Shown: in pieces, positions 1-64,000 of the stretch
Position numbering within the stretch: the first letter of the stretch is position 1
Layout of the letters: each line of letters starts with the position of its first letter
DNA from: Methanoplanus limicola DSM 2279
Lineage (GTDB): Archaea; Halobacteriota; Methanomicrobia; Methanomicrobiales; Methanomicrobiaceae
NCBI RefSeq assembly: GCF_000243255.1
Contig: NZ_CM001436.1
Coordinates: 1,886,957-1,950,956, forward strand
Reading direction: 5' to 3'
Length of the DNA: 64,000 bases
Notes under the pieces: model-generated
What the model was told of the DNA's origin: nothing
Databases searched by the model: none
The model's input: only the letters and a program-made list of their open reading frames with translations
Position numbers and translations under genes: made by a program

Positions 1-327
1 CTTGCAGAATACCGCAGAATTAAAAATTCTGAGACGGGATGGCTCACCTATCTCTGGAAGTTAAAGCCCGGAAATATATATGGTACTATTTCAGAGGAGA
101 TGCTGGAAATTCTGGAGACTCTTGAAGCAAGGGCAAAATACGAGGAGATGAATGACTTTTACATCTGCCCGGTCTGCGGTGTGAGATATACTTTTGATGA
201 GGCTCTCGGATGTAATTTTATCTGCGGCAACTGTGAGGAGAAGATGGATCACTTTGACAATGAATTAATTTCGGATGCTCTCAGAAAAAGGGTTGATCTG
301 CTCAAGGAAAATCTCAACGTTGCCTGA
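1..327 (+). CDS. tfe: Transcription factor E (TFE, TFIIE-alpha homologue), 3' part
   Basis: The reading frame is open from base 1 and ends at TGA 325-327, so the N-terminal winged helix lies outside the window and about 108 C-terminal residues are seen. The visible part starts with the RRIKNSETGWLTYLWKL stretch typical of the end of the TFE winged helix, followed by a helical linker and a zinc ribbon with two Cys pairs, CPVC and CGNC, at about nt 169-235. In archaea TFE binds RNA polymerase and the TBP-TFB-promoter complex and helps open the promoter. The stop overlaps the probable TTG start of the next gene, suggesting co-transcription. Confidence 0.93.
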   Translation, partial: LAEYRRIKNSETGWLTYLWKLKPGNIYGTISEEMLEILETLEARAKYEEMNDFYICPVCGVRYTFDEALGCNFICGNCEEKMDHFDNELISDALRKRVDLLKENLNVA

Positions 328-820
328 TATTACAGCTGATGAGGCTATAGAGATCCTGAGAAATGCGGGCTGTGAGGAGAAGGTTATCAGCCACTGTATT
401 GCAGTGAAGGATCTTGCCCTTAAGTTTTTAAAAAAATCCGGAGCAGACAGAGATCTTGTTGAAACAGGGGCGCTCCTTCATGATGTTGGCCGCTGTAAAA
501 GCCACGGGCTTGATCATGCAGTTATCGGTGCCCGGATATGCCGGGATCTTGGGCTTGATGAAAGGGTTTGCAGGATTGTTGAACGGCATATCGGCGCCGG
601 AATTACATATGAGGAATGTATAAAAGAGAGGCTTGAACCCGGCAATTACATTCCGGAATCTGTTGAGGAGAAGATTGTCGCACATGCTGATAATCTGATT
701 AAGGGGACAGGAGAGATTACAACTGAAGAGAGGCTGAAGCGCTCTGATAAGTTATCTCCTGAGGCCGGAAGAAGAATACTCCTGTTATCTGAGGAGATTG
801 AAAAATACAGGGAAGACTGA
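320..820 (+). CDS. HD-domain phosphohydrolase family protein (TIGR00295 type)
   Basis: A 166-residue protein with an HD metal-binding signature: H and D in LLHDVGR, a downstream HGLDHA, and a second His/Asp pair in VERHIGAG and AHADNL. This matches the archaeal HDIG family TIGR00295, whose substrate is unknown to me. I choose the TTG at 320 because the protein then begins (M)PDITADEAIEIL as expected, an AAGGA lies about 12 bases upstream, and the start overlaps the TFE stop. The ATG at 275 would add 15 residues translated from inside TFE and is less likely. It is probably co-transcribed with tfe. Confidence 0.8.
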   Translation: MPDITADEAIEILRNAGCEEKVISHCIAVKDLALKFLKKSGADRDLVETGALLHDVGRCKSHGLDHAVIGARICRDLGLDERVCRIVERHIGAGITYEECIKERLEPGNYIPESVEEKIVAHADNLIKGTGEITTEERLKRSDKLSPEAGRRILLLSEEIEKYRED

Positions 821-935
821 TCCGGGGCAGAAACAGACTCTGCCCGGATGAAGATCTCACTTTTTTAAAGAATTCATTTCTGAACGGTATAATTTATCCT
901 TTATTATTCCGGAAATACGGCAAAAAATCAGGTAT
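821..935. other. Convergent intergenic region
   Basis: The region separates two converging genes. It carries a T-rich run near 872-878 that could end transcription of the HD gene. No ORF or RNA is recognisable. Confidence 0.4.
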
Positions 936-1439
936 TTATTCAAGAATTATCTTTCTGACCTGCGGCAGGGATTTTAAGTCGGCATATAGATCTGCCGGGG
1001 GCGCTGTATCAACTATTATCACAAGACGCGGCTCTTCTGATAACAGAGGATCTGTTACAAATATCTGCCTTATCGCAAGACCGTATTTTGTGATTATATT
1101 TACTGCCGAACTGATAATTCCCTTCTCTCTTGCATCATTGACATAGACGGTGATGACGGTAAGTCCGAGCGCATCTGCTACGGCTGTAAGGTCGGGTGTC
1201 ACTTTCATATTCAGGAAAATCTCTTTTATTGCCGCGCTTTTTATTATCCTCTTTGCAGTTGCGTCCACAACACGCCGGTCTGTTCCTGTCTTCTTTGCAA
1301 TGTGTGTTGCAGGTATTTCTATACCGTTACAGATGATTTTCCCGCTTTCAGAGACACCAAATCCATTTTCAAGCAGATATCTGACGACAATTGTCTGTGC
1401 CGGAGAATCTGAGAACTCTTCTAATATCCTTGCCCACAT
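936..1439 (-). CDS. Predicted regulator of amino-acid metabolism with ACT domain (COG2150 type)
   Basis: A 167-residue protein. Residues 1-75 hold a helix-turn-helix-like region (PATHIAKKTGTDRRVVDATAKRI). Residues 80-167 have the beta-alpha-beta-beta-alpha-beta pattern of an ACT ligand-binding domain (LTVITVYVNDAREKG, RLVIIVDTAPPADLYADL). This layout and length fit the archaeal COG2150 family, predicted to sense an amino acid. It is divergent from the tRNA-Leu gene. The ligand and targets cannot be told from the sequence. No strong Shine-Dalgarno precedes the ATG at 1439, so the mRNA may be leaderless. Confidence 0.75.
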   Translation of the reverse strand: MWARILEEFSDSPAQTIVVRYLLENGFGVSESGKIICNGIEIPATHIAKKTGTDRRVVDATAKRIIKSAAIKEIFLNMKVTPDLTAVADALGLTVITVYVNDAREKGIISSAVNIITKYGLAIRQIFVTDPLLSEEPRLVIIVDTAPPADLYADLKSLPQVRKIILE

Positions 1440-1593
1440 TAATATTATTTTGGCATTTTGTTCATAAATACCATTGTTTTTGGAAACTGAATGTTAAGAA
1501 ACGGATTTAAATCCGGAAAAATAATATAAATTCCATCAAAACCCAAATCGGAATCTATTTTAAGTGAAAGATCATTCTTTATAGAGTAACAAC

Positions 1594-1678
1594 GCGAGGA
1601 TTGCCAAGCCCGGTCAAAGGCGCCAGGTTGAGGGCCTGGTCTCGTAGGAGTTCGCAGGTTCGAATCCTGCTCCTCGCA
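1594..1678 (+). tRNA. tRNA-Leu (anticodon GAG)
   Basis: The 85-nt sequence folds as a class II tRNA. The acceptor stem GCGAGGA (1594-1600) pairs with TCCTCGC (1671-1677), with discriminator A at 1678. The anticodon stem CCAGG/CCTGG encloses TTGAGGG, giving anticodon GAG, which reads CUC/CUU leucine codons. A variable arm (TCTCGTAGGAG region) and a T arm with GGTTCGAATCC are present. CCA is not encoded and no intron is seen. Confidence 0.96.
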
Positions 1679-2395
1679 TTTTTCAGTCAGGTTAAAACCC
1701 GGCAAAGACTTTTATAAAATCTGTTCAGACTGAAATCCGTCAGAGAAGGCGTTATTTTTTACTCAATTATTGTTTATACGGGCTGGAAAATAGATTATTT
1801 CCTCTGATTTCTCTTCGATAAAATGTTGTATTTCTCCTTTTTTTGCATTTCAGCCGGGTAATGTGATACTAAGAGGTATTTTTATTCCTGTAAGTGCGTA
1901 CCCTGTGATTTTTGCTGTACAAAGAAGGGTTTAAACAGGCGGTTTATAGCCTTTGAACATTTTATTGCAGCATGTGAATATATCTCCGGGACTTATGATA
2001 TTTAATAGCCGTTTCGGGGTTATTTCCGGAAAAAAACGGATTATACCAGTTCTGACTGACACGTCAGAGATTACGGCCAATCTGGACTTTATTTCCCTTA
2101 AATCTAAAGGATTTTAGTTTATACTGGCGTTTACAGAGGCGCATATTTCCGGAGGATGTTTTGTATGGGTATGTCCCGAAAATGGCAATACAGGCTTTCT
2201 GTGTGGATTCGGTATTTTGGGTCTGGTGGTGTTTCTGCGGATTTACCGGATATTTCTGAGTTGGGCCGGGCAGGAATTATGAAATTTGCTGCTTATGGGT
2301 ACATGGAGATAACGAACAAAGAGTCTGCTGATTCCGGGCTGAGCGTTATGCAGTATGGAATCAGGAGAGGGTAAAAGGAAAAAAACAATATTTTT
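1679..2395. other. Long intergenic region without a convincing gene
   Basis: The 717 bases after the tRNA contain several AT-rich stretches and short T runs but no recognised RNA or protein family. The only candidate is the doubtful small ORF at 2165-2374. Confidence 0.5.
2165..2374 (+). CDS. Doubtful small ORF
   Basis: A 69-codon frame with ATG at 2165, nine bases after a GGAGG at 2151-2155; an in-frame ATG at 2156 lies directly against that GGAGG and is a worse start. The translation (RKWQYRLSVWIRYFG near the N-terminus) matches nothing I know and its composition is not clearly coding. It is listed only because of the Shine-Dalgarno. It could equally be chance. Confidence 0.2.
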   Translation: MGMSRKWQYRLSVWIRYFGSGGVSADLPDISELGRAGIMKFAAYGYMEITNKESADSGLSVMQYGIRRG

Positions 2396-3304
2396 TTATG
2401 TAGAACCGGAATTTGTGCTCCCTTTGTTTATATCCGGAAGTTTGCCCCTGAAGTGCCAGAATACTGCTGCAAGGACCAGATAAAAAAAGGCACATGCCCA
2501 CCCGAATTCACCAAGCATCATCCCGGAGGCCTCCGTAGGAACGGTCAGGGCCGGATAAAACTGCTGGATAAAATAATTCCATAACCCATGAAAGAGAATC
2601 GCAGTATAAACGCTTCCTGACTTAAGCCTGAGCCATGCCAGAATAAGCCCTGCACCCATGACAGACGGGACAAAAACAAGGACTGAATACCAAAGCGGAC
2701 CTGCACCGCTGTATGTGGAAAAGAAGATAAGAGGAAAGTGCCATATTGTCCAGATGGCGCCCGAAATCAGGGCAAGTTTTGTAAATCCCATGTATTTTGC
2801 CATCTCAGGGACCAAAAGTCCTCTCCAGCCGATCTCCTCTCCTGCTGCGGCAGAAAGATCAAATCCTATTGCTAAAAGAAAGGGTAATATAAAGCCTGTA
2901 CTGAAAATAACTGATGCCACAGTATTATTAAATTCAGCAATTCCAAAAATCCACGCTGAGCTGAACATTAACAGACCGGCTAAGATCGGAATTATTGCAG
3001 ATATAAAAAGCCAGATCGGTTTACAGATACAAAAGCCAAATCCGGCAAAATTCCTCTGATAATAATAGCGTGTTATAAATGCCGAGATTCCGGGACACCA
3101 CATTGTAAAAATCGTAAATGTGAGCAGATTCTGATTATCTCCGGTGCTGGTCGCCGATGTAACCAGGAACCACCCGATGCAGCTAAAAAATAATGTAAGA
3201 AAAAGAAAAAGGCAGACCTTTTTTCGTGCGTTATCTTCTCCGGGAGATATATCTTCCTTCAGTTTTTCAGGCAGAATTGGCATACTTATAGTAAACAGCT
3301 TCAT
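2396..3304 (-). CDS. CPBP family intramembrane metalloprotease (CAAX/Abi type)
   Basis: A 302-residue membrane protein with about eight hydrophobic segments. It has the three CPBP motifs: EExxxR in AGEEIGWRGLLVPE (residues ~153-166), FxxxH-like IWHFPLIF (~190) and HGLWNYF (~238). The conserved Glu and His residues bind the catalytic metal in this family, which includes Rce1-type prenyl-protein proteases and bacteriocin immunity proteins. The substrate is unknown here. The N-terminal hydrophilic stretch before the first helix is about 30 residues. It lies downstream of the toxin operon on the same strand but 196 bp away, so it is probably a separate unit. Confidence 0.85.
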   Translation of the reverse strand: MKLFTISMPILPEKLKEDISPGEDNARKKVCLFLFLTLFFSCIGWFLVTSATSTGDNQNLLTFTIFTMWCPGISAFITRYYYQRNFAGFGFCICKPIWLFISAIIPILAGLLMFSSAWIFGIAEFNNTVASVIFSTGFILPFLLAIGFDLSAAAGEEIGWRGLLVPEMAKYMGFTKLALISGAIWTIWHFPLIFFSTYSGAGPLWYSVLVFVPSVMGAGLILAWLRLKSGSVYTAILFHGLWNYFIQQFYPALTVPTEASGMMLGEFGWACAFFYLVLAAVFWHFRGKLPDINKGSTNSGST

Positions 3305-3500
3305 TAAATTAATATTTTTGCCGGAATTCCGGTTTTGCCGATATTCCGGTTTTGAAACCAGGTTTGAATATATGTTGTATAAATCCCAAAATATCCATTA
3401 GAGCCATAATTGAATTTGAGAGTTCGATTCTTTGGCGAGTACTTTAAAATGTTAAGATAGGGCCGGCAGCTCTACCTGATTCAGTATCACAAATCCGTAA

Positions 3501-3839
3501 TTATAGATCAAGAAGATCTCTTATCAGTTCTTTTATACATTCAAGATCTGTTTTTGACAATATGCCGGTTCTTTTAATAAATCTCTCTTTATCAAGAGCT
3601 GATACCTGGAAACAGAGTGCAAAACTCAACATTGAAAGTCCGTTTTCTGAATCTGGTCCAACCATATGGGTATGGGGAAAACGGGCGGCATTCTCTGAAG
3701 TTGTAAATGGGACCACTGTGTACATTCCAACCGATTCTGCAAGAATGACTGCCGGACGTATGCCGGACTGCTCATGGCCGCGGGTACCTTCAGGTTCAAT
3801 CAGCCAGACTTCTCCAGGCTCTCTGAAATTGTTCACCAT
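3501..3839 (-). CDS. MazF/PemK-family mRNA interferase toxin
   Basis: A 112-residue protein with the full MazF/PemK pattern: GEVWLIEP start strand, RGHEQSGIRPAVIL (the Arg/Pro loop with the conserved catalytic Arg region), YTVVPFTTS (conserved Thr/Ser), FALCFQVSALDKERF, and the closing RTGILSKTDLECIKELIRDLL helix. Family members cleave RNA as ribosome-independent or ribosome-dependent endoribonucleases and are held in check by an antitoxin. Its ATG directly follows the TGA stop of the 177-residue gene upstream, so it is the third gene of a tightly coupled operon. No MazE-type antitoxin is adjacent; the neutralising partner would have to be one of the two upstream proteins. Confidence 0.86.
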   Translation of the reverse strand: MVNNFREPGEVWLIEPEGTRGHEQSGIRPAVILAESVGMYTVVPFTTSENAARFPHTHMVGPDSENGLSMLSFALCFQVSALDKERFIKRTGILSKTDLECIKELIRDLLDL

Positions 3840-4373
3840 TCAAAATCCTTTCAGTAATTTTAGGGATGCCCGCTGTATCGGCCCGGTCTCCTCTTTAAGC
3901 CAGTCAAGATCTTCTAAAGTTGGTTCAAATAAAAACTCCTTTGCTTTTGAAATTCCCTTTGCGATTTTTGTATCCGGATAAAACCCTTTCTCCTGTTTAA
4001 CTATTCCAAAAGCTTCGATGGGTGATTTACCCAGATTTTCGGTCAGGTAGGCATATGTTGCTCCTATCTCAAGAAGAGAAGGACTTTTTAAAAAGAGGTT
4101 ATCAAGTGCATGGACTGTTATTTTCTCATCTTCTGATAATGTGGTATCAGTGATGAGATTTTTAAATTCGTAATTGTGGTTGTAGTAATCCCTGGTAAAC
4201 TCTTTGGAGTATGAACCCCTGATATTCAGTCTGAAGGAATAATTCAGGCTCATGCCTTTTAACTGAAGCATGCAGATAATCTTTTGTGCTGCCAGTTTTT
4301 CCTCAAACCTGTTGCAGTCAATTGGATATTTCAGTTCTTTAAAGACTGCAACGGCTTTCTTCCAGTCACCCAT
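3840..4373 (-). CDS. YwgA/Panacea-like protein, candidate antitoxin
   Basis: A 177-residue soluble protein. Residues ~20-65 read as K-x3-QK-x7-KG-x4-Y-x-F, then GSYSKEFTRDYY, which resembles the K..QK...L...G....Y.F...GPYS..L..D pattern of YwgA and DUF4065 (Panacea) proteins. Panacea domains are known as antitoxin modules paired with varied toxins; that this one is homologous is my inference from the motif. It sits between a winged-helix regulator (1-bp gap upstream) and a MazF toxin (0-bp gap downstream). No catalytic motif is visible. It could alternatively be a regulatory protein unrelated to the toxin. Confidence 0.6.
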   Translation of the reverse strand: MGDWKKAVAVFKELKYPIDCNRFEEKLAAQKIICMLQLKGMSLNYSFRLNIRGSYSKEFTRDYYNHNYEFKNLITDTTLSEDEKITVHALDNLFLKSPSLLEIGATYAYLTENLGKSPIEAFGIVKQEKGFYPDTKIAKGISKAKEFLFEPTLEDLDWLKEETGPIQRASLKLLKGF

Positions 4374-4374
4374 T

Positions 4375-4707
4375 TTATTTCTCCTCTCCTATGAGCATAT
4401 CAAGCCATTTTTTTATTTTATTCCATTCTTCAAGGCCGGACGGGGTAATGGTGTATAATTCAAGGTTCTCTTTTGATTCAAATGGTACTTTTTGCATCCG
4501 GAGATACCCCATATCTACGAGTGCGTTTAAATTTGAATAGGTTGAGCCGTCATTTCCGATATTAAGCCCGTTTTTTATCTGTCTTGCTGTTGCTCCGTCT
4601 TCACCGAGTTCAGATAATGCCCAGAGTATTTTTATCCGGATTAGTGAGAATAATTTAGAGTTTAAATTCCCGGATTCATCAACTATTTCAAGAAATTTTT
4701 CTTCCAT
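4375..4707 (-). CDS. Winged-helix DNA-binding regulator (ArsR/PadR-like)
   Basis: A 110-residue protein whose central part is a winged helix: IRIKILWALSELGEDGATARQIKNGL, NDGSTYSNLNALVDMGYLRM as the recognition helix, and LELYTITPSGLEEW as wing and final helix. This is the layout of PF13601-like or PadR-like one-domain regulators. It leads the toxin operon and is followed after one base by the 177-residue gene. Two palindromes just upstream (4724-4740, 4744-4755) are natural autoregulatory targets. Confidence 0.8.
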   Translation of the reverse strand: MEEKFLEIVDESGNLNSKLFSLIRIKILWALSELGEDGATARQIKNGLNIGNDGSTYSNLNALVDMGYLRMQKVPFESKENLELYTITPSGLEEWNKIKKWLDMLIGEEK

Positions 4708-4723
4708 ATGTCTCTACGCACCC

Positions 4724-4755
4724 ATTACAGTTTTTGTAATATGATTATTCATAAT
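4724..4755 (-). promoter_or_regulatory. Two adjacent palindromes upstream of the toxin operon
   Basis: ATTACA-N5-TGTAAT (4724-4740) and ATTAT-TC-ATAAT (4744-4755) are both perfect inverted repeats. They lie 17-48 bases upstream of the ATG of the winged-helix gene, where a bound repressor would block the promoter. They are candidate operators for that regulator. This is inference from position and symmetry. Confidence 0.45.
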
Positions 4756-4941
4756 AGTAACTTGAAGTTTAAATTAATTTTTGAAGAAACATTTTTTATA
4801 AAGTTTGGCTGCATGAGGTTATCCTGGAAGAATGACTGAAAGGTTTTGGACGTTATGCCGGATATGAACTAAATTGTTTGGAGGCTTGTGGCTTGCATAT
4901 CGGAATTGTATTGATGAGAGGAGGGTTGGAAAAAAGGGAAT

Positions 4942-5526
4942 TTACAGGAATTCAACATTCCGGACAAGGAAGTATGCAATCTTTGAGGCATCCCCGATGT
5001 CAACAACCCCGTTGCCGTTGAAGTCTGCTGAAATTTCCGGCTCGGTTTTATCTGCAACCATATAGGCAACTTTTGAGACATCACCAATATCAACAAAGGC
5101 GTTTGTGTTGAAATCGCCTTCAAGTTCTGCAATATGCAGATCAAATGTCCGGCTGTCTCCGGGCTGATATACCAGAGTGTCACTGACATCATTGCTCCAT
5201 ATTTTAAAAGTTATTTCCTGACTTACTGTATCTGCATCTCCTTCTACAAGAAGCCGGTCATCAAAAAGTCCTGTGCCGCCGTAAATGCCTGCATCGGTTA
5301 CAGTAATCCGTCCGGCCTCTTCCTCACCGATAAAGGCCCTGATGATTGTTCCGGACGGTGCAGGTATGTCTCCGATTGTTACGCTTCCGGAGTATTCGCA
5401 GGGGAATGTCGGAATAGATGATGATTCCGCCCCATCAACTGATGCTGCACCTGCAATTCCGCATGACAATATCATCCCAACTGCCAGAATTATTCCTGAT
5501 ATTCCGTATTTTGTTAATTCAGCCAT
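4942..5526 (-). CDS. Secreted dockerin-domain protein
   Basis: With the ATG at 5526 the protein has 194 residues. This start is preceded by GGTGG at suitable spacing and avoids overlap with the gene upstream, unlike the longer frame to 5640. It has a signal peptide (hydrophobic GISGIILAVGMILSCGIAGA), then a beta-rich domain (SGSVTIGDIPAPSGTIIRAF ... ITFKIW), then a type I dockerin-like tail with two calcium loops, DFNTNAFVDIGD and DFNGNGVVDIGD, each followed by a helix. Dockerins bind cohesin modules outside the cell. It lies 74 bp downstream of the giant S-layer-like gene on the same strand, so the two may be made and assembled together. The final residues after the second helix (VRNVEFL) give no anchor. 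Confidence 0.82.
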   Translation of the reverse strand: MAELTKYGISGIILAVGMILSCGIAGAASVDGAESSSIPTFPCEYSGSVTIGDIPAPSGTIIRAFIGEEEAGRITVTDAGIYGGTGLFDDRLLVEGDADTVSQEITFKIWSNDVSDTLVYQPGDSRTFDLHIAELEGDFNTNAFVDIGDVSKVAYMVADKTEPEISADFNGNGVVDIGDASKIAYFLVRNVEFL

Positions 5527-5600
5527 ATTTTTCCACCTTTTTTCTGATAATCTGTTTTTTCCTGATTTATTCTGTATATCCTGAACTTGATTCTCCTGAT

Positions 5601-8600
5601 TCAGTTCAGTGCTGCAATTGTTCCTTCTTCTCTCATCCATACCCAGTATGCCTCTGCCGGATTCATATTCCTTGTATCGCTGTATATACCGCTTCCGCCG
5701 TTTACAATTGATATATCAAACGCCTGTCTGTCTGCATCCCATCTGATTGCCTTTGTCCATTTGTCTGATACATCTATCAGTGTATCTTTGGCAGTTGCGG
5801 ACTGAGTGGCTGAAAATCCTACTGCATTCCATCCTGCACTAAGCTTCTTTGAAGGTGGTGTCTGAAGTGGATCGGAGCTGAAGGTTAATTTGATTTCTTT
5901 CTCACCTGAAGTTCCGCCGATACTTTCATTGTTGTAGATCCATATCCCGTCAAGTGGAGTTATAACTGTATCTGCCTTTAAATTGCTCCATCTTCCGGAT
6001 GTTCCATTATACATCAGTGCCGAATGACCCCCAGAATTGACATCTCCAAAGAGTTTCCCGGCAGTGTTGTTTCCATTTGATGTGTCAAGGCGTTTAGGAG
6101 TGGATATGAAGTTCCAACCCGGTTTTATTATAATTTTTCCGTTTTTGTATTGTGGTCCTGGTACCGGTGTTGGAATAGGAATAACCCCACTGTAGAGGTT
6201 GAATGTCGTTGTTGCGGTTGCATCTGCTTCAATTGCCTCAACTTTGACTATGTATTCATCCGGTATGAACTCAGTTGTGTCAACATCCATAGACCATTCA
6301 TTGTAGGTCTCGCCTTCTGTAACCTGTATGGTTGAAGATATGCCACTAAACTCGCCGGTCTGAGTTTTTTGTGTTGGCTGGAAGGATGAGGATGTAACTT
6401 CAACAATAAGGCCATCGCCAATGGCAAGGTTGGTTGTTCCGCCGACTGTTATGTTATCTCCGGTTAAGTGGTTTCCAATGTAATTGATTCTGATCCATGG
6501 CTCCTCAACGAGGAATGTCAGTTTGGTATAGGTATCGTCAACGTCTGAAGAGTCTATACAGTCTATCAGTGCCTCAGCAGCGTCTGAACCCTGAAGTTTC
6601 CCTGTGCCCCAGATTATGAACTGTGAGTTCCAATTGCTTTCTCCAGAAACTGTATCCTTCTTAACCAAAACCTGAGAATTGTCTGCTTCAGTGATAACAT
6701 CAAAGCGGTTATTGTACATCGGGTGCTGAATAACTACAAAGTACTGTCCTGCTGCAAGGTTAGATGTCTGTGCGGATGAAAGTCCGTGTTCAAACTCACC
6801 GTTCCCGTTTACCGCTGTGGTAACCATACCTGAATCCAGACATTGATCTTTGCGGCCATTCCAGTAGTTTTTGCCCAGAACCCAGACTGCAACGCTGTTA
6901 ACCGGACTTCCGGTTGCCTTCCCTGTAATCTTCACCGGGTCTCCTTTGGCAACGGCTGAACTCCTCATTTTGGCTGATACGGAAGGATTTTCAAGGTTTA
7001 TCTCTGTGCAGTCAAACTCTGCATCTGCAAAACCTTCATTGGTAACCGGTGCTGAAACAGCATATAACCTGTATTCAGCCGGAGCCAGATCCTGTTCAGA
7101 TGGCCGCCATGTGTACACCCATACTCCGTTGTTTCCTACCGGTGCTTTGATGAAAGTGGACTCATCACCTGATATTACCTGGGTGTCAGGGAATTCAGGG
7201 TTTACACCATCAGAAATTATGCTCTTTCCGGCAAGGTAGAGATAAGTGGTCGCTGATTTATTGTTGACACCAAATATTGTTATCTTCTCCCTGAATGCGT
7301 AATTTCCGCCGTCCGGAGAACTAATTACAACTGGTTTAACTGCGGTTTCATCTGATGGCTCAAGGTAGAATACTTCTGAGTCTGAATATACTTCTCCGTT
7401 TTCAGTGAGAGTTGCACTGATGGTGTATTTTCCAGACAAAAATCCGGTTGCGTTTACTGGTACTGTAAATATTCCGCTGTTCTGACCCGTTTTTGTAATG
7501 TTTGTATGTCCCTTCATTACAGGAACTGAGTCTCCGAACCGGCTCAGCTCAAAGTATATGGGGGCATCCGACTCCGAGTTTGCTCTTCCTGTAATTGTGA
7601 ATGTGGAGTTTGTTTTATGATCGTCTGTGTAATCAAAGGATATACCTTTTTTAAGGACAGTGAAATAGGATTTGTAATAGGTATCATCAATATCCGGTGA
7701 GTTTATCAAACTAATCAGGGCATCTGCTGCATCTTTTCCCCTCAGCCTATTTGGGCCTTCAATGATGAATTTAGCATAGTCTGGGTTGCTGTAATAAGAA
7801 CATTTCTGAATTACATAGGTATAATCTCCGTCCTTTTCGGTTATGACTTCAAAAAGTCCGTTATACATCGGGTGCTGTACAATGACGTATATCTCCCTGC
7901 CAAGAGTCTCAATATCTCCGGCAGGGACTGTAATACTGAACCTGGATGTCTGGTTGTCCACCGGAACTGTGTAGTTTTTGTAACCGTTATATCCAATAGC
8001 CCACAGAGCTATATGTGGCGGAGATCCGGTTGCGACACCGGATATTTCAAGATTTTCGCCTGTGTATGCCTCCCTGTCCTCATAGTTTAAAGTGATAAAC
8101 GGCTTTTTTATTACAACACTTGTACTGGAATGCTGGACTTCAGATAATCCTGCTTTGTTTGCCGGTTCTGATACTGCATATACGGTGTAGGTTCCAGCAT
8201 CAAGTGGTAGTTTTGATGTCTCCCAGTTGTATTCCCAGGTATTATCTTCATTTACAGGTGTTCCGTTGTATTTGCTTGTAACAGGATTATATGTGGTCTG
8301 TGGATTTGTTATCAGTCCTCCATTGGAAGGAAGGTTTGGTCCGGTAATGAACAGATAAACCCTGTCTGTATCCTCATTTGTGCCGCTGAAAGCAGCTACA
8401 TCACCAATGTAATATGAACCATATCCTGACGGGTTAATTGTGACATCGCCTTTTGTGACCGCTATTATGGCAGTGCCGTATTCCTGCACATCTGTCTGTG
8501 GGTTTTTCCATTCCATTCTGATGGTGTACCCATAAGGTTTTGTGAATCTGTCTGTTGTAAAGGATACTGTGGCTTTTCCTTCTGAATTCAGGTGAACTCT

Positions 8601-11600
8601 GCCATATTTTGTTACATCCGGAATATCAGTGCCATAGACTTTCGGAACATCAGATGATACATTTTCATAGCTGAATCTGAACCTGTAACTTCCGATTGAG
8701 TAGGGGCCTTCCGGACTGTCGTGAGTTACAACGCTCTGATCCGGTGCGAATGAAGGAGGTTTAGCACCGTCTGTGTTTGTCATATCCGAAGTTCCTGCAA
8801 ACCAGACAATGTAATCTGTATCAGGTTTGCCTGACAAAACGGCGGTGAAATTCTCGCCGTAAACGATATCTCCGTCCGGAAGTGTTACCTCCGGATAGTC
8901 AGTCTGTGGTGGCTGCGTGGTTGGTGTTGCTGTAGGGGACGGAGACGGCGTGGGTGTTGGAGTCGGAGTTGGTAGAATTACCGGAGAATAAATTGCTGAT
9001 TCATTGATTATTCTCTCTTCAAGGATATTTTTCGGAATGAAATTTCCGCCGGGTTTGATTACTTTGTTTCCGGAAAAGTCAATCTGGCTGATATCAAGGA
9101 CTGTTCTGATTACCGGTCCTTTTATGTCCGGAGCCTTGCCTGTGAGTCTGCATTTTACTGAAACATTGGTTGAAGCAGACGGGTACTCAAGCAGATAACC
9201 GGAGATTCTCAGGAATCTGTTGGAACTTTGCTGAACTGTCCCTTTTCCGTTTACGATAACAGTGTATTCCCACTGCGGAGAGTCAAGTTCTGTAAATGCC
9301 TCTATTGAGTGTGATGCAGGGAACGTTGAGTCACCTGAGCTTACAAGCTGAATCTCAGCATTGACAACAACGTCCTCTTCTGGGAGCAGTTCCCAGTTGT
9401 CCGGACTTACGGTTATCATTGGTGAACCTGTTGTTGCCGGATTTCCGGGCGGTTCCGGTTCAATTGTGTTGTCAACCGTTTTTTTGCAGGAGATTTCACC
9501 TCCGGGAATTGCATTTCCATACTCATTGAGCTGACTTAACCTGAAGACTTCCTTTTCCTCCGGTTCTGACACTTCCGGTGCCCTGCCGTCAAGGCGGTAT
9601 CTTATTGCAATCTCATTTTTGTAAGGTGGATAATCAAGCAGGTAACCGGAAATATCAATCCGGTTAGCATACGATTCTGCTACACTGCCGTGCCCGTTTA
9701 TCAGTATGTTGTATGTCCAGTGGGGACTTTCAAGTTCAGTATATACCTCAAGTGAATTGGAGGACGGAAATGTGCTTTCTCCGCTTGAAGAGAGTTTTAC
9801 ATCAGCACTTACTGAAACTGTTTCCCCCGGAGGGATACCTGATGAATCGGGCTGAATCCTTATAACCGGTTCATCAAAGTTTGTTGGAGGTTTTGGGGTT
9901 GGTGTGGGCGTTGGTGTCGGTATTGGTGTTGGAATGCCTTCTACACAAAAGTCAAGTTTATAGTAGGTATCATCAACATCCGGCGAGTTTATTGCACTGA
10001 TAAGTGCTTCTGAAGCATCAGAACCCTGTAGCTTCCCATTGCCCCATACAATAAATGAATTAGAATATCCAGTATTTATTCTGTTTTTGACTGTTACCCA
10101 TTGTTCTTCTGCTTCAGTGATGACATCAAACTGTCCGTTGTACATCGGATGCTGGACAACTACAAAATAATGCCCTGCAGCGAGTTGTTCAGTATCTTCT
10201 GAGCTAAGAATGTACTCAAATGAGCCGTCATAGTTTACTGTTGCAGTAACCATTCCCGAATACTGCATAGGTTCAGCTGCACCGTTCCAGTAATCCTTAC
10301 CAAAAATCCAGACTCCTACTCCATTGGTTGGATTTCCTTCGGCTGTTCCTCTGATGTAAAGTCTGTCACCTTTTGAAATCGTTGATGCAGATGTTGTAGC
10401 TGTAACAAATGGTTTCTTTATGACAATTGATACGGTGTCGTATTTTGCGTCTGAAAGTCCATTTTTGTTAACAAGTTTGCTTGTTGCATAAATTGTATAG
10501 GTACCTGCATCAAGTGAGATTCCCGATGTATCCCATCTGTATTCCCATGTATCATCCGTTTTTACAGTTGAGTGAGTGTTATCAGAAGAGGTTGGGTCTG
10601 TGCTGACAGGTATCTGTGGCTCAGTTAAAACCCCGCCGTTTGATGGAAGGTTTGGACCGGTAATAAACAAGTAAACATCATTTGTGTCTGTGTCTGTACC
10701 TGAGAATGTTACTTCCTCTCCAAGGTAGTATGAACCATCGCCGGATGCTGTAACTGTTACTGCCCCCTTCTCTACTTTTACTTTTACAGTATCATATGTG
10801 TCAGTATCAAGCTGAATAGGCCATGTTTCCACTTTTTGTGCACGTATTGTATACACTGCATCCCTTGTGTTACTGTCAGTTGTAAGACCAATCACGATTT
10901 TTCCATCACTTCCGGTTTCTGCTCTTATGGCCCACTCATTTGTGATTCCATCTGCGGCATCCGGTATGTCCTGACCAACTTTTGTACTAAATTTATAGTT
11001 CAGGCCATCAGCTTCAGATTGTTTGAGATAGCTGATGGAATCCTGATTGGGGAGGAACTTTGGTGGATAGTTGGAAGTACCTGAATAGCTGTATGTACCG
11101 GATAACCAGACAACATAGTCAGTTTTGGGCCTGCCTTCTACTGTTACTGTGAAATCATTATTACGGACAACTGTCTCCTTATCTGCTGTGACTGTAACTG
11201 TATCTTTGGCAACCGTGACCGTTGAAATCTCAGACTTTGTTACACCAGTAACAGTTCCAAGGTTATCTTTCATGCTGTTGACATTACAGGTTGCATAAAC
11301 TTTGTAGGTGCCTGCCTTGTACTGGTTTGGATTTAATGTCCAGACAGTTTCACGGTTTCCGGATGGAAGATAAAATAATGTAATTTTAGGCTGAATTCCG
11401 GTGATTTGGGTGATTTCATCTCCGGAAATTCCTTCTCTTATAAGTGCTGTAAGAGTTGTCCCATCCGGTGTTTCCACATAACAGTCAACTCCGGCAGTGC
11501 TGCCTGAGGAATTTCTGGAGAAGAGAGCATCAAGATTGCTATTAAGCCTGAACGCAATGTTATTGTTTTCTATTGCTATTTTATTAGAGATCTCTTTTCC

Positions 11601-12038
11601 GGTTTCACTGTTAAACAGTGATACAGAAAGTGAAGCCTTTTGCACGTAAAATACAATTTTTGCATCCGGAGTTCCTGGATTAATATACCAGGTTCCAGTT
11701 TTGCCTGTAAATACACCAGGTATGACATAAAAATCATCAGGATTTGAAACGGTCATAACTGATGAAGGTGCATCAGTTGTAGGATTATTTCCGGCATAGT
11801 ACCAACCAATAACATTATTTCCTGCCATTGCCGGAGTAATATCAAGACCGGATTCGCCGATAAAAACTGTCTCTCCGGGATATACTACTGTGCCGTATTC
11901 TCCTGCCATTACCGGTGAAATAAGCAGTATTAACGCAACTGCAATTGCTGCAAGAAATAATAGCTTATAGGATTTTGTTGCGTTGTTTGCTGTGCTGTGC
12001 GGATTTTCTTTTTTATTTTCTGATATATCTGTCCCCAT
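5601..12038 (-). CDS. Giant S-layer-related protein with DUF3821-type N-terminus
   Basis: A 2145-residue exported protein. The signal peptide is LLFLAAIAVALILLISPVMA (residues ~27-46), after an unusually long hydrophilic n-region of 26 residues. The mature N-terminus (YPGETVFIGESGLDIT ... IGWYY) fits the DUF3821 domain of Methanomicrobiales S-layer proteins. Next come three long beta-rich units sharing VVQHPMYNGQFDVITEA and INSPDVDDTYYK motifs, and two further related modules (SSGESTFPSSNSLEVYTELE, SSGDSTFPASHSIEAFTELD) between Pro-Thr linkers. The C-terminal domain begins KIIIKPGWNFISTPKRLDT and ends AYWVWMREEGT, a module common in methanogen surface proteins. No C-terminal membrane helix or PGF-CTERM is visible, so anchoring must be by assembly. 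The ATG at 12038 has GGGAGGA seven bases upstream. Many N-x-S/T sequons suggest N-glycosylation, fitting the aglJ gene in this window. Confidence 0.88.
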   Translation of the reverse strand: MGTDISENKKENPHSTANNATKSYKLLFLAAIAVALILLISPVMAGEYGTVVYPGETVFIGESGLDITPAMAGNNVIGWYYAGNNPTTDAPSSVMTVSNPDDFYVIPGVFTGKTGTWYINPGTPDAKIVFYVQKASLSVSLFNSETGKEISNKIAIENNNIAFRLNSNLDALFSRNSSGSTAGVDCYVETPDGTTLTALIREGISGDEITQITGIQPKITLFYLPSGNRETVWTLNPNQYKAGTYKVYATCNVNSMKDNLGTVTGVTKSEISTVTVAKDTVTVTADKETVVRNNDFTVTVEGRPKTDYVVWLSGTYSYSGTSNYPPKFLPNQDSISYLKQSEADGLNYKFSTKVGQDIPDAADGITNEWAIRAETGSDGKIVIGLTTDSNTRDAVYTIRAQKVETWPIQLDTDTYDTVKVKVEKGAVTVTASGDGSYYLGEEVTFSGTDTDTNDVYLFITGPNLPSNGGVLTEPQIPVSTDPTSSDNTHSTVKTDDTWEYRWDTSGISLDAGTYTIYATSKLVNKNGLSDAKYDTVSIVIKKPFVTATTSASTISKGDRLYIRGTAEGNPTNGVGVWIFGKDYWNGAAEPMQYSGMVTATVNYDGSFEYILSSEDTEQLAAGHYFVVVQHPMYNGQFDVITEAEEQWVTVKNRINTGYSNSFIVWGNGKLQGSDASEALISAINSPDVDDTYYKLDFCVEGIPTPIPTPTPTPTPKPPTNFDEPVIRIQPDSSGIPPGETVSVSADVKLSSSGESTFPSSNSLEVYTELESPHWTYNILINGHGSVAESYANRIDISGYLLDYPPYKNEIAIRYRLDGRAPEVSEPEEKEVFRLSQLNEYGNAIPGGEISCKKTVDNTIEPEPPGNPATTGSPMITVSPDNWELLPEEDVVVNAEIQLVSSGDSTFPASHSIEAFTELDSPQWEYTVIVNGKGTVQQSSNRFLRISGYLLEYPSASTNVSVKCRLTGKAPDIKGPVIRTVLDISQIDFSGNKVIKPGGNFIPKNILEERIINESAIYSPVILPTPTPTPTPSPSPTATPTTQPPQTDYPEVTLPDGDIVYGENFTAVLSGKPDTDYIVWFAGTSDMTNTDGAKPPSFAPDQSVVTHDSPEGPYSIGSYRFRFSYENVSSDVPKVYGTDIPDVTKYGRVHLNSEGKATVSFTTDRFTKPYGYTIRMEWKNPQTDVQEYGTAIIAVTKGDVTINPSGYGSYYIGDVAAFSGTNEDTDRVYLFITGPNLPSNGGLITNPQTTYNPVTSKYNGTPVNEDNTWEYNWETSKLPLDAGTYTVYAVSEPANKAGLSEVQHSSTSVVIKKPFITLNYEDREAYTGENLEISGVATGSPPHIALWAIGYNGYKNYTVPVDNQTSRFSITVPAGDIETLGREIYVIVQHPMYNGLFEVITEKDGDYTYVIQKCSYYSNPDYAKFIIEGPNRLRGKDAADALISLINSPDIDDTYYKSYFTVLKKGISFDYTDDHKTNSTFTITGRANSESDAPIYFELSRFGDSVPVMKGHTNITKTGQNSGIFTVPVNATGFLSGKYTISATLTENGEVYSDSEVFYLEPSDETAVKPVVISSPDGGNYAFREKITIFGVNNKSATTYLYLAGKSIISDGVNPEFPDTQVISGDESTFIKAPVGNNGVWVYTWRPSEQDLAPAEYRLYAVSAPVTNEGFADAEFDCTEINLENPSVSAKMRSSAVAKGDPVKITGKATGSPVNSVAVWVLGKNYWNGRKDQCLDSGMVTTAVNGNGEFEHGLSSAQTSNLAAGQYFVVIQHPMYNNRFDVITEADNSQVLVKKDTVSGESNWNSQFIIWGTGKLQGSDAAEALIDCIDSSDVDDTYTKLTFLVEEPWIRINYIGNHLTGDNITVGGTTNLAIGDGLIVEVTSSSFQPTQKTQTGEFSGISSTIQVTEGETYNEWSMDVDTTEFIPDEYIVKVEAIEADATATTTFNLYSGVIPIPTPVPGPQYKNGKIIIKPGWNFISTPKRLDTSNGNNTAGKLFGDVNSGGHSALMYNGTSGRWSNLKADTVITPLDGIWIYNNESIGGTSGEKEIKLTFSSDPLQTPPSKKLSAGWNAVGFSATQSATAKDTLIDVSDKWTKAIRWDADRQAFDISIVNGGSGIYSDTRNMNPAEAYWVWMREEGTIAALN
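6513..10765 (-). repeat. Three long internal protein repeats of the S-layer-like gene
   Basis: About 270-residue units lie at roughly 9940-10765, 7655-8455 and 6513-7335. Each has a YYLGEEVTFSGT-like opening, a TYTIYA strand, KKPFVT-type linker, a HPMYN motif (near 10135, 7862 and 6716) and a SDASEALISAINSPDVDDT-type end. The units have diverged in sequence, so the duplications are old. Two Pro-Thr linkers, at about 8925-8975 and 9890-9940, separate groups of modules. Confidence 0.8.
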
Positions 12039-12571
12039 CTGTCAATCCTCCCATTCAAAATATTATGGAGAATTATTTGCGACTCGTCATCACCGTTATG
12101 TTGAATGTCCCGAATTTTCAAATATCCCCAAATATTTGATATGATAAAATTTATTTGTGACTTTAATTGTTGCTATTTGGATATTTGATTTGACATAATA
12201 TAAGGATTCCTGAATCAGAGAAGAGAATAATTATGAGTTGCAGGTTGATATTCGGGAAGATTTCCTTCGCACCTGCTTAACGATTGTGAGAAAAGCCAAA
12301 GTACCTCTTTCATTCCTCAGAATAATCCCCCCCAGAATAATCCTCCTCAGAATAATCATCTTCAGAATAATCATCTTCAGAATAATCATCTTCAGAATAA
12401 TCATCTTCAGAATAATCATCTTCAGAATAATCCGGTTGAACCCTGCTATTAAAAGCCGTATTCAGATTTACAAGTATTATCGAGGCGGAACAGGTGTTCA
12501 ATTCAGCCGTAATATACAAGGCAAATTAATATATATTCCAAAAAACTTCATGTCTGAAAAAGGAGGTAAAA
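12039..12571. other. Intergenic region with S-layer promoter side and tandem repeat
   Basis: On the minus strand the region should hold the promoter of the S-layer-like gene; AT-rich TATA-like sequence lies around 12125-12165. The rest contains the 15-bp tandem repeat (12318-12432) and, near 12525-12537, a TATA-like run ahead of the small basic protein gene. No larger gene is supported. Confidence 0.5.
12318..12432. repeat. 15-bp tandem repeat, about eight copies
   Basis: The unit CAGAATAATCATCTT begins at 12318, 12333, 12348, 12363, 12378, 12393 and 12408, with a partial eighth copy at 12423. The first two copies differ at their ends (ATCCCCCC, ATCCTCCT); the next five are identical. Because 15 is divisible by three, frames through it encode pentapeptide repeats, for example DYSED on the minus strand and a hydrophobic repeat on the plus strand. 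A minus-strand ORF (12310-12519) ends in this repeat but has no support as a gene. Confidence 0.95.
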
Positions 12572-12772
12572 ATGGCATTAAAGATCAAACAGCTTGAAAG
12601 AGTATCGCATAAACCACATTACAGAAGAAAAAATCTGTACGGAAGCAGATGGGAGAGAGAGGTCAGGTATCCGGAGATGAGAGCTGAAGAACATCCGGAT
12701 ATAAATTTTGAGCACCACGGATTAAGGGGCTTTAAAGGCCCGAAAAGATGGCGCAGAAAAAATTACATTTAA
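12572..12772 (+). CDS. Small highly basic protein of unknown function
   Basis: A 66-residue protein rich in Arg, Lys and His (YRRKNLYGSRWEREVRY, GPKRWRRKNYI) with no hydrophobic segment. A strong Shine-Dalgarno, AAAGGAGGT, sits five bases before the ATG, and a TATA-like stretch lies about 45 bases upstream, so it is very likely translated. The charge suggests nucleic-acid or ribosome binding, but I do not recognise a family. An overlapping upstream ATG (12550) would give a 15-residue peptide in another frame. Confidence 0.65.
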   Translation: MALKIKQLERVSHKPHYRRKNLYGSRWEREVRYPEMRAEEHPDINFEHHGLRGFKGPKRWRRKNYI

Positions 12773-12939
12773 TACTTTTTTTGGCCCGGAAATTCACTGT
12801 TTTTGGCATATAGTTAATTTGTAATAGCCACAATAGCCCCATTTCCATTGATATTATCAGATAAATTTTGGAAAAATTCAGATTCTGCACATGATAAGCA
12901 CTTAATAAATTATATCCCTTAAACACTCAATTAAAGTTT

Positions 12940-14565
12940 ATGGCAGGCATACCTCCGGACGGTTATAACAAAAACCGGAATGATAATTATCTAATAAAAT
13001 CAGGATTAATCGTCCTGATTCTTCTCTTAATCACTACAACATTCTGCTGCGGGTGTACACAGACTGACAATAAAGATTCAGGCGGAGAAAATGCACCGGA
13101 TTTAACACTGAACAGTCATGCAGAGTTCAAAGAAGAGATTGATGCCATAATTTCGGATGAAAAATATGACTATTCAGACTGGGGATTTATGGCCAGAGAT
13201 ATGAATTCCGGCGAAGTCCTTCTGTCACACAACATAGATCAGATGTTCACGCCCGGTTCCACAACCAAGGTATTTACTGTAACAACCGCACTGGACATAC
13301 TTGGCCCGGACTACAGATTTAAAACTCCGGTATATTACACCGGTGAGAACCTGATACTTGTTGCCTCAGGGGACCCTGCAATGGGCGGACGCTCCCTCCC
13401 AGACGGGACACTTGAATTCACAAATGAAGATCACGTCGATGCAGGTGCATTTGGATCATGTATTCTGACCAAATCCGATCCAATGGCCGGATTAAACGAT
13501 CTCTCAAAACAGGCATACGATTCCGGAATCAGAACAGTTAATGACGTGGCAATAGATACAAACCTCTTTAAAGAAGAGATGCAGGCCGACAAAGGCATAA
13601 TTACACCAATAATAATCAATGACAACCTTATTGACATCACAGTAATTCCGGAGAAGGCAGGAAGCCCTGCAACAGTTGACTGGAGACCGAAATCATCCGC
13701 ATATACAGTAGAGAGCAGGATCATAACCGGAGATTCAGGTTCACAGAGGGACCTGATAATCCCCGATTATGACGGTCAGAAGGTAATAGAAATATCCGGC
13801 ACAATACCTGAAGGCTCAGAACCGGTGAACGTTACATCAAATGTAAATGTACCCGCACAGTTTGCCCGCGGCCTGTTCATTGATGCACTTGAGAGAGCAG
13901 GAATATCAGTCAAATCACCGGCCGACAGATATCCGGCTGAGGTCCTGTCAGGAGATCATAACTACGAAAAATATGACATCGCAGGAGAACTCATATCACC
14001 ACCGCTATCCGAATATGCAAAAGTAACCTTAAAAGTCAGCCAGAACCTCTATGCAAACTGCCTCATAGCAATTATCGGAGCACATGAAGGTTATAATTCA
14101 TTCGATGCCGGAATGATGACAGAAGGGGAATTTCTGAAAAAGACCGGAATAAACGTCAGAAGTCTTGCACTTGCAGACGGTGAAGGCAGCATCAACAACA
14201 GAATCAGCCCAAAATCTGCAATAGATCTGCTGACATATGCCCATAAACAGGATTATTACCAGGTACTGAAAGATTCAATGCCGGTTTTGGGAGTGGATGG
14301 AACGCTTGCAAAAGGAGCAGAACCCGGAGATCCCGGATATGGTAAAATATCAGCCAAAACCGGAACATCCGTTGCAATGATAATGACAGGTGATATATTT
14401 GTCTATGCAAGAGGGCTTCTCGGATATATGAATACAGAAAAAGGCAATGAAATAGCCTTTGTAATATATGCCAACAATGTACCCGTGGGAGAAAGCATGC
14501 AGGGCATAAATGATGTTGTATCAGATGTAAACGGCGTTGCAGTTGCAATATACCGTCACCTGTGA
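12940..14565 (+). CDS. D-Ala-D-Ala carboxypeptidase/PBP4-like protein (peptidase family S13)
   Basis: A 541-residue exported protein. The N-terminus has a hydrophobic segment (LIVLILLLITTTFCCGC) ending in cysteines like a lipobox. All three penicillin-binding motifs are present: SxxK as PGSTTKVFT (~residue 107), SxN as SQN in VSQNLYANC (~367), and KTG as SAKTGTSV (~473). In bacteria S13 enzymes trim peptidoglycan peptides. This archaeon should have no murein, so the substrate is unknown; bacterial origin by transfer is likely but not shown. The start has no Shine-Dalgarno; a TATA-like run at about 12904-12915 would give a leaderless mRNA. Confidence 0.88.
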   Translation: MAGIPPDGYNKNRNDNYLIKSGLIVLILLLITTTFCCGCTQTDNKDSGGENAPDLTLNSHAEFKEEIDAIISDEKYDYSDWGFMARDMNSGEVLLSHNIDQMFTPGSTTKVFTVTTALDILGPDYRFKTPVYYTGENLILVASGDPAMGGRSLPDGTLEFTNEDHVDAGAFGSCILTKSDPMAGLNDLSKQAYDSGIRTVNDVAIDTNLFKEEMQADKGIITPIIINDNLIDITVIPEKAGSPATVDWRPKSSAYTVESRIITGDSGSQRDLIIPDYDGQKVIEISGTIPEGSEPVNVTSNVNVPAQFARGLFIDALERAGISVKSPADRYPAEVLSGDHNYEKYDIAGELISPPLSEYAKVTLKVSQNLYANCLIAIIGAHEGYNSFDAGMMTEGEFLKKTGINVRSLALADGEGSINNRISPKSAIDLLTYAHKQDYYQVLKDSMPVLGVDGTLAKGAEPGDPGYGKISAKTGTSVAMIMTGDIFVYARGLLGYMNTEKGNEIAFVIYANNVPVGESMQGINDVVSDVNGVAVAIYRHL

Positions 14566-14683
14566 ACAATACCGGGAAATCCCACTTTTTCCCCGGAAAA
14601 TCCGTAAAATTCGCTCAGATGCTGCATCCCTCACAGAGATGACAGATAAACCACTATATCCCTGTGATCTTTCATGAGAGCTA

Positions 14684-16267
14684 TTAACTGAACTTTACAA
14701 GAATAAACCTGATACATGACACACCAGAACCGGAGTCTGACATAACAGAATCTCCCCTCACCTGGGAAGGCATTTCAATTCTGCCGTTATAACGCTCAAG
14801 AAGCAGTTTTACAATATACAGAGGCAGATTGTCTCTGTTAAGTCCCGGACTGTAAAATCTGCTCCTCAGGGTAAGATATTCAAGTCCCGGCGGAAGATTA
14901 TTCAGTGAGAATTCAAGTGTTACCAGTAACCGCTCATCAGAAGAGTCAGTACTGACCGAAACACACAGCTGATCCTCTGTCTGTCCGGCAACATATGATA
15001 CAATATTCAGGAATAAAACATAGAGATCATCATCTGCATAAGCACATTCTCCCGAATCATCCAGGATAAAATTTACATCCGGCAGAAAATCCACAACACG
15101 CCTCAGGGCAGAATCGAGATGAACAACCCTGAGGTCATTTACTGTAAATGAATCCGCACCTGACAGAAGTGATAGATTTTTGATATCGTCCCTGTATTTA
15201 CCCGGATTTTTAATCACTTCCGGAATGAAAAGTTCGTCTGCAATATTACAGGAATTATTCAGAGAATACTGACCTGAAATATCCCCATAAATCTCAGATA
15301 AATCATCTATTGCAATTTTAAGGCTGTCACAGATGTCCGAATACTCCTGGTCTATCTTCTCCTGAATTATGCACCGGACAAGAGCCGTACCGATTTCCCG
15401 GCCAACCTTTTCAAGCGTTAGCTTTTCAAACTCTGTAAATGAAGCTTTAGTATCACGTGCTACAAAGAGAGCACCGACAACCGCATTGTCCGAGATCAGA
15501 GGAATTCCCGCATAACATATTATTCCAAGATCCTCCATAATTTCAGTATCTGAAATTCCGGGAAGGCTGTCAGGGAGATTTTCAACATAACGCGGCTGAC
15601 CTGCAAAAAAGATCATATTATAGGGCCACTCCCTTATACTGATCTCAGAATACTTATCCTCAAACCAGGAAGGAATTCTCTTAAAACCAAGAAGATCCGC
15701 CGTTAAACCTTCATCATTTTTCGCATATATCCATACCGCATCAAGGTCAAGTTCATCAAGACACGTCTCAAGAAGCGTATCAAGCATCTCATCTACAAAG
15801 ACAGATGAATTCGCTGCGCCAAGTATCCGGTTCAGAATTTTATTCTTTTTTATCAGTGAAATCTCTTCAGATCTGGCATTTTTTCTCTCACTTACATCAC
15901 GAAAAATGAACTGAGTACCCGAAATTTCCTCATATATTACAGGAAAAGAAGAAATCTCAATTAATTCAGCTCTTCCGTCATACAGTTCAATCCCGGATTC
16001 AAACGGAAATTTAAAAATACCTGCACGGAACTGCTCAAAAACCTCTGAAAATTTCTTTCCGGAAATAAGTTTAATGTAATCTTCGGGGGATTTGCCTATA
16101 ATATCATAACGGTTTTTAATCCTGAAAAATTCTATACCTGAATTATTGATATATGATATCTTTCCGCCTACAACAACAAAGACCGTCTCAGGGAGATTTT
16201 CAACGAGGAAACTGAAATGGAAATATCGGTCAAAGTCAGAATTCTCAAATTTAGAGATTGCAGTCAC
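14684..16267 (-). CDS. PAS-GAF sensor protein with degenerate kinase-like C-terminus
   Basis: From the GTG at 16267 the protein has 527 residues. A PAS domain (residues ~20-130: PETVFVVVGGKISYINNSG, closing with GTQFIFRDVSERK) is followed by a GAF domain (~150-320: LDLDAVWIYAKN, GIICYAGIPLISDNAVVGAL). The last 200 residues resemble the HATPase region of methanogen histidine kinases (DDDLYVLFLNIVSYV; LPLYIVKLLLERYNGRIEM) but I see neither a phosphoacceptor His box nor intact G boxes, so it probably does not phosphorylate. The GTG has AGGAGGT eight bases upstream. The same frame stays open upstream and encodes another PAS domain (see 16268-16759), so the real protein may be longer. Confidence 0.75.
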   Translation of the reverse strand: MTAISKFENSDFDRYFHFSFLVENLPETVFVVVGGKISYINNSGIEFFRIKNRYDIIGKSPEDYIKLISGKKFSEVFEQFRAGIFKFPFESGIELYDGRAELIEISSFPVIYEEISGTQFIFRDVSERKNARSEEISLIKKNKILNRILGAANSSVFVDEMLDTLLETCLDELDLDAVWIYAKNDEGLTADLLGFKRIPSWFEDKYSEISIREWPYNMIFFAGQPRYVENLPDSLPGISDTEIMEDLGIICYAGIPLISDNAVVGALFVARDTKASFTEFEKLTLEKVGREIGTALVRCIIQEKIDQEYSDICDSLKIAIDDLSEIYGDISGQYSLNNSCNIADELFIPEVIKNPGKYRDDIKNLSLLSGADSFTVNDLRVVHLDSALRRVVDFLPDVNFILDDSGECAYADDDLYVLFLNIVSYVAGQTEDQLCVSVSTDSSDERLLVTLEFSLNNLPPGLEYLTLRSRFYSPGLNRDNLPLYIVKLLLERYNGRIEMPSQVRGDSVMSDSGSGVSCIRFILVKFS

Positions 16268-16759
16268 CCGCTCGGACCTCCTTTTTGTCCTTTTGGGGTT
16301 TCTGAGAGCAGATCTCTTATCTCCTGAAACCTTTTGCTTATCCCCCGTTTTAGCTGCCAGATCAGAAGGAAGAGCAGATATGAGAATGTTTTCTGTACCT
16401 GGTATTTTTGCGGCAGTGTAAACAAACCTGTGATTTCTGCCACCGCTGACGTAAAAATTAATTTCTGTAGTCTTAGGGGAGTTATATGGATCTTTCAGCC
16501 GTGAATCATTAAATTCTCTTGAATAACCTGAACTTTCTTCCGGTTTTAAATGATAAAAATTCAGGCCGGACTCAATCTCATTCTCACGTATGCCAAAGAG
16601 ATCAAAGAATAATGAATTTGCAATCAGAATATTTCCATACTTATCTATAACCAGGTTGGCGCCTTCATTGTCAGAAAAAAAAGAGCACTTTCCGATATTT
16701 TTTTCAATTCCGGAAATATTCTCTGATTCAGTATTGCCAGATTCATGATTTTTCGGTAT
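16268..16759 (-). other. In-frame PAS-coding extension of the sensor gene without ATG, GTG or TTG start
   Basis: Reading the minus strand upstream of the GTG at 16267, the same frame stays open for 164 more codons and encodes a clear PAS domain (LVIDKYGNILIANSLFFDLF ... NFYVSGGRNHRFVYTAAKI). The frame is closed upstream by TAA at 16772-16774. Between that stop and the PAS domain there is no ATG, GTG or TTG. A GGGAG (about 16765-16769) is followed five bases later by ATA at 16757-16759. Either translation begins at AUA, or this part is a decayed 5' end and translation now starts at 16267, or the sequence has an error. Confidence 0.65.
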
Positions 16760-16989
16760 GTATACTCCCCCTTAAGGTAATTGATCTTATATAATTGGGA
16801 CATATAAATATACCCATTTTATCTTCATTGATTACTGCATAAAATCCGGCAAAACAGCCAGAATTCCAATAATTATAACAAATAAGAGTTATTTTTTGAT
16901 CAGACCGATATATCCGGATAAATTCATACCAGATTCTTTACATCACCAAATATCCGGTAAAAATATAATTATAACTATAACATATAATA

Positions 16990-17685
16990 ATGGAGATGAA
17001 TAACGGCAAAAATAATAAAAAAATATCGCCTGAAGGGATTCTCTTTGATATGGACAATACGCTCTATGACTTTGCCGAAGCCAAAATTATTGCATGCAAC
17101 AGGGTTGCTGAGATTGTCGGTGGCGGCACAGGGGAAGAACTTCTCAGGCATTTCCTGACCGGCCCTCATGGTTTTGAAAACCATGAAAATATCCGTGATT
17201 TTATGACATTAAAAGGGGTTGAGTCGCCGGAAATATTTGAAGAATCAGTCACTGTATATGAGGAGCTGAAACTCACATCAATAAAATTATACCCTGAAGT
17301 CAGAGAGACCCTGGAAAAGATTAAAGAGAACGGCTTCAGGATGGCAATAGTTACAGATGCCGATACAGAAAATGCTGAAAAGAGGCTTAATAAAACAGGG
17401 ATTAGAGAATATTTTGAATTCATTGTTACTCCGGATGTGACCGGTTTTAGAAAACCTTCGCATGAAAATTTCCACAGGGGCCTGAAAAGTATTGACGCAT
17501 CGCCTGAAAAGTCAATGGTCGTTGGGGACAGCCCAAAGAGGGAAATTATGCCTGGAAATGAGATGGGACTTTATACAGTCTATGCAAAGTACGGTGACTG
17601 GCTGAAGATGCCGTTCCTGAATATCAGACCACGCCATACAATAGAAAAATTTGCAGAATTAAATGACATTATCCTCCTTGAATAA
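16990..17685 (+). CDS. HAD-superfamily hydrolase
   Basis: A 231-residue protein with all HAD motifs: I, LFDMDNTLYDF (residues ~15-25, nucleophile Asp); II, VTDAD (~122); III, Lys in GFRKPS (~155); IV, VVGDSPKREIMPG (~178). The cap is a helical insertion after motif I. It is most like haloacid dehalogenase/phosphoglycolate phosphatase-type phosphatases; the substrate cannot be assigned. The ATG at 16990 and the ATG at 16996 are both possible; the GGAG between them argues neither way. A TATA-like AT run lies immediately upstream, in the region shared with the divergent sensor gene. Confidence 0.85.
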   Translation: MEMNNGKNNKKISPEGILFDMDNTLYDFAEAKIIACNRVAEIVGGGTGEELLRHFLTGPHGFENHENIRDFMTLKGVESPEIFEESVTVYEELKLTSIKLYPEVRETLEKIKENGFRMAIVTDADTENAEKRLNKTGIREYFEFIVTPDVTGFRKPSHENFHRGLKSIDASPEKSMVVGDSPKREIMPGNEMGLYTVYAKYGDWLKMPFLNIRPRHTIEKFAELNDIILLE

Positions 17686-17805
17686 GATATCAGGAGAGAA
17701 AAGCAAAAATTCAGTATTCTGCAAAAAAAAACAGAGATATAGTTTTCCTGCCGGAAAAATTATCCCGTTTTTCCGGACATTAGTGGCAAAAAATATAATT
17801 AGAAT

Positions 17806-18657
17806 TCAGATCAGAGGTTCCGGGTCTTTTCCTGCCATATAAGGAAGTTTCATACCTTTAACAAAGACCTGCTGATCTGAATTCATAAGTTTGTCAAATA
17901 TAATCTCTTTCCCGGTTTTGGTCATGGCATACACAGGCACTGAATTTCCGGCCTGCAAAAGTGCTCTTTTCCCTGCAATATTTCTGAGAGGCAGCGAGGC
18001 GCATGCAGATATTAAATCACAGTTATCTGAGAGTACTTCTGCATCTTCAGGCAAAATTCCGGTGGTGTGAACAGCCACAATAACAGCTTCCGGGCATTCA
18101 CTGCGGATTTTTTCAGACAGGACAGCAGATGCAACTGTCACAGCCGGTTTTTTATATCCGGAATTTACTGCTGTTTTCAGTGCGGACAACGGGTCGACAG
18201 ATGCAGATTCCCTGTCCGTTACAATTCCGCCGGATTTCTCTATTCTTTCAATAACCTGCCTGTACGGCACTGTCTTTACAAGTCCTGACATTCTGCCCCC
18301 AATCCCCTGCACGAGCAGCGGGTTATCACAGACAACACTTCCCGCGCCGTCACATGCGATGACTGCACAGTCAATAATTCCGGAACGCAGGCCGTTTGAG
18401 AGCAGTTCAGATGCCCCGAAGAGAACAAAGTCATCGTCACTTATAACCTCCCTTTCAGGCGTGCACATACCAAAAGACGATATTCTCTCCTCAATATTTC
18501 TCTTTATCTCCGGAATTTCCATCTTTGTTACAGGATGACCAAACTTCCGGGCAAGAGGGCAGCTTTTCAGCAGCGGCTCCTCAACACTGACAACCAACCC
18601 GTTACTGACAGTGACCCTTGCCATGCCGGCTGCCTCAATGATATGCTCATCTTTCAT
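17806..18657 (-). CDS. Methanogenesis marker protein 8
   Basis: A 283-residue protein that begins DEHIIEAAGMARVTV and contains LLKSCPLARKFGH and IDCAVIACDGAGSVVCDNP, all characteristic of the DUF2099/TIGR03275 methanogenesis marker 8 family. The family is found almost only in methanogens and is linked by genome distribution to methyl-coenzyme M reductase function; its reaction is not known to me. Several Cys residues (CPLA, CDGAGSVVC, CASLP) could bind a metal or cofactor. It stands alone, divergent from the DUF1624 gene with 51 bp between starts. Confidence 0.9.
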   Translation of the reverse strand: MKDEHIIEAAGMARVTVSNGLVVSVEEPLLKSCPLARKFGHPVTKMEIPEIKRNIEERISSFGMCTPEREVISDDDFVLFGASELLSNGLRSGIIDCAVIACDGAGSVVCDNPLLVQGIGGRMSGLVKTVPYRQVIERIEKSGGIVTDRESASVDPLSALKTAVNSGYKKPAVTVASAVLSEKIRSECPEAVIVAVHTTGILPEDAEVLSDNCDLISACASLPLRNIAGKRALLQAGNSVPVYAMTKTGKEIIFDKLMNSDQQVFVKGMKLPYMAGKDPEPLI

Positions 18658-18708
18658 AAATACCTGAGAATTATTTGTATAAAGGAGAACTAAATAGTTA
18701 GTGCTAAA

Positions 18709-19581
18709 ATGACAGCTAAAACAGGCAGTAAATATGTGAGATTTTGGGAAGTTGATTCACTTAGGGGACTTGCCCTTCTGATGATGATAATATTTCATTT
18801 TGTCTATGACCTCAGTTATTTTGACATAGCCGATATAAATGTGAGCTATGGTTTCTGGAGATATTTTGCATATATTACAGCCTTTTTATTTGTATTCATA
18901 GCCGGAACATCAGTCTGGATAAGCAGAAAAAGATCAGAGATTCAGCAGGAGGGCAGGCTGCATAAAGGTAATAATCAGCAGGTCCAAAATACCGGCAAAA
19001 ATCCTGATAAGGAAGCATATAACGAAAAATATGCCGGAAAATTAAACATTAATAGTAAAATAATCAGCTTCTTCAGAGAACCTATAAACATTAAATTCTT
19101 TAAGAGAGGCCTGTTCATATACTCCCTTGGAATTCTGATTACAGCTGCCACATACCTCATAATCGGAAGGGGTTTTATAGTATTTGGAATACTCCACCTG
19201 ATAGGAATATCCATCATCCTCTCACCGCTGTTTTTTTGCCTGAAAAAATACCTTGTATTAGTATCAACGGCAATAATAGCTTTAGGAGTCCTGGTTCAGA
19301 ATATCTCCGGCCCCTACTTTCTTTTATTTCTGGGAATACACCCGGCAGATTTTATATCGGTGGATTACGAACCGCTCCTTCCCTGGCTTGGCTTTTTCCT
19401 CCTGGGAATGTTTGCAGGGTCAGTCTTCTACCCGGAAGGCAAGCGTTTATTTGAAATAAAGGAGAGATTTAACCTGAAATTTTTAACAGTTCCGGGCAGA
19501 AACACACTGCTGATCTATCTGATTCATCAGCCAGTAATAATAATGATTCTCTCGTTATTTTCAGGAAAAATGCTGATTTAA
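18709..19581 (+). CDS. DUF1624 membrane protein (heparan-alpha-glucosaminide acetyltransferase-like)
   Basis: A 290-residue protein with about seven hydrophobic helices. The N-terminal RFWEVDSLRGLALLMMIIFH motif, the following FHFVYDL and later LLIYLIHQP are typical of the DUF1624/COG3503 family of predicted membrane acyltransferases. A hydrophilic loop of about 50 residues (residues ~66-115) lies between the second and third helices and is longer than usual. Its acceptor is unknown; a surface glycan or lipid is possible. Divergent from marker 8. Confidence 0.8.
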   Translation: MTAKTGSKYVRFWEVDSLRGLALLMMIIFHFVYDLSYFDIADINVSYGFWRYFAYITAFLFVFIAGTSVWISRKRSEIQQEGRLHKGNNQQVQNTGKNPDKEAYNEKYAGKLNINSKIISFFREPINIKFFKRGLFIYSLGILITAATYLIIGRGFIVFGILHLIGISIILSPLFFCLKKYLVLVSTAIIALGVLVQNISGPYFLLFLGIHPADFISVDYEPLLPWLGFFLLGMFAGSVFYPEGKRLFEIKERFNLKFLTVPGRNTLLIYLIHQPVIIMILSLFSGKMLI

Positions 19582-19650
19582 ATTTTTCCCGGATAAAATT
19601 TGTTTCTGTTTACTGCTGCCCGCAGTAAATACTCCTGCACAAAAAACCGG

Positions 19651-21384
19651 TCACAATTTAAAGAGAGGGACATCAGAAAACTCAGATACATCAAACAGCC
19701 CTCTTTCAGTAATTCTTAGAGCCGGAATTACAGTCAGGGCAATGAATGAGAGGTACATAAACGGGTCTTTAACCGAACCTGTCTTTTTAGTAATCTCTTC
19801 AAGTTTTTTCAGTCCATCAATTACCTCAGCATAACTTCCGGATGACATTATCCCGCCAATATCGAGCGGGAGAACAAAACTATCATCGCCGCATACAGCC
19901 GCCATGCCGCCGGAACTCTCCCTGACAAGGTTCACTGCCCTGACGATCTCCGCATCCGATGCCCCTGCTGCAACGATGTTATGTGAGTCATGTGAGATGC
20001 TGGCGCAGATTGCACCTTCTCTGATCTTAAGACCGTTTATAAGTCCGACACCACATCCTCCCGCACGATAACGGTCGCAGACTACAGCTTTGATAATATC
20101 ACGGTTCAGATCCGGAATACCAGATGAATCAATATCCTCGACAATCAGATCTGTAATAATCTGCCCCTGGTTTATCCCGATAATTCTCGCATTTCCACTG
20201 CCGGAGATTTTGAGGTCATCCTCTGTAAGCCTTCCTGCATTAAAGACAGAATTGAAGCTGACTTTCTCATCTCTTTGGATATCTGTAAAGTTAACGCCTC
20301 TAATATATGTATCCAGAACCCTGAACTCTTCTGAGTCTGCAAGAGTACAGAAGTCTGCCCTCCTGCCCGGAGAGAGAGCGCCACGATCCTTAAGCCCAAA
20401 TCTCTCAGCCGGAGAGAGAGTTGCCATTTTAATTGCAGTTTCAGTAGATATTCCGGCTGAAACAGCTTTCCTGATACAGTCGTCTATATGCCCGTCATTA
20501 TAGAGCATATCGGCATGGCGGTCATCGGTGCAGAAAGAGCAGCGGTGCGAATTATAACAGTTTACAATACCGGCAATCTCAGAAAGATTCTTTTCGGTTG
20601 AACCTTCACGCAGGTAGATATACATCCCTTTTCTGAGCTTTTCGAGTGCTTCCTCCCGACTTACACATTCATGGTCACTCTCAATTCCCTGCGAAATGTA
20701 TGCATTGAGTTCTTTACCGGAAAGCTGTGGGGAATGGCCGTCAATAATATCAAAAATTTCAAGCTTTTTCTGTACTTCAGAGTCACCAAAGATTACTCCG
20801 GGGAAATTCATCATCTCACCAAGTCCGATTATACTCTCGCTGGCTGCCAATTCCTTTAAAGCTTCAGAATCAAGATCTGCCCCTGCCCTGTCCATAGGGG
20901 TTGCAGGGACACAGGCTGGAGCCATATAATAAAAAGAAAGCGGTGTCTTTTCAGAATCACGTATCATAAAATTGACACCCTCAATGCCTGCAACATTTGC
21001 TATCTCATGCGGGTCCGCAATCACTGCCGTTGTCCCGTGCGGGATTACAAGCCGTGCATATTCAAAAGGTGTAAGGAGTGAACTCTCGATATGCACATGC
21101 GAGTCAATAAGTCCGGGAATAACTTTCGCACCCTTCAGGTCAATATATCTCTCTGCCCTGTAACCGGACCCCGGATTGTTTTCGGCACTGTTTTCAGAAC
21201 TTTCTGAACCGGAAACATCCCCTTCACTATCAGCAATTCCGACAATAATTCCGGATTTCACAAAAAAATCAAGTTTCAGCCATTCGCATGTAAAAGGATT
21301 GAATAAAATTCCGTTTAAAAAACCGATATCTGCCTTCTCTTCTCCGAGTGCAGATTTAAGAAGTTTTACATCCGGAGTCATCAT
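19651..21384 (-). CDS. ade: Adenine deaminase
   Basis: A 577-residue amidohydrolase that hydrolyses adenine to hypoxanthine and ammonia for purine salvage. Metal-binding DSHVHIESSLLTPFEYARL (residues ~95-113), HGTTAVIADPHEIANVAG (~119-136), and the CTDDRHADML Asp/His motif (~290) all match Ade-type enzymes, as does the C-terminal domain with SISHDSHNIVAAG. Length is normal for the family. Its ATG overlaps the stop of the upstream lipoprotein gene by four bases (ATGA), so the two are one operon. Confidence 0.95.
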   Translation of the reverse strand: MMTPDVKLLKSALGEEKADIGFLNGILFNPFTCEWLKLDFFVKSGIIVGIADSEGDVSGSESSENSAENNPGSGYRAERYIDLKGAKVIPGLIDSHVHIESSLLTPFEYARLVIPHGTTAVIADPHEIANVAGIEGVNFMIRDSEKTPLSFYYMAPACVPATPMDRAGADLDSEALKELAASESIIGLGEMMNFPGVIFGDSEVQKKLEIFDIIDGHSPQLSGKELNAYISQGIESDHECVSREEALEKLRKGMYIYLREGSTEKNLSEIAGIVNCYNSHRCSFCTDDRHADMLYNDGHIDDCIRKAVSAGISTETAIKMATLSPAERFGLKDRGALSPGRRADFCTLADSEEFRVLDTYIRGVNFTDIQRDEKVSFNSVFNAGRLTEDDLKISGSGNARIIGINQGQIITDLIVEDIDSSGIPDLNRDIIKAVVCDRYRAGGCGVGLINGLKIREGAICASISHDSHNIVAAGASDAEIVRAVNLVRESSGGMAAVCGDDSFVLPLDIGGIMSSGSYAEVIDGLKKLEEITKKTGSVKDPFMYLSFIALTVIPALRITERGLFDVSEFSDVPLFKL

Positions 21385-21740
21385 TCAACACCAATATCCC
21401 TAATCTCAGCCACTTTGCGTTCATTATTCTCAATCAGGTATATATATAGCTTATAATCACCCTTTTTTAGTTTAACCGGAACTGAAACCATATTTGAACC
21501 TGTTTTAAGATGTATATCCTCAACATATTTCCCGATCTCAATCTGCCTGAAATCAGCGAGATCAAATACAGTAACCTGTACATATGCATCTGTCTCTTCA
21601 CCGGAATTGGTAATCTCAATATTTAAGAGAGGATAACTGTACTCCACAACTCCAAAAGATGTCTCAAGACATCCGGCTGAGAATATTACAATTACCAGCA
21701 TCAAAGGAATTAGTATCAACTTTCCCCTGGCAGAGGTCAT
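21381..21740 (-). CDS. Small predicted lipoprotein
   Basis: A 119-residue protein with a hydrophobic signal (LILIPLMLVIVIFSAGC) ending in a lipobox-like Cys at about residue 24. The rest is a compact beta-sandwich-like domain (LLNIEITNSGEETDAYVQVTV, MVSVPVKLKKGDYKLYIYL) similar to FxLYD or CARDB-type extracellular domains. No specific family is recognised. It overlaps the ade start by four bases; the functional link is unclear. Confidence 0.75.
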   Translation of the reverse strand: MTSARGKLILIPLMLVIVIFSAGCLETSFGVVEYSYPLLNIEITNSGEETDAYVQVTVFDLADFRQIEIGKYVEDIHLKTGSNMVSVPVKLKKGDYKLYIYLIENNERKVAEIRDIGVE

Positions 21741-21914
21741 AGAATGAAATTAATTATCCCTGAATTTAAAATATTCGGATTAGTTCTGCTATATTCAGAT
21801 AATCCAATAGTTTCAGGCAAAAAAATTCACGTGAATTATTCTGCCCATACCCCAACAGGTGAAAAAATGCCACATTCATAACTGAAATATAAATACCCGC
21901 CCGCTGTGATCGCA

Positions 21915-22060
21915 GGCATGATATTGCCAATCACATTCAGATAATACCGGAGCAGTGAATCTATAATCTGCCGGATGAAATCATCATGCATCCTAAAACA
22001 TAACAGGAGTTAACCGGCCGGATGTGATTCTCCGGATTAGCTCTTGTCGCTAGTTTTTTT
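21915..22060 (+). ncRNA. Candidate small RNA or attenuated leader
   Basis: A TATA-like AAATATAAATA lies about 25 bases upstream of 21915. The interval can form CCGG(AG)CAG...CTGCCGG (about 21948-21975) and ends with TAGC-N7-GCTA followed by GTTTTTTT (22038-22060). It encodes only peptides of 8 and 12 residues. I cannot match it to a known RNA family. Confidence 0.3.
22038..22060 (+). terminator. Candidate hairpin plus T-tract terminator
   Basis: TAGC (22038-22041) pairs with GCTA (22049-22052) across a seven-base loop and is followed by G and seven T (22054-22060). The stem is short, but the T run alone can stop archaeal RNA polymerase. It lies 38 bases before the ParA-like coding start. Confidence 0.4.
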
Positions 22061-22097
22061 AAAGGATAGTACAAAAGAAATATAAAGGTGAAATATC

Positions 22098-22940
22098 ATT
22101 TCAGTAATTACTTTTGTTCATCATAAAGGTGGGACCGGAAAAACCACATCGTGCCTGAATATTGGAGGTTTTCTTCAGAAATCCGGAGAGAAAGTTCTGA
22201 TAATTGACTGTGATCCACAGGCCAATGCAACAATCGGACTTGGAATTAACCCTGATGAACAGGACATTAATATGTATGACGTCTTCATGAACGTCTTTGA
22301 GGGATTTCCGGATGTGACAATAAAAGATGTCATTAAAGAGACAAAATCCGGAATATTCCTCGCGCCTTCATCTCTTGACCTTGTAGGGGTTGAACCTTAT
22401 CTGTATAATATTGAGGACCGTTCTTTTGTCCTAAAAGAAGCTTTAAACTCTCTTCCTGATGAATATGACCATATACTGATAGATACACCTCCAAGTATGG
22501 GCCAGTTTGTCCTGAACGGGCTGATAGCCGCCGACAGGATCATTATTACTCTTGACAGCAGTTTTTTTGCAGGATACGGTGTTGAAAGTCTCACAACAAT
22601 TTTTTCAGATATTGAAGAGAGTATAGGCAAAAAAAGAAGTGCAGATATGGCAATTATCACAAAAACAGGTGAACTTCAGGAGGTTAAAGCCCCCGTAAAT
22701 GAGATGATTGAATCTTTCAGGAGGCTTTTGTCCGGTAAAAAAGAGAAATTTGATGAAAATACCCTTCTTGACGAGATAGAATCAGATCTCAGGATAAATG
22801 TAAAAGAGATCTGCACAGTCCCATATGATTTTAAAATAATATATTCACAGAAAGAAAATATGCCCATATCACACATAAATCCAGAATCCAGAGCAGCAAA
22901 AAGTTATAAAGAGATATCAGACATTGTCAGAAATTGGTGA
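22098..22940 (+). CDS. ParA/MinD-family ATPase, probable chemoreceptor-positioning protein
   Basis: The protein has 280 residues if translation starts at ATT 22098. The deviant Walker A KGGTGKTT lies at residues ~10-17, with IIDCDPQANAT (A') and ILIDTPPSMGQF (Walker B) further on, as in ParA proteins that segregate DNA or other cargo. There is no N-terminal HTH, so it is the small non-plasmid type. The first ATG in frame (22272) would delete the Walker A and cannot be right. Upstream of VITFVHHKGGTGK there are only ATC (22095) and ATT (22098) before an in-frame TGA at 22089; a GGTGA at 22087-22091 lies six bases before the ATT. The next gene, a soluble chemoreceptor, starts five bases after its stop and shares its GGTGA, so ATPase and receptor are translationally coupled. 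Confidence 0.85.
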   Translation: MSVITFVHHKGGTGKTTSCLNIGGFLQKSGEKVLIIDCDPQANATIGLGINPDEQDINMYDVFMNVFEGFPDVTIKDVIKETKSGIFLAPSSLDLVGVEPYLYNIEDRSFVLKEALNSLPDEYDHILIDTPPSMGQFVLNGLIAADRIIITLDSSFFAGYGVESLTTIFSDIEESIGKKRSADMAIITKTGELQEVKAPVNEMIESFRRLLSGKKEKFDENTLLDEIESDLRINVKEICTVPYDFKIIYSQKENMPISHINPESRAAKSYKEISDIVRNW

Positions 22941-22945
22941 TTTAA

Positions 22946-25900
22946 TTGAGTGATGACCAGCCAAGAATGAAAAGACCGGGAAGAAAAGCCTTGTTTGCCG
23001 GAGCACAGACGGAAATTCCGGAGAGAAAACCTGAAAAAAATGCAGAACTCATAAAATTTATTGATGAGTTCAGAAGGGTATCCGGAGAATATATTAAAGG
23101 GAATACCGATGCAAGGCTTAAAGACAGCTATTCTGAAAAAGACCTGTCAGATATTGCATCACTTACAAACTCAATACTGGATATTTCATCTGAAAAATCT
23201 TCAGAAATGCTGATCAGTTCAGATAAAGAGGAAGAATATAAGCAGAAGATCAGTGAACTTGAAGCCAGAATAAATGAACAGATATCTGTTAAAGAGAAGG
23301 AAATAGGAATTTTAAAGCAGGAAATAAAGGAATACGAACAGAATAAACCGGAAATCTCCGGGTATGAGAGTGATATTCAGAGCCTTAAGGAAAAGACAGA
23401 AGAATTAAAGGATATAATAAAAGAACTTGAGTCGGAAAATAAAAACTTAAAAGATCTGCTCAATGAGAAGGATTCACTGATTGATAAATTTAAGAAGGAC
23501 ATCTCTTCAATCCGGAAAAAAATAGAAGAGGAAAAAAAGGTCTCTTTTGAAAAAGGCCTGAATTCCGGAAGGGAAGAGAAAGATAAGGAAATATCAGATA
23601 TTAAAAGGTCAGTTCAGAGCGAAAATGACAAATTTTATAAAAAAGGTCTGGATAAAGGTCTTGAAGAGAAAAATAATGAGATAAACAGGCTTAAAATGTC
23701 CTTTGAAGAATTAAAGGGCAGCGTATTTGATGAAGGATATAACAAAGGGGCAGAAGAGGGGTATGAAAGAGGGAGCAATGACGGATATAAGAGGGGAAAT
23801 AATGAAGGATATGAAAGGGGGACTGAAAACAGTAAAGATGAACTGAAGCTGAAGAACGATAAAATCGAGGAGCTCAGTTTACTATTAAAAGATAATAAAA
23901 AGATAATAGATAATTTAAATGAGAAAATAACCTCAAAAGAATCAGAATTGTCAGTAAAAAGTTCTGAGACTGAAGAGATAAAGTCTCAGCTGAGAGGTAA
24001 GGAATCAGAAGTTAAGGCGATTGAATCAGAACTTGCAGAGAAAAATGCAGAGATTGAGAAGATAAAGTTACAGCTGGAAGAGAAGAACAATGAAACTGAA
24101 CTGATAAATTCACTTTTATCAGAGAAAATTTCAGAGACTGAAGAGATAAAATCCCGGCTGACAAAAAGAGATTCTGAGACTGAAGAGACAGTATCGCAGT
24201 TAGCTGAGATAAATAACGAAAATAAAATAATCAGAGAGCAGCTGGAAGAGATAAGAACACAGCTGGAGGAGAAGAGCAGGGAGACTGAAGAGATAAGAAC
24301 ACAGCTGGAAGAGAAGAGCAGAGAGACTGAAGAGACAGTATCGCAGTTAGCTGAGATAAATAACGAAAATAAAATAATCAGAGAGCAGCTGGAGGAGAAG
24401 AGCAGAGAGACTGAAGAGATAAGAACACAGCTGGAGGAGAAGAGCAGAGAGACTGAAGAGACAGTATCGCAGCTAGCCGAGATAAATAACGAAAATAAAA
24501 TAATCAGAGAACAGCTGGAGGAGAAGAGCAGAGAGACTGAAGAGACAGTATCGCAGTTAGCCGAGATAAATAACGAAAATAAAATAATCAGAGAGCAGCT
24601 GGAAGAGAAGAGCAGAGAGACTGAAGAGATAAGAACTCTGATTTCTGAGAAAGAACTTGAGATCAATAAATTAAAATCTGAGCTGCAGGAGAGTAATTCC
24701 GGATATCAAATAAAGGAATCTGAACTTACAGAGAAAGATTCCAGAATCCGGAAAACAGAATCAGAACTTGCAGAACTTAAAGAGAAATATGAAAATCTCA
24801 GAGAATCTGCTTATAATGAAGGCTTTAGTAAAGGATTAAATGAAGCTGAAAATAAAAACTCAGACGAAATAAGAAGATTTAATATTGAAAATGAAAATAT
24901 TGCCTCCGGATTCAGGGATTTAAAAGAAGAACTGAAGAGAAAGGAAGAATTATTCGATATAAAAAGAGAAGAACTGGAAAATAATATAAAAAGAACAGAA
25001 AACCGGTTTGAGACAGTAATAAAGGAAAATCCGATGCCGGCTCTACTTCTGGATAATAATTTAAGAATTATACAGAGCAGCAGAGAATTTGAAAAACTGA
25101 GCAGCCTTAATGAATACAGATTAACCGGAAGAAACATCGGGGAATTCAAAATAACAGTATTAAAAGGGGATAAACTCTCCTCAGTTATAGAGAGAAAAAC
25201 TCCGGCAGACTCTGAAATAAAAATCCAGTTCCCTTCCGGAGAACACATCCTGAATCAGCATGCTATTCCCTTAAAAGAGAGAGACGGGACAATATCCGGA
25301 GTTATTCTAATCTGCAATGACATAACCTCAACCAGAGAGAAGGAAGAGATATTAAACAGAAAGCTCCGGCAGAACGAAGAACTCAAAAAACGCTCAGAAA
25401 CAATCGTACAGGAAAATCCAATGCCGATTCTTCTTGTTGATAACAAATTCAATATTATTGTCACAAACAATGCCTACGAAAATATGAGCGGAATATCCCG
25501 GCAGAAACTGCTGAAGATGAATGCAAGGGACTTCAAACTTGTCTCTCAGGAAGGAGAAGGCCTGAATACAGCCTTCAAAAATAAAAAGAGAAGTTACGGC
25601 GAGGTTACAGTTGATCTGCCCTCGGGCCGCCACATCCTGGAACAATATGCCATACCTGTTCCGGACAGTAACGGCAATGTAAATACACTCCTGATCGTAT
25701 ATAATGAAATTACCAAAATCCGGGCAAAAGAGAGAGAAATTCAGGAATTAATGGAGAAATCAAGGACGGAAGCGAAAAAGCTCTCAGAAAGTGCTGAACT
25801 ATTCAGGGGCCGGATGAAATTAATTGCATCAGGCGATCTGACAGTGTCAGCAGAAATAACCGAAGACGATCCACTTTATGAACTTAAAACTGATTTCAAC

Positions 25901-26863
25901 AACTCCATAAATGAAATTAACAGCCTTCTGATTAACGTAGGCAAAAATATTGATCTGATTGACGAAACATCCGGAGAACTGAGCGGCAACAGCAGAAAAA
26001 TATTATCTGCAACGGAAAAACTTGCAGCAAATTCCGGAGAATCCGCTGAATCCAACAGTAAGATAATAGATCTCTTCGGTGAGATCAGCATGGGAATAAC
26101 CGACCTCTCTGCCTCAATAGAAGAGATATCCGGAACAAGTCAGGAAGTGATGGAGCAGGCAAAGAAAGTCACTGAAGAAGGGAAATCTGCTGCTGAAATC
26201 GGTAAAAACGCATCAGGAAAGATTGAGAATGTAGGCATAATATCAAAGAAAAGTGTAGACGAGATAAATGCATTAAATGAGGAGATGTACAAAATAAACG
26301 ACATTGTCAGGTTAATTGCCGGAATTGCCGAGCAGACAAATCTTCTTGCCCTGAATGCTGCAATTGAAGCTGCACGCGCAGGTGAACACGGGCGTGGATT
26401 TTCAGTAGTAGCTGAAGAGATCAGAAACCTCGCCCGCGAATCAAAAGGTGCAACCAGAAATATTGAGGATTTGATAGCCGAGATTCAGAAAAACAGTGAG
26501 AAGACAACCGAATCTATGAAGAAGGTTGATGAAGAGATAACTGACAGCATAGGCAGTGTAAATCTTGCAATTGATGCCCTCAATAATATTGTAAATGATA
26601 TAGGTGGAGCGACAACCGGCATAATTGAAATAACAAAAGCTACAGAAAACCAGGCAGACGAGACCAACAAATTCCTTGAAAATATCGAAAAAGCCAACAG
26701 AATGGCAGATAAAAATCTTAGATCTGTAAAAAGCATATCCGATTTTGCAGAAGATATTAATGCAAGTACAGAAGAGGTCAGCAGCATTTCACATGAACTT
26801 CATAAGATGTCAGCCGACCTTGAAGGGATGATGAAGAAGTTTAAACTGAAATCACCAAAGTGA
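22946..26863 (+). CDS. Large soluble methyl-accepting chemotaxis protein with coiled coil and two PAS domains
   Basis: A 1305-residue protein from TTG 22946 (GGTGA five bases upstream). No transmembrane helix or signal is visible, so it is cytoplasmic. Order: basic N-terminal peptide ([12 protein letters not shown], residues 8-19); long coiled coil (~90-680) with glycine-spaced segments ([17 protein letters not shown], ~265-285) and near-identical repeats (~410-565); PAS 1 (~690-800); PAS 2 (~815-925); a HAMP-like stretch (~950-1000, [20 protein letters not shown]); MCP signalling domain with hairpin [20 protein letters not shown] (~1128) that binds CheW and CheA in known receptors. The gene follows a ParA-family ATPase and precedes cheR. 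The N-terminal basic peptide resembles peptides by which ParB-type partners stimulate ParA; that is inference. Confidence 0.92.
24166..24640 (+). repeat. Near-identical repeats inside the chemoreceptor coiled coil
   Basis: An 84-base block encoding [24 protein letters not shown] occurs four times, beginning near 24178, 24325, 24457 and 24541, interleaved with shorter 42-base blocks encoding [17 protein letters not shown] identity between copies is almost complete, with scattered silent changes (tta/cta, gct/gcc). This points to recent expansion or gene conversion of the coiled coil. Confidence 0.9.
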
Positions 26864-27107
26864 CCAGATATTTCCGGATAACGCTCAGCAGCTCTCATAT
26901 AATCTGCTTATCAGCCAGACTGCCTGTAACAGATATAATACCTTTTTTTAATACCCGGCAAAAAAACATTCCGGAAAACAAAGAGACCGGCCTGAAAAAT
27001 ATATTATCTCCATCACAGTAATTACAGTCCGGATTATTCCGGGAAACAATACACTGATTGATAAATAATAAAGAACAAAATATAATCCGGGTCTAAGTGA
27101 TAATAAA

Positions 27108-27905
27108 ATGTCAGATGCAGAATTTCAGAATTTAAAGAGAACAATACAGAAACTCCTGAATATCCAGTGCGGAAGCTACAAAGAGGATTATATTAAAAGA
27201 AGGGTTCTCTCAAGGATGAGAATTACCGGAAAAACAGAATACAGTGACTACAACAAAATTCTGCTCTCTGATCAGAAAGAACAGGAACTCCTAAGAAATG
27301 CCCTGACAATAAACGTCACCAAATTCTGGCGGGACAGGGAAGTCTTTGACCTCCTTAAAAGTGACATAATTCCGGGTATAATAAACAAAAAAGGAAGGAT
27401 CAGAATCTGGAGCGCAGGGTGTGCAACCGGGGAAGAACCCTACACACTTGCAATAATACTGTATGATTTAACAAGACTGAAGGCAGACACACAGATAACC
27501 ATATTTGCGACTGATCTTGACAGAGAAGCCCTGAATAAAGCAAAAACCGGTATATATGATAAAAGGTCACTGGAAAACCTAAGTGAGGGACAGATAAGAA
27601 GACATTTTTCAGAAATGCCTGACGGTAAATTCGAGATGAAAAAACATATCAAAGATATGATCAGATTTTCTCAGCACGACCTTATGAGCGGAAAACCGGT
27701 CAGCAACTACCTTGATATGATTCTCTGCCGGAATGTTACCATATATTTCACTGAAAAACAGAAGAATGACCTTGCAAGAATGTTTCACCCGGCACTTGTC
27801 CAGAACGGTTTTTATGTAATGGGCAAGACAGAATTCCTCGGTCGTGAAGTTGAGGAATTATATGAAGCTCATGACGCACTACAGAAAGTATTCATAAAGA
27901 AATAA
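27108..27905 (+). CDS. cheR: Chemotaxis protein methyltransferase CheR
   Basis: A 265-residue SAM-dependent glutamate methyltransferase acting on MCPs. The N-terminal helical domain (residues 1-85; YIKRRVLSRMRI) is followed by the methyltransferase fold with RIWSAGCATGEEPYTLAI (~105-122, SAM loop), IFATDLDREAL, and the MILCRNVTIYF motif (~205). NVTKFWRD replaces the usual NxTxFFRD with a conservative change. It lies 244 bp after the soluble MCP on the same strand, with its own AT-rich leader, and its natural substrate is that receptor. Confidence 0.93.
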   Translation: MSDAEFQNLKRTIQKLLNIQCGSYKEDYIKRRVLSRMRITGKTEYSDYNKILLSDQKEQELLRNALTINVTKFWRDREVFDLLKSDIIPGIINKKGRIRIWSAGCATGEEPYTLAIILYDLTRLKADTQITIFATDLDREALNKAKTGIYDKRSLENLSEGQIRRHFSEMPDGKFEMKKHIKDMIRFSQHDLMSGKPVSNYLDMILCRNVTIYFTEKQKNDLARMFHPALVQNGFYVMGKTEFLGREVEELYEAHDALQKVFIKK

Positions 27906-27976
27906 TATAATCCTGAAAAGCAGCTGATAACCGGACTGCAAAAGGGAAAAAATACTTTTTTTATCTTCCGGAAGTA

Positions 27977-28234
27977 TCAGTTATCAAAAATATTTTTTTC
28001 CTGTTTATCGTCAGATACTTCCTTCTTTGACAGCTTTTTCATCAGTTCTTTCTTTGATTTCACCTTCATAATCTCCTTTCTGATAAGTACAAAATTAATC
28101 CCCATTACCAGAATAATCATTGTAAGGCCGATGCCAATCATAAAACCCTGTGTCGTAAAAAAGAGTGTAATCAGTAGTACAACAAAGGAGATCAGATAAA
28201 ATATAATCCATGTGCGAACCTCTGCTGTATCCAT
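27977..28234 (-). CDS. Small two-helix membrane protein
   Basis: An 85-residue protein with two hydrophobic helices (IIFYLISFVVLLITLFFTT and IGIGLTMIILVMGINFVLI) and a charged cytoplasmic-type tail rich in Lys (KSKKELMKKLSKKE). No family is recognised. It converges on cheR; a T run at 27954-27962 lies between them. Confidence 0.65.
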   Translation of the reverse strand: MDTAEVRTWIIFYLISFVVLLITLFFTTQGFMIGIGLTMIILVMGINFVLIRKEIMKVKSKKELMKKLSKKEVSDDKQEKNIFDN

Positions 28235-28390
28235 ACCTGTATTTCACTTTTAATACATATAAAGGTTTAAGAAGTAAACAGGCTCATAAGATCATTTTGC
28301 ATAAATCCCGGCCGGAATTTCAATATGATCTGAATTACGGTCAGCAGCAAATAAAAAAATTATATTAGCTATTCGCAACAGATAATCCTT

Positions 28391-29170
28391 GTGGATAAAA
28401 GGGACATAATCACCTTTCTTGTTGCCATAGGAATTGTTGCAGGAATTGCGATGATAATAAATCCTCCGGACTTTGGCGATGGGGATACCTCAATATCGGG
28501 CGCTGCCGCAGGCGGAGATACATGCACTGACTCATCATGCTGTACGGCCGGCCCGCACTATACATACAGCACAACCCCGCTGGAACCACCTTTCAGAATA
28601 TTTTACAACTATGATATTGACTCAATATATTCCCCCGGGCCCTCAGGATATCCAAGGCTGCACCTCCCAAAAAACCTCTATCTGCCTGAAAGTGAAATCT
28701 TTACCCCCGAACATATCAAATACCATTCATTCTCAGATATGGACAGATACCTCTCATCAGATCTCTTCTCATCATCAATATGGGGCAATAAAAATGTGTA
28801 TGTCAAAAAATTTGCATATATGAACGGGAACTACAGCGGCTATTCTGAGATATTTGGTGTCCCATATGACCTGTGGCGGATAAATTCAAAGATGAACCCT
28901 GCCAAAGGTCAAAGTCTGCTCTACTCCTCATTTCAGTGGATTTTAGTTGACGCATCAACGGGCGATATTGTAACCGGAGGAAACATCCAGAACAACGGAA
29001 GCATAGTCAGGAAAGTTGAATCAGGAGACAGGAAATACTACTTCATAATAGAGGCAGAGAACATACTTGACTTTGAATTAAACCTTGAAACTCCGGAAAC
29101 CTCTTACTACCAGCAGCAGATCCAGCCGGAGATGTATAAGATCAAAGACATGCTCAGCACTATGGATTAA
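28391..29170 (+). CDS. Membrane-anchored extracellular protein of unknown function
   Basis: A 259-residue protein starting at GTG 28391. One N-terminal hydrophobic segment (ITFLVAIGIVAGIAMII) would export it and keep it anchored. A short Gly/Ala/Cys-rich stretch follows (GAAAGGDTCTDSSCCTAG), with three Cys that could be disulphide-bonded or bind metal. The rest is a tyrosine- and serine-rich domain with beta character. I do not recognise a family. The start has no Shine-Dalgarno; a TATA-like run about 30 bases upstream suggests a leaderless message. Confidence 0.6.
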   Translation: MDKRDIITFLVAIGIVAGIAMIINPPDFGDGDTSISGAAAGGDTCTDSSCCTAGPHYTYSTTPLEPPFRIFYNYDIDSIYSPGPSGYPRLHLPKNLYLPESEIFTPEHIKYHSFSDMDRYLSSDLFSSSIWGNKNVYVKKFAYMNGNYSGYSEIFGVPYDLWRINSKMNPAKGQSLLYSSFQWILVDASTGDIVTGGNIQNNGSIVRKVESGDRKYYFIIEAENILDFELNLETPETSYYQQQIQPEMYKIKDMLSTMD

Positions 29171-29320
29171 ATACCATCCACTATCTCAAATCAGAAGAAC
29201 TACCCATGTGCCGGCAGACTCTCTCCATTCCGGCCCGCACACAGATAACAGATTAAACATTATGGTGCCCGATACAGATATTTCATGAAAGATTATGAAT
29301 CAGGAAGTCTGAAAAAAGTA

Positions 29321-29944
29321 TCAGTTATCCAGTGCCTCAGAAAATTCTGCGGCAAGATTTGTCATCAGTCTGTTCAGCCCGGAATACTGCACTTTCATAC
29401 CTGTAATTTCGCCCTGCATATCGAAGGGCACTTCATTCATATTAATGCCGTTTAAGCGCGTAATTGCAGAATTTAATTTATTCCTGGCAGAGGCAAGAGC
29501 TGAATCCGCAGTTTTAATCTCCATCTCCCAGTTATACTTCTCATACGTAGACGCAAAGTAATCTGCATTATTGTAATGCTCTATTACATTTGCGAGATCC
29601 ATCAGAGAAGAGATCAGCTCAAGGTTAGCGCAGGATATAGCCCTCATTGCGTAAATCTCTTTAGACTCATCAAAATTATCAGGATTTATGAGCGACAGAG
29701 AATCAAACACTATCTTAAAATCCACCTCGGCAGACGATAACTGAGAACGGATATTTTCCGGATTGTCACGATTCCAGTCAATCGAAAATATCTTCTCAGA
29801 ACCCTGATCAATTAAATCCTCTGCCTCTTTAAATGTAATTGTATCTTCACCACTCTGGGCTGTACACCCGCCGGCAAGCACAGACATCACAATAATAACA
29901 GATAATATGCCAAACGCCTTTAAATAAAATTTTTTCCCAGCCAT
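29321..29944 (-). CDS. Predicted helical lipoprotein
   Basis: A 207-residue protein with a signal ending in a lipobox-like motif (MSVLAGGC, Cys at about residue 27). The mature part is nearly all helical (ISCANLELISSLMDLANVIEHY, ALASARNKLNSAITRL) and could form a helical bundle. No family is recognised. It stands alone and is transcribed toward the preceding gene. Confidence 0.65.
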   Translation of the reverse strand: MAGKKFYLKAFGILSVIIVMSVLAGGCTAQSGEDTITFKEAEDLIDQGSEKIFSIDWNRDNPENIRSQLSSAEVDFKIVFDSLSLINPDNFDESKEIYAMRAISCANLELISSLMDLANVIEHYNNADYFASTYEKYNWEMEIKTADSALASARNKLNSAITRLNGINMNEVPFDMQGEITGMKVQYSGLNRLMTNLAAEFSEALDN

Positions 29945-30116
29945 CCTGATTAAAACTCCGGTTGAAACATAGAATTATCCCTGATAATACTTAATCAGCA
30001 TTATTATGTATAAATAAATTTACAGAAATCTCCAAAATAATATGTAGAGATTCTCAAAAATTATTCAACATGAGCAAATGCAAAAAAATAATCCGCTTTT
30101 TTTTGGTTAAACGGAT

Positions 30117-30329
30117 TCATACTTTTTCAATTGTAATTTTTATCCTGTCGCCCTGCTTAAATCCATGACCTTTTGGGACATCGATATTATACCACAGACC
30201 ATCCGGATTGCCTTCATCTGCCGCAGCCTCGTCCTGATTTGTGCTCTGATTCATAAGGCAGTCCTTCTTCTCATTGATATTTGCAATAAACTCAACAGGA
30301 GAGATAAACTCAATAATTTTCTCACTCAT
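30117..30329 (-). CDS. Small protein of unknown function
   Basis: The frame ends PDGLWYNIDVPKGHGFKQGD, then RIKITIEKV, which looks like a small beta-barrel end. Two starts are plausible: ATG 30329 (70 residues, EKIIEFISPVEF near the N-terminus, weak ribosome site) and ATG 30254 (45 residues, AAGGA seven bases upstream). A still longer frame to 30416 has an unlikely hydrophobic N-terminus and overlaps the next gene. I favour 30329 but am unsure. Confidence 0.5.
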   Translation of the reverse strand: MSEKIIEFISPVEFIANINEKKDCLMNQSTNQDEAAADEGNPDGLWYNIDVPKGHGFKQGDRIKITIEKV

Positions 30330-30388
30330 ATAAATAACTGCATTGAACAGATTAATTAATTTAACGAAAAAAACAGACAGGAGTAAAC

Positions 30389-30640
30389 TTAAGCAGCTCT
30401 TGCTTTGACACACCATGTTGTGCTGTTTGAATAACTCCAGCGTGATATATCCAGTTCATCACAGATATCGGCAAGAATTGCCATATTTGTGCCTACTTCT
30501 TTAGGGGAAAGACCTAAATCCTTTGCAATATATTTCGATTTGAAATACTGTTTTCCTTTAACAAGTCCGGATTTGAGATATACTACTATCTTGCCCTGAG
30601 TTAAAGTGTATCTCTCTTTTATCTCAGCCTTTTTGCTCAT
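30389..30640 (-). CDS. Small winged-helix-like protein (DUF7123-like)
   Basis: An 83-residue protein. The ATG at 30640 has GGGAGGGG five bases upstream and is preferred over ATG 30673. The sequence KQYFKSKYIAKDLGLSPKEVGTNMAIL followed by ISRWSYSNSTTWCVKA looks like a compact helix-turn-helix with wing, and is close to the haloarchaeal DUF7123 pattern (YFKSKFIAEDLDLSPK, then W.Y.N.TTW.V). A DNA-binding role is inferred from the fold pattern only. The 45-70 residue gene follows on the same strand. Confidence 0.7.
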   Translation of the reverse strand: MSKKAEIKERYTLTQGKIVVYLKSGLVKGKQYFKSKYIAKDLGLSPKEVGTNMAILADICDELDISRWSYSNSTTWCVKARAA

Positions 30641-30822
30641 AATATCCCCTCCCTGATAATTAGTAATCGCCATATATATTTAAACATTTCTGAATCATTC
30701 CGGTTTATTCCAATTCTGACAGACAATAAACCCCGGTTTCTAATAAAACAGATTATAATTTTTTATGTACAGCCTTAAATATCTGTACTGTGATTTAGTA
30801 AATAAATTCCGGATTAAATGGA

Positions 30823-32667
30823 TCAGATAAGGTCTTCAACCCCAAATTCTCCAATTTTTTCGATAAGTTTACTGATTACAACTTCTTTCATACCTTCAAC
30901 AAATTTAATTGAACCGACTACCAGGTGCCCTCCGCCATTAACACCGCCGCCAACGATCTCATCACGAAGTTCACGAACCATCTGCGGAATATTCATCTTA
31001 ACACCCCGTGAACGGATAACTACAAAATCAGGCCCGACTCCAAGTGTAACCACAGGTTTGCCAACATTCCTCTTACAGAGAACATCATGAATTTCGCCGG
31101 AAGTCTTTCCGGGCGGCGGGAATGTGAACCTGTGTGCATATATCTCAACATCGATCATAAAGAGATTTGCAGAATTTACAAGGACTTTCTCCTCAACATG
31201 AGGCATTGACGTCTTTAACTGTTCATCAATTGCAAGATTTGCTTCCTGAACAAGAAGCGATACAAGTTTTTTGTGCCTGTCGGAGTTGTTATTTACATCC
31301 AGAATATCCTTTACAATCTCCCTTCCGTCATTAAACCTGAGCCAGAACTGCTCATAGTCAAGAGCAAGTGCAATATTCTTACATTCCTCTTCAGAATAGG
31401 AATCTGCAACCAGATCAAGATACTTCTGTCTCTCCGGCGCCTCACTCCTGTCACCCACCCCGGCAACGGCAGGGAAATGCCTGATATCAGACTCTACAGG
31501 TGGATAGATCATTCTTGCCAGTTCAGCACCAAGCATACCGGCAGTAACACCGAAATCTCCGCCTACAAGATACGGATTTACGTGCGCCTCCAGGAACCTG
31601 TCTGTTGATTCATCAGGGTGGTGATGGTCCACAACAACGATTGGAATATCATAAACTTTGGCCATCCGGTATGAAGGTTCATCCTCCTCAGTAGAACCGT
31701 TATCCATCATAACAATGAGCGGAAATTTCTGACCGTACTTTACATTGTCCTTTAAGGCGTAATCGAGATCCCTTGTAACATCCTCAATCTCATAAAACGG
31801 TGCTTTGGACGGCGCTCTCTTAAACAGATGGGCTTCACTGTCAAGATCTCCTCCATTATCCTTTATGAGCATTGTTACTGCCCTCTCAACCGAAACTGCC
31901 GCTGCTATACCATCTGCATCAGCATGGTGCCTGAGAATAATCGTCTGGTTTGTGAAGATCGCTTTCCGGATGTAATATGCAACTTTCTGCATATCAGGCT
32001 TAAGCTTTTCAAGAATCTCACTCTCAATCATGAAAGGGATGTCATCCGGACGTGCTCTCTCATCAATTGCATCCTGAATCCTCTTCTTTACACTCAGGAT
32101 TTCATCATCTGACAGTGCAGACATATCGCTGATCTCAAGCTGGATCTGTCCGTTTCTCATCATGACCTCGCCACTGACGCGGACGAAATCACCCAGTTCA
32201 ATATCAGGATAAGCACGCTTTCCTGCCTCAACAAAACCTGCACCACTCTCGGTACCTGAATCATCGACAAGAGTAAATATTGTCGGGCCGGAGGTCTGCT
32301 TAATCTGTGCTATCTCAACCTCAAGAGTTACATTTCTGCCAACTTTCTTCTTCAGGTCTTTAAGTTTTGTCTGGGAATGGAAGCAGTTTACAGCTTCAAT
32401 CTCATATTCTTCCGGAACAACCTCTTCGAGATCAATGTTACCATTGTCCCTGATATTTTTCACCCGGACAAAGAGGAACTCACCCTCATTGTGCTCTGTC
32501 TTCACATTACTAACGTGAACAAGGCCTTTTATGCTGTTATTCAGATAGACAAATGTTCCGAATTTTGCAAAACCCTGAACTCTGACCTCATAAATATTTC
32601 CTGCCCTGATGTCCTCAAGCTCACAGCCGGAACCCAGCCTGTACACAGTTACTTTATTATTTTCCAT
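30823..32667 (-). CDS. DHH-family RecJ-like phosphoesterase with S1 and OB domains (COG1107 type)
   Basis: A 614-residue protein. Order: S1-like RNA-binding domain (residues ~12-75, AGNIYEVRVQGFAKFGTFVYL), OB-fold nucleic-acid domain (~110-190, VTLEVEIAQIKQTSGPTIFTL), then the DHH catalytic domain with RHHADADGIAAA (~245), MMDNGS (~325), VVVDHHHPDE (~350), and a C-terminal DHHA1-type GGGVNGGGHL motif (~590). These Asp and His residues bind Mn2+ in RecJ nucleases. The family is archaea-specific and predicted to be a single-strand nuclease. A TATA-like AATTTTAAAGATATA lies about 75-90 bases upstream. Confidence 0.88.
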   Translation of the reverse strand: MENNKVTVYRLGSGCELEDIRAGNIYEVRVQGFAKFGTFVYLNNSIKGLVHVSNVKTEHNEGEFLFVRVKNIRDNGNIDLEEVVPEEYEIEAVNCFHSQTKLKDLKKKVGRNVTLEVEIAQIKQTSGPTIFTLVDDSGTESGAGFVEAGKRAYPDIELGDFVRVSGEVMMRNGQIQLEISDMSALSDDEILSVKKRIQDAIDERARPDDIPFMIESEILEKLKPDMQKVAYYIRKAIFTNQTIILRHHADADGIAAAVSVERAVTMLIKDNGGDLDSEAHLFKRAPSKAPFYEIEDVTRDLDYALKDNVKYGQKFPLIVMMDNGSTEEDEPSYRMAKVYDIPIVVVDHHHPDESTDRFLEAHVNPYLVGGDFGVTAGMLGAELARMIYPPVESDIRHFPAVAGVGDRSEAPERQKYLDLVADSYSEEECKNIALALDYEQFWLRFNDGREIVKDILDVNNNSDRHKKLVSLLVQEANLAIDEQLKTSMPHVEEKVLVNSANLFMIDVEIYAHRFTFPPPGKTSGEIHDVLCKRNVGKPVVTLGVGPDFVVIRSRGVKMNIPQMVRELRDEIVGGGVNGGGHLVVGSIKFVEGMKEVVISKLIEKIGEFGVEDLI

Positions 32668-32973
32668 ATTTTACTTCCTAATTTTATTTTTATAGCCGGC
32701 TATCAGAAATTGCTGTAAAATCCAAATACTCACAGCAGATATATCTTTAAAATTCCCTTTGCATGAGCAAAAATGATTCTCCCATATATCTCGCAGTTCA
32801 ATAACCGGCCCGGTTTTTCTGACAATAATGACATTCTTACAGAAATGTCGGCATCGATATCCGGCATATTCTTATACCTGCACAAAATGAACAGCAGGCC
32901 GGAATAAAGATACAAATATGATAAATTACAGACAATAATTTTACCTGAAAATCTATAATATTACCTATTATGA
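32668..32973. other. Intergenic region, promoter side of the DHH gene
   Basis: Apart from the TATA-like sequence for the DHH gene at about 32742-32757 (minus strand) I see nothing recognisable in these 306 bases. Short frames here have no ribosome sites. Confidence 0.45.
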
Positions 32974-34173
32974 TTAAAGATCATTAACATTCCTGTTCTT
33001 TGCCAGAGCTAAAAGACGACACTCTCCGTCTCTTCGGCCTTTTGCAATAATTATATCTCCGGCTTTGAGTATATCATTCTTTCCGGGTCTGTATTTCCAG
33101 TTGCCATTGCTGTTTATTGCAAGTACTACCATCCCTGTAACAGTACCTAAAGATGCTTTCTTCAGCGTTTTACCAACAAGAGGAGACTTTTTATTCACAT
33201 CAATTTTAGTGATGATCTCATCAGACTCCCTGACAATCTTTTTAAATACCGGCGGAATATCAATATCACGAATAATTACATCAACTATTGATTTTGCCGC
33301 ATTACTTATACTCTCCGCAAAAGCCGACATATACAAAAGGCCCCTCAGGTACTCCACATTAGAGATCCTTTTTGAGGCTTCCAGTACCCATAAATCAAGT
33401 TTATAACTCATATCATCCATTCTTGAATCAAGTGAGACCACCTCATCCGCAACTTCGCGGCTGTCAAACATCAGTGATGAATATGCAAGCCCTACTGCAA
33501 GCTCACTAAGATTCTTCATTTCAATTATGAGAGAAACGGCACGGTCAAGATCCGATACTACAGCATCTGAATGCTCCTCTTCATTTGCCCTGACTTCATT
33601 CCCGGTCATATCACTCAGAAGATCAATTCCGGCTTCAAGTCCTTTTGCAATAAGAATATCGCCGCTAAGAATCCGTGTTTTGCGATCAGGATCATAGATC
33701 CATGAGACATCCCTTCTTATAGCAATGATCCTCATTCCGGTAGTGCTCTGAAGTTTCTGCTTGCCAAGAGTTTTGCCGTCAATCCGGCAGTTCTTCTGAA
33801 CCCTCATATGCACAGTCACTTCTTCAGCTTCAGGAAGGGCCTGTTTTAATTTAGCCGGAAATTTCACATCTTTGAGGATCTTGGTTGCAATATCAGAGGC
33901 AGAATTTGAAATTATCTCAGCGGACTCTGCAACCTGAAGCATACCGCTCATGGATTCAGCCTCTTCGATACGTCTTGCACCAAGAATACTCTGAATACGC
34001 GCCTGATAAACAAGCTGATTCATACTCTCTTCAAGATTTAAAACCTCACGTGCGATCTCCTTGCTCTCAAAAAGAATTGCAGAATAAGCAAGATCAACCA
34101 TAAGTTCGGCAATATCCTTCATTTCAATGAGGACATCCTTAAAACTGACAGGCTGATATTCTAGTTCGGTCAT
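32974..34173 (-). CDS. Tandem PhoU-like / TrkA_C (RCK-C) protein
   Basis: A 399-residue soluble protein made of two similar halves. Each half has a PhoU-like helical part (DIAELMVDLAYSAILFESKEIA at ~16; NLSELAVGLAYSSLMFDSREVA at ~217) and a TrkA_C ligand-binding part (TTGMRIIAIRRD, SGDILIAKG; VTGMVVLAINSN, AGDIIIAKG). RCK-C domains bind regulatory ligands and gate ion transporters. The gene directly follows an MgtE-like transporter gene (51-bp gap), so it is probably its cytoplasmic regulator. The ligand is unknown. Confidence 0.85.
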   Translation of the reverse strand: MTELEYQPVSFKDVLIEMKDIAELMVDLAYSAILFESKEIAREVLNLEESMNQLVYQARIQSILGARRIEEAESMSGMLQVAESAEIISNSASDIATKILKDVKFPAKLKQALPEAEEVTVHMRVQKNCRIDGKTLGKQKLQSTTGMRIIAIRRDVSWIYDPDRKTRILSGDILIAKGLEAGIDLLSDMTGNEVRANEEEHSDAVVSDLDRAVSLIIEMKNLSELAVGLAYSSLMFDSREVADEVVSLDSRMDDMSYKLDLWVLEASKRISNVEYLRGLLYMSAFAESISNAAKSIVDVIIRDIDIPPVFKKIVRESDEIITKIDVNKKSPLVGKTLKKASLGTVTGMVVLAINSNGNWKYRPGKNDILKAGDIIIAKGRRDGECRLLALAKNRNVNDL

Positions 34174-34224
34174 CTTTTATAATCCTTTAAATAATGAATT
34201 TATTGATTATTTATATTATCTGCC

Positions 34225-35439
34225 TTACAGAAGTAAATTAATAACGCTTACAAGCATGGTCGCACCGGCGAGATCAATAAAACTGGTGATGACAGGAATG
34301 CCGAAATTGTCCGGATCAAAACCTTTCTTAAATGAGAAGACTGCTGTTGCATAGCCGATCAGATTTACAAAAGTCACAACAATCAGGCCCGCAATAAGAC
34401 TGATTTCAATAATAATTAAAAGTCCGGGTGAATCCATTGAAAAGAGCAGTGCAGAATAGTGGGCAATTACAGCCATTAAAGGAAGCAGAATTACAGCGTA
34501 CAGATAAGTTACAGAAAAATAACCAAAGATCTCTTTTCCCGGTTTAGAATTGTACGGTATCTCTCCCATATGCATTCCGGTTGCGAGCCTGGAGCATAAA
34601 ATTCCGCCTATTGAACCGCAGCCGCCGGTGAAAGGGGGGATTAATACAAGAAAAACTGAGAATGCAATCAGTTCCTCCATATCCACTGCATAAGTAATCC
34701 CTGCAAAAGTTCCGACAACCGAAAGAATGGCGAGAAGGGGAAGAATCTCCCTTGTAATCTCAGCTATGTCAACACTGCTCTTAAATGACATAAATAAACA
34801 GAATAACGAGATCAGAAGAACAGCGATCCCGGCGATATACTTTACTTCATACGGAAGAGAGATGACAAGCATCGCTGTCATCATAAGCGCAGGCAGGGTT
34901 ATAATGTCACCGGAGGTTGTGACTGCCGGAGACGCGATCATGTCAAGGTCAATCTCTTTTCTGTAACTTACAATTGTGATCAGTATCGAAATTCCGGTTA
35001 CGAGAAACCCGGATAAAATTCCGGATATGACCGATATTAAAACAAAATCGAGCAGTGTTATACCTTCCAGTCCAAAGAAGGAAGTGATCACATATGCGAC
35101 AATTCCAAGCAGAAATGCAATTACAGTTGTGACATAAAGGGATGCGCGAACATTATAGCCAAGCACACTGGATTTGGAGAAATCTATCTCAAATTCACCA
35201 AGATGCATTGAAGAGGCAAGCCGTGAAGTTAAGACACCGGTAACACTGCCCCGCATATTGATAGAAGGCGGAACCAGAACAATAAGACCCGGAATTAATG
35301 CAAGAAGCTCTCTAACCGAGCCTAAATAAATACCTGCGGCCGTAGCTGCAAATGCCGTAATAAGCAATGCCAGGAGACCTGTCAGAATCATCCTGCAGTA
35401 TCCAAAGTCTACTGCCGTACGGAGATTCATCACCTTCAC
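34225..35439 (-). CDS. MgtE-like divalent cation transporter, two fused membrane halves (COG1824 type)
   Basis: A 404-residue membrane protein with about ten hydrophobic helices in two repeated halves. Each half carries the MgtE-like signature: LVPPSINMRGSVTGVLTSRLASSMHLGE (residues ~55-83) and LIPPFTGGCGSIGGILCSRLATGMHMGE (~262-290), which line the cation pathway in MgtE. The cytoplasmic N and CBS domains of bacterial MgtE are missing; the downstream PhoU/TrkA_C protein probably supplies regulation. The start lies 12 bp after the RNase Z stop. Confidence 0.86.
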   Translation of the reverse strand: MKVMNLRTAVDFGYCRMILTGLLALLITAFAATAAGIYLGSVRELLALIPGLIVLVPPSINMRGSVTGVLTSRLASSMHLGEFEIDFSKSSVLGYNVRASLYVTTVIAFLLGIVAYVITSFFGLEGITLLDFVLISVISGILSGFLVTGISILITIVSYRKEIDLDMIASPAVTTSGDIITLPALMMTAMLVISLPYEVKYIAGIAVLLISLFCLFMSFKSSVDIAEITREILPLLAILSVVGTFAGITYAVDMEELIAFSVFLVLIPPFTGGCGSIGGILCSRLATGMHMGEIPYNSKPGKEIFGYFSVTYLYAVILLPLMAVIAHYSALLFSMDSPGLLIIIEISLIAGLIVVTFVNLIGYATAVFSFKKGFDPDNFGIPVITSFIDLAGATMLVSVINLLL

Positions 35440-35451
35440 CTGTCATTTTAT

Positions 35452-36393
35452 TCACCTGAAAGGCAGTTCAATCATATCCAGATCATCCGGAGAGATTATA
35501 GTGCCTTTATAGTATTTTTCTGCATCCTGTATATGAGTTGCTGTTTTGGTATACCGTGAGCTTATATGAACAAGAGCCAGCATCCGGGCAGATATCGCTT
35601 CTGCAACCTCTGCTGCCTCACCTGCCGTGGAATGGAATACCTCCGCAGCCCTTTTCCTCTCAGAATCGTCATATGTTGCATCGTGGATGAGCAGATCTGC
35701 ACCTCTGGCCCATTTAACCCATTCACCATCTGTCTGCGGCCTTGTATCTCCGGAATAGACAACTTTCCTCCCAAAACGCGCAGGACCCATAACATCTTCC
35801 GGGCGGATAACTCTAATCTCACCGTCAGGAAGTTCAGCCTCAACATTCTCCCCTCTCTGAAGCCTTCCAAAGAGAGGGCCGGGCTTAACACCAAGTTCTA
35901 TCGCCTTTTCACGGTCAAATTTTCCGGGGCGCATATCCTCTTCAAGAATATATCCAAGTCCGGGCATTCCGTGATCTGACGAATATGCACGCACAGTATA
36001 GCCGTCAAACGGTACAACAGAACCATGTCTCAGCTCAGAGGGAATGATACGGAAATTCAGCCTGGTCTTTGAGATTTTTTCGACATAGTCAATAAATTCA
36101 TATATCCAGGAGGGCCCGTAAACCGTCAGCGGATCTTCCCTGCCATTGAAAGACATCGTCTGCACAAGCCCGCAGATACCAAGATAATGGTCAGCATGCC
36201 AGTGTGAGATGAAGATCGCATCGACAGTAAAACCTGTCCTTGCCCTCATCATCTGCTGCTGTGCACCTTCACCGCAGTCAAACAGCAGGGTATCAGAACC
36301 ACGCCTCACCATAAAACAGGCGGGATTTTTGTTGGTTGTCGGAAGTGCACCCGCAGTGCCGAGAAAATATACCTGAAGTGTCTCACCCGCTAT
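35452..36393 (-). CDS. rnz: Ribonuclease Z (tRNA 3' endonuclease)
   Basis: A metallo-beta-lactamase fold enzyme that removes tRNA 3' trailers. Metal ligands are seen in SHWHADHYLG, YSSDHGMPG, the YSGDTRP Asp and the late AEVFHSTAGEAAEV and LVHISSRY histidines. The first ATG in frame (36312) would remove the first strand and the FLGTAGALPT loop conserved in the family, which is encoded just upstream in the same frame. No ATG, GTG or TTG is present there. I place the start at ATA 36391-36393, giving (M)AGETLQVYFLGT; it lies eight bases after AGGAGG and forms an ATAG overlap with the TAG stop of the upstream gene. ATT 36396 is the alternative. About 313 residues. Confidence 0.85.
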   Translation of the reverse strand: MAGETLQVYFLGTAGALPTTNKNPACFMVRRGSDTLLFDCGEGAQQQMMRARTGFTVDAIFISHWHADHYLGICGLVQTMSFNGREDPLTVYGPSWIYEFIDYVEKISKTRLNFRIIPSELRHGSVVPFDGYTVRAYSSDHGMPGLGYILEEDMRPGKFDREKAIELGVKPGPLFGRLQRGENVEAELPDGEIRVIRPEDVMGPARFGRKVVYSGDTRPQTDGEWVKWARGADLLIHDATYDDSERKRAAEVFHSTAGEAAEVAEAISARMLALVHISSRYTKTATHIQDAEKYYKGTIISPDDLDMIELPFR

Positions 36394-37166
36394 AATGCAT
36401 TCCTCCTGATAAATTCAAAGCTCTTCCCCGCTTCATCAATATTTCTCCCTTCAACTACACATATTCCCTTATAATCTGATCTTTTTATCGCAGAGAATAC
36501 ATTGTCCCAGTTTATAGTTCCGTCTCCGACTGCCTTGTGTTCATCACTCTTACCGTTATTGTCGTGAATATGCAGATGTGACATTCTGCCGAGATCTTTT
36601 AAAAATCTGTCAAGTGTTCCGGTAGTATTTGCATGACCACAGTCAAGAGTTATCCCGATGCCCTCAATACCCTCAGTCATGCCGAATATCTCATCCGGAA
36701 ATCTGCAGAGGAAGTCGGGAATATCAGGCATGTTTTCGAGGCATACCAGCACCCCGCAGTCTGATGCAGTTTTTCCAATCTCTGTGAGGGCCTCTTTATG
36801 GAGGTCCCACACCTTTCCGGGGAGAAGTTTTGCAGCCGGAGACATATATCCGGGATGGATAGTCACGCGGTCAGTAAAATCTGCTGCATTTATTACGCAT
36901 TCCTGAAGCTGGCGGATTGACTCCCGGTATATCGGATAATTTAACGAGGCGAGGTTTAAATCTGAAAATGGTGCATGGACAGATACTGAAAGATTTGTGC
37001 TGCCAAGTGTTTCAGCGATCCTGTTTTTTGATTCCCTTACATCGAGCCTGTAATTACCTTCAGCCGAGATCTCCCAGCCGTCATAGCCCTTATCCTCAAT
37101 CCCATATATCCATTCTATAGCCGCCCAGATCTTCCCGGAAGAGGCAAAATAAAGGGGATTTTTCAT
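36390..37166 (-). CDS. TIM-barrel sugar isomerase/AP endonuclease-family protein (COG1082 type)
   Basis: A 258-residue protein with the xylose isomerase-like TIM-barrel pattern: LSVSVHAPFSDLNLAS (residues ~60-75), VTIHPGYMS (~100), CLENMPD (~145, metal-binding Glu), GITLDCGHANTTG (~178), SHLHIHDNNG (~200) and the closing VVEGRN Glu (~238). Such residues bind two or three divalent metals in endonuclease IV and sugar epimerases. Substrate unknown. It overlaps the kinase-like gene by four bases (ATGA) and rnz by four bases (ATAG). Confidence 0.82.
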   Translation of the reverse strand: MKNPLYFASSGKIWAAIEWIYGIEDKGYDGWEISAEGNYRLDVRESKNRIAETLGSTNLSVSVHAPFSDLNLASLNYPIYRESIRQLQECVINAADFTDRVTIHPGYMSPAAKLLPGKVWDLHKEALTEIGKTASDCGVLVCLENMPDIPDFLCRFPDEIFGMTEGIEGIGITLDCGHANTTGTLDRFLKDLGRMSHLHIHDNNGKSDEHKAVGDGTINWDNVFSAIKRSDYKGICVVEGRNIDEAGKSFEFIRRNAL

Positions 37167-37720
37167 ACCCTGCCCCTGATTTTCTCAATGGTTAGAACGA
37201 CCTTTTCAGAAAAATCGTCAAGAGAACCTTCATTTTCAATCCGGAAATCCGCCATCCTGAAAGCCCGGCCAAGACCCCATCCGGTCTCCCTCACGTCACG
37301 TTTCCTGAGCGATTCTTCATCGGCAGTATCATCTGACCTGCCCCTTGTGCCCATTCTCTTAAGCCTTGATTCAAATGAGCTTTCAATGGAAACAAGGCAG
37401 AAATTATCGAAATGATCCCTGTACAGTTCCACTTCGGAATCTCCCCTTATACCGTCAACAACCACAAGGTCACTGTTTTTATCTTCTATGTCCGGAATTG
37501 TCAGTTTTGCAAGGGCATCCATTCCAAGACCCGCCCGGAGGTGTCTGGACATCTCACCCATATTCCGGTCCGTTCTTTTAAGCCCTGCATCATCAAGGGC
37601 CTTTCTTACCACGTCACCCATCACAATAACAGGTATGCCCATTTTTTTTGCAATATTTGAAAACTCACCCTTACCGCTTCCGGGAAGGCCAACAACTCCT
37701 ATGACTATCATATCAAACAT
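37163..37720 (-). CDS. Archaeal nucleotide kinase-like ATPase (UPF0200 type)
   Basis: A 185-residue P-loop protein: VIGVVGLPGSGKGE is the Walker A (residues ~6-19), followed by VVVDGIRGDSEVELY and a lid-like RMGTRGRSDD. The arrangement matches the archaeal UPF0200 family, related to dephospho-CoA and adenylate kinases; the substrate is not established. The ATG at 37711 (three residues in) is an alternative start. First gene of a five-gene minus-strand operon down to the PhoU/TrkA_C gene. Confidence 0.83.
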   Translation of the reverse strand: MFDMIVIGVVGLPGSGKGEFSNIAKKMGIPVIVMGDVVRKALDDAGLKRTDRNMGEMSRHLRAGLGMDALAKLTIPDIEDKNSDLVVVDGIRGDSEVELYRDHFDNFCLVSIESSFESRLKRMGTRGRSDDTADEESLRKRDVRETGWGLGRAFRMADFRIENEGSLDDFSEKVVLTIEKIRGRV

Positions 37721-37832
37721 CCTGTAATTTTAAAAATCCATTTATTAAAAATCCTATATTATTTTTCATTTAAACATTTATGATATTATTGGACATTCTG
37801 CATTTCAGGCGCAATTTCTGACTGTGGCACAT

Positions 37833-38597
37833 TCAGTAATTCCTTCTTGCCTGGAGAATATCAGTCAGTGGAATTGAGTCTGCAATTAAAATCCTGCCGT
37901 TTTCATAGGCGATCTCACCATCCTCCCTCGTCTGAATCCTGACCTTTCTCCTTATCTTATCACCAATCTTCTTTAAGTCCTCAAACTGAAGAGGAGGAAT
38001 TTTTCCATCAACGCCCTGCTGAAGGACTATGTCAATATCGTCGTCAACTTCCCTGGCAATATATACTGCATCGTCCTCCCGACCCGGGAATAATGTTACC
38101 GCAATCTCAAGTTCAGGCAGTTTTTCCGAATGATAAGCATCTTTGCAGATTTTAAAAGACTCTTTTATCTGCCCTACAACATCACAGTTCACCTTTAAGA
38201 GGAGGGGATAATGCTCCCATCTTGTCTTAATATCCAGATGAACAAGGTCAAGAAGTCCGGCACTGATCATCTCCTTTAAGGTGTCAGGATAGCCGCCATT
38301 GGTCTGGATACCAACTTTAAGGCCTATCTTCCGGCATCCCTTCGCCATCTCAATTAATGCATCCTTCTGCATTGTTGGCTCTCCCCCGGAGAAGATAACA
38401 CCCGATATAACCAGTGAAGACTCTTTAATCATTTCAAGGACCTCTTTTGTATCCCTGAAATCCTGCCCGGACTGTATTTCCCTGTTATGACAGTAGTGGC
38501 ATCTGACCTGACAACCTCTGAGAAAGACCACACATACTGACTTTCCGCGCCAGTCAACTGTACTTAATGGAACAAATCCGCCTAAATTTACCTTCAA
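37833..38597 (-). CDS. Radical SAM activating enzyme for anaerobic ribonucleotide reductase (NrdG2 type)
   Basis: A 254-residue radical SAM protein. The CxxxCxxC motif RGCQVRCHYCHN (residues ~28-39) binds the [4Fe-4S] cluster; SGGEPTMQ (~70) binds SAM. The opening GGFVPLSTVDWRGKSVCVVF matches the TIGR02495 anaerobic NTP reductase activase group, which makes the glycyl radical on NrdD. No nrdD lies next to it in this window, so the partner is inferred. Confidence 0.85.
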   Translation of the reverse strand: MKVNLGGFVPLSTVDWRGKSVCVVFLRGCQVRCHYCHNREIQSGQDFRDTKEVLEMIKESSLVISGVIFSGGEPTMQKDALIEMAKGCRKIGLKVGIQTNGGYPDTLKEMISAGLLDLVHLDIKTRWEHYPLLLKVNCDVVGQIKESFKICKDAYHSEKLPELEIAVTLFPGREDDAVYIAREVDDDIDIVLQQGVDGKIPPLQFEDLKKIGDKIRRKVRIQTREDGEIAYENGRILIADSIPLTDILQARRNY

Positions 38598-38771
38598 AAA
38601 ATCACCGGTCTGAATAATTTTTTATCTGATTAAGCATGAAAGTTTCAGTATGATCCCATAAGTCTGCTGAGATGGAACAGAAGAAAGTAACGGCATTTCG
38701 CCGGCCATACAGCAATTGACAGATATGATAGGGATGAGCTGAACCAGATTAATTATCATTACAGAAATATA

Positions 38772-39443
38772 ATGTTTATAAAGATGACACCCAGGACCGC
38801 ATTATCGCTGACCTCTTTTTCAGAGGAGAATCTAAAACAGGCAGAATGTGCAGACTATATCGAGATAAGACTTGATTTATGCGACAGAAGTGAAAGAGAG
38901 GATTTCATCAGTTATTTTTCAGATGGGAGATATAAGCACAATGCCCCGGTTATCGCAACTGTCAGGAGTGTAAAGGAAGGAGGAAAATTTTCAGGAAGCC
39001 GGGAGGAATGGCTGAGCCTTGTTTCACCCTGGACAGAAATTGCAGACTATATCGATATAGAAAGGGAATATTCCGGGCATTCAGAGAAAATTAAAGAGAG
39101 AACTGAGGTAATATCATCAGTACATCTGAGCTACATGCCCGGTGATGATGAACTGAAACATACAGATGATGAACTCAGAAGCTATGGAGACCTGCCAAAG
39201 ATTGTTGTCACACCGGGCAGTACAGAAGACATCCTGAGACTTGCGCAGTTTACGCTGAACTGTAAATATTCCAAAAAACCGGTAATTACCAGCATCATGG
39301 GGAGTAAATATTACTGGGCAAGGGTAATTATGCCGCTTTTCGGATCGGAATTTGTGTACTGTCATTCAGGTGAAGCCGCAGCAGAAGGGCAGTATGAGCT
39401 TGATACAATGAATGAGATATTCAGCCTTATATGCGGGCAGTGA
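38772..39443 (+). CDS. aroD: 3-dehydroquinate dehydratase, type I
   Basis: A 223-residue enzyme of the shikimate pathway that dehydrates 3-dehydroquinate through a Schiff base. EIRLDLCD (residues ~31), ATVRSVKEGGKF (~61), SSVHLSY (~116, catalytic His) and PKIVVTPGS (~142, Schiff-base Lys) fit the class I family, as does ITSIMGSKYYWAR near the C-terminus. Length is normal. It stands alone; a second ATG four codons in is possible as start. Confidence 0.92.
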   Translation: MFIKMTPRTALSLTSFSEENLKQAECADYIEIRLDLCDRSEREDFISYFSDGRYKHNAPVIATVRSVKEGGKFSGSREEWLSLVSPWTEIADYIDIEREYSGHSEKIKERTEVISSVHLSYMPGDDELKHTDDELRSYGDLPKIVVTPGSTEDILRLAQFTLNCKYSKKPVITSIMGSKYYWARVIMPLFGSEFVYCHSGEAAAEGQYELDTMNEIFSLICGQ

Positions 39444-39789
39444 AAATATATTAATTTCATACCAAAATCAGAAAAACTACATTATACTTTTTTTCAGGCA
39501 AAAAAATATATATCATCATACTCTGATTAACAGTTAATCCAAAAAAAGGGAAATTTACGGTGTAAAACCGGCAGTTGCAGAGATCAGGTGCACAACTAAG
39601 ATAAATCAAAAAAATCGGTCCAATAACAGACCAGAGTAAAATCAGCAAGAGTTCATCTTTAAAAGGATATTTCAGCTTAAATCAGATAATTTCCCACCAC
39701 AGAGACTTTTTGGGGAAATTCAACCCGAGAAACATTTAAATAGTATTGGCACTAACCAATGGTGAAGATAGATTACGGAGGTAATAATT
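39444..39789. other. Intergenic region upstream of cdc48
   Basis: The 346 bases are AT-rich, with T and A runs just after aroD (about 39488-39495) and the cdc48 promoter at the far end. No gene is supported; a 63-codon minus-strand frame is not credible. Confidence 0.5.
39734..39760 (+). promoter_or_regulatory. cdc48 promoter with inverted repeat
   Basis: A TATA box ATTTAAATA (39734-39742) is followed directly by the inverted repeat ATTGG-CACTAA-CCAAT (39745-39760). The expected transcription start is at about 39762, so a protein on the repeat would block initiation. The GGAGGT Shine-Dalgarno is at 39777-39782. Heat-shock control of cdc48-hsp20 is plausible but inferred. Confidence 0.6.
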
Positions 39790-42288
39790 ATGACAGATTC
39801 ACATTCACCAGAACTTACAGTAAAAGAGGCCGCACATGAGGATGCGGGACGGGGGATTGCAAGAGTCAGCATTGACATAATGCAGGCACTTGACCTGAGA
39901 AGCGGAGATGTAGTTGAAATTTCCGGAAAGAAAAAAGCAGCCGCGATGGTATGGCCCGGATTTTCACATGATACAAGACGGGGCGTAATCAGGATAGACG
40001 GAAATCTCAGAAGCAACATCCAGACAGGAATTGACGAGAAGGTAACCATAAAAAAGGTAGAGGCAAAGTACGCAGAAAAAATTGTAATTCACCCGACCCA
40101 GCCTGTAGCGCTCAGGGGCGGCGAGCAGTACATGACAAGGCTTCTTGCCGGCAGACCGGTTTACCAGGGCCAGGTATTCCGCGTAAATATCATGGGCAAT
40201 GCCCTGACATTTGTCATATCAAAGATCAAACCCGGCGGGGTTGCAATTGTCGGCCCGGATACAGTCGTGGAGATAAAGGAGACTCCATACGAACCAAAGG
40301 AGGGTGAGGGCAAAAAGGACGTGCCAAATGTCCATTATGAGGATATAGGCGGACTTGGCAGAGAGCTGGATCAGGTACGCGAGATGATCGAACTCCCGCT
40401 CAGGCACCCTGAAATCTTTGAAAGACTCGGCATAGAGCCGCCAAAAGGAGTACTGCTCTATGGCCCGCCCGGTACCGGAAAGACCCTGATTGCAAAAGCG
40501 GTTGCAAATGAAGTGGATGCAAACTTCATAACACTCTCCGGCCCGGAGATTATGAGCAAATACTACGGAGAGAGTGAAGGTAAATTAAGGGAAGTCTTTG
40601 AATCGGCGCAGGAAAATGCCCCTACAATCATCTTTATTGATGAGATCGACTCAATTGCTCCAAAGAGGGAAGAGACAAAGGGCGAAGTTGAGCAGAGAGT
40701 TGTTGCACAGCTCCTTGCATTAATGGACGGCCTTAAGGGCAGAGGCGAGGTTATCGTCATCGCCGCAACAAACCTTCCCGACAGTATAGACCCTGCACTG
40801 AGACGCGGGGGCAGATTCGACCGTGAGATCGAGATCGGAATTCCGGACAGAAAAGGCAGGCTTGAGATCTTCCAGGTGCACACAAGAGGCGTACCGCTTG
40901 ACCTTGATGATATTGAGATCTCTAAGGAAGAAGGCCAGGAGCTATCTAAAACCTTCGCAGAATACGGAGAGGAGGAAGGCAAAAAGTTTGAAAGTGAGAT
41001 CAAAAGGAAAAAATTCCTTGATCCATTCTCAAGTGTCACTCACGGTTTTGTGGGCGCAGATATATCACTCCTGGTAAAGGAGGCTGCAATGCATGCCTTA
41101 AGGGAAGAGCTGAAATCTCTTAAAACCGGAGAAGACATCCCAATTGAGATTGTTGAGAGACTTAAAGTCACAAGGGCCGACTTTGATGAAGCTCTGAAAC
41201 ATGTCGAACCCTCGGCAATGCGCGAGGTTTTGGTTGAGATCCCAAATGTATCATGGGAAGACATCGGCGGTCTTGAAGAGGTCAAGAAAGAACTGACAGA
41301 GGCGGTGGAATGGCCCCTGAAGTACCCCGAAATCTTTGAAAAGTTCACAACCAGACCGCCAAGCGGCATACTGCTCTTCGGGCCGCCGGGAACAGGTAAA
41401 ACAATGCTTGCAAAGGCAATCGCAAACAAGAGCGAGTCAAACTTCATATCCGTAAAAGGGCCGGAACTGCTCTCAAAATGGGTAGGTGAATCCGAGAAGG
41501 GCGTACGGAACATATTCAGAAAAGCGCGGCAGGCATCACCGTCCATCATATTCTTTGATGAAATTGATGCCCTGCTTCCAAAGAGAGGTTCATACCAGGA
41601 ATCATCCCACGTCACAGAGAGTGTTGTAAGCCAGATACTCACTGAACTTGACGGCCTTGAGGAATTAAAGGATGTAATAGTCCTTGGAGCGACAAACCGT
41701 CCGGATATGCTTGATGAGGCAATGATGAGGCCGGGCAGGCTTGACAGGATTATATACGTTCCACCTCCCGACATTACAGGAAGAGAGAAGATATTTGAAG
41801 TATATCTCAAAGATGCCAGAGATCTCCTTGCAACCGACATCGGTGTGAAAGAACTTGTGGAGAAGACAGAAGGGTTTGTCGGTGCAGACATTGAGATGAT
41901 AGTAAGGGAAGCAAAACTTGGTGCAATGCGTGAATTTATTGCAGCAATGGCAGAAAGATCAGATGAAGAGAAAGCCGATGCCCTTGCCAATGTAAGACTT
42001 ACAAAGAAGCACTTTGAAGATGCACTTAAGAGAGTAAAGGGGACACTTGACAAAGATTCGATTGAGGAGTATGAAAGAAAAGCATGGCCTGTAATATATG
42101 GCTATGATGAGAGAAAAGAGCTTGAGAACGCAGCATCGTTACTGAAGAGAGCAGAGTACGGAGATAAATCAGATGAGATCACAAAAATCTCCAAAGAACT
42201 CTCAGGAATGGTCTATGCGCCAAAGAAAAATTTCAGTGAGATTCAGAAACTCACAGAAAAACTTGAAGAGCTGCTTGAAAACCGGTAA
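39790..42288 (+). CDS. CDC48/VAT-family AAA+ ATPase
   Basis: An 832-residue unfoldase. The N-terminal double-psi barrel and CDC48_2 domain (residues ~1-180) precede two AAA modules. D1: [17 protein letters not shown] (~223), [15 protein letters not shown] (~278). D2: [17 protein letters not shown] (~532), [15 protein letters not shown] (~590). Arg fingers follow as [11 protein letters not shown] and MRPGRLDRI. It threads ubiquitin-free clients to the proteasome or dissociates complexes in archaea. Between the D1 ATPase core and its helical lid (residues ~374-410) there is a charged insertion ([20 protein letters not shown]) not present in most archaeal relatives I recall. It is co-transcribed with an Hsp20-like gene 29 bp downstream. 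Confidence 0.95.
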
Positions 42289-42317
42289 ACCAAAACCCGG
42301 TAACGGAGGTGTTTAAA

Positions 42318-42782
42318 ATGCCCGGAGAAAATGAAGACAACAGAGATGAATTATACGAATTCATCAGAGATACCATAGAATCAGCGATAAAAAGCGGAAA
42401 GATGCCATCAAAGGTTGGCTTTTCCATAACTATCACTGGTGGCAGTCTGCCCGTTAATATCGAAAACAGCAGGGACGGATGCAGCAGAGACTGCGAAAAC
42501 AACATAGAGGGTGATTCACCGGCAAAGGCACTCTCTGAAACAGAAAGGGGTTTTCACACGGAAATCCATAAAAACGGGGATGAAATCATTGTATATGCTG
42601 AAATTCCCGGAGCAGACAACTCAAACACCGCAGTATCACTTGACGGTGAAAATATGATAATCACCTCCCTGCCGGAAGAGACAAAGTATCAGGAGATCGT
42701 TAAAATTCCTCCTTTAAAAAAGGAGACATTAAAATTCCGTTCCAGAAACGGAGTTTTAGAATTATCTGCCAGACTTCAGTGA
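42318..42782 (+). CDS. Hsp20/alpha-crystallin-like small chaperone
   Basis: A 154-residue protein. The ATG at 42318 follows GGAGGT at seven bases; a GTG at 42309 inside that ribosome site is not a credible start. The N-terminal 70 residues are helical and polar; the C-terminal 85 residues form the Hsp20-type beta sandwich (GFHTEIHKNGDEIIVYAEIP ... KFRSRNGVLELSARL). It lacks the IxI/V tail motif of many Hsp20 proteins. The position directly behind cdc48 suggests a joint role in protein quality control. Confidence 0.82.
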   Translation: MPGENEDNRDELYEFIRDTIESAIKSGKMPSKVGFSITITGGSLPVNIENSRDGCSRDCENNIEGDSPAKALSETERGFHTEIHKNGDEIIVYAEIPGADNSNTAVSLDGENMIITSLPEETKYQEIVKIPPLKKETLKFRSRNGVLELSARLQ

Positions 42783-42969
42783 CAATTCAGAAAATATACC
42801 TTTTTTTCGCCAGCTACCAGAGGGTCGTCCGGACATTTCCTAATCGGCAATATTGCGTATGTGCTCCAACCCACCATATTTTGGTTCAGGCACATTTTCT
42901 TTACGCATAAATTTAATAGACTCCGGTTCAATAAAGATTTGAATTCGAAATGTTCCGGAGGAGTAGAAT

Positions 42970-43857
42970 ATGATAACGCTTGAAAATTATCTTGATTCGG
43001 CAGAGGTTGCAGAGGATTTAAAAGAATTAATAGTTCTGATCTCAAAGCAGGCACTTCCAATAAGAAACGCATTTATTGAAAACCAGTCTTACGCAGGGAC
43101 GGAAAATAAATCAGGGGAGGTCCAGGCAGAACTTGATGTCTGGTCTGATGAACATCTGATAAACGTCTTAAAAAAATCCTCTCTTGTAAAGGAGCTTGCC
43201 TCAGAAGAGCAGCCCGAAATATTGAAATTTGAGAATGCAAAAGCTGATTACGCCGTTGTAATGGACCCGCTTGACGGTTCTTCACTGATACAGGTCAATT
43301 TGTGTGTAGGAACTATCATCGGCATATATGACAACGGAAGAGCACTGAACAGAGGTGAAGATTTAGCGGCTGCCATGTATATGCTGTACGGCCCTATGAC
43401 TGTGCTTGTCCTTACGGTTGGAAAAGGAGTCTATGTCTTTGCAATGGACGGGGAAGAGAGATATATAATGCTTGACGGCCCGGTTAAAATGCCGGAAGGA
43501 AAAATTTACGGCAGCGGTGCACTTCGTAAGGAATGGACACTTAAACATAAGAGATTCATAGAAGAGATAGAAGAGGACGGCGGTAAGCTCAGATATTCAG
43601 GTTCATTTGTTGCAGATTTCCACCAGGTGCTTAAATACGGCGGAGTTTACTGCTATCCCGGTACAGATAAAAAACCGGAGGGAAAACTGAGACTTGTATT
43701 TGAGGCAAACCCGATTGGTTTCATCGCAAAACAGGCAGGCGGTGCAGTATCGGACGGTGGCACAAATTTACTGACGGTAAAACCGGAAAAGGCAGATCAT
43801 AAAACACCTATATATGTCGGCAGTGCAGGTTTAATCAGCAAACTTGAATCGATGTAA
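42970..43857 (+). CDS. fbp: Fructose-1,6-bisphosphatase, class I
   Basis: A 295-residue enzyme hydrolysing fructose 1,6-bisphosphate for gluconeogenesis. The metal/phosphate motif DPLDGSS (residues ~98-104), an upstream ELASEEQPE (acidic metal ligands), the Gly/Tyr-rich GGVYCYPGT, and KLRLVFEANPIGF with the catalytic Lys/Glu all match class I FBPase. GGAGGAG precedes the ATG. Most archaea use the bifunctional FBP aldolase/phosphatase, so a class I enzyme in a methanogen is noteworthy and may have been acquired. Confidence 0.9.
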   Translation: MITLENYLDSAEVAEDLKELIVLISKQALPIRNAFIENQSYAGTENKSGEVQAELDVWSDEHLINVLKKSSLVKELASEEQPEILKFENAKADYAVVMDPLDGSSLIQVNLCVGTIIGIYDNGRALNRGEDLAAAMYMLYGPMTVLVLTVGKGVYVFAMDGEERYIMLDGPVKMPEGKIYGSGALRKEWTLKHKRFIEEIEEDGGKLRYSGSFVADFHQVLKYGGVYCYPGTDKKPEGKLRLVFEANPIGFIAKQAGGAVSDGGTNLLTVKPEKADHKTPIYVGSAGLISKLESM

Positions 43858-44048
43858 CCCGGAATTTTTTGGCTGCTGTCGTGTAAAAATAATCACACCC
43901 ATTTTTTTATGCCGCGCAATTAATCCGGATATTTTTTACCCGTAATATTTTATTTTCCGGAATTGCAGGAAAATCCGGAATACTAAGATGAACTTAAAAA
44001 CCGGTTCATGGAAATTATTAATAATTATACAACCGAATATAAAGGAAG

Positions 44049-44285
44049 ATGGTAAACAGCATTGTATTGCCCATAAAAAAAGTCTATGCCCTGACTGAAT
44101 CCAGAATTAATGTTGAGATTAAAGATGACGGACGGAAATTAAAGGGAGTATTAGCCGCCGTTGATGAACATCTCAATATACATATGGATCAGGCCACTGA
44201 ATATATAAATGATGAGAGGGGCAGGAATCTTGGTACAGTCGTTATCAGGGGCAGCAACATATTAACAATTGCTCCTGAAATCTAA
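44049..44285 (+). CDS. Archaeal Sm-like (Lsm) RNA-binding protein
   Basis: A 78-residue Sm fold. Sm1 (INVEIKDDGRKLKGVLAAVDEHLNIHM, residues ~19-46) and Sm2 (GTVVIRGSNILTI, residues ~62-75, with the IRGSNI RNA-binding loop) are both intact. Such proteins form heptameric rings that bind U-rich RNA. The ATG at 44049 sits right behind AAAGGAAG, so spacing is short. It is followed after 19 bp by the TFE-beta-like gene on the same strand. Confidence 0.9.
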   Translation: MVNSIVLPIKKVYALTESRINVEIKDDGRKLKGVLAAVDEHLNIHMDQATEYINDERGRNLGTVVIRGSNILTIAPEI

Positions 44286-44304
44286 GTGATGGAAGGGTTG
44301 CCAA

Positions 44305-44652
44305 TTGGAAATTGAAGATCAGGCTTTAAAGCTTATTGTGGATAGTCCGGAGGGCGTGCTCCAGAGTGAGCTATGGAAACTGCTTAAGATAGACAGCAGA
44401 AAATGCTCAAGGATAGTTAAAAAACTGCTGGACAGCGAAAAGATTGACAGACTTGAACATAAATCAGACGGAATCAAAACATACCGCCTGAGGCAGAAGA
44501 AGAAAATTTTAAATCCTGACCTTATAATGGCCGGCGGAGAACTTCTACCATGTGTAGGCTGCGAAGAAGAATGCAGTTTTGAGGAATGCCCTTACCTCAT
44601 GGACTGGATGTACCAGCTCGCTATTGAAGATTACCAGGAAAAATCAGAATAA
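44305..44652 (+). CDS. Winged-helix protein with Fe-S-type cysteine cluster (TFE-beta/RPC34-like)
   Basis: A 115-residue protein from TTG 44305. Residues 1-65 are a winged helix (SPEGVLQSELWKLLKIDSRK, SRIVKKLLDSEKIDRL, KTYRLR). The C-terminal part has four cysteines in C-x2-C-x4-C-x4-C (CVGCEEECSFEEC) followed by PYLMDWMYQL. TFE-beta and RPC39 proteins combine a winged helix with a four-Cys [4Fe-4S] domain ending in a C.YM..W-type motif, so I infer a relative of TFE-beta, partner of TFE-alpha. It may instead be a separate Lrp-like regulator, as such proteins are often labelled. Likely co-transcribed with the Lsm gene. Confidence 0.7.
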   Translation: MEIEDQALKLIVDSPEGVLQSELWKLLKIDSRKCSRIVKKLLDSEKIDRLEHKSDGIKTYRLRQKKKILNPDLIMAGGELLPCVGCEEECSFEECPYLMDWMYQLAIEDYQEKSE

Positions 44653-44694
44653 TATAAATAACTTTTTTTAATAGTTCTTCTAAATAGATTTTTA

Positions 44695-45201
44695 TTGAGA
44701 GCCGTATTTATTTCTGAGGATGCAAATTCCAAAGTAACAGCCAATATACTGCTGGTACTAATTACAATGATTCTTGCAGCTCTTGTACTTCTGATGATTC
44801 CCGAGCTTGATTATTATCAGCCGGAAGATGAACCGCCGGTAATATTTGAAATTATGGAAATATATTCGGCTGAACCTGATTATGACAGCATGATTGTTCT
44901 GAGAAATACCGGAATTAATATGTACGACAACAGGTTGCTTTCTGCCGATATATACCTGAGCCGTGGAGATAAAGTATGTCCGGTTGAGACCTTCAACGGG
45001 CATGATTTCATATCTACACATCATTTCGGGGTGCAGACAATGGGCGGTTCAGGGTGCCGTAACAGTTACTGGTGCACGCGGGAGAAGGTCTCACTTGACC
45101 TCTCGGATAAAAGCATCCGCCCCGGAGATGTAGTACAAATTGACTTTTATTTCGGAGAAAGTACCGATGTTATATCGAGTGATACATATACTCTGAACTG
45201 A
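44695..45201 (+). CDS. Archaeal type IV pilin-like protein
   Basis: A 168-residue protein from TTG 44695. The N-terminus is EDANSKVTANILLVLITMIL, a short charged leader then a hydrophobic helix, as in class III pilins cleaved by an EppA/FlaK-type peptidase and in the DUF1628 family. The rest is beta-rich and contains conserved-looking cysteines (VCPVE, GCRNSYWC). No Shine-Dalgarno is seen. A TATA box TATAAATA at 44653-44660 lies about 35 bases ahead, fitting a leaderless mRNA. Confidence 0.75.
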   Translation: MRAVFISEDANSKVTANILLVLITMILAALVLLMIPELDYYQPEDEPPVIFEIMEIYSAEPDYDSMIVLRNTGINMYDNRLLSADIYLSRGDKVCPVETFNGHDFISTHHFGVQTMGGSGCRNSYWCTREKVSLDLSDKSIRPGDVVQIDFYFGESTDVISSDTYTLN

Positions 45202-45253
45202 AGAGACGCCGACTCAATCCCGGCAGGGTCATCGAAATATTATATACAGCATA

Positions 45254-45832
45254 TTATACCATATACCTCCGGCTGAGGAAATCAAAGCAGCTTTTTGCAC
45301 TTATCCGGGCAAGACGGAGCGGTTCAGGTATCCTTCCCTGAAGAGTCATACTGTTACATATCATAGTGGCATCTCTTATATCCACACCGGACGTCCGGAT
45401 GAAAACCCGGTAACCGGTCTTCAGATCAACAGGAGTTCTTCTGCCAAGCCTTTCATATTCAGCCATTCTCCTGCTGTCACCCGGAAAATGACGTGCAATA
45501 TCCTCAGCAAGTCCTTTGGAATCCTCGTAAGTCACCGCAATTACCGGCAGTCCGGTCTTATCGGCAAGGTCATCGGGGTTTATGATATTGAACCACGAGA
45601 CGACTGCTCCGGAGAGCATTATACAGTTAATATCACTTCTGTTCAGAGAGAAGAAGAGATCAGCTACAGACTCTGTTCCGTCATATCCCCCAACCGTTAT
45701 GCTGCCGTAACAGATCCCGTCCACAATGAGATCCCTCCTCATAACAATACCACAGGCAACAGATCTGCCCGCGCCCCTCACAGTGCTTTCAGCAACACCA
45801 AGAATTCTTATGCCGGATTTCGCAGTATTCAT
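45254..45832 (-). CDS. DUF99 (UPF0215) family protein
   Basis: A 192-residue protein beginning GIRILGVAESTVRGAGRSVACGIVMRRD-like sequence and including VDGICYGSITVGGYDGTESV and INCIMLSGAVVSWFNIINP, all typical of the archaeal DUF99 family, which is distantly related to endonuclease V. The function is not established. Divergent from aglJ with only 40 bp between start codons, so both promoters overlap there. Confidence 0.88.
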   Translation of the reverse strand: MNTAKSGIRILGVAESTVRGAGRSVACGIVMRRDLIVDGICYGSITVGGYDGTESVADLFFSLNRSDINCIMLSGAVVSWFNIINPDDLADKTGLPVIAVTYEDSKGLAEDIARHFPGDSRRMAEYERLGRRTPVDLKTGYRVFIRTSGVDIRDATMICNSMTLQGRIPEPLRLARISAKSCFDFLSRRYMV

Positions 45833-45872
45833 GAAAGGTCTTATAAAATGAGATTATTAAATAATTTACCTA

Positions 45873-46796
45873 ATGGAAATAAACAAGGATGAGGTCTGCA
45901 TCTTCATCCCCACTCTTAATGAAGGGCCGACAATAGGCGGGCTGATTGGAACCTTCAGAGAAAACGGGTTTAAACATATTCTTGTAATTGACGGCAGAAG
46001 CAGTGACAACACTGCTGAAATAGCTGAATATGCCGGAGCAAAAGTAATAATACAGGATTCAAAAGGGAAAGGCAATGCAATAATTGAAGCAATAGAATAT
46101 TTTGACAGGCCATATATACTGATGCTGGACGGGGACGGGACTTACCTTCCGGAAGAAGCGGAGAATATGTTAAAACCGCTGTTTGAAGGCTCTCAGCATG
46201 TCATAGGAAACAGGCTCAACAATTTTGAAAAGGGGGCGCTCAGTACTTTAAACCTCTACGGAAACCAGGTCATAAATTATCTCTTCAAAGTGGCGCACGG
46301 CACATATCTCTTTGACATCCTCTCCGGCTACAGGGCATTTGATATAGAATCAATAAGAAGAATGAAGCTGAAAGAGGCAGGTTTTGAGATCGAGACCGAG
46401 ATGGCGGTTGAGGCCGTAAGAAATGACCAGAAGATCTCAGTAGTTGAGATATCATATCTGAAGCGGCCGGGAACCGAGACAAAGCTTCACCCGTTCAAAG
46501 ACGGCGCAAAGATAATATCAACAATATTTAAGCTTGCAAGAGTGAGCAATCCTATCTTTTATTTCGGATTTATAGGGTTTATCATTGCAGTTCTTGGAGT
46601 ATTAATCGGCATATATGTCGTAATCGACTGGTTTGCAAGTATCACACATACAGAACTTGCAATTCTGACAGTACTTCTTATTGTTATGGGGTTTCAGATC
46701 TTCATGTTCGGAGTTATAGCCGATATGCTTGTATCATTCAACAGGGAGATGAGGGATGAGATTCAGAGGCTCCGGCCGCCAAATCCGCCCATGTAA
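45873..46796 (+). CDS. aglJ: S-layer N-glycosyltransferase AglJ-type (GT2, membrane-anchored)
   Basis: A 307-residue enzyme. The catalytic GT-A domain has FIPTLNEGPTIGGLI (residues ~11-25), VIDGRSSDNT, MLDGDGTYLPEE (DxD-like, ~88) and LFDILSGYRAFD (~150). Two hydrophobic helices at the C-terminus (FGFIGFIIAVLGVLIGIYVV, LTVLLIVMGFQIFMFGV) anchor it in the membrane. AglJ adds the first sugar to dolichol phosphate in archaeal N-glycosylation. The S-layer-like protein at 5.6-12 kb is a natural acceptor. It overlaps the convergent aldolase gene by 34 bp at the 3' end. Confidence 0.88.
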   Translation: MEINKDEVCIFIPTLNEGPTIGGLIGTFRENGFKHILVIDGRSSDNTAEIAEYAGAKVIIQDSKGKGNAIIEAIEYFDRPYILMLDGDGTYLPEEAENMLKPLFEGSQHVIGNRLNNFEKGALSTLNLYGNQVINYLFKVAHGTYLFDILSGYRAFDIESIRRMKLKEAGFEIETEMAVEAVRNDQKISVVEISYLKRPGTETKLHPFKDGAKIISTIFKLARVSNPIFYFGFIGFIIAVLGVLIGIYVVIDWFASITHTELAILTVLLIVMGFQIFMFGVIADMLVSFNREMRDEIQRLRPPNPPM

Positions 46797-47326
46797 TAGA
46801 TCACCCTGCATGCATGCTCAGCAATTGATGTCAGAAGATAGGCCTCTTTAAGAGTCCCGGCACAGGCAAATGTCCCGTGCCCCCTGGCAATCGCCACCGG
46901 AGATATGCTGACTGCAGAGGCTATATTCTCTGCAAGTTCTTCTGTGCCCGGTTCTCCGGTCCTGACCGGAATTTTCGGGCAGAGCATCTTTCCCTCACTG
47001 TCGTTAGGGATAATTTCGTCATAGTAAAAAGAGGCTGCAACCGACATGGCAGGATGGGCATGCACTATCGCAGATATTTCCGGCGATCTGCTGTATATCC
47101 GGTGATGAACACGCCATTCACTCGATGCCCCTGTATCCGGATTTCCTTTCATGTCCACAAATTTAAGGTCATCCTCCTCATCGAGGTATGAACCGGACGA
47201 TGTTATGAAAAAACCATCCCGGCCGTCATCTGAAACACCGCGTACACTTATATTACCAAAATTCCCGCCGACAAGGCCTTCTGAAAAAAGCCTCACCCCT
47301 GTCTCTTTAAATTCAGTATTGCGCAA
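46763..47326 (-). CDS. Class II aldolase/adducin-family protein (L-fuculose phosphate aldolase-like)
   Basis: A 187-residue protein. GGNFGNISVR (residues ~20-29) forms the phosphate loop, AIVHAHPAMSVA (~80) gives two zinc His, and the later GHGTFACAGTLKEAYLLTSIAEHACR gives the third His and the closing helix. This fits short class II aldolases such as FucA-like enzymes, which in methanogens may serve 5-deoxyribose or ribulose-phosphate reactions. Its start region overlaps the end of the endonuclease III-like gene upstream by 34 bp on the same strand, suggesting co-transcription. Confidence 0.83.
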   Translation of the reverse strand: MRNTEFKETGVRLFSEGLVGGNFGNISVRGVSDDGRDGFFITSSGSYLDEEDDLKFVDMKGNPDTGASSEWRVHHRIYSRSPEISAIVHAHPAMSVAASFYYDEIIPNDSEGKMLCPKIPVRTGEPGTEELAENIASAVSISPVAIARGHGTFACAGTLKEAYLLTSIAEHACRVIYYMGGFGGRSL

Positions 47327-47937
47327 TTTTCACACTTCCTCTCGTTACAGTATTTTTTTCCGTACTCTACAAACCACCCGTGAAATTTCTTATAAAAAGA
47401 ATTATCCTGCGGGATTACCCTTTCAACCGCCTCTTTGAGGTCATCTTTTTTGAGCGGAATTCCGGCGCACTGGCAGATCTTCTCAGTATAGGAGTCAATC
47501 ACAAAACTGTTCCTTGCAAGGGCATAACAGAGAATGCTGTCTGCCGTCTCTTTGCCTACCCCTTTTACCGAGAGAAGGTCTCTTCTTATCGCTTCAGTAT
47601 CCTCTCTCTCCCAGTACTCCGGAAGGGACGACTTCTCACAGAAAAATCCGGCAAATGCCTTCAGGCGCTCCGTCTTCATCCTGTAAAATCCTGTGCACCG
47701 TATGCACTCCTGTATAGTCCCGTCCGGAGCTTTGGCTATATCCTCAAAGGTGTATATTCCGGATGATTTCAGATTATTTAAGGCCTTTAATACATTCTGC
47801 CATTTTGTCTGAGGCGTCAGGACTGACCCGGCCATGATCTCCTGAGGGAGGGCAGGCCACCAGTCAATATCACCGAACTCCTCATCAAAAATAGATATTA
47901 TTCCCAGGATCTGTGAATTATAATATTCATCCGGCAT
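47293..47937 (-). CDS. Endonuclease III-related HhH-GPD DNA glycosylase (COG2231 type)
   Basis: A 214-residue protein. GSVLTPQTKWQNVLKALNNL (residues ~34-53) and the helix-hairpin-helix LLSVKGVGKETADSILCYAL (~117-136) with the catalytic Lys, followed by FVIDSYTEKI with the catalytic Asp (~143), match endonuclease III relatives. The end KYCNERKCENCAILN has three close cysteines, C-x4-C-x2-C, one fewer than the classical C-x6-C-x2-C-x5-C cluster, so any Fe-S cluster is bound differently or lost. Base-excision repair of oxidised or mismatched bases is likely. Confidence 0.83.
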   Translation of the reverse strand: MPDEYYNSQILGIISIFDEEFGDIDWWPALPQEIMAGSVLTPQTKWQNVLKALNNLKSSGIYTFEDIAKAPDGTIQECIRCTGFYRMKTERLKAFAGFFCEKSSLPEYWEREDTEAIRRDLLSVKGVGKETADSILCYALARNSFVIDSYTEKICQCAGIPLKKDDLKEAVERVIPQDNSFYKKFHGWFVEYGKKYCNERKCENCAILNLKRQG

Positions 47938-47955
47938 AAAATAAAAATAATTAAT

Positions 47956-48225
47956 TCAGATCAGTTTCTCAAGAAAGGCCCTGAGGGTTTCAAGAGGGGT
48001 TACGCCTTCAAGGCGGTGCTCAACCTTGCCGTCTTTCTCTATTACAAGAGTAGGAACCACCTGTATGCCGTACTTCACTGCAAGTTCCATATTCTGGTCA
48101 ACATCAATCTTCTTAATCTCTACAGAATCACCCATGAGATTTTTTAATTCATTCAGAATAGGAGTCTGCATCTTACACGGACCACACCATTCAGCAAAAA
48201 AATCCATTAAAATTGGTTTTGACAT
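47956..48225 (-). CDS. Thioredoxin
   Basis: An 89-residue thioredoxin with active site AEWCGPCKM (Cys at ~14 and ~17), the cis-Pro loop VVPTLVIEK (~58) and the closing GVTPLETLRAFLEKLI helix. Length is short but complete, as in methanogen thioredoxins. It reduces protein disulphides. The next gene on this strand upstream is secD, 69 bp away. Confidence 0.93.
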   Translation of the reverse strand: MSKPILMDFFAEWCGPCKMQTPILNELKNLMGDSVEIKKIDVDQNMELAVKYGIQVVPTLVIEKDGKVEHRLEGVTPLETLRAFLEKLI

Positions 48226-48294
48226 TATTCAATTACCTCTTTTTAAGAAGAGAGTTAAAAAAGGATATAAATTTTTTTATTTGTCAGATTCAGG

Positions 48295-49770
48295 TTATGA
48301 CGGCTTTTTTGACAAAACTGCCATAATTATCTTTCCATACGCCGGTCTTGTGACTAATACGCCAATTACAACGCCAAGTATTGTAACGATTGCAAAACCC
48401 TTGAGTGAGGATAAATCCATCACAATCAGCGGAAGCATTGCAAAAATTACCGTAGCCGCGGCAACAAGTATTATTCCAAGTGCCCTCTTTAAGCGCTTCA
48501 GATAGACATTGGGAGATGGTACACGACCCTCATGCAGCACCTCGTCAGTGATGACGATGAGCTGATCAATACCCGTACCCAAAACTGCAATGATACCGGC
48601 AATAGCTGCAAGATCAAGCTGCTGGATATATCGTGCAATTCCGAGCAGAATTATTATCTCCACAACATTTGTCATTACCATCGGAAGGACAATTGAAGGT
48701 TCATGATAGCGGAAATATACAGTGACTCCGACTGCTATAAGTGCCAGAATTCCTGCAATAATACAGACCATCTTGAAGTAGTCACCAAGCGCAGCAGGGA
48801 CTGATCCTGAACCGGCAATGCTGACATCAACCGGAAGTGCACCGGCACGCAGGTGAATCTCAAGTTTCTGAGCTTCTTCAAGACTTTCCTCACCGCTTCC
48901 GGTAGAAGCACTGAGATCACGGACTGTCCCTTTCATGAGCTTGGAAGCCAGATCTGTTGACAGAGGAGCATGATAGACCTCTTCTCCGTCAAGGTACATC
49001 AGAAGTTCATGAGCTTCAGGATTGCTCACAGCACCGTATTTTATTGCCGATGCACGGAATGCAGCCGCACCTTCGTCATCAAGTGTGAATGCAACACCCC
49101 AGCTGCCGCTCCCCGGAGGTGACTGCTGAGGCCTTGAGACGCTTGTGACACTGTTTCCAAAGAGAACATGGTCAGTCTCCTCACCATCGGTCTGAATTCT
49201 TATCTCAAATTTACCCTGGGAACTGACAATGTCCTGTGCGGTCTTAATGTCGGTGCCCGCCAGTTCAATTCTCATGTAGTGGACTATGCCGTTCATTCCT
49301 GCGATGGTGTTGATCTTTGCGTCCTTTGTACCTAGACTGTTTACCTTATCCTCAAGAATTCTCTTGACATCGTCCGCTGTCTCAGGAGAGACGCCCTGAT
49401 CGTAGGATATTATCTGAGCGCCGAGTTCGTCAAAGATTTTGCGGAGTTCAGCCTCAGAGATCTGTTTCCGGATTTCAATCTGGTCCGCACTGAACGGGAT
49501 CACCTCAGCATCGATCTTCTTTGATAATTCACCGGCAAACTCACCGGCAGTCATATCGGATGAGAACCGCACTACCTCAGAATCAAAGGAGAGCTGTATC
49601 CACGAACCGCCTTCGAGATCAAGTCCGAGCTGAAGGTTGCCCTCAAGTCCGTTGTCGAAATTCGGCGGCAGGATGTATATGCTTGCAATTGAAAAGATGA
49701 CAAGCAGAACCATGGCAATAACACGCCAGTCTGAAAATATTTTCTTTAAAGTACTGTCTTCATCACTCAT
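48295..49770 (-). CDS. secD: Protein-export membrane protein SecD
   Basis: A 491-residue protein with one N-terminal helix (VIAMVLLVIFSIASIYI), a large extracellular domain containing LQLGLDLEGGSWIQL (the conserved GLDLxGG) and LRAGALPVDV, then five helices in the C-terminal half. SecDF pulls translocated proteins outward using the ion gradient. The ATG at 49770 follows GGTGG and overlaps the secF stop by four bases (ATGA); a start at 49797 would lie inside secF. Gene order secF-secD is usual in archaea. Confidence 0.93.
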   Translation of the reverse strand: MSDEDSTLKKIFSDWRVIAMVLLVIFSIASIYILPPNFDNGLEGNLQLGLDLEGGSWIQLSFDSEVVRFSSDMTAGEFAGELSKKIDAEVIPFSADQIEIRKQISEAELRKIFDELGAQIISYDQGVSPETADDVKRILEDKVNSLGTKDAKINTIAGMNGIVHYMRIELAGTDIKTAQDIVSSQGKFEIRIQTDGEETDHVLFGNSVTSVSRPQQSPPGSGSWGVAFTLDDEGAAAFRASAIKYGAVSNPEAHELLMYLDGEEVYHAPLSTDLASKLMKGTVRDLSASTGSGEESLEEAQKLEIHLRAGALPVDVSIAGSGSVPAALGDYFKMVCIIAGILALIAVGVTVYFRYHEPSIVLPMVMTNVVEIIILLGIARYIQQLDLAAIAGIIAVLGTGIDQLIVITDEVLHEGRVPSPNVYLKRLKRALGIILVAAATVIFAMLPLIVMDLSSLKGFAIVTILGVVIGVLVTRPAYGKIIMAVLSKKPS

Positions 49771-50621
49771 TTCCTTCCACCTCTGGTCATGTACCATTTA
49801 AGAAGCCCTGCATTGAGCATCCAGGTGTTCATAACATCAACGGCAAGTCCGATGAGAAGCACTGCTGATATATCCCTGATTATAACAACATTCCCTATAG
49901 CCGAAACGATAAACATCGCAAAAACGGCAGTGAATGTTGTACTGGTCATGATAATTCCGGTTCTGAACGCACCGGACATCTTCTCCTCAAGTTTGCCTTT
50001 GCGCTTCAGGAGGCGCGTTGTAAGAAGAACGTCACTGTCAACCGAATAACCGATGAGCATCAGAAGTGCTGCGGTTGTCCCAAGTGAGAGAGTTATCCCG
50101 ACAACATCCATAATTGCAGCAGTAATTATAATATCTGAGAGCGCGGAAATCACAACGGCCACTGAAGGGACAAAATTTCTGAATGCCGCAAATATGACAA
50201 TTGCCATCAGAATAAAGGAGATGATAACTGCCCACAGCGCCTGCTCCTGCAATGTTTTTCCGAATGTTTCACCGATCTGATCGATCTTTGCCTCAGGGTA
50301 TTTTGAGATGACATGATCAGTCAAATCCCTGAACTCATCATCCCCCATATTCTGAAAGACGATGTAATAACCATTGTTTATGCTTTCCCCGACACTCTGG
50401 AGCGGATAACCTGAGAAATAACTCTCAATATCCTCCTTTGAGTCATCAGAGAAGACGGTCACTGAAATACCTCCTGCAAAATCAATACCCGGTTCTATCG
50501 GCATTCCGGTAGTAAAAAAATTGAATGCCAGAAAAAGAACAGATATAATAAACAGACCCGCAGGGAGTGCAACCATCTGCTTTGGTTCATACCTGTTAAT
50601 ATCGTAGGTAAACTTACCCAT
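49767..50621 (-). CDS. secF: Protein-export membrane protein SecF
   Basis: A 284-residue membrane protein with six helices. GIDFAGGISVTVF (residues ~43, conserved GxDFxGG) follows the first helix; the C-terminal half has the conserved LMLIGYSVDSDVLLTTRLL, near the paired helices that contact SecD. Coupled to secD by an ATGA overlap. It supports export of surface proteins such as the S-layer. Confidence 0.93.
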   Translation of the reverse strand: MGKFTYDINRYEPKQMVALPAGLFIISVLFLAFNFFTTGMPIEPGIDFAGGISVTVFSDDSKEDIESYFSGYPLQSVGESINNGYYIVFQNMGDDEFRDLTDHVISKYPEAKIDQIGETFGKTLQEQALWAVIISFILMAIVIFAAFRNFVPSVAVVISALSDIIITAAIMDVVGITLSLGTTAALLMLIGYSVDSDVLLTTRLLKRKGKLEEKMSGAFRTGIIMTSTTFTAVFAMFIVSAIGNVVIIRDISAVLLIGLAVDVMNTWMLNAGLLKWYMTRGGRK

Positions 50622-50835
50622 GAATATTTTTTGTCTTTTAAATGAATAAACATTGGTATTTATAAGAGATAATTAAATAATCCCGGATTCCCTGATATTT
50701 GAGAGAAATAATAAATTACTGGTATAATAATAAATTTTCAGGTGTTATTTTTTTTGCAACAGGCGGGCAGCAAATATTAAAGATCGTTATAAATTTAAGA
50801 AAAGTATAAATACAATTCAGCCAAATAAACCATTT

Positions 50836-51153
50836 ATGAGGTCAGCGGCTGATCTAAAAAAGGAGATTGAAAAACGTCTCAAAAATTATCTTTCCAGGGA
50901 TAAAGACGGCATACGTCGTGAGCTGCTGAATATCTTCGTTAAGGTCAAATCAGTGACTGTCGAGGATACACATAATAAGCTTAAAGAGAGATTTGCGATA
51001 TCTTATCAGTCTGTTGCATCAATGATTGGAATTATCGCCTCTAAGATGGGGATCCTCCATATAATTAAAGCAAGAGACAATGATCAGACGCAGTATGTTC
51101 TGAAAGATCAGTATGCCGATCTGGTGGCGCGTGTAGTTGGCGCGGGCACCTGA
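50836..51153 (+). CDS. DUF2551 family protein
   Basis: A 105-residue protein made mostly of helices with a winged-helix-like pattern (DGIRRELLNIFVKVKSVTVEDTHNKL; ISYQSVASMIGIIASKMGIL) and an ending QTQYVLKDQYADLVARVV. This matches the small DUF2551 family of methanogens, probably DNA-binding. AT-rich sequence (AAAAGTATAAATAC) about 25 bases upstream is a good TATA box, giving a short leader. Confidence 0.8.
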   Translation: MRSAADLKKEIEKRLKNYLSRDKDGIRRELLNIFVKVKSVTVEDTHNKLKERFAISYQSVASMIGIIASKMGILHIIKARDNDQTQYVLKDQYADLVARVVGAGT

Positions 51154-51191
51154 ACTATTACAAAACTTTTTTAAACCCGGTTTCAAATAAT

Positions 51192-51464
51192 ATGGAAATG
51201 GTTTTTGAAACAGCAGATTTATCTAAAAATTATATTTCCGTTTCTGATGAAGTTAAAAGATATATTATGGACCGCAGGTGCGATTTCAGGGTATGTACAT
51301 CATGCGGCGGACCGATTATATTATCAACAATGGTAAAACCCGCCAAATCATCCGACCTTGAGATTCCGGTGGGCGACTATACTCTGTATATATCAGTATA
51401 TCAGGCAAGGTATATTGACAGGATAGATATGAATATGGTCCCGAAATACTCTGATTATTTTTAG
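51192..51464 (+). CDS. Conserved small protein with Cys cluster, unknown function
   Basis: A 90-residue protein with DRRCDFRVCTSCGGPIIL (three Cys as C-x4-C-x2-C, residues ~30-38), which could bind zinc or a metal with a further ligand, followed by a small beta domain ending YISVYQARYIDRIDM. I do not recognise a named family. It precedes archease by 29 bp and may be in the same operon. Confidence 0.65.
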   Translation: MEMVFETADLSKNYISVSDEVKRYIMDRRCDFRVCTSCGGPIILSTMVKPAKSSDLEIPVGDYTLYISVYQARYIDRIDMNMVPKYSDYF

Positions 51465-51493
51465 AGTCCTTTCCAAAGATTAACTGATATAAA

Positions 51494-51913
51494 ATGCCTT
51501 TTGAAGAGATAGACCACACCGCAGATTATATGTTCAGGTGCTCCGGCACAACATATGACGAATTATTCACATCTGCTGCCAAAGCAATGTTCACCCTGAT
51601 GTTTGATTCACGGAAATATGCCGGCATTTCAAGGGAGATATCTCTTGAAGCAGCATCTCCCGAATCACTTCTCGCAGATTTTTTATCTGAAATTCTCTTC
51701 ATAGCCGAAGTTGACGGGATTGTCTTTTCTGATGCTTCAATCTCGGTTGAAAAGTCTGACAGCGGCTATATAATCTCTGCACAGATAAAAGGTGAGAGTT
51801 TTAACAGTGATATTCATGCCGGAGGCACGGAGATAAAAGGGATATCAAGATCAGAGATGGATATTATTAATAAAGAAGGGACTTATTACACAGACATAAT
51901 TTTTGATGTCTGA
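51494..51913 (+). CDS. Archease
   Basis: A 139-residue protein with the archease pattern: EEIDHTADYMFRCSGTTYDELF near the N-terminus (conserved HTADxxF-like motif and metal Asp), LLADFLSEILFIAEVDG in the middle and the end GTYYTDIIFDV. Archease activates the RNA ligase RtcB by promoting its guanylylation. Its TGA overlaps the rtcB ATG (TGATG), the usual arrangement. Confidence 0.93.
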   Translation: MPFEEIDHTADYMFRCSGTTYDELFTSAAKAMFTLMFDSRKYAGISREISLEAASPESLLADFLSEILFIAEVDGIVFSDASISVEKSDSGYIISAQIKGESFNSDIHAGGTEIKGISRSEMDIINKEGTYYTDIIFDV

Positions 51914-53361
51914 TGAGAGAGATAGAAATGCTTGACGGAATAAGAAGAATAAACGAATTTGAATGGGAAATTGAGAGAGGTTTTGTCCCGGAGATGAGAG
52001 TTCCCGGTAAATTCTATCTCTCTGATACCCTTTCAGAGAGTCTTGAAGAGGGTGCAGTCAGACAGCTTGCAAATGTCGCTACAATGCCTGGAATTGTTAA
52101 ATATTCACTTGCAATGCCGGATGTCCACTGGGGATACGGATTTCCCATAGGCGGAGTTGCGGCATTTAATATGGAGGAGGGAGTGATATCTCCGGGCGGT
52201 GTCGGTTTTGATATTAACTGTGGTGTCAGGCTTTTAGCCCTTCCGGTAAAAAAGGCTGAGTTTTCCGGAATTAAGGGCATTATAAATCAGCTCTTTGATA
52301 CGGTACCGACAGGAGTCGGAAATAAAAGCGCTCTTCGGCTTTCTGAAAAAGAGCTTGAAGATGTCATGCTGGAGGGTGCGGGATGGGCTGTAAACAACGG
52401 TTACGGTACTAAAGACGATATTATACGATGCGAAGACGGAGGATGCCTGGGCGGTGCCGATACTGAATATGTGAGCCGGAAAGCAAGGCAGAGAGGAATG
52501 CCGCAGTGCGGCACGCTTGGTTCAGGCAATCATTTTCTGGAGATACAGTCGGTGGATGAGATCTTTGATGATGAAGCAGCAGAGAAGTTCGGTCTTGTTA
52601 TGGATCAGATCTGTATAATGATCCACTGCGGTTCAAGAGGACTTGGACACCAGGTCTGCACTGACCATCTGAAAGACCTTGAGGCAGCATCAAAAAAATA
52701 TAAGATTAAGCTCCCTGACAGTCAGCTCGCCTGTGCACCTCTGAAGAGTCCTGAAGGGAAGGCATATCTCTCTGCAATGGCAGCCTCTGCAAACTATGCC
52801 TGGGCCAACAGGCAGATAATAACCCACCTTGTAAGGGAGATCATCTGCAAATCACCTGATATTGAATATGATGAGATAAAGCTCGTCTATGATGTGACGC
52901 ACAATGTCGCAAAATTCGAGGAGCATATTGTGGACGGGGAGAAGCAGACACTCTGTGTGCACAGGAAAGGTGCTACAAGGGCTTTTGGCCCGGGATCTCC
53001 CGGACTCCCCCCTGAGCTTGAGAGTACAGGTCAGCCGGTTCTTATTCCGGGCAGCATGGGCACTCCGTCATATGTCCTTAAAGGGACAGAGAAAGCGATG
53101 GAATGCACATTCGGAAGTACCTGCCATGGTTCGGGTCGCATTATGTCAAGATCACAGGCAAAAAAGAGCAGTGAGGGAGCAGAAATAAAAGAGGAGCTTG
53201 CCGGAAAGGGTGTATATGTCAGGGCCACAAGTAACAAAGTTATTGCAGAGGAATCTCCAAAAGCCTATAAATCAAGCAGTGAAGTGGTAAGAATTGTGCA
53301 CAATGCCGGGCTGTCACTGAAGGTTGCAAAACTTACACCTATGGGAGTTATCAAGGGATGA
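51913..53361 (+). CDS. rtcB: tRNA-splicing RNA ligase RtcB
   Basis: A 482-residue ligase joining 2',3'-cyclic phosphate and 5'-OH ends of tRNA halves with GTP and Mn2+. Metal ligands in GGVGFDINCGVRLL (residues ~95-108), GSGNHFLE, IHCGSRGLGH and DVTHNVAKFEEH; the guanylylated His is in TCHGSGRIMSR (residue ~405). No intein is present. The stop overlaps the next gene by four bases (ATGA). Confidence 0.95.
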   Translation: MREIEMLDGIRRINEFEWEIERGFVPEMRVPGKFYLSDTLSESLEEGAVRQLANVATMPGIVKYSLAMPDVHWGYGFPIGGVAAFNMEEGVISPGGVGFDINCGVRLLALPVKKAEFSGIKGIINQLFDTVPTGVGNKSALRLSEKELEDVMLEGAGWAVNNGYGTKDDIIRCEDGGCLGGADTEYVSRKARQRGMPQCGTLGSGNHFLEIQSVDEIFDDEAAEKFGLVMDQICIMIHCGSRGLGHQVCTDHLKDLEAASKKYKIKLPDSQLACAPLKSPEGKAYLSAMAASANYAWANRQIITHLVREIICKSPDIEYDEIKLVYDVTHNVAKFEEHIVDGEKQTLCVHRKGATRAFGPGSPGLPPELESTGQPVLIPGSMGTPSYVLKGTEKAMECTFGSTCHGSGRIMSRSQAKKSSEGAEIKEELAGKGVYVRATSNKVIAEESPKAYKSSSEVVRIVHNAGLSLKVAKLTPMGVIKG

Positions 53362-53936
53362 AATCCAAAGCCGGAATAGCATGGGACTGTGAAGGATATA
53401 TACACAGATATCTTGGAGAATGCGGGATTAACTGTGAAGCAGTAACGCCGCAGCTTATGGCGGCACCGTTTTTCAGGGGAAATTTTGTCGCAGTAATTGT
53501 CCCTACAGGGTTTGGAAATCCGGTCTATTCCGGACTTTTGCCTGCCCTTAGGGCATCTTCAGAAAGAATAAAAAAATTTGTGAAGAGAGGCGGCAATATT
53601 CTCGTCTTCGGAGCTATGACTGATAAGCCGGGAGCATATAACTGGCTTCCTTTTGAGCTTGAATATAATTATGAGTATTTCTCATCCGGAATTCAGGTCA
53701 GAAAGGACAATCAGTTCTCTTCGGTAATGGATGACTTCGATATTACCAATCTTGAGATGGACGGCTATTTCTCAGGTTATGCCGGCTTTCCGGTCGCAGA
53801 GACAACGGATAAAAAAGCGGTACTGATTGCTGAAGAATATGGTGAAGGTCATTATCTCGTGACATCAATACACGAATTCCCATCCAGGGAATTTCTGAAA
53901 AAATTCTGCTCCGCAGAGGCGGAAATTTTATTTTAA
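53358..53936 (+). CDS. Conserved protein, possible class I GATase-like/BPL_N-like fold
   Basis: A 192-residue soluble protein coupled to rtcB by an ATGA overlap. GIAWDCEGYIHRYLGECGI, AVIVPTGFGNPVYSGLLPAL, FVKRGGNILVFGAM and AEEYGEGHYLVTSIHEFPS together look like the alternating strands and loops of class I glutamine amidotransferase-like or biotin-ligase N-terminal (BPL_N) domains; no nucleophile Cys at the elbow is evident. The assignment is tentative. Its place, between rtcB and the birA biotin cluster, does not decide its role. Confidence 0.6.
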   Translation: MKSKAGIAWDCEGYIHRYLGECGINCEAVTPQLMAAPFFRGNFVAVIVPTGFGNPVYSGLLPALRASSERIKKFVKRGGNILVFGAMTDKPGAYNWLPFELEYNYEYFSSGIQVRKDNQFSSVMDDFDITNLEMDGYFSGYAGFPVAETTDKKAVLIAEEYGEGHYLVTSIHEFPSREFLKKFCSAEAEILF

Positions 53937-53970
53937 ATAAGGCTTATTTTAGTTAGTGGAGGATTAAACA

Positions 53971-54390
53971 TTGAACAAAAACAGAATTAGTGAAGATTCT
54001 GATTCAGCTGATATTCTGCCGGTTGCGATGGCTGTACACAGGATAACAGGGCTGCCTGCAACCGCAAGATCCCGAAATAAGAGAGGAGTCAGAATAGAAG
54101 AGGGGAATGTAATTGATGACGACTATTCAGGCCCTGTGCTCGAAGAGGCTATGAAAGCAAACAGCCTGCTGAAGACCACCCCTTTAACCGGCCAGTACAA
54201 AGGTGTGCCTGTAATCGTTGCTCCGGTCAGGAACGGAAGCAATGAAGCTGTCGCGGCAATAGGTGTGGTTGATATCACAGGAATCTTTGACCTTGCAACC
54301 CTGATGGAGCACCAGTCAGTGATCTTAAAGCAGGTCTGCGGAATGGACCCCTGCCCCCTTCCTGATGAACAGACCGCAGCGAAAAGGTAA
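53971..54390 (+). CDS. DUF2111 family protein
   Basis: A 139-residue protein from TTG 53971 with GGAGG about 11 bases upstream. ILPVAMAVHRITGLPATARSRNKRGVRIEEG and GVPVIVAPVRNGSNEAVAAIGVVD match the DUF2111 family restricted to methanogens and relatives. It looks like a small PAS/GAF-like or roadblock-like sensor fold. Five bases separate it from birA, so it is probably co-transcribed. Confidence 0.82.
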   Translation: MNKNRISEDSDSADILPVAMAVHRITGLPATARSRNKRGVRIEEGNVIDDDYSGPVLEEAMKANSLLKTTPLTGQYKGVPVIVAPVRNGSNEAVAAIGVVDITGIFDLATLMEHQSVILKQVCGMDPCPLPDEQTAAKR

Positions 54391-54395
54391 TTTTA

Positions 54396-55376
54396 ATGAA
54401 CGAAACTGCATTTAAAGTGCTGGAAATTCTTGAGAAAAGCCAGACTTCCATATCAGGTGAAGAGATCAGTAAAAAACTTGGAATTACAAGATCTGCCGTA
54501 TGGAAGTGTATTAATGAGTTAAAAGAACTTGGATATGAGATTGAATCGTCAAGGGCGGAAGGTTATCTGATGAAAAAATCTTCAGAAAGACTTCTCCCGC
54601 ACGAAGTTTCAAAATTTTTAAAGACTGACTTTATCGGCAGGAAGATCAGTTATTTTGAGAGCACTCCGTCCACAACCTGGATTGCAAAAGATCTCTGCAT
54701 AAAGGAAGATCCGGCTGATATAAACGGAACTGTCATAATTGCTGAGGAGCAGACCGGAGGTACGGGCAGGCTTGGCAGGGCCTGGTTCTCACCTGAAGGC
54801 GGGATATGGGTAACAATTATTTTAAAACCGGAAATACCCATTGACAGGCTCTTCTTTGTCACAATGGCAGGTTCAATAGCCGTGGCACGTGCTGTGCGGC
54901 GCCTGTATAACATAGGGGCACTGATAAAATGGCCAAATGACATCTATATAGGCGATAAAAAGTTATCCGGAATACTGCTTGAACTTGCAGCAGAGGCTGA
55001 TCAGATCCATTACTGCCTTCTCGGCATAGGTATTGATGCAAATATTAAGACCGACCAGTTCCAGAGCGGTCTTCGGACACCTATCACATCCATAACAGAA
55101 GAGGTGGGGCATGATATCAACCGTGCAGAACTGCTTGCACTGATACTGAAGGAATTTGAGAGAAGGTACCTGATGATTGAAGACGGGGAATATGAATCCA
55201 TTGTAAGGGAATGGAAGAGCCTCTCACTTACAATTGAAAAGAGGGTCAGGATAACCACACCGAGAAGGACATTTGAAGGCGAAGCCATTGATATTGATGA
55301 ATACGGAGCACTTATTATCAAAATGGACAACGGGATGGTAGAGAAGGTGATTTCAGGCGACTGCACGCCGATCTGA
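54396..55376 (+). CDS. birA: Biotin--protein ligase and biotin operon repressor BirA
   Basis: A 326-residue bifunctional protein. Residues 1-62 are a winged helix (SGEEISKKLGITRSAVWKCINELKELG). The ligase domain has EEQTGGTGRLGRAWFSPEGG (residues ~112-131, biotinyl-AMP loop), IKWPNDIYIGDKKLSGIL (~178) and a C-terminal SH3-like part. It charges the biotin lysine of PycB and, when bound to biotinyl-AMP, represses biotin genes. The operator found at 55581-55612 upstream of bioY fits this role. Confidence 0.94.
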   Translation: MNETAFKVLEILEKSQTSISGEEISKKLGITRSAVWKCINELKELGYEIESSRAEGYLMKKSSERLLPHEVSKFLKTDFIGRKISYFESTPSTTWIAKDLCIKEDPADINGTVIIAEEQTGGTGRLGRAWFSPEGGIWVTIILKPEIPIDRLFFVTMAGSIAVARAVRRLYNIGALIKWPNDIYIGDKKLSGILLELAAEADQIHYCLLGIGIDANIKTDQFQSGLRTPITSITEEVGHDINRAELLALILKEFERRYLMIEDGEYESIVREWKSLSLTIEKRVRITTPRRTFEGEAIDIDEYGALIIKMDNGMVEKVISGDCTPI

Positions 55377-55492
55377 ACCGGAAAAATTACAGCAATCATT
55401 CCGGACCATAAATAAAACATACTTTTTCAGACATTAATCAAAAACAGCTCCGCCGGTTTACCATTAGATCTATTTTCATAAACAAAAATCAG

Positions 55493-55508
55493 TTATGCAG
55501 CTGCATAA
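55493..55508. promoter_or_regulatory. 16-bp perfect palindrome upstream of bioY
   Basis: TTATGCAG/CTGCATAA is perfectly symmetrical and is followed by a further TGCATAA (55509-55515). It lies 73 bp ahead of the BirA site in the birA-bioY gap. It does not resemble the BirA site, so it could bind another regulator. Function is inferred only from symmetry. Confidence 0.35.
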
Positions 55509-55580
55509 TGCATAAACCGATGACATCTCCGGCTTTCAGGATACTGCCGCATCCGGCCGGGCAGTGATCATAATCTTTTT

Positions 55581-55612
55581 TTGTCAACCACACCCAAAAT
55601 TAAGGTTGACAA
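55581..55612 (+). promoter_or_regulatory. BirA operator upstream of bioY
   Basis: TTGTCAACC (55581-55589) and GGTTGACAA (55604-55612) are perfect inverted arms separated by 14 bases. This matches the known BirA-site form, TTGTnAACC-N14/16-GGTTnACAA, conserved in bacteria and archaea. It lies 18 bp before the bioY ATG at 55631, where binding would block transcription or translation initiation of the biotin transporter operon. Confidence 0.9.
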
Positions 55613-55630
55613 TAGGTAAGAGTTTTAAAA

Positions 55631-56143
55631 ATGTACGGAAATGAGAGAAGAACCCTTCTGATTACACAGACAGCGGCTTTTATTGCATTAATGGCGGTGG
55701 GGGCAAATATTGTCATACCGATGGTCCCTGTGCCCATTACACTTCAGACGCTGTTCCTTCTGCTTGCAGGTGCTGTAATGAAGAGATATGCTATAATTCC
55801 GGTCGTATTATACATCATTCTCGGCATTGCGGGGCTTCCTGTCTTTCACCAGTTTGCATCCGGACCGGGTGTACTGATGGGGCCGACAGGAGGTTATATG
55901 GTCGCCTTTATTCCGGCAGTTCTCATTGCAGGGCTTGCATATGAGAAGAAGAACCGGAATATAAGAATATTGTCGCTCGTCTCTGCATCCATGCTCATTC
56001 TCTTCTGCGGAACCCTGTGGATCTCGGTGTCATCCGGAATTACAGTTCTTCAGGCGGCAATAGTAGGATTTCTGCCGTTTATATTCGGAGACCTGATAAA
56101 GTCAGGTGCTGCTTTCCTTATTGCAGAGAGGGTTGATGAGTAA
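55631..56143 (+). CDS. bioY: Biotin transporter S-component BioY
   Basis: A 170-residue membrane protein with six helices. VPMVPVPITLQTLFLLLAGAV (residues ~28-48) is the BioY signature and GPTGGYMVAF follows. It binds biotin and works with an ECF energising module. The following genes encode two ATPases and a T subunit, 108 bp further on. Controlled by the BirA site just upstream. Confidence 0.93.
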   Translation: MYGNERRTLLITQTAAFIALMAVGANIVIPMVPVPITLQTLFLLLAGAVMKRYAIIPVVLYIILGIAGLPVFHQFASGPGVLMGPTGGYMVAFIPAVLIAGLAYEKKNRNIRILSLVSASMLILFCGTLWISVSSGITVLQAAIVGFLPFIFGDLIKSGAAFLIAERVDE

Positions 56144-56251
56144 CAGTCAGGGCTTAAACGGAAGAAATGCCCGGAATTATCTCCGGAAGCTACGGCCAAA
56201 AAAAAGATCAGTCTGAAACATTCAGCCCGGTGCGGCTGACTCAACAGTGAT

Positions 56252-56926
56252 ATGATAGAGATAAAAAACCTAAACCACGGCATCCTGAATATTGACAGGG
56301 CCACAGTTCCTGAGGGGATAACGGCAGTTATTGGCAGAAACGGCAGCGGAAAGAGCACACTGCTAAAGATCATATCGGGGATTAAAATTCCTGATTCAGG
56401 AAGTATCAGTATTGAAGGAAAAAATCCCCGTGAACTTGACACAGGTTATGTATCCGAATATCCGGATGACAACAGCATCTTCGGGGTCGTATATGATGAG
56501 ATAGCATCGTCACTGAGGTTTAAGCATGCAGACTGTAGTGAAACAGAGAGGAGAGTTAAAGAGATCTCTTACCTCTTTGATATCAGCCATCTCCTTAAAA
56601 GAGAGATGAGAACTCTTTCAGGCGGAGAGAAGGTGATGGTCGCCCTGGCCTCTGCATGTGCAGACAACCCGTCCCTCCTCGTAATTGATGAGCCGGATTC
56701 ACACCTTGACAGGGGATCAGCAGAGGTATTTTCTGAAAATGTTCTGAATACAGGCTCGCGGCATATCATAGTCTGCACCCACAATATGGAGACTGCATCA
56801 AAAGCCGGCAACCTGATCTTTTTAGAGAGCGGCAGGATAAAATACCAGGGAGCTCCCGGTGAAATATTTGAGAAATATCTTAAGAGCACCTGTTTTTATC
56901 CGCCATTGTGGAGAATTTTAAAGTGA
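56252..56926 (+). CDS. ECF transporter ATPase, first A component (BioM-like)
   Basis: A 224-residue ABC ATPase. Walker A GRNGSGKST (residues ~27-35), signature TLSGGEKVMVALA (~124), Walker B LLVIDEPDSHLD (~146) and the H-loop VCTHNMET are all intact. The Q-loop area reads YVSEYPDD rather than the usual Gln. Together with the next gene it should form the heterodimeric ATPase pair of the biotin ECF importer. Confidence 0.88.
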   Translation: MIEIKNLNHGILNIDRATVPEGITAVIGRNGSGKSTLLKIISGIKIPDSGSISIEGKNPRELDTGYVSEYPDDNSIFGVVYDEIASSLRFKHADCSETERRVKEISYLFDISHLLKREMRTLSGGEKVMVALASACADNPSLLVIDEPDSHLDRGSAEVFSENVLNTGSRHIIVCTHNMETASKAGNLIFLESGRIKYQGAPGEIFEKYLKSTCFYPPLWRILK

Positions 56927-57621
56927 AGATAACCCTGGACAATATCACCATAAAAAACGGTGATTTCATCCTGAAGGCAGACGGGGAATTTGAGAGAGGA
57001 GTTCACCTCATCACCGGAAAGATCGGCAGCGGAAAGACATCTCTTGCCATGGCGGTGGCAGGTTTTCTGAAGGTTTCCGGCGGAAGAATAGAGAAATCAG
57101 GAACAGGTTCGGAGATCTACTCGATGCAGAATCCTGAGCACCATGTAACGGCAGAGAAGGTGAGAAAGGAGATCACATCATGGGGTCTTAACCCGGAATT
57201 TATCGCAGACAGATATGGTTTTGAAGAGATGATGGATAAAGATCCAGTGCTTCTCTCAAGGGGCGAATTAAAGAAGCTTGAACTTGCCTGCATTGCAGAG
57301 AGAAATCCGGATCTCCTCTTGCTTGACGAGCCATTCAGCTCGCTTGACTGTGTGGAGAAGAAGAAATTAATCAGTAATCTCTGTAACCGGAAAGATAAGA
57401 TAACTATAATATTTACACATGAGCAGGCCGTTCTGCCAAAGGCTGATTATATATGGGAGACGGAGGAGGGCCACCTCATATGCCATGGTAAAACTCCGGA
57501 AGCGATACTGAGATGGAAAAACTGTCCGCAGTATATAACTGAGGCATTGCGCAGGGGAATTATTCCGGATAATATTACAGTTGATGACGTTATGGAGGCA
57601 TTATGCAGGATGCAGGGCTGA
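56923..57621 (+). CDS. ECF transporter ATPase, second A component
   Basis: An ABC ATPase of 232 residues if it starts at GTG 56923, which overlaps the stop of the first ATPase gene (GTGA) and has GGAG about nine bases upstream; GTG 56908 is the alternative. Walker A GKIGSGKTS, Q-loop SMQNPEHH, a degenerate signature LSRGELKKLELA and Walker B LLLLDEPFSSLD with FTHEQ H-loop. The signature has R instead of G, so its ATP site may be the weaker of the pair. Confidence 0.85.
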   Translation: MKITLDNITIKNGDFILKADGEFERGVHLITGKIGSGKTSLAMAVAGFLKVSGGRIEKSGTGSEIYSMQNPEHHVTAEKVRKEITSWGLNPEFIADRYGFEEMMDKDPVLLSRGELKKLELACIAERNPDLLLLDEPFSSLDCVEKKKLISNLCNRKDKITIIFTHEQAVLPKADYIWETEEGHLICHGKTPEAILRWKNCPQYITEALRRGIIPDNITVDDVMEALCRMQG

Positions 57622-58238
57622 GGTTTTTTTCAGTAATACTGCTCTCCATAACGGCGTTCACAGGATATGCAGGGTCGGCCCTTGCATTTATCTGGTGGCT
57701 CTTGTTTTCAAAAAGAATAAATTCTCTTCCGGAATTCAGGTTCTTCGCCGGAATTATAGCGATGATATCAGCGATTTCACTCATCATGTATATTCAGGGG
57801 CTTAACGGGCCGGAGTATTTTGTAAAGATGGCCATTATACTGCTCATTGCATTTTATGCCTGGTCTGAATTTAAGCCGGGAGAATTTCTGAATATAATGG
57901 TCTGGCTTTTTGGCAATAAACACGGATTTGAACTTGGAATGACAGCTGAACTCTCAGCAGAAAATATCAGAAGAATCAGTTATGACATATCAAAAGCACG
58001 CATTGCACTCAGAATTAAAAATCAGAAGCAGAAAATAAGCAATATTATTCCGGTTGCAGGAAATATCACCATTCAGGCTCTCAGAAGGTCATCCGAACAG
58101 GCCGGAATTATGGCAATGAGGGGTTATAATCAAGGGGGAAGTCTAAACCCTTCTTTTAAGAGAGGAGATAAGGATATTGCAGCAATGCTCTCCTCCGCCG
58201 TATTTTTTGTTGTTTCAATACTACTGGGGATATTTTAA
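57603..58238 (+). CDS. ECF transporter T component (BioN-like)
   Basis: A 211-residue membrane protein with about five helices. The coupling-helix region QALRRSSEQAGIMAMRGYNQG (residues ~157-177) is the conserved A-R-x/RGY signature of EcfT. It overlaps the ATPase gene by 19 bp and completes the BioY-A-A-T importer. Many Gly and small residues in helices are as expected. Confidence 0.85.
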   Translation: MQDAGLRFFSVILLSITAFTGYAGSALAFIWWLLFSKRINSLPEFRFFAGIIAMISAISLIMYIQGLNGPEYFVKMAIILLIAFYAWSEFKPGEFLNIMVWLFGNKHGFELGMTAELSAENIRRISYDISKARIALRIKNQKQKISNIIPVAGNITIQALRRSSEQAGIMAMRGYNQGGSLNPSFKRGDKDIAAMLSSAVFFVVSILLGIF

Positions 58239-58318
58239 TACTTAACAGATCCAAGTAAATAAAGGCTAAAATTCGATTATACAATATCCTTTATTCCCCT
58301 ATTTACCGGAGGTAATTT

Positions 58319-60058
58319 ATGAGTGTGACAAATCCTTTAAAAATAACCGACACTACTCTCAGAGATGCACATCAGTCCTTAATAGCCACGAGGCTCAGGA
58401 CTGAGGATATGATATCTCTCGCCCGGGCAATTGACAAAATAGGCTTTTTTTCCGTTGAAGCCTGGGGAGGGGCCACCTTTGACAGCTGTATCAGATACTT
58501 AAATGACGATCCCTGGCAGAGACTTTCCGATCTGAATGAAGTTTTGGAGAATACTCCAATACAGATGCTTCTTCGCGGCCAGAATCTTGTAGGGTACAAA
58601 CATTATCCCGATGATGTAGTTGTAAAATTCATAGAAGCTGCGGGCAGAAACGGAGTTGACATATTCAGGGTCTTTGACGCGCTCAATGACATACGGAATA
58701 TGGAAAAATCAATGGAGACTGTGAAGGATATCGGTGCACACCTTCAGGGCACAATATGCTATACAACAAGCCCTGTACATTCAAATGAGAAGTTCATTGA
58801 GATGGCAGAGGTCCTGTACGCAAAAGGCAGTGATTCGATCTGCATCAAAGATATGGCCGGACTTATTATGCCTGATGATGCAGGAGAGATCATCACCGGC
58901 ATAAAACGGACAATTGATATCCCGGTAAATCTTCATTCGCACTCCACAAGCGGAATTTCGCCTATGAGCTATCAGGCGGCAATTGAAGCTGGCGTGGATA
59001 TTCTTGATACTGCGATGTCACCTTTCGCGATGGGTACATCCCAGCCGCCGACGGAGAGCATTGTTGCAACTCTTATCGGAAGAGAGAGAGATACCGGTAT
59101 TGATCTGTTAAAGCTGAGGGAAGTCCGGAACATATGCCTTAAGATCAGGGATAAGTACGGCGGGCTGATTGATCCTATATCAGAACTTGTTGACAGTGAT
59201 GTGCTGATATATCAGCTCCCCGGCGGAATGATCTCTAATCTGGTCTCACAGCTTAAAGAGCAGAATGCACTTGACAGAATAGAAGAGGTTCACAAAGAGA
59301 TCCCGAAGGTAAGAAAGGATCTCGGCTACCCGCCCTTAGTAACACCGACAAGCCAGATTGTGGGCACACAGGCGGTACTAAATGTCCTGATGGGCGGTGA
59401 GAGATACTCCAATATCACCCAGGAAGTCAAGGATTATGTAAGAGGTCTGTACGGCAAACCCCCGGGAATAATTCCGGACGAGATACGCCTGAAGATAATC
59501 GGAGAGGAGAAGCCGTATGAAGGAAGGCCCGGAGATCTCCTCTCACCTGCATATGAAAATATGGCAGCTGAGGCGCGTGAAGGCGGTTTTGTCAGAAAGG
59601 ATGAGGACATTCTCACATATATCCTGTATCCTGCAATTGCACCGTCATTCCTGAAAGGAGAGAGAAAACAGGAGTTGATTCCAAAGAAATCAGCACCTGC
59701 CAGGGCTTCCGTCCCGGAGATTCCAAGCTGCATGGAGGTTGAAGTGGATGGTGAGATCTTTGCCGTCAGGATTTTATCTGTTGAAGGCAGTGCCGTTGAA
59801 TCGCAGAAGAGTATGGGTCAGAAGAAGATCCCGCACACTACGATTAAAGGCGGTGTCAACAGCAACATGCAGGGTATGGTTTTAAAGATTGAGACAAGCA
59901 TCGGTGCACAGGTCAAAACCGGAGATGTTCTTGTTGTTCTTGAAGCGATGAAGATGGAAAATCCGATTAAGTCGCCAAGGGATGGCAAGGTAACCCAGAT
60001 TTTTGTAGATTCGGGTGACACTGTGCAGAATGGTGATGTTCTGCTGGTGGTTGAATGA
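58319..60058 (+). CDS. pycB: Pyruvate carboxylase subunit B (carboxyltransferase plus biotinyl domain)
   Basis: A 579-residue protein. The HMG-CoA lyase-like TIM barrel begins [22 protein letters not shown] (residues ~10-31) with RVFDALND (~120), [12 protein letters not shown] (~180, metal Lys) and [10 protein letters not shown] (~205, metal His). The C-terminal biotinyl domain has LEAMKMENP with the biotin Lys at ~545. It transfers CO2 from biotin to pyruvate, making oxaloacetate. GGAGGT precedes the ATG. Its gene overlaps pycA by four bases (ATGA), and it sits behind the biotin import operon. Confidence 0.94.
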
Positions 60059-61542
60059 GATATTTTAATAAAATTCTTATTGCTAACAGGGGCGAAATTG
60101 CAATCCGTGTTATGCGTGGATGCAGAGAGCTTGGAATTGAGACTGTTGCGGTCTATTCCGAGCCGGATAAAAATTCGCTCCATGTAAAGTATGCAGATGA
60201 GGCATACCTTGCAGGTGAGGCGCACCCTTCAAAGAGCTACCTGAATAAGGAGAAGATTATCAGCATCGCAAAAAAATGCGGGGCTGAGGCAATCCATCCT
60301 GGATATGGTTTTTTAGCGGAAAATTCAGAATTTGCAAGGCTATGTGATGAAGAGGGAATTGTCTTTATCGGCCCGTCTTATAAGACCATTGAGAAGATGG
60401 GATCAAAACTTGGTTCAAAGCATATGGTCTCATCGGCAGGTGTGCCTGTCCTGCCGTATACTACTGACGGAGTCCGCTCACTTGATGAGGCGAAGAAGAT
60501 CTCCTCAGAGATTGGCTACCCTGTAATTGTCAAGGCAAGTGCCGGCGGCGGTGGCATAGGTATGCAGATTGTGGAGGATGAGTCCGGCCTTGAGGAAGCG
60601 ATAGAGAAGGGTATGAGGATTGCAAAGTCTGCATTCGGAGATGAAACTGTCTTCATTGAGAAGTACCTTGTCAAGCCGAGGCATATTGAACTTCAGGTGC
60701 TCTGTGATCAGCAGGGCAACAGGGTGCACCTCTATGACCGTGAATGCTCAATTCAGAGGAGGCATCAGAAACTTGTGGAAGAGGCACCGTGCCCGATAAT
60801 GACTGATGAGCTGAGGGAGAAGATGGCAGAGTCGGCTCTGAAGGTTGCAGAGGTTTCAGGGTATTATAACGCAGGCACTGTTGAATTTCTCTATTCTAAC
60901 GGCGAGTATTATTTCATGGAGATGAATACCCGCCTCCAGGTCGAGCATACGGTCACTGAGATGGTTACCGGAATTGATCTTGTTAAACAGCAGATAAGGG
61001 TTGCATCGGGTGAGGACCTGGCAATATCTCAGGATGATATTAAACTGCACGGGCATGCTATTGAGTGCCGGATTAATGCGGAAGATCCACTGAATAACTT
61101 TTCAGCAGATCCGGGCAAGATTGTCAGATACAGGTCTCCGGGAGGTCCTGGTATCCGTGTAGATTCCGGAATTCACATGGGATACACAATTCCTCCGATG
61201 TACGATTCAATGATCTCAAAGCTCTGTTCATGGGGTTTTGACAGGGAAGAGAGCATCAACCGTATGAGAAGAGCGATATATGAATATGTTATCCTTGGCG
61301 TGAAGACAACCCTGCCGCTTCATCATGCAATAATGAACAACAGTCAGTTTATAGAGGGAAAGACGCATACTCATTTCCTCACTGAAGAGCATGTAAAGAA
61401 GAACCTTTCAATGTACTTAAGAGAGGAAGAGGCAAGGATGCAGACGCTTGCAGCATCAATGAGGCTTGGAAAGGAGGCTGCTGCAATAACTGCTGCTGTA
61501 AATGTATATATTAAAAATGTCCAGGATAATTCCGGCAGATAA
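60055..61542 (+). CDS. pycA: Pyruvate carboxylase subunit A (biotin carboxylase)
   Basis: A 495-residue ATP-grasp enzyme that carboxylates the biotin on PycB. N-terminal [18 protein letters not shown] (residues ~5-22), [11 protein letters not shown] (~80), ATP loop [12 protein letters not shown] (~159-170), [17 protein letters not shown]-type CSIQRRHQK (~230) and [11 protein letters not shown] (~285) are all intact. ATGA overlap with pycB shows coupled translation. Together they make oxaloacetate for anabolism in this methanogen. Confidence 0.95.
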
Positions 61543-61645
61543 ATAATCTTTTTTTTGCGTGCTGTTGATATGCCGGTTTCTGGCATAATTTTTGTTTTTA
61601 ATGGTCTGAAAACCGGAATTATAATGTTTTAAAAAAAGGGTTGGT
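61543..61645. other. Convergent intergenic region
   Basis: The short gap between pycA and the betaine-binding gene contains T runs near 61550-61557 and 61589-61597 that can end transcription of pycA. An A run (61630-61637) would serve the gene on the other strand. Confidence 0.4.
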
Positions 61646-62536
61646 TTATTTTCCGAGCCATTCGTTTACAAGGTCGGGATTGTTCTTAATCCACTCTGAA
61701 GCGGCAGCTTCTACATCCTTTCCGTCATTTACTTCAAGCATTATAGATTCCATGTCAGATGACTCCCAGTGGTAACGCTCAAGGAACTCATAGAGTTCAG
61801 GATAATCTTCTTTAAACCCTGTTCTTGTAAATGTTGAAATGTGCTCTATGCCGCCGTAGATATTTTTAGGGTCATCCAGATACTTAAGGTCCCATGTTAC
61901 AAATTTCCAGTGTGGTGACCAGCCTGTAACAACAATCGGCTCTTTTTTGTCTATAGCGGATTTGAGTGCAGTACACATTGCAACTTCACTGCCGGTGGAG
62001 ATTTCATAGTCAAGACCATATTCTTCATTTACAGTCTCTGTGTCTTTCATTATGCCTGCACCAGGCTCTATTCCGACTATTGTTGAATCAAATTCCTCAG
62101 AATGATCTTTTAATTCCTCAATTGAATTAATGTCAACGTATTCCGGGACTACAAGTCCGCATCTTGTGCCGACCATGTTTTCACCTACAAACACAATGTC
62201 GTCCTTATACTTGTCATAGTACTGACCATGGCATGTCGGCAGCCAGGCACCAACGAAGAAGTCTCCGGAACCTGAGGCCAGTCCCTGAAATGCAAGGCCT
62301 ACATCGACGATTTTAAGTTCAACATTGTAGCCGTTTGCATCAAGTACCTGTTTGATGACATTTCCGCTTGCAAGTTCTGTGTCATACGGGGTTGAGATCA
62401 GGACAACTTCTTTGCTGCCGGAATCTGATGCAACTTCTGTATTGTCTGTATCTGCCCCTACGCAGCCCGCAGCCAGAACAATGGCTGAACAGACTACAAA
62501 TAATATTGATAAGTCTTTGATTCTTTTTTTAATCAC
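61646..62536 (-). CDS. Glycine betaine/proline ABC transporter substrate-binding lipoprotein
   Basis: A 296-residue lipoprotein (signal SILFVVCSAIVLAAGC, lipobox Cys at ~25). The mature part is an OpuAC/ProX-type binding protein: VELKIVDVGLAFQGLASGSGD, FFVGAWLPTCHGQYYDKY, EPIVVTGWSPHWKFVTWDLKYLDDP, with aromatic residues that cage quaternary amines. It starts with GTG 62536 without a clear Shine-Dalgarno. No OpuA ATPase or permease lies next to it here, so its partners are elsewhere or beyond this window. Confidence 0.9.
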   Translation of the reverse strand: MIKKRIKDLSILFVVCSAIVLAAGCVGADTDNTEVASDSGSKEVVLISTPYDTELASGNVIKQVLDANGYNVELKIVDVGLAFQGLASGSGDFFVGAWLPTCHGQYYDKYKDDIVFVGENMVGTRCGLVVPEYVDINSIEELKDHSEEFDSTIVGIEPGAGIMKDTETVNEEYGLDYEISTGSEVAMCTALKSAIDKKEPIVVTGWSPHWKFVTWDLKYLDDPKNIYGGIEHISTFTRTGFKEDYPELYEFLERYHWESSDMESIMLEVNDGKDVEAAASEWIKNNPDLVNEWLGK

Positions 62537-63290
62537 AATAACACAACCAGATTAAATCAGTAAGATGGAGGATTTAGAATGTAACCTGTACAGTTTATCC
62601 TCCACGAATAATGCGGTCCCGAAAAAAAAGTCCGGATATTTACTTTGATATCTGTTTTATCAAAGTTTTCCCGGATATAATTAGTTAATCCGGAACATTA
62701 CACATTGTGTTATAGTAATACAAAAATTGCACATATAAATTTTTCCCACAACCAGATATTAATTACTCCCACCAGAACGATTAATTATCAAATTTAACGA
62801 TGTAATAAGGATATATTCTAATTACAATCATTTATGAAGACCGATATTGATATTTAAAATCTCTGCACCATCTAAAATGAAATGTAAGGACATTTTGCCA
62901 CCCAAAATCTAAAATCAACCAAATATTCTGATTATATCCAATAAAAGCCACATATACACATTTAATTTTGATTTAAAGAGCACACCACAGCCCATATAAA
63001 ATCAAAGTTCAATTAACTACCCAATATTAAAATTAGCGATAATCCGGACTTTTTGGATTTTTGACGCGCAGAGGAAATGGGACATTTTTTCCGGGATATT
63101 GATGTCTCCTTCAGTCCGGTAAAAATCTGCTCTGGATTTCTCACATCCTACGGTCTTTGGGTAATTAAATCCGGATTTTTTCCAAAAATGCTTAATGTCT
63201 GCATAATAATATTTAATTACAGGCTGAGTAGCAGGTAAATATACGGGATTAATTCCTGCGCTTTAAGTGAAATATCTGTGCAGTGGTTGT
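62537..63290. other. Long AT-rich intergenic region
   Basis: These 754 bases show no recognisable gene. They hold promoter-like AT runs for both flanking genes (TATA-like AAATATAC at about 63237-63244 for the right-hand gene) and a 13-bp inverted pair (AAAAAGTCCGGAT at 62625, ATCCGGACTTTTT at 63042). AT content is higher than around it, as is common beside accessory genes. Confidence 0.5.
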
Positions 63291-64000
63291 ATGGACAATA
63301 TTATCAGGATAAGGGGTAAGTGGAATATTAAAAATTCCGGGTGTTATGATACTGACAGGGATTTCCCCGGACTTTTAACCATTAAGCCGTATTATCATGC
63401 TCTGCTTGAATGCAGTCTTTCCCGTCAGGGAAGTGATGAAAATGATGCAGTCTTATGGAATGTTTTTCCTGAAGAAAGTGATCACTGTGTCATTAACAGA
63501 ATCCCGCTTATTTCAGGAAGAGGGGTTAGTGGTACTGAGATAACGCTGTTAAATAACAGGATGGTTCACAGGGATAGGATGAACCCGGTTTTAGGTCCTG
63601 AAACTGATGACAATGAGATACTTTTTCTTCCGGAAATTGTGATTGACGGATATAATTTCAGTAGCTACGATGAGGTGAGGTTCTGCCGGGTTCTGACTCT
63701 TCCTGATGATTTTGTTAACTGGATTGGTTTTGAGCATATTTCCGGGGAGATTAATAAAAAAGGTGGTCTGATAATTTATTCTTCCGGGAACTGCACCTTA
63801 AAAATCTGTACAGATGAAAATGATCCGGACCTGATTTTACTTGCTGAATATCCTGAGGAGAAGAGATTAAGAGATATTATCTCTGATCTTCAGGTGATCC
63901 AGAATATTCTCACATTCTTTTGGGGTAAACCGTCTTTCTTCATCTCCATTACAGGGGAGCATGAAAAAAATCCTCTGCTATCTGATTATTACGGTGAAAA
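63291..64000 (+). CDS. N-terminal part of an ApeA-like (antiphage HEPN) protein, truncated by window end
   Basis: An open frame from ATG 63291 runs off the window, 236 complete codons. The N-terminus begins IIRIRGKWNIKNSGCYDTDRD and PGLLTIKPYYHALLECSL. Further on come GTEITLLNNRM, FSSYDEVRFCRVLTLPDDFV and NWIGFEH. This layout, small beta-rich domain, then sYDEvrF..l..L..W, resembles the ApeA N-terminal domain, whose full proteins carry a C-terminal HEPN nuclease used in abortive phage defence. The HEPN domain (RxxxxH motif) would be beyond the window. The match is from memory of the pattern, hence moderate. Confidence 0.6.
   Translation, partial: MDNIIRIRGKWNIKNSGCYDTDRDFPGLLTIKPYYHALLECSLSRQGSDENDAVLWNVFPEESDHCVINRIPLISGRGVSGTEITLLNNRMVHRDRMNPVLGPETDDNEILFLPEIVIDGYNFSSYDEVRFCRVLTLPDDFVNWIGFEHISGEINKKGGLIIYSSGNCTLKICTDENDPDLILLAEYPEEKRLRDIISDLQVIQNILTFFWGKPSFFISITGEHEKNPLLSDYYGE

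Follow-up and report, generated by a model that had tools for sequence, protein, structure and literature searches.

A ParA-type ATPase encoded beside a soluble, GRKALF-tagged chemotaxis protein in methane-making archaea: a candidate module for positioning or anchoring chemosensory arrays

Several described systems resemble the locus reported here. In Rhodobacter sphaeroides, the ParA-like ATPase PpfA is encoded with che genes, and the N-terminus of its partner TlpT offers a precedent for the peptide discussed below (PMC3964821). In Vibrio, the ATPase ParC is paired with the adaptor ParP, which combines an N-terminal ATPase-binding part with a C-terminal array-integrating domain (PMC5706961). 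Among archaea, the Haloferax volcanii ATPase MinD4 (and MinD2), of the ParA/MinD type, is required for chemotaxis arrays and archaella to be placed correctly (PMC11588486); it is the only tested case of placement and inheritance of soluble archaeal arrays that we found. Activators of ParA/MinD ATPases, including ParB, MinE and PomX, carry a short basic N-terminal peptide (PMC7993993), which in ParB consists of aliphatic residues around a central arginine or lysine (PMC12462528).

We analysed a window of 64,000 nucleotides from the complete 3.2 Mb genome of Methanoplanus limicola DSM 2279, which encodes 18 chemoreceptors (MCPs). Three genes follow one another on the + strand: parA, a soluble receptor and cheR. 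An earlier note on this DNA had described a ParA with intact Walker motifs five bases before a 1305-residue MCP free of transmembrane segments, and coordinates, motifs and hydropathy confirm that description.

The ParA-type ATPase (22098-22940, +; 280 codons, 280 aa) belongs to a distinct archaeal chemosensory ParA clade, as judged from Pfam, a ParA tree and an AF2 model. Its motifs KGGTGKTT, DCDPQ and IDTPPS are intact (Pfam AAA_31, E = 4e-47), and it carries the hallmarks of the deviant Walker A superfamily of ParA/MinD proteins, namely KGGxGK[ST] with the signature lysine, DxDPQ and Walker B. The deviant Walker A box lies at 22125-22148 (+), and its signature and catalytic lysines are invariant in 89/89 family members. 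The tree separates the archaeal clade from bacterial Soj with support of 100/100, and the predicted structure of the window ParA (pLDDT 85.9) has the Soj fold, with Soj/ParA proteins as the best PDB matches. No ATG, GTG or TTG is present 5' of the Walker A box, so that, judging from the reading frame, the start codon must be non-canonical; we place it at the ATT at 22098, preceded by the Shine-Dalgarno sequence AGGTGA at 22086-22091 (together 22086-22100, +). A canonical start is likewise missing ahead of Walker A in 33 of the 89 family members, and many of these 33 genes have a GGTG-type Shine-Dalgarno sequence ahead of ATT, ATA or ATC. A plain ORF caller puts the start of the window parA at 22272, dropping the P-loop.

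The soluble chemoreceptor (22946-26863, +; 1305 aa) begins with TTG, 5 bases after the parA stop. It consists of an N-terminal tag, a long coiled coil, two PAS domains and an MCP signalling domain. The tag, the proposed ParA-binding and ParA-activating peptide, occupies 22967-23002 (+), with GRKALF at 22979-22996. The coiled coil is extended by 42-nt tandem repeats, found by repeat analysis, at 24245-24636 (+). The PAS domains lie at 25031-25336 (+; PF08448, residues 696-797) and 25418-25714 (+; PF13426, residues 825-923), and the signalling domain with its hairpin tip at 26195-26701 (+; PF00015, residues 1084-1252, E = 5e-41). No membrane helix was found in this receptor, in which no 19-residue stretch exceeds 1.17 on the Kyte-Doolittle scale. 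The receptor at the tagged locus of a congener is longer, at 1420 aa.

The CheR methyltransferase gene (27108-27905, +; PF01739, E = 2e-55) follows on the same strand, as previously noted, though at a distance: the gap of 244 bp after the receptor stop leaves cheR in synteny, possibly under a separate promoter. At the loci read in relatives, most of which share this order of genes, cheR often lies close behind the preceding gene or overlaps it. The ParA-MCP-(CheW)-CheR synteny recurs across Methanomicrobiales, which argues for more than chance.

We surveyed 150 Methanomicrobiales genomes and found an orthologous parA in 78 of them, at 41-93% identity over nearly the full length. All 78 also encode MCPs, and parA was found in 0 of the 39 MCP-less genomes of this order. 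The remaining 33 genomes have MCPs yet lack this ParA, showing that arrays can manage without it. Ninety loci were read; a tag-bearing gene adjoins parA in 89 of these 90, counts that are not independent since the sampled genomes are related, and the contig of the 90th ends before the expected tag position. The commonest order is ParA, tagged MCP, (CheW), CheR. A second class of the phylum has a ParA of about 47% identity, and the next gene there starts IRKPGRKALFED; most contigs of this class break off within the tagged gene, and the single one long enough (L192) encodes an MCP. The parA-tag pair is old in the phylum. Its recurrence, which the earlier note had named as a check, rules out that the pair is private to this genome. 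The gene for a ParA-type ATPase adjoins that for a soluble, GRKALF-tagged chemotaxis protein in many methane-making archaea.

The sequence similarity of this ParA to Soj raises the alternative of a chromosome-partition gene that sits beside chemotaxis genes by happenstance. We consider this extremely improbable. Bacterial Soj relatives adjoin parB, with N-terminal motifs such as KRRALGKGLESLLP and RRGLGRGLDALL, whereas in the archaeal loci examined no parB adjoins parA and the partner is an MCP or a CheW protein. The absence of parA from the MCP-less genomes and the order with MCP, CheW and CheR, conserved across families, also speak against partition.

The tag itself, [KR]xGRKALF or a close variant at the N-terminus, is nearly invariant. 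When 86 distinct carriers were aligned on the motif, G, R and L were present in 86/86, F in 85/86, A in 83/86 and K in 76/86, with a basic residue two positions before the G in 84/86. The rest of the N-terminus diverges among carriers, and columns past the tag drop to about 1 bit. Conservation of the N-terminal peptide had been the second check proposed for this locus and holds in this form; the peptide had, however, been read from an internal ATG (codon 8), and the TTG start gives a longer N-terminus. Among the 78 genomes with parA, 65 have exact GRKALF codons in its vicinity. In ten of the other 13 the motif is varied, for instance to GRQALF, GRMALF, GRRALF or GRKTLF (the last in G135), two have CheW proteins with GRKVLL and GRRGLF, and in one the contig is cut. 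Away from parA, the GRKALF codon pattern gives about 0.3 matches per genome, equally with and without parA, and among 20 such distant sites that were inspected none (0/20) lay at the start of an MCP or CheW protein. The M. limicola genome contains the pattern once, and 1 of its 18 receptors has these tag codons. A chance motif is ruled out by this concentration at parA loci together with the distant sites.

A basic tag region could also act by itself, as a tail that binds DNA or membrane directly while parA is a mere neighbour. Such a role has been proposed for FrzCD, which is reported to hold the nucleoid via a basic N-terminal tail (PMC5716589). Conservation of the tag is residue-specific (G, R, L, F) and goes beyond charge; moreover, its pattern is concentrated at parA loci and switches proteins inside the locus. 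These observations make a direct-binding tail very improbable.

The carrier of the tag varies by genus and can be the adjacent MCP, a second MCP or a PAS-CheW adaptor. Methanoregula-like genomes have an untagged MCP next to parA and bear the tag on a second MCP, encoded after a CheW gene; their loci are tag-less in appearance only. Other genera, of one family (f5), have the tag at the start of proteins that end in a CheW domain (E 1e-26 to 1e-30) and include PAS domains recognisable in part, with a separate MCP behind them or none; tag and CheW domain go together at eight loci of this family. At one locus (L147, genome G069), an untagged MCP is followed by a tagged PAS-CheW protein. On the ParA tree the CheW-carrier state corresponds to two changes, that is, at least two switches. 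The tag thus follows the parA locus and not one protein. A peptide that keeps to this locus although its carrier switches between receptor and adaptor is what would be expected of a handle by which the ATPase holds the array. The earlier proposal that the receptor itself is the partner of ParA is plausible for the window, where the receptor bears the tag; in several genera that place would be taken by a CheW adaptor or a second receptor.

In some genomes the single MCP is the ParA-linked, tagged one. Retention of the ParA-linked receptor in such genomes would also suit a ParA that governs the assembly or activity of arrays and not their position, and Vibrio ParP links array formation with localisation (PMC5706961). 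Known ParA/MinD partners with a peptide of this kind, by contrast, act in positioning, and we judge control of assembly or activity to be distinctly improbable.

The solubility of receptors goes with the pair. Excluding the tagged receptor, membrane helices were found in 1 of 21 sampled MCPs from parA genomes versus 14 of 20 from genomes without parA (Fisher P = 1.4e-5, which is only indicative as the sample consists of the best-scoring MCP matches from related genomes). In M. limicola, membrane helices are clear in 1 of the 17 other MCPs. This association fits a ParA that holds arrays lacking a membrane anchor of their own.

Taken together, gene linkage, tag conservation, tag mobility, intact ATPase motifs and co-occurrence with soluble receptors lead us to propose an archaeal module that positions or anchors chemosensory arrays, in which a ParB-like, ATPase-activating tag would couple the array to ParA (probability about 0.78). 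The soluble receptor, or a CheW-type adaptor in other genera, would be built into a cytoplasmic array, from which many short, disordered copies of [KR]xGRKALF would project. ATP-bound ParA dimers would sit on a cellular surface, and the tag would bind the dimer like the N-terminal peptide of ParB, tethering the array. By analogy with the bacterial precedents, the tag would then stimulate ATP hydrolysis, upon which ParA would release and later rebind. As an outcome, the array would be kept at a defined place and shared out at division. The archaeal tag KRPGRKALF resembles the ParB motifs, with two residues fewer between GR and AL; such a resemblance need not mean homology. In an AF2 prediction of ParA joined to the tag as a single chain (reading on through the parA stop in the natural frame, purely as a modelling device), the tag was undocked and disordered, with a pLDDT of about 31; this outcome is uninformative, as a dimer of ParA is required for the ParB site.

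The surface on which ParA would sit is the least certain part of the proposal. Caulobacter ParA binds DNA through R195 and R224, which are conserved in several relatives and have counterparts implicated in PpfA and PomZ; R221, V223 and R224 match the DNA contacts of Helicobacter pylori ParA (PMC7229837). We located the arginine columns in the Soj set by their spacing (26 from R195 to R221 and 29 to R224). Among archaeal members, the equivalent columns hold a basic residue in 0/89, 0/89 and 5/89. These columns, and the median net charge of the family (-12), do not support the mechanism known for PpfA, in which non-specific DNA binding by ParA ratchets the array along the nucleoid. Several points nevertheless favour it: PpfA/TlpT operates so (PMC3964821), the nearest solved structures are DNA-binding Soj/ParA proteins, basic residues prevail in the archaeal family at R189, K113 and K/R271, and some ParAs contact DNA via another face (PMC7229837). 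On balance we regard nucleoid riding as unlikely.

Beside the first arginine column, all archaeal members have an insertion of variable sequence (short in the outgroup class) in which FLKRIF, FRRLLG, LKQLFF or a similar stretch is usually present. For comparison, MinD has the membrane-targeting helix GFLKRLFGG. In the window ParA the insertion is VNEMIESFRRLLSGKK (22695-22742, +), which by sequence pattern and AF2 is a predicted flexible amphipathic helix of this kind; the model has a helix at residues 201-210 within a low-confidence flexible loop (192-217), and a member of family f4 shows the same arrangement. The insertion matches Phi-[KRHQN]-x-Phi-Phi in 19 of 30 representatives, as against 10% for shuffled sequences; two of the 19 matches, including that of the window ParA (VNEMI), are off-register, leaving about 17 in register. 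The helical hydrophobic moment of the insertion alone gave no clear separation, whereas the pattern did. The resemblance to the MinD helix is a hint of membrane binding and makes a membrane tether for ParA plausible. Given the absent Soj/PpfA arginines and the amphipathic helix inserted beside their site, the membrane is our first guess for the surface and the nucleoid the second. A possible history, to which we give somewhat less than even odds, is that receptors became soluble while ParA traded DNA binding for a membrane-inserting helix and became an array anchor with a portable GRKALF handle, a ParA-family protein acting like MinD on chemosensory cargo. This would suggest that ParA-family ATPases can switch their working surface.

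Compared with the idea first put forward for this locus, the portable tag, the age of the pair, the lost DNA-binding arginines and the association with receptor solubility are additions. The claim that no such archaeal system had been described agrees with our search, in which no published description of an archaeal ParA-receptor pair was found in the open-licence literature. The pairing may appear uncommented in a 77-species list of che operons that have a ppfA homologue, from a study that covered Methanoregula boonei among its species (PMC2829493). The module offers a defined ATPase and a proposed portable activating tag of about 10 residues. The tag has changed places in nature between two types of array protein, and some genomes have a single, tagged receptor; all this makes the model testable with a peptide and pure protein.

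Among known systems, ParABS (Soj/Spo0J) shares with the archaeal module the fold, the Walker motifs and a partner whose short N-terminal peptide combines R/K with aliphatic residues (PMC12462528); it differs in that no ParB was seen at the archaeal loci read, the DNA-binding arginines are lost and the cargo would be a sensory array. Haloferax MinD4/MinD2 belong to the MinD family, whereas the window ParA scores 77.9 bits against the archaeal MinD model TIGR01969, below its cut-off of 201.75. The PAS-CheW carriers of the eight f5 loci look ParP-like, while the window has the tag on the receptor instead, and the arrays served by ParC/ParP in Vibrio are polar. PpfA/TlpT shares two traits with the window, a parA beside a soluble chemoreceptor and, judged by sequence, a conserved basic N-terminal peptide on the partner. 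Unlike PpfA, which uses Soj-type DNA-binding arginines (PMC7229837), the archaeal family is without them, and its tag has a defined GRKALF sequence that is also found on a CheW adaptor.

The start of the parA gene does not follow the usual pattern. In 33 of the 89 members of this ParA-type ATPase family that we compared, no ATG, GTG or TTG lies ahead of the Walker A box, and the same holds for the start region of the window's own parA (22086-22100). Members lacking a canonical start often carry a GGTG-type Shine-Dalgarno sequence ahead of ATT, ATA or ATC. Judged from sequence, a non-AUG start is probably recurrent in this family and perhaps keeps ParA dosage low; truncation of these genes by gene callers is to be expected.

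Downstream of cheR, 28391-29170 (+) encodes an unnamed protein that matches no Pfam family and has a single membrane helix at its N-terminus. It also follows cheR in most relatives and may be part of the ParA module, or simply of the conserved locus. Divergent from parA lies a small predicted lipoprotein (21381-21740, -); relatives, for example at loci L005 and L028, have similar lipoprotein-like ORFs ahead of parA, encoded on the other strand.

The receptor's coiled coil contains near-identical 42/126-nt repeats (24245-24636), and the receptor of the congener G001 is 115 aa longer; rod length thus seems variable. Elsewhere in the window, an ORF composed of RIIIF/RIII repeats (12238-12597) is a short-period DNA repeat and not a likely gene.

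Extra copies also occur in relatives. In genome G131 (L142/L038), the stretch from -7242 to -5292, numbered from parA, holds a broken second parA and, behind it, a gene with the GRKALF tag at its start, on sequence grounds a decayed duplicate of the module. Besides the usual parA-receptor pair, genome G075 has another intact parA at L123 (G075:C1:1072394-1073233), which comes with a tagged receptor of its own (METIGRKALFEA); this locus resembles those of the Methanogenium type.
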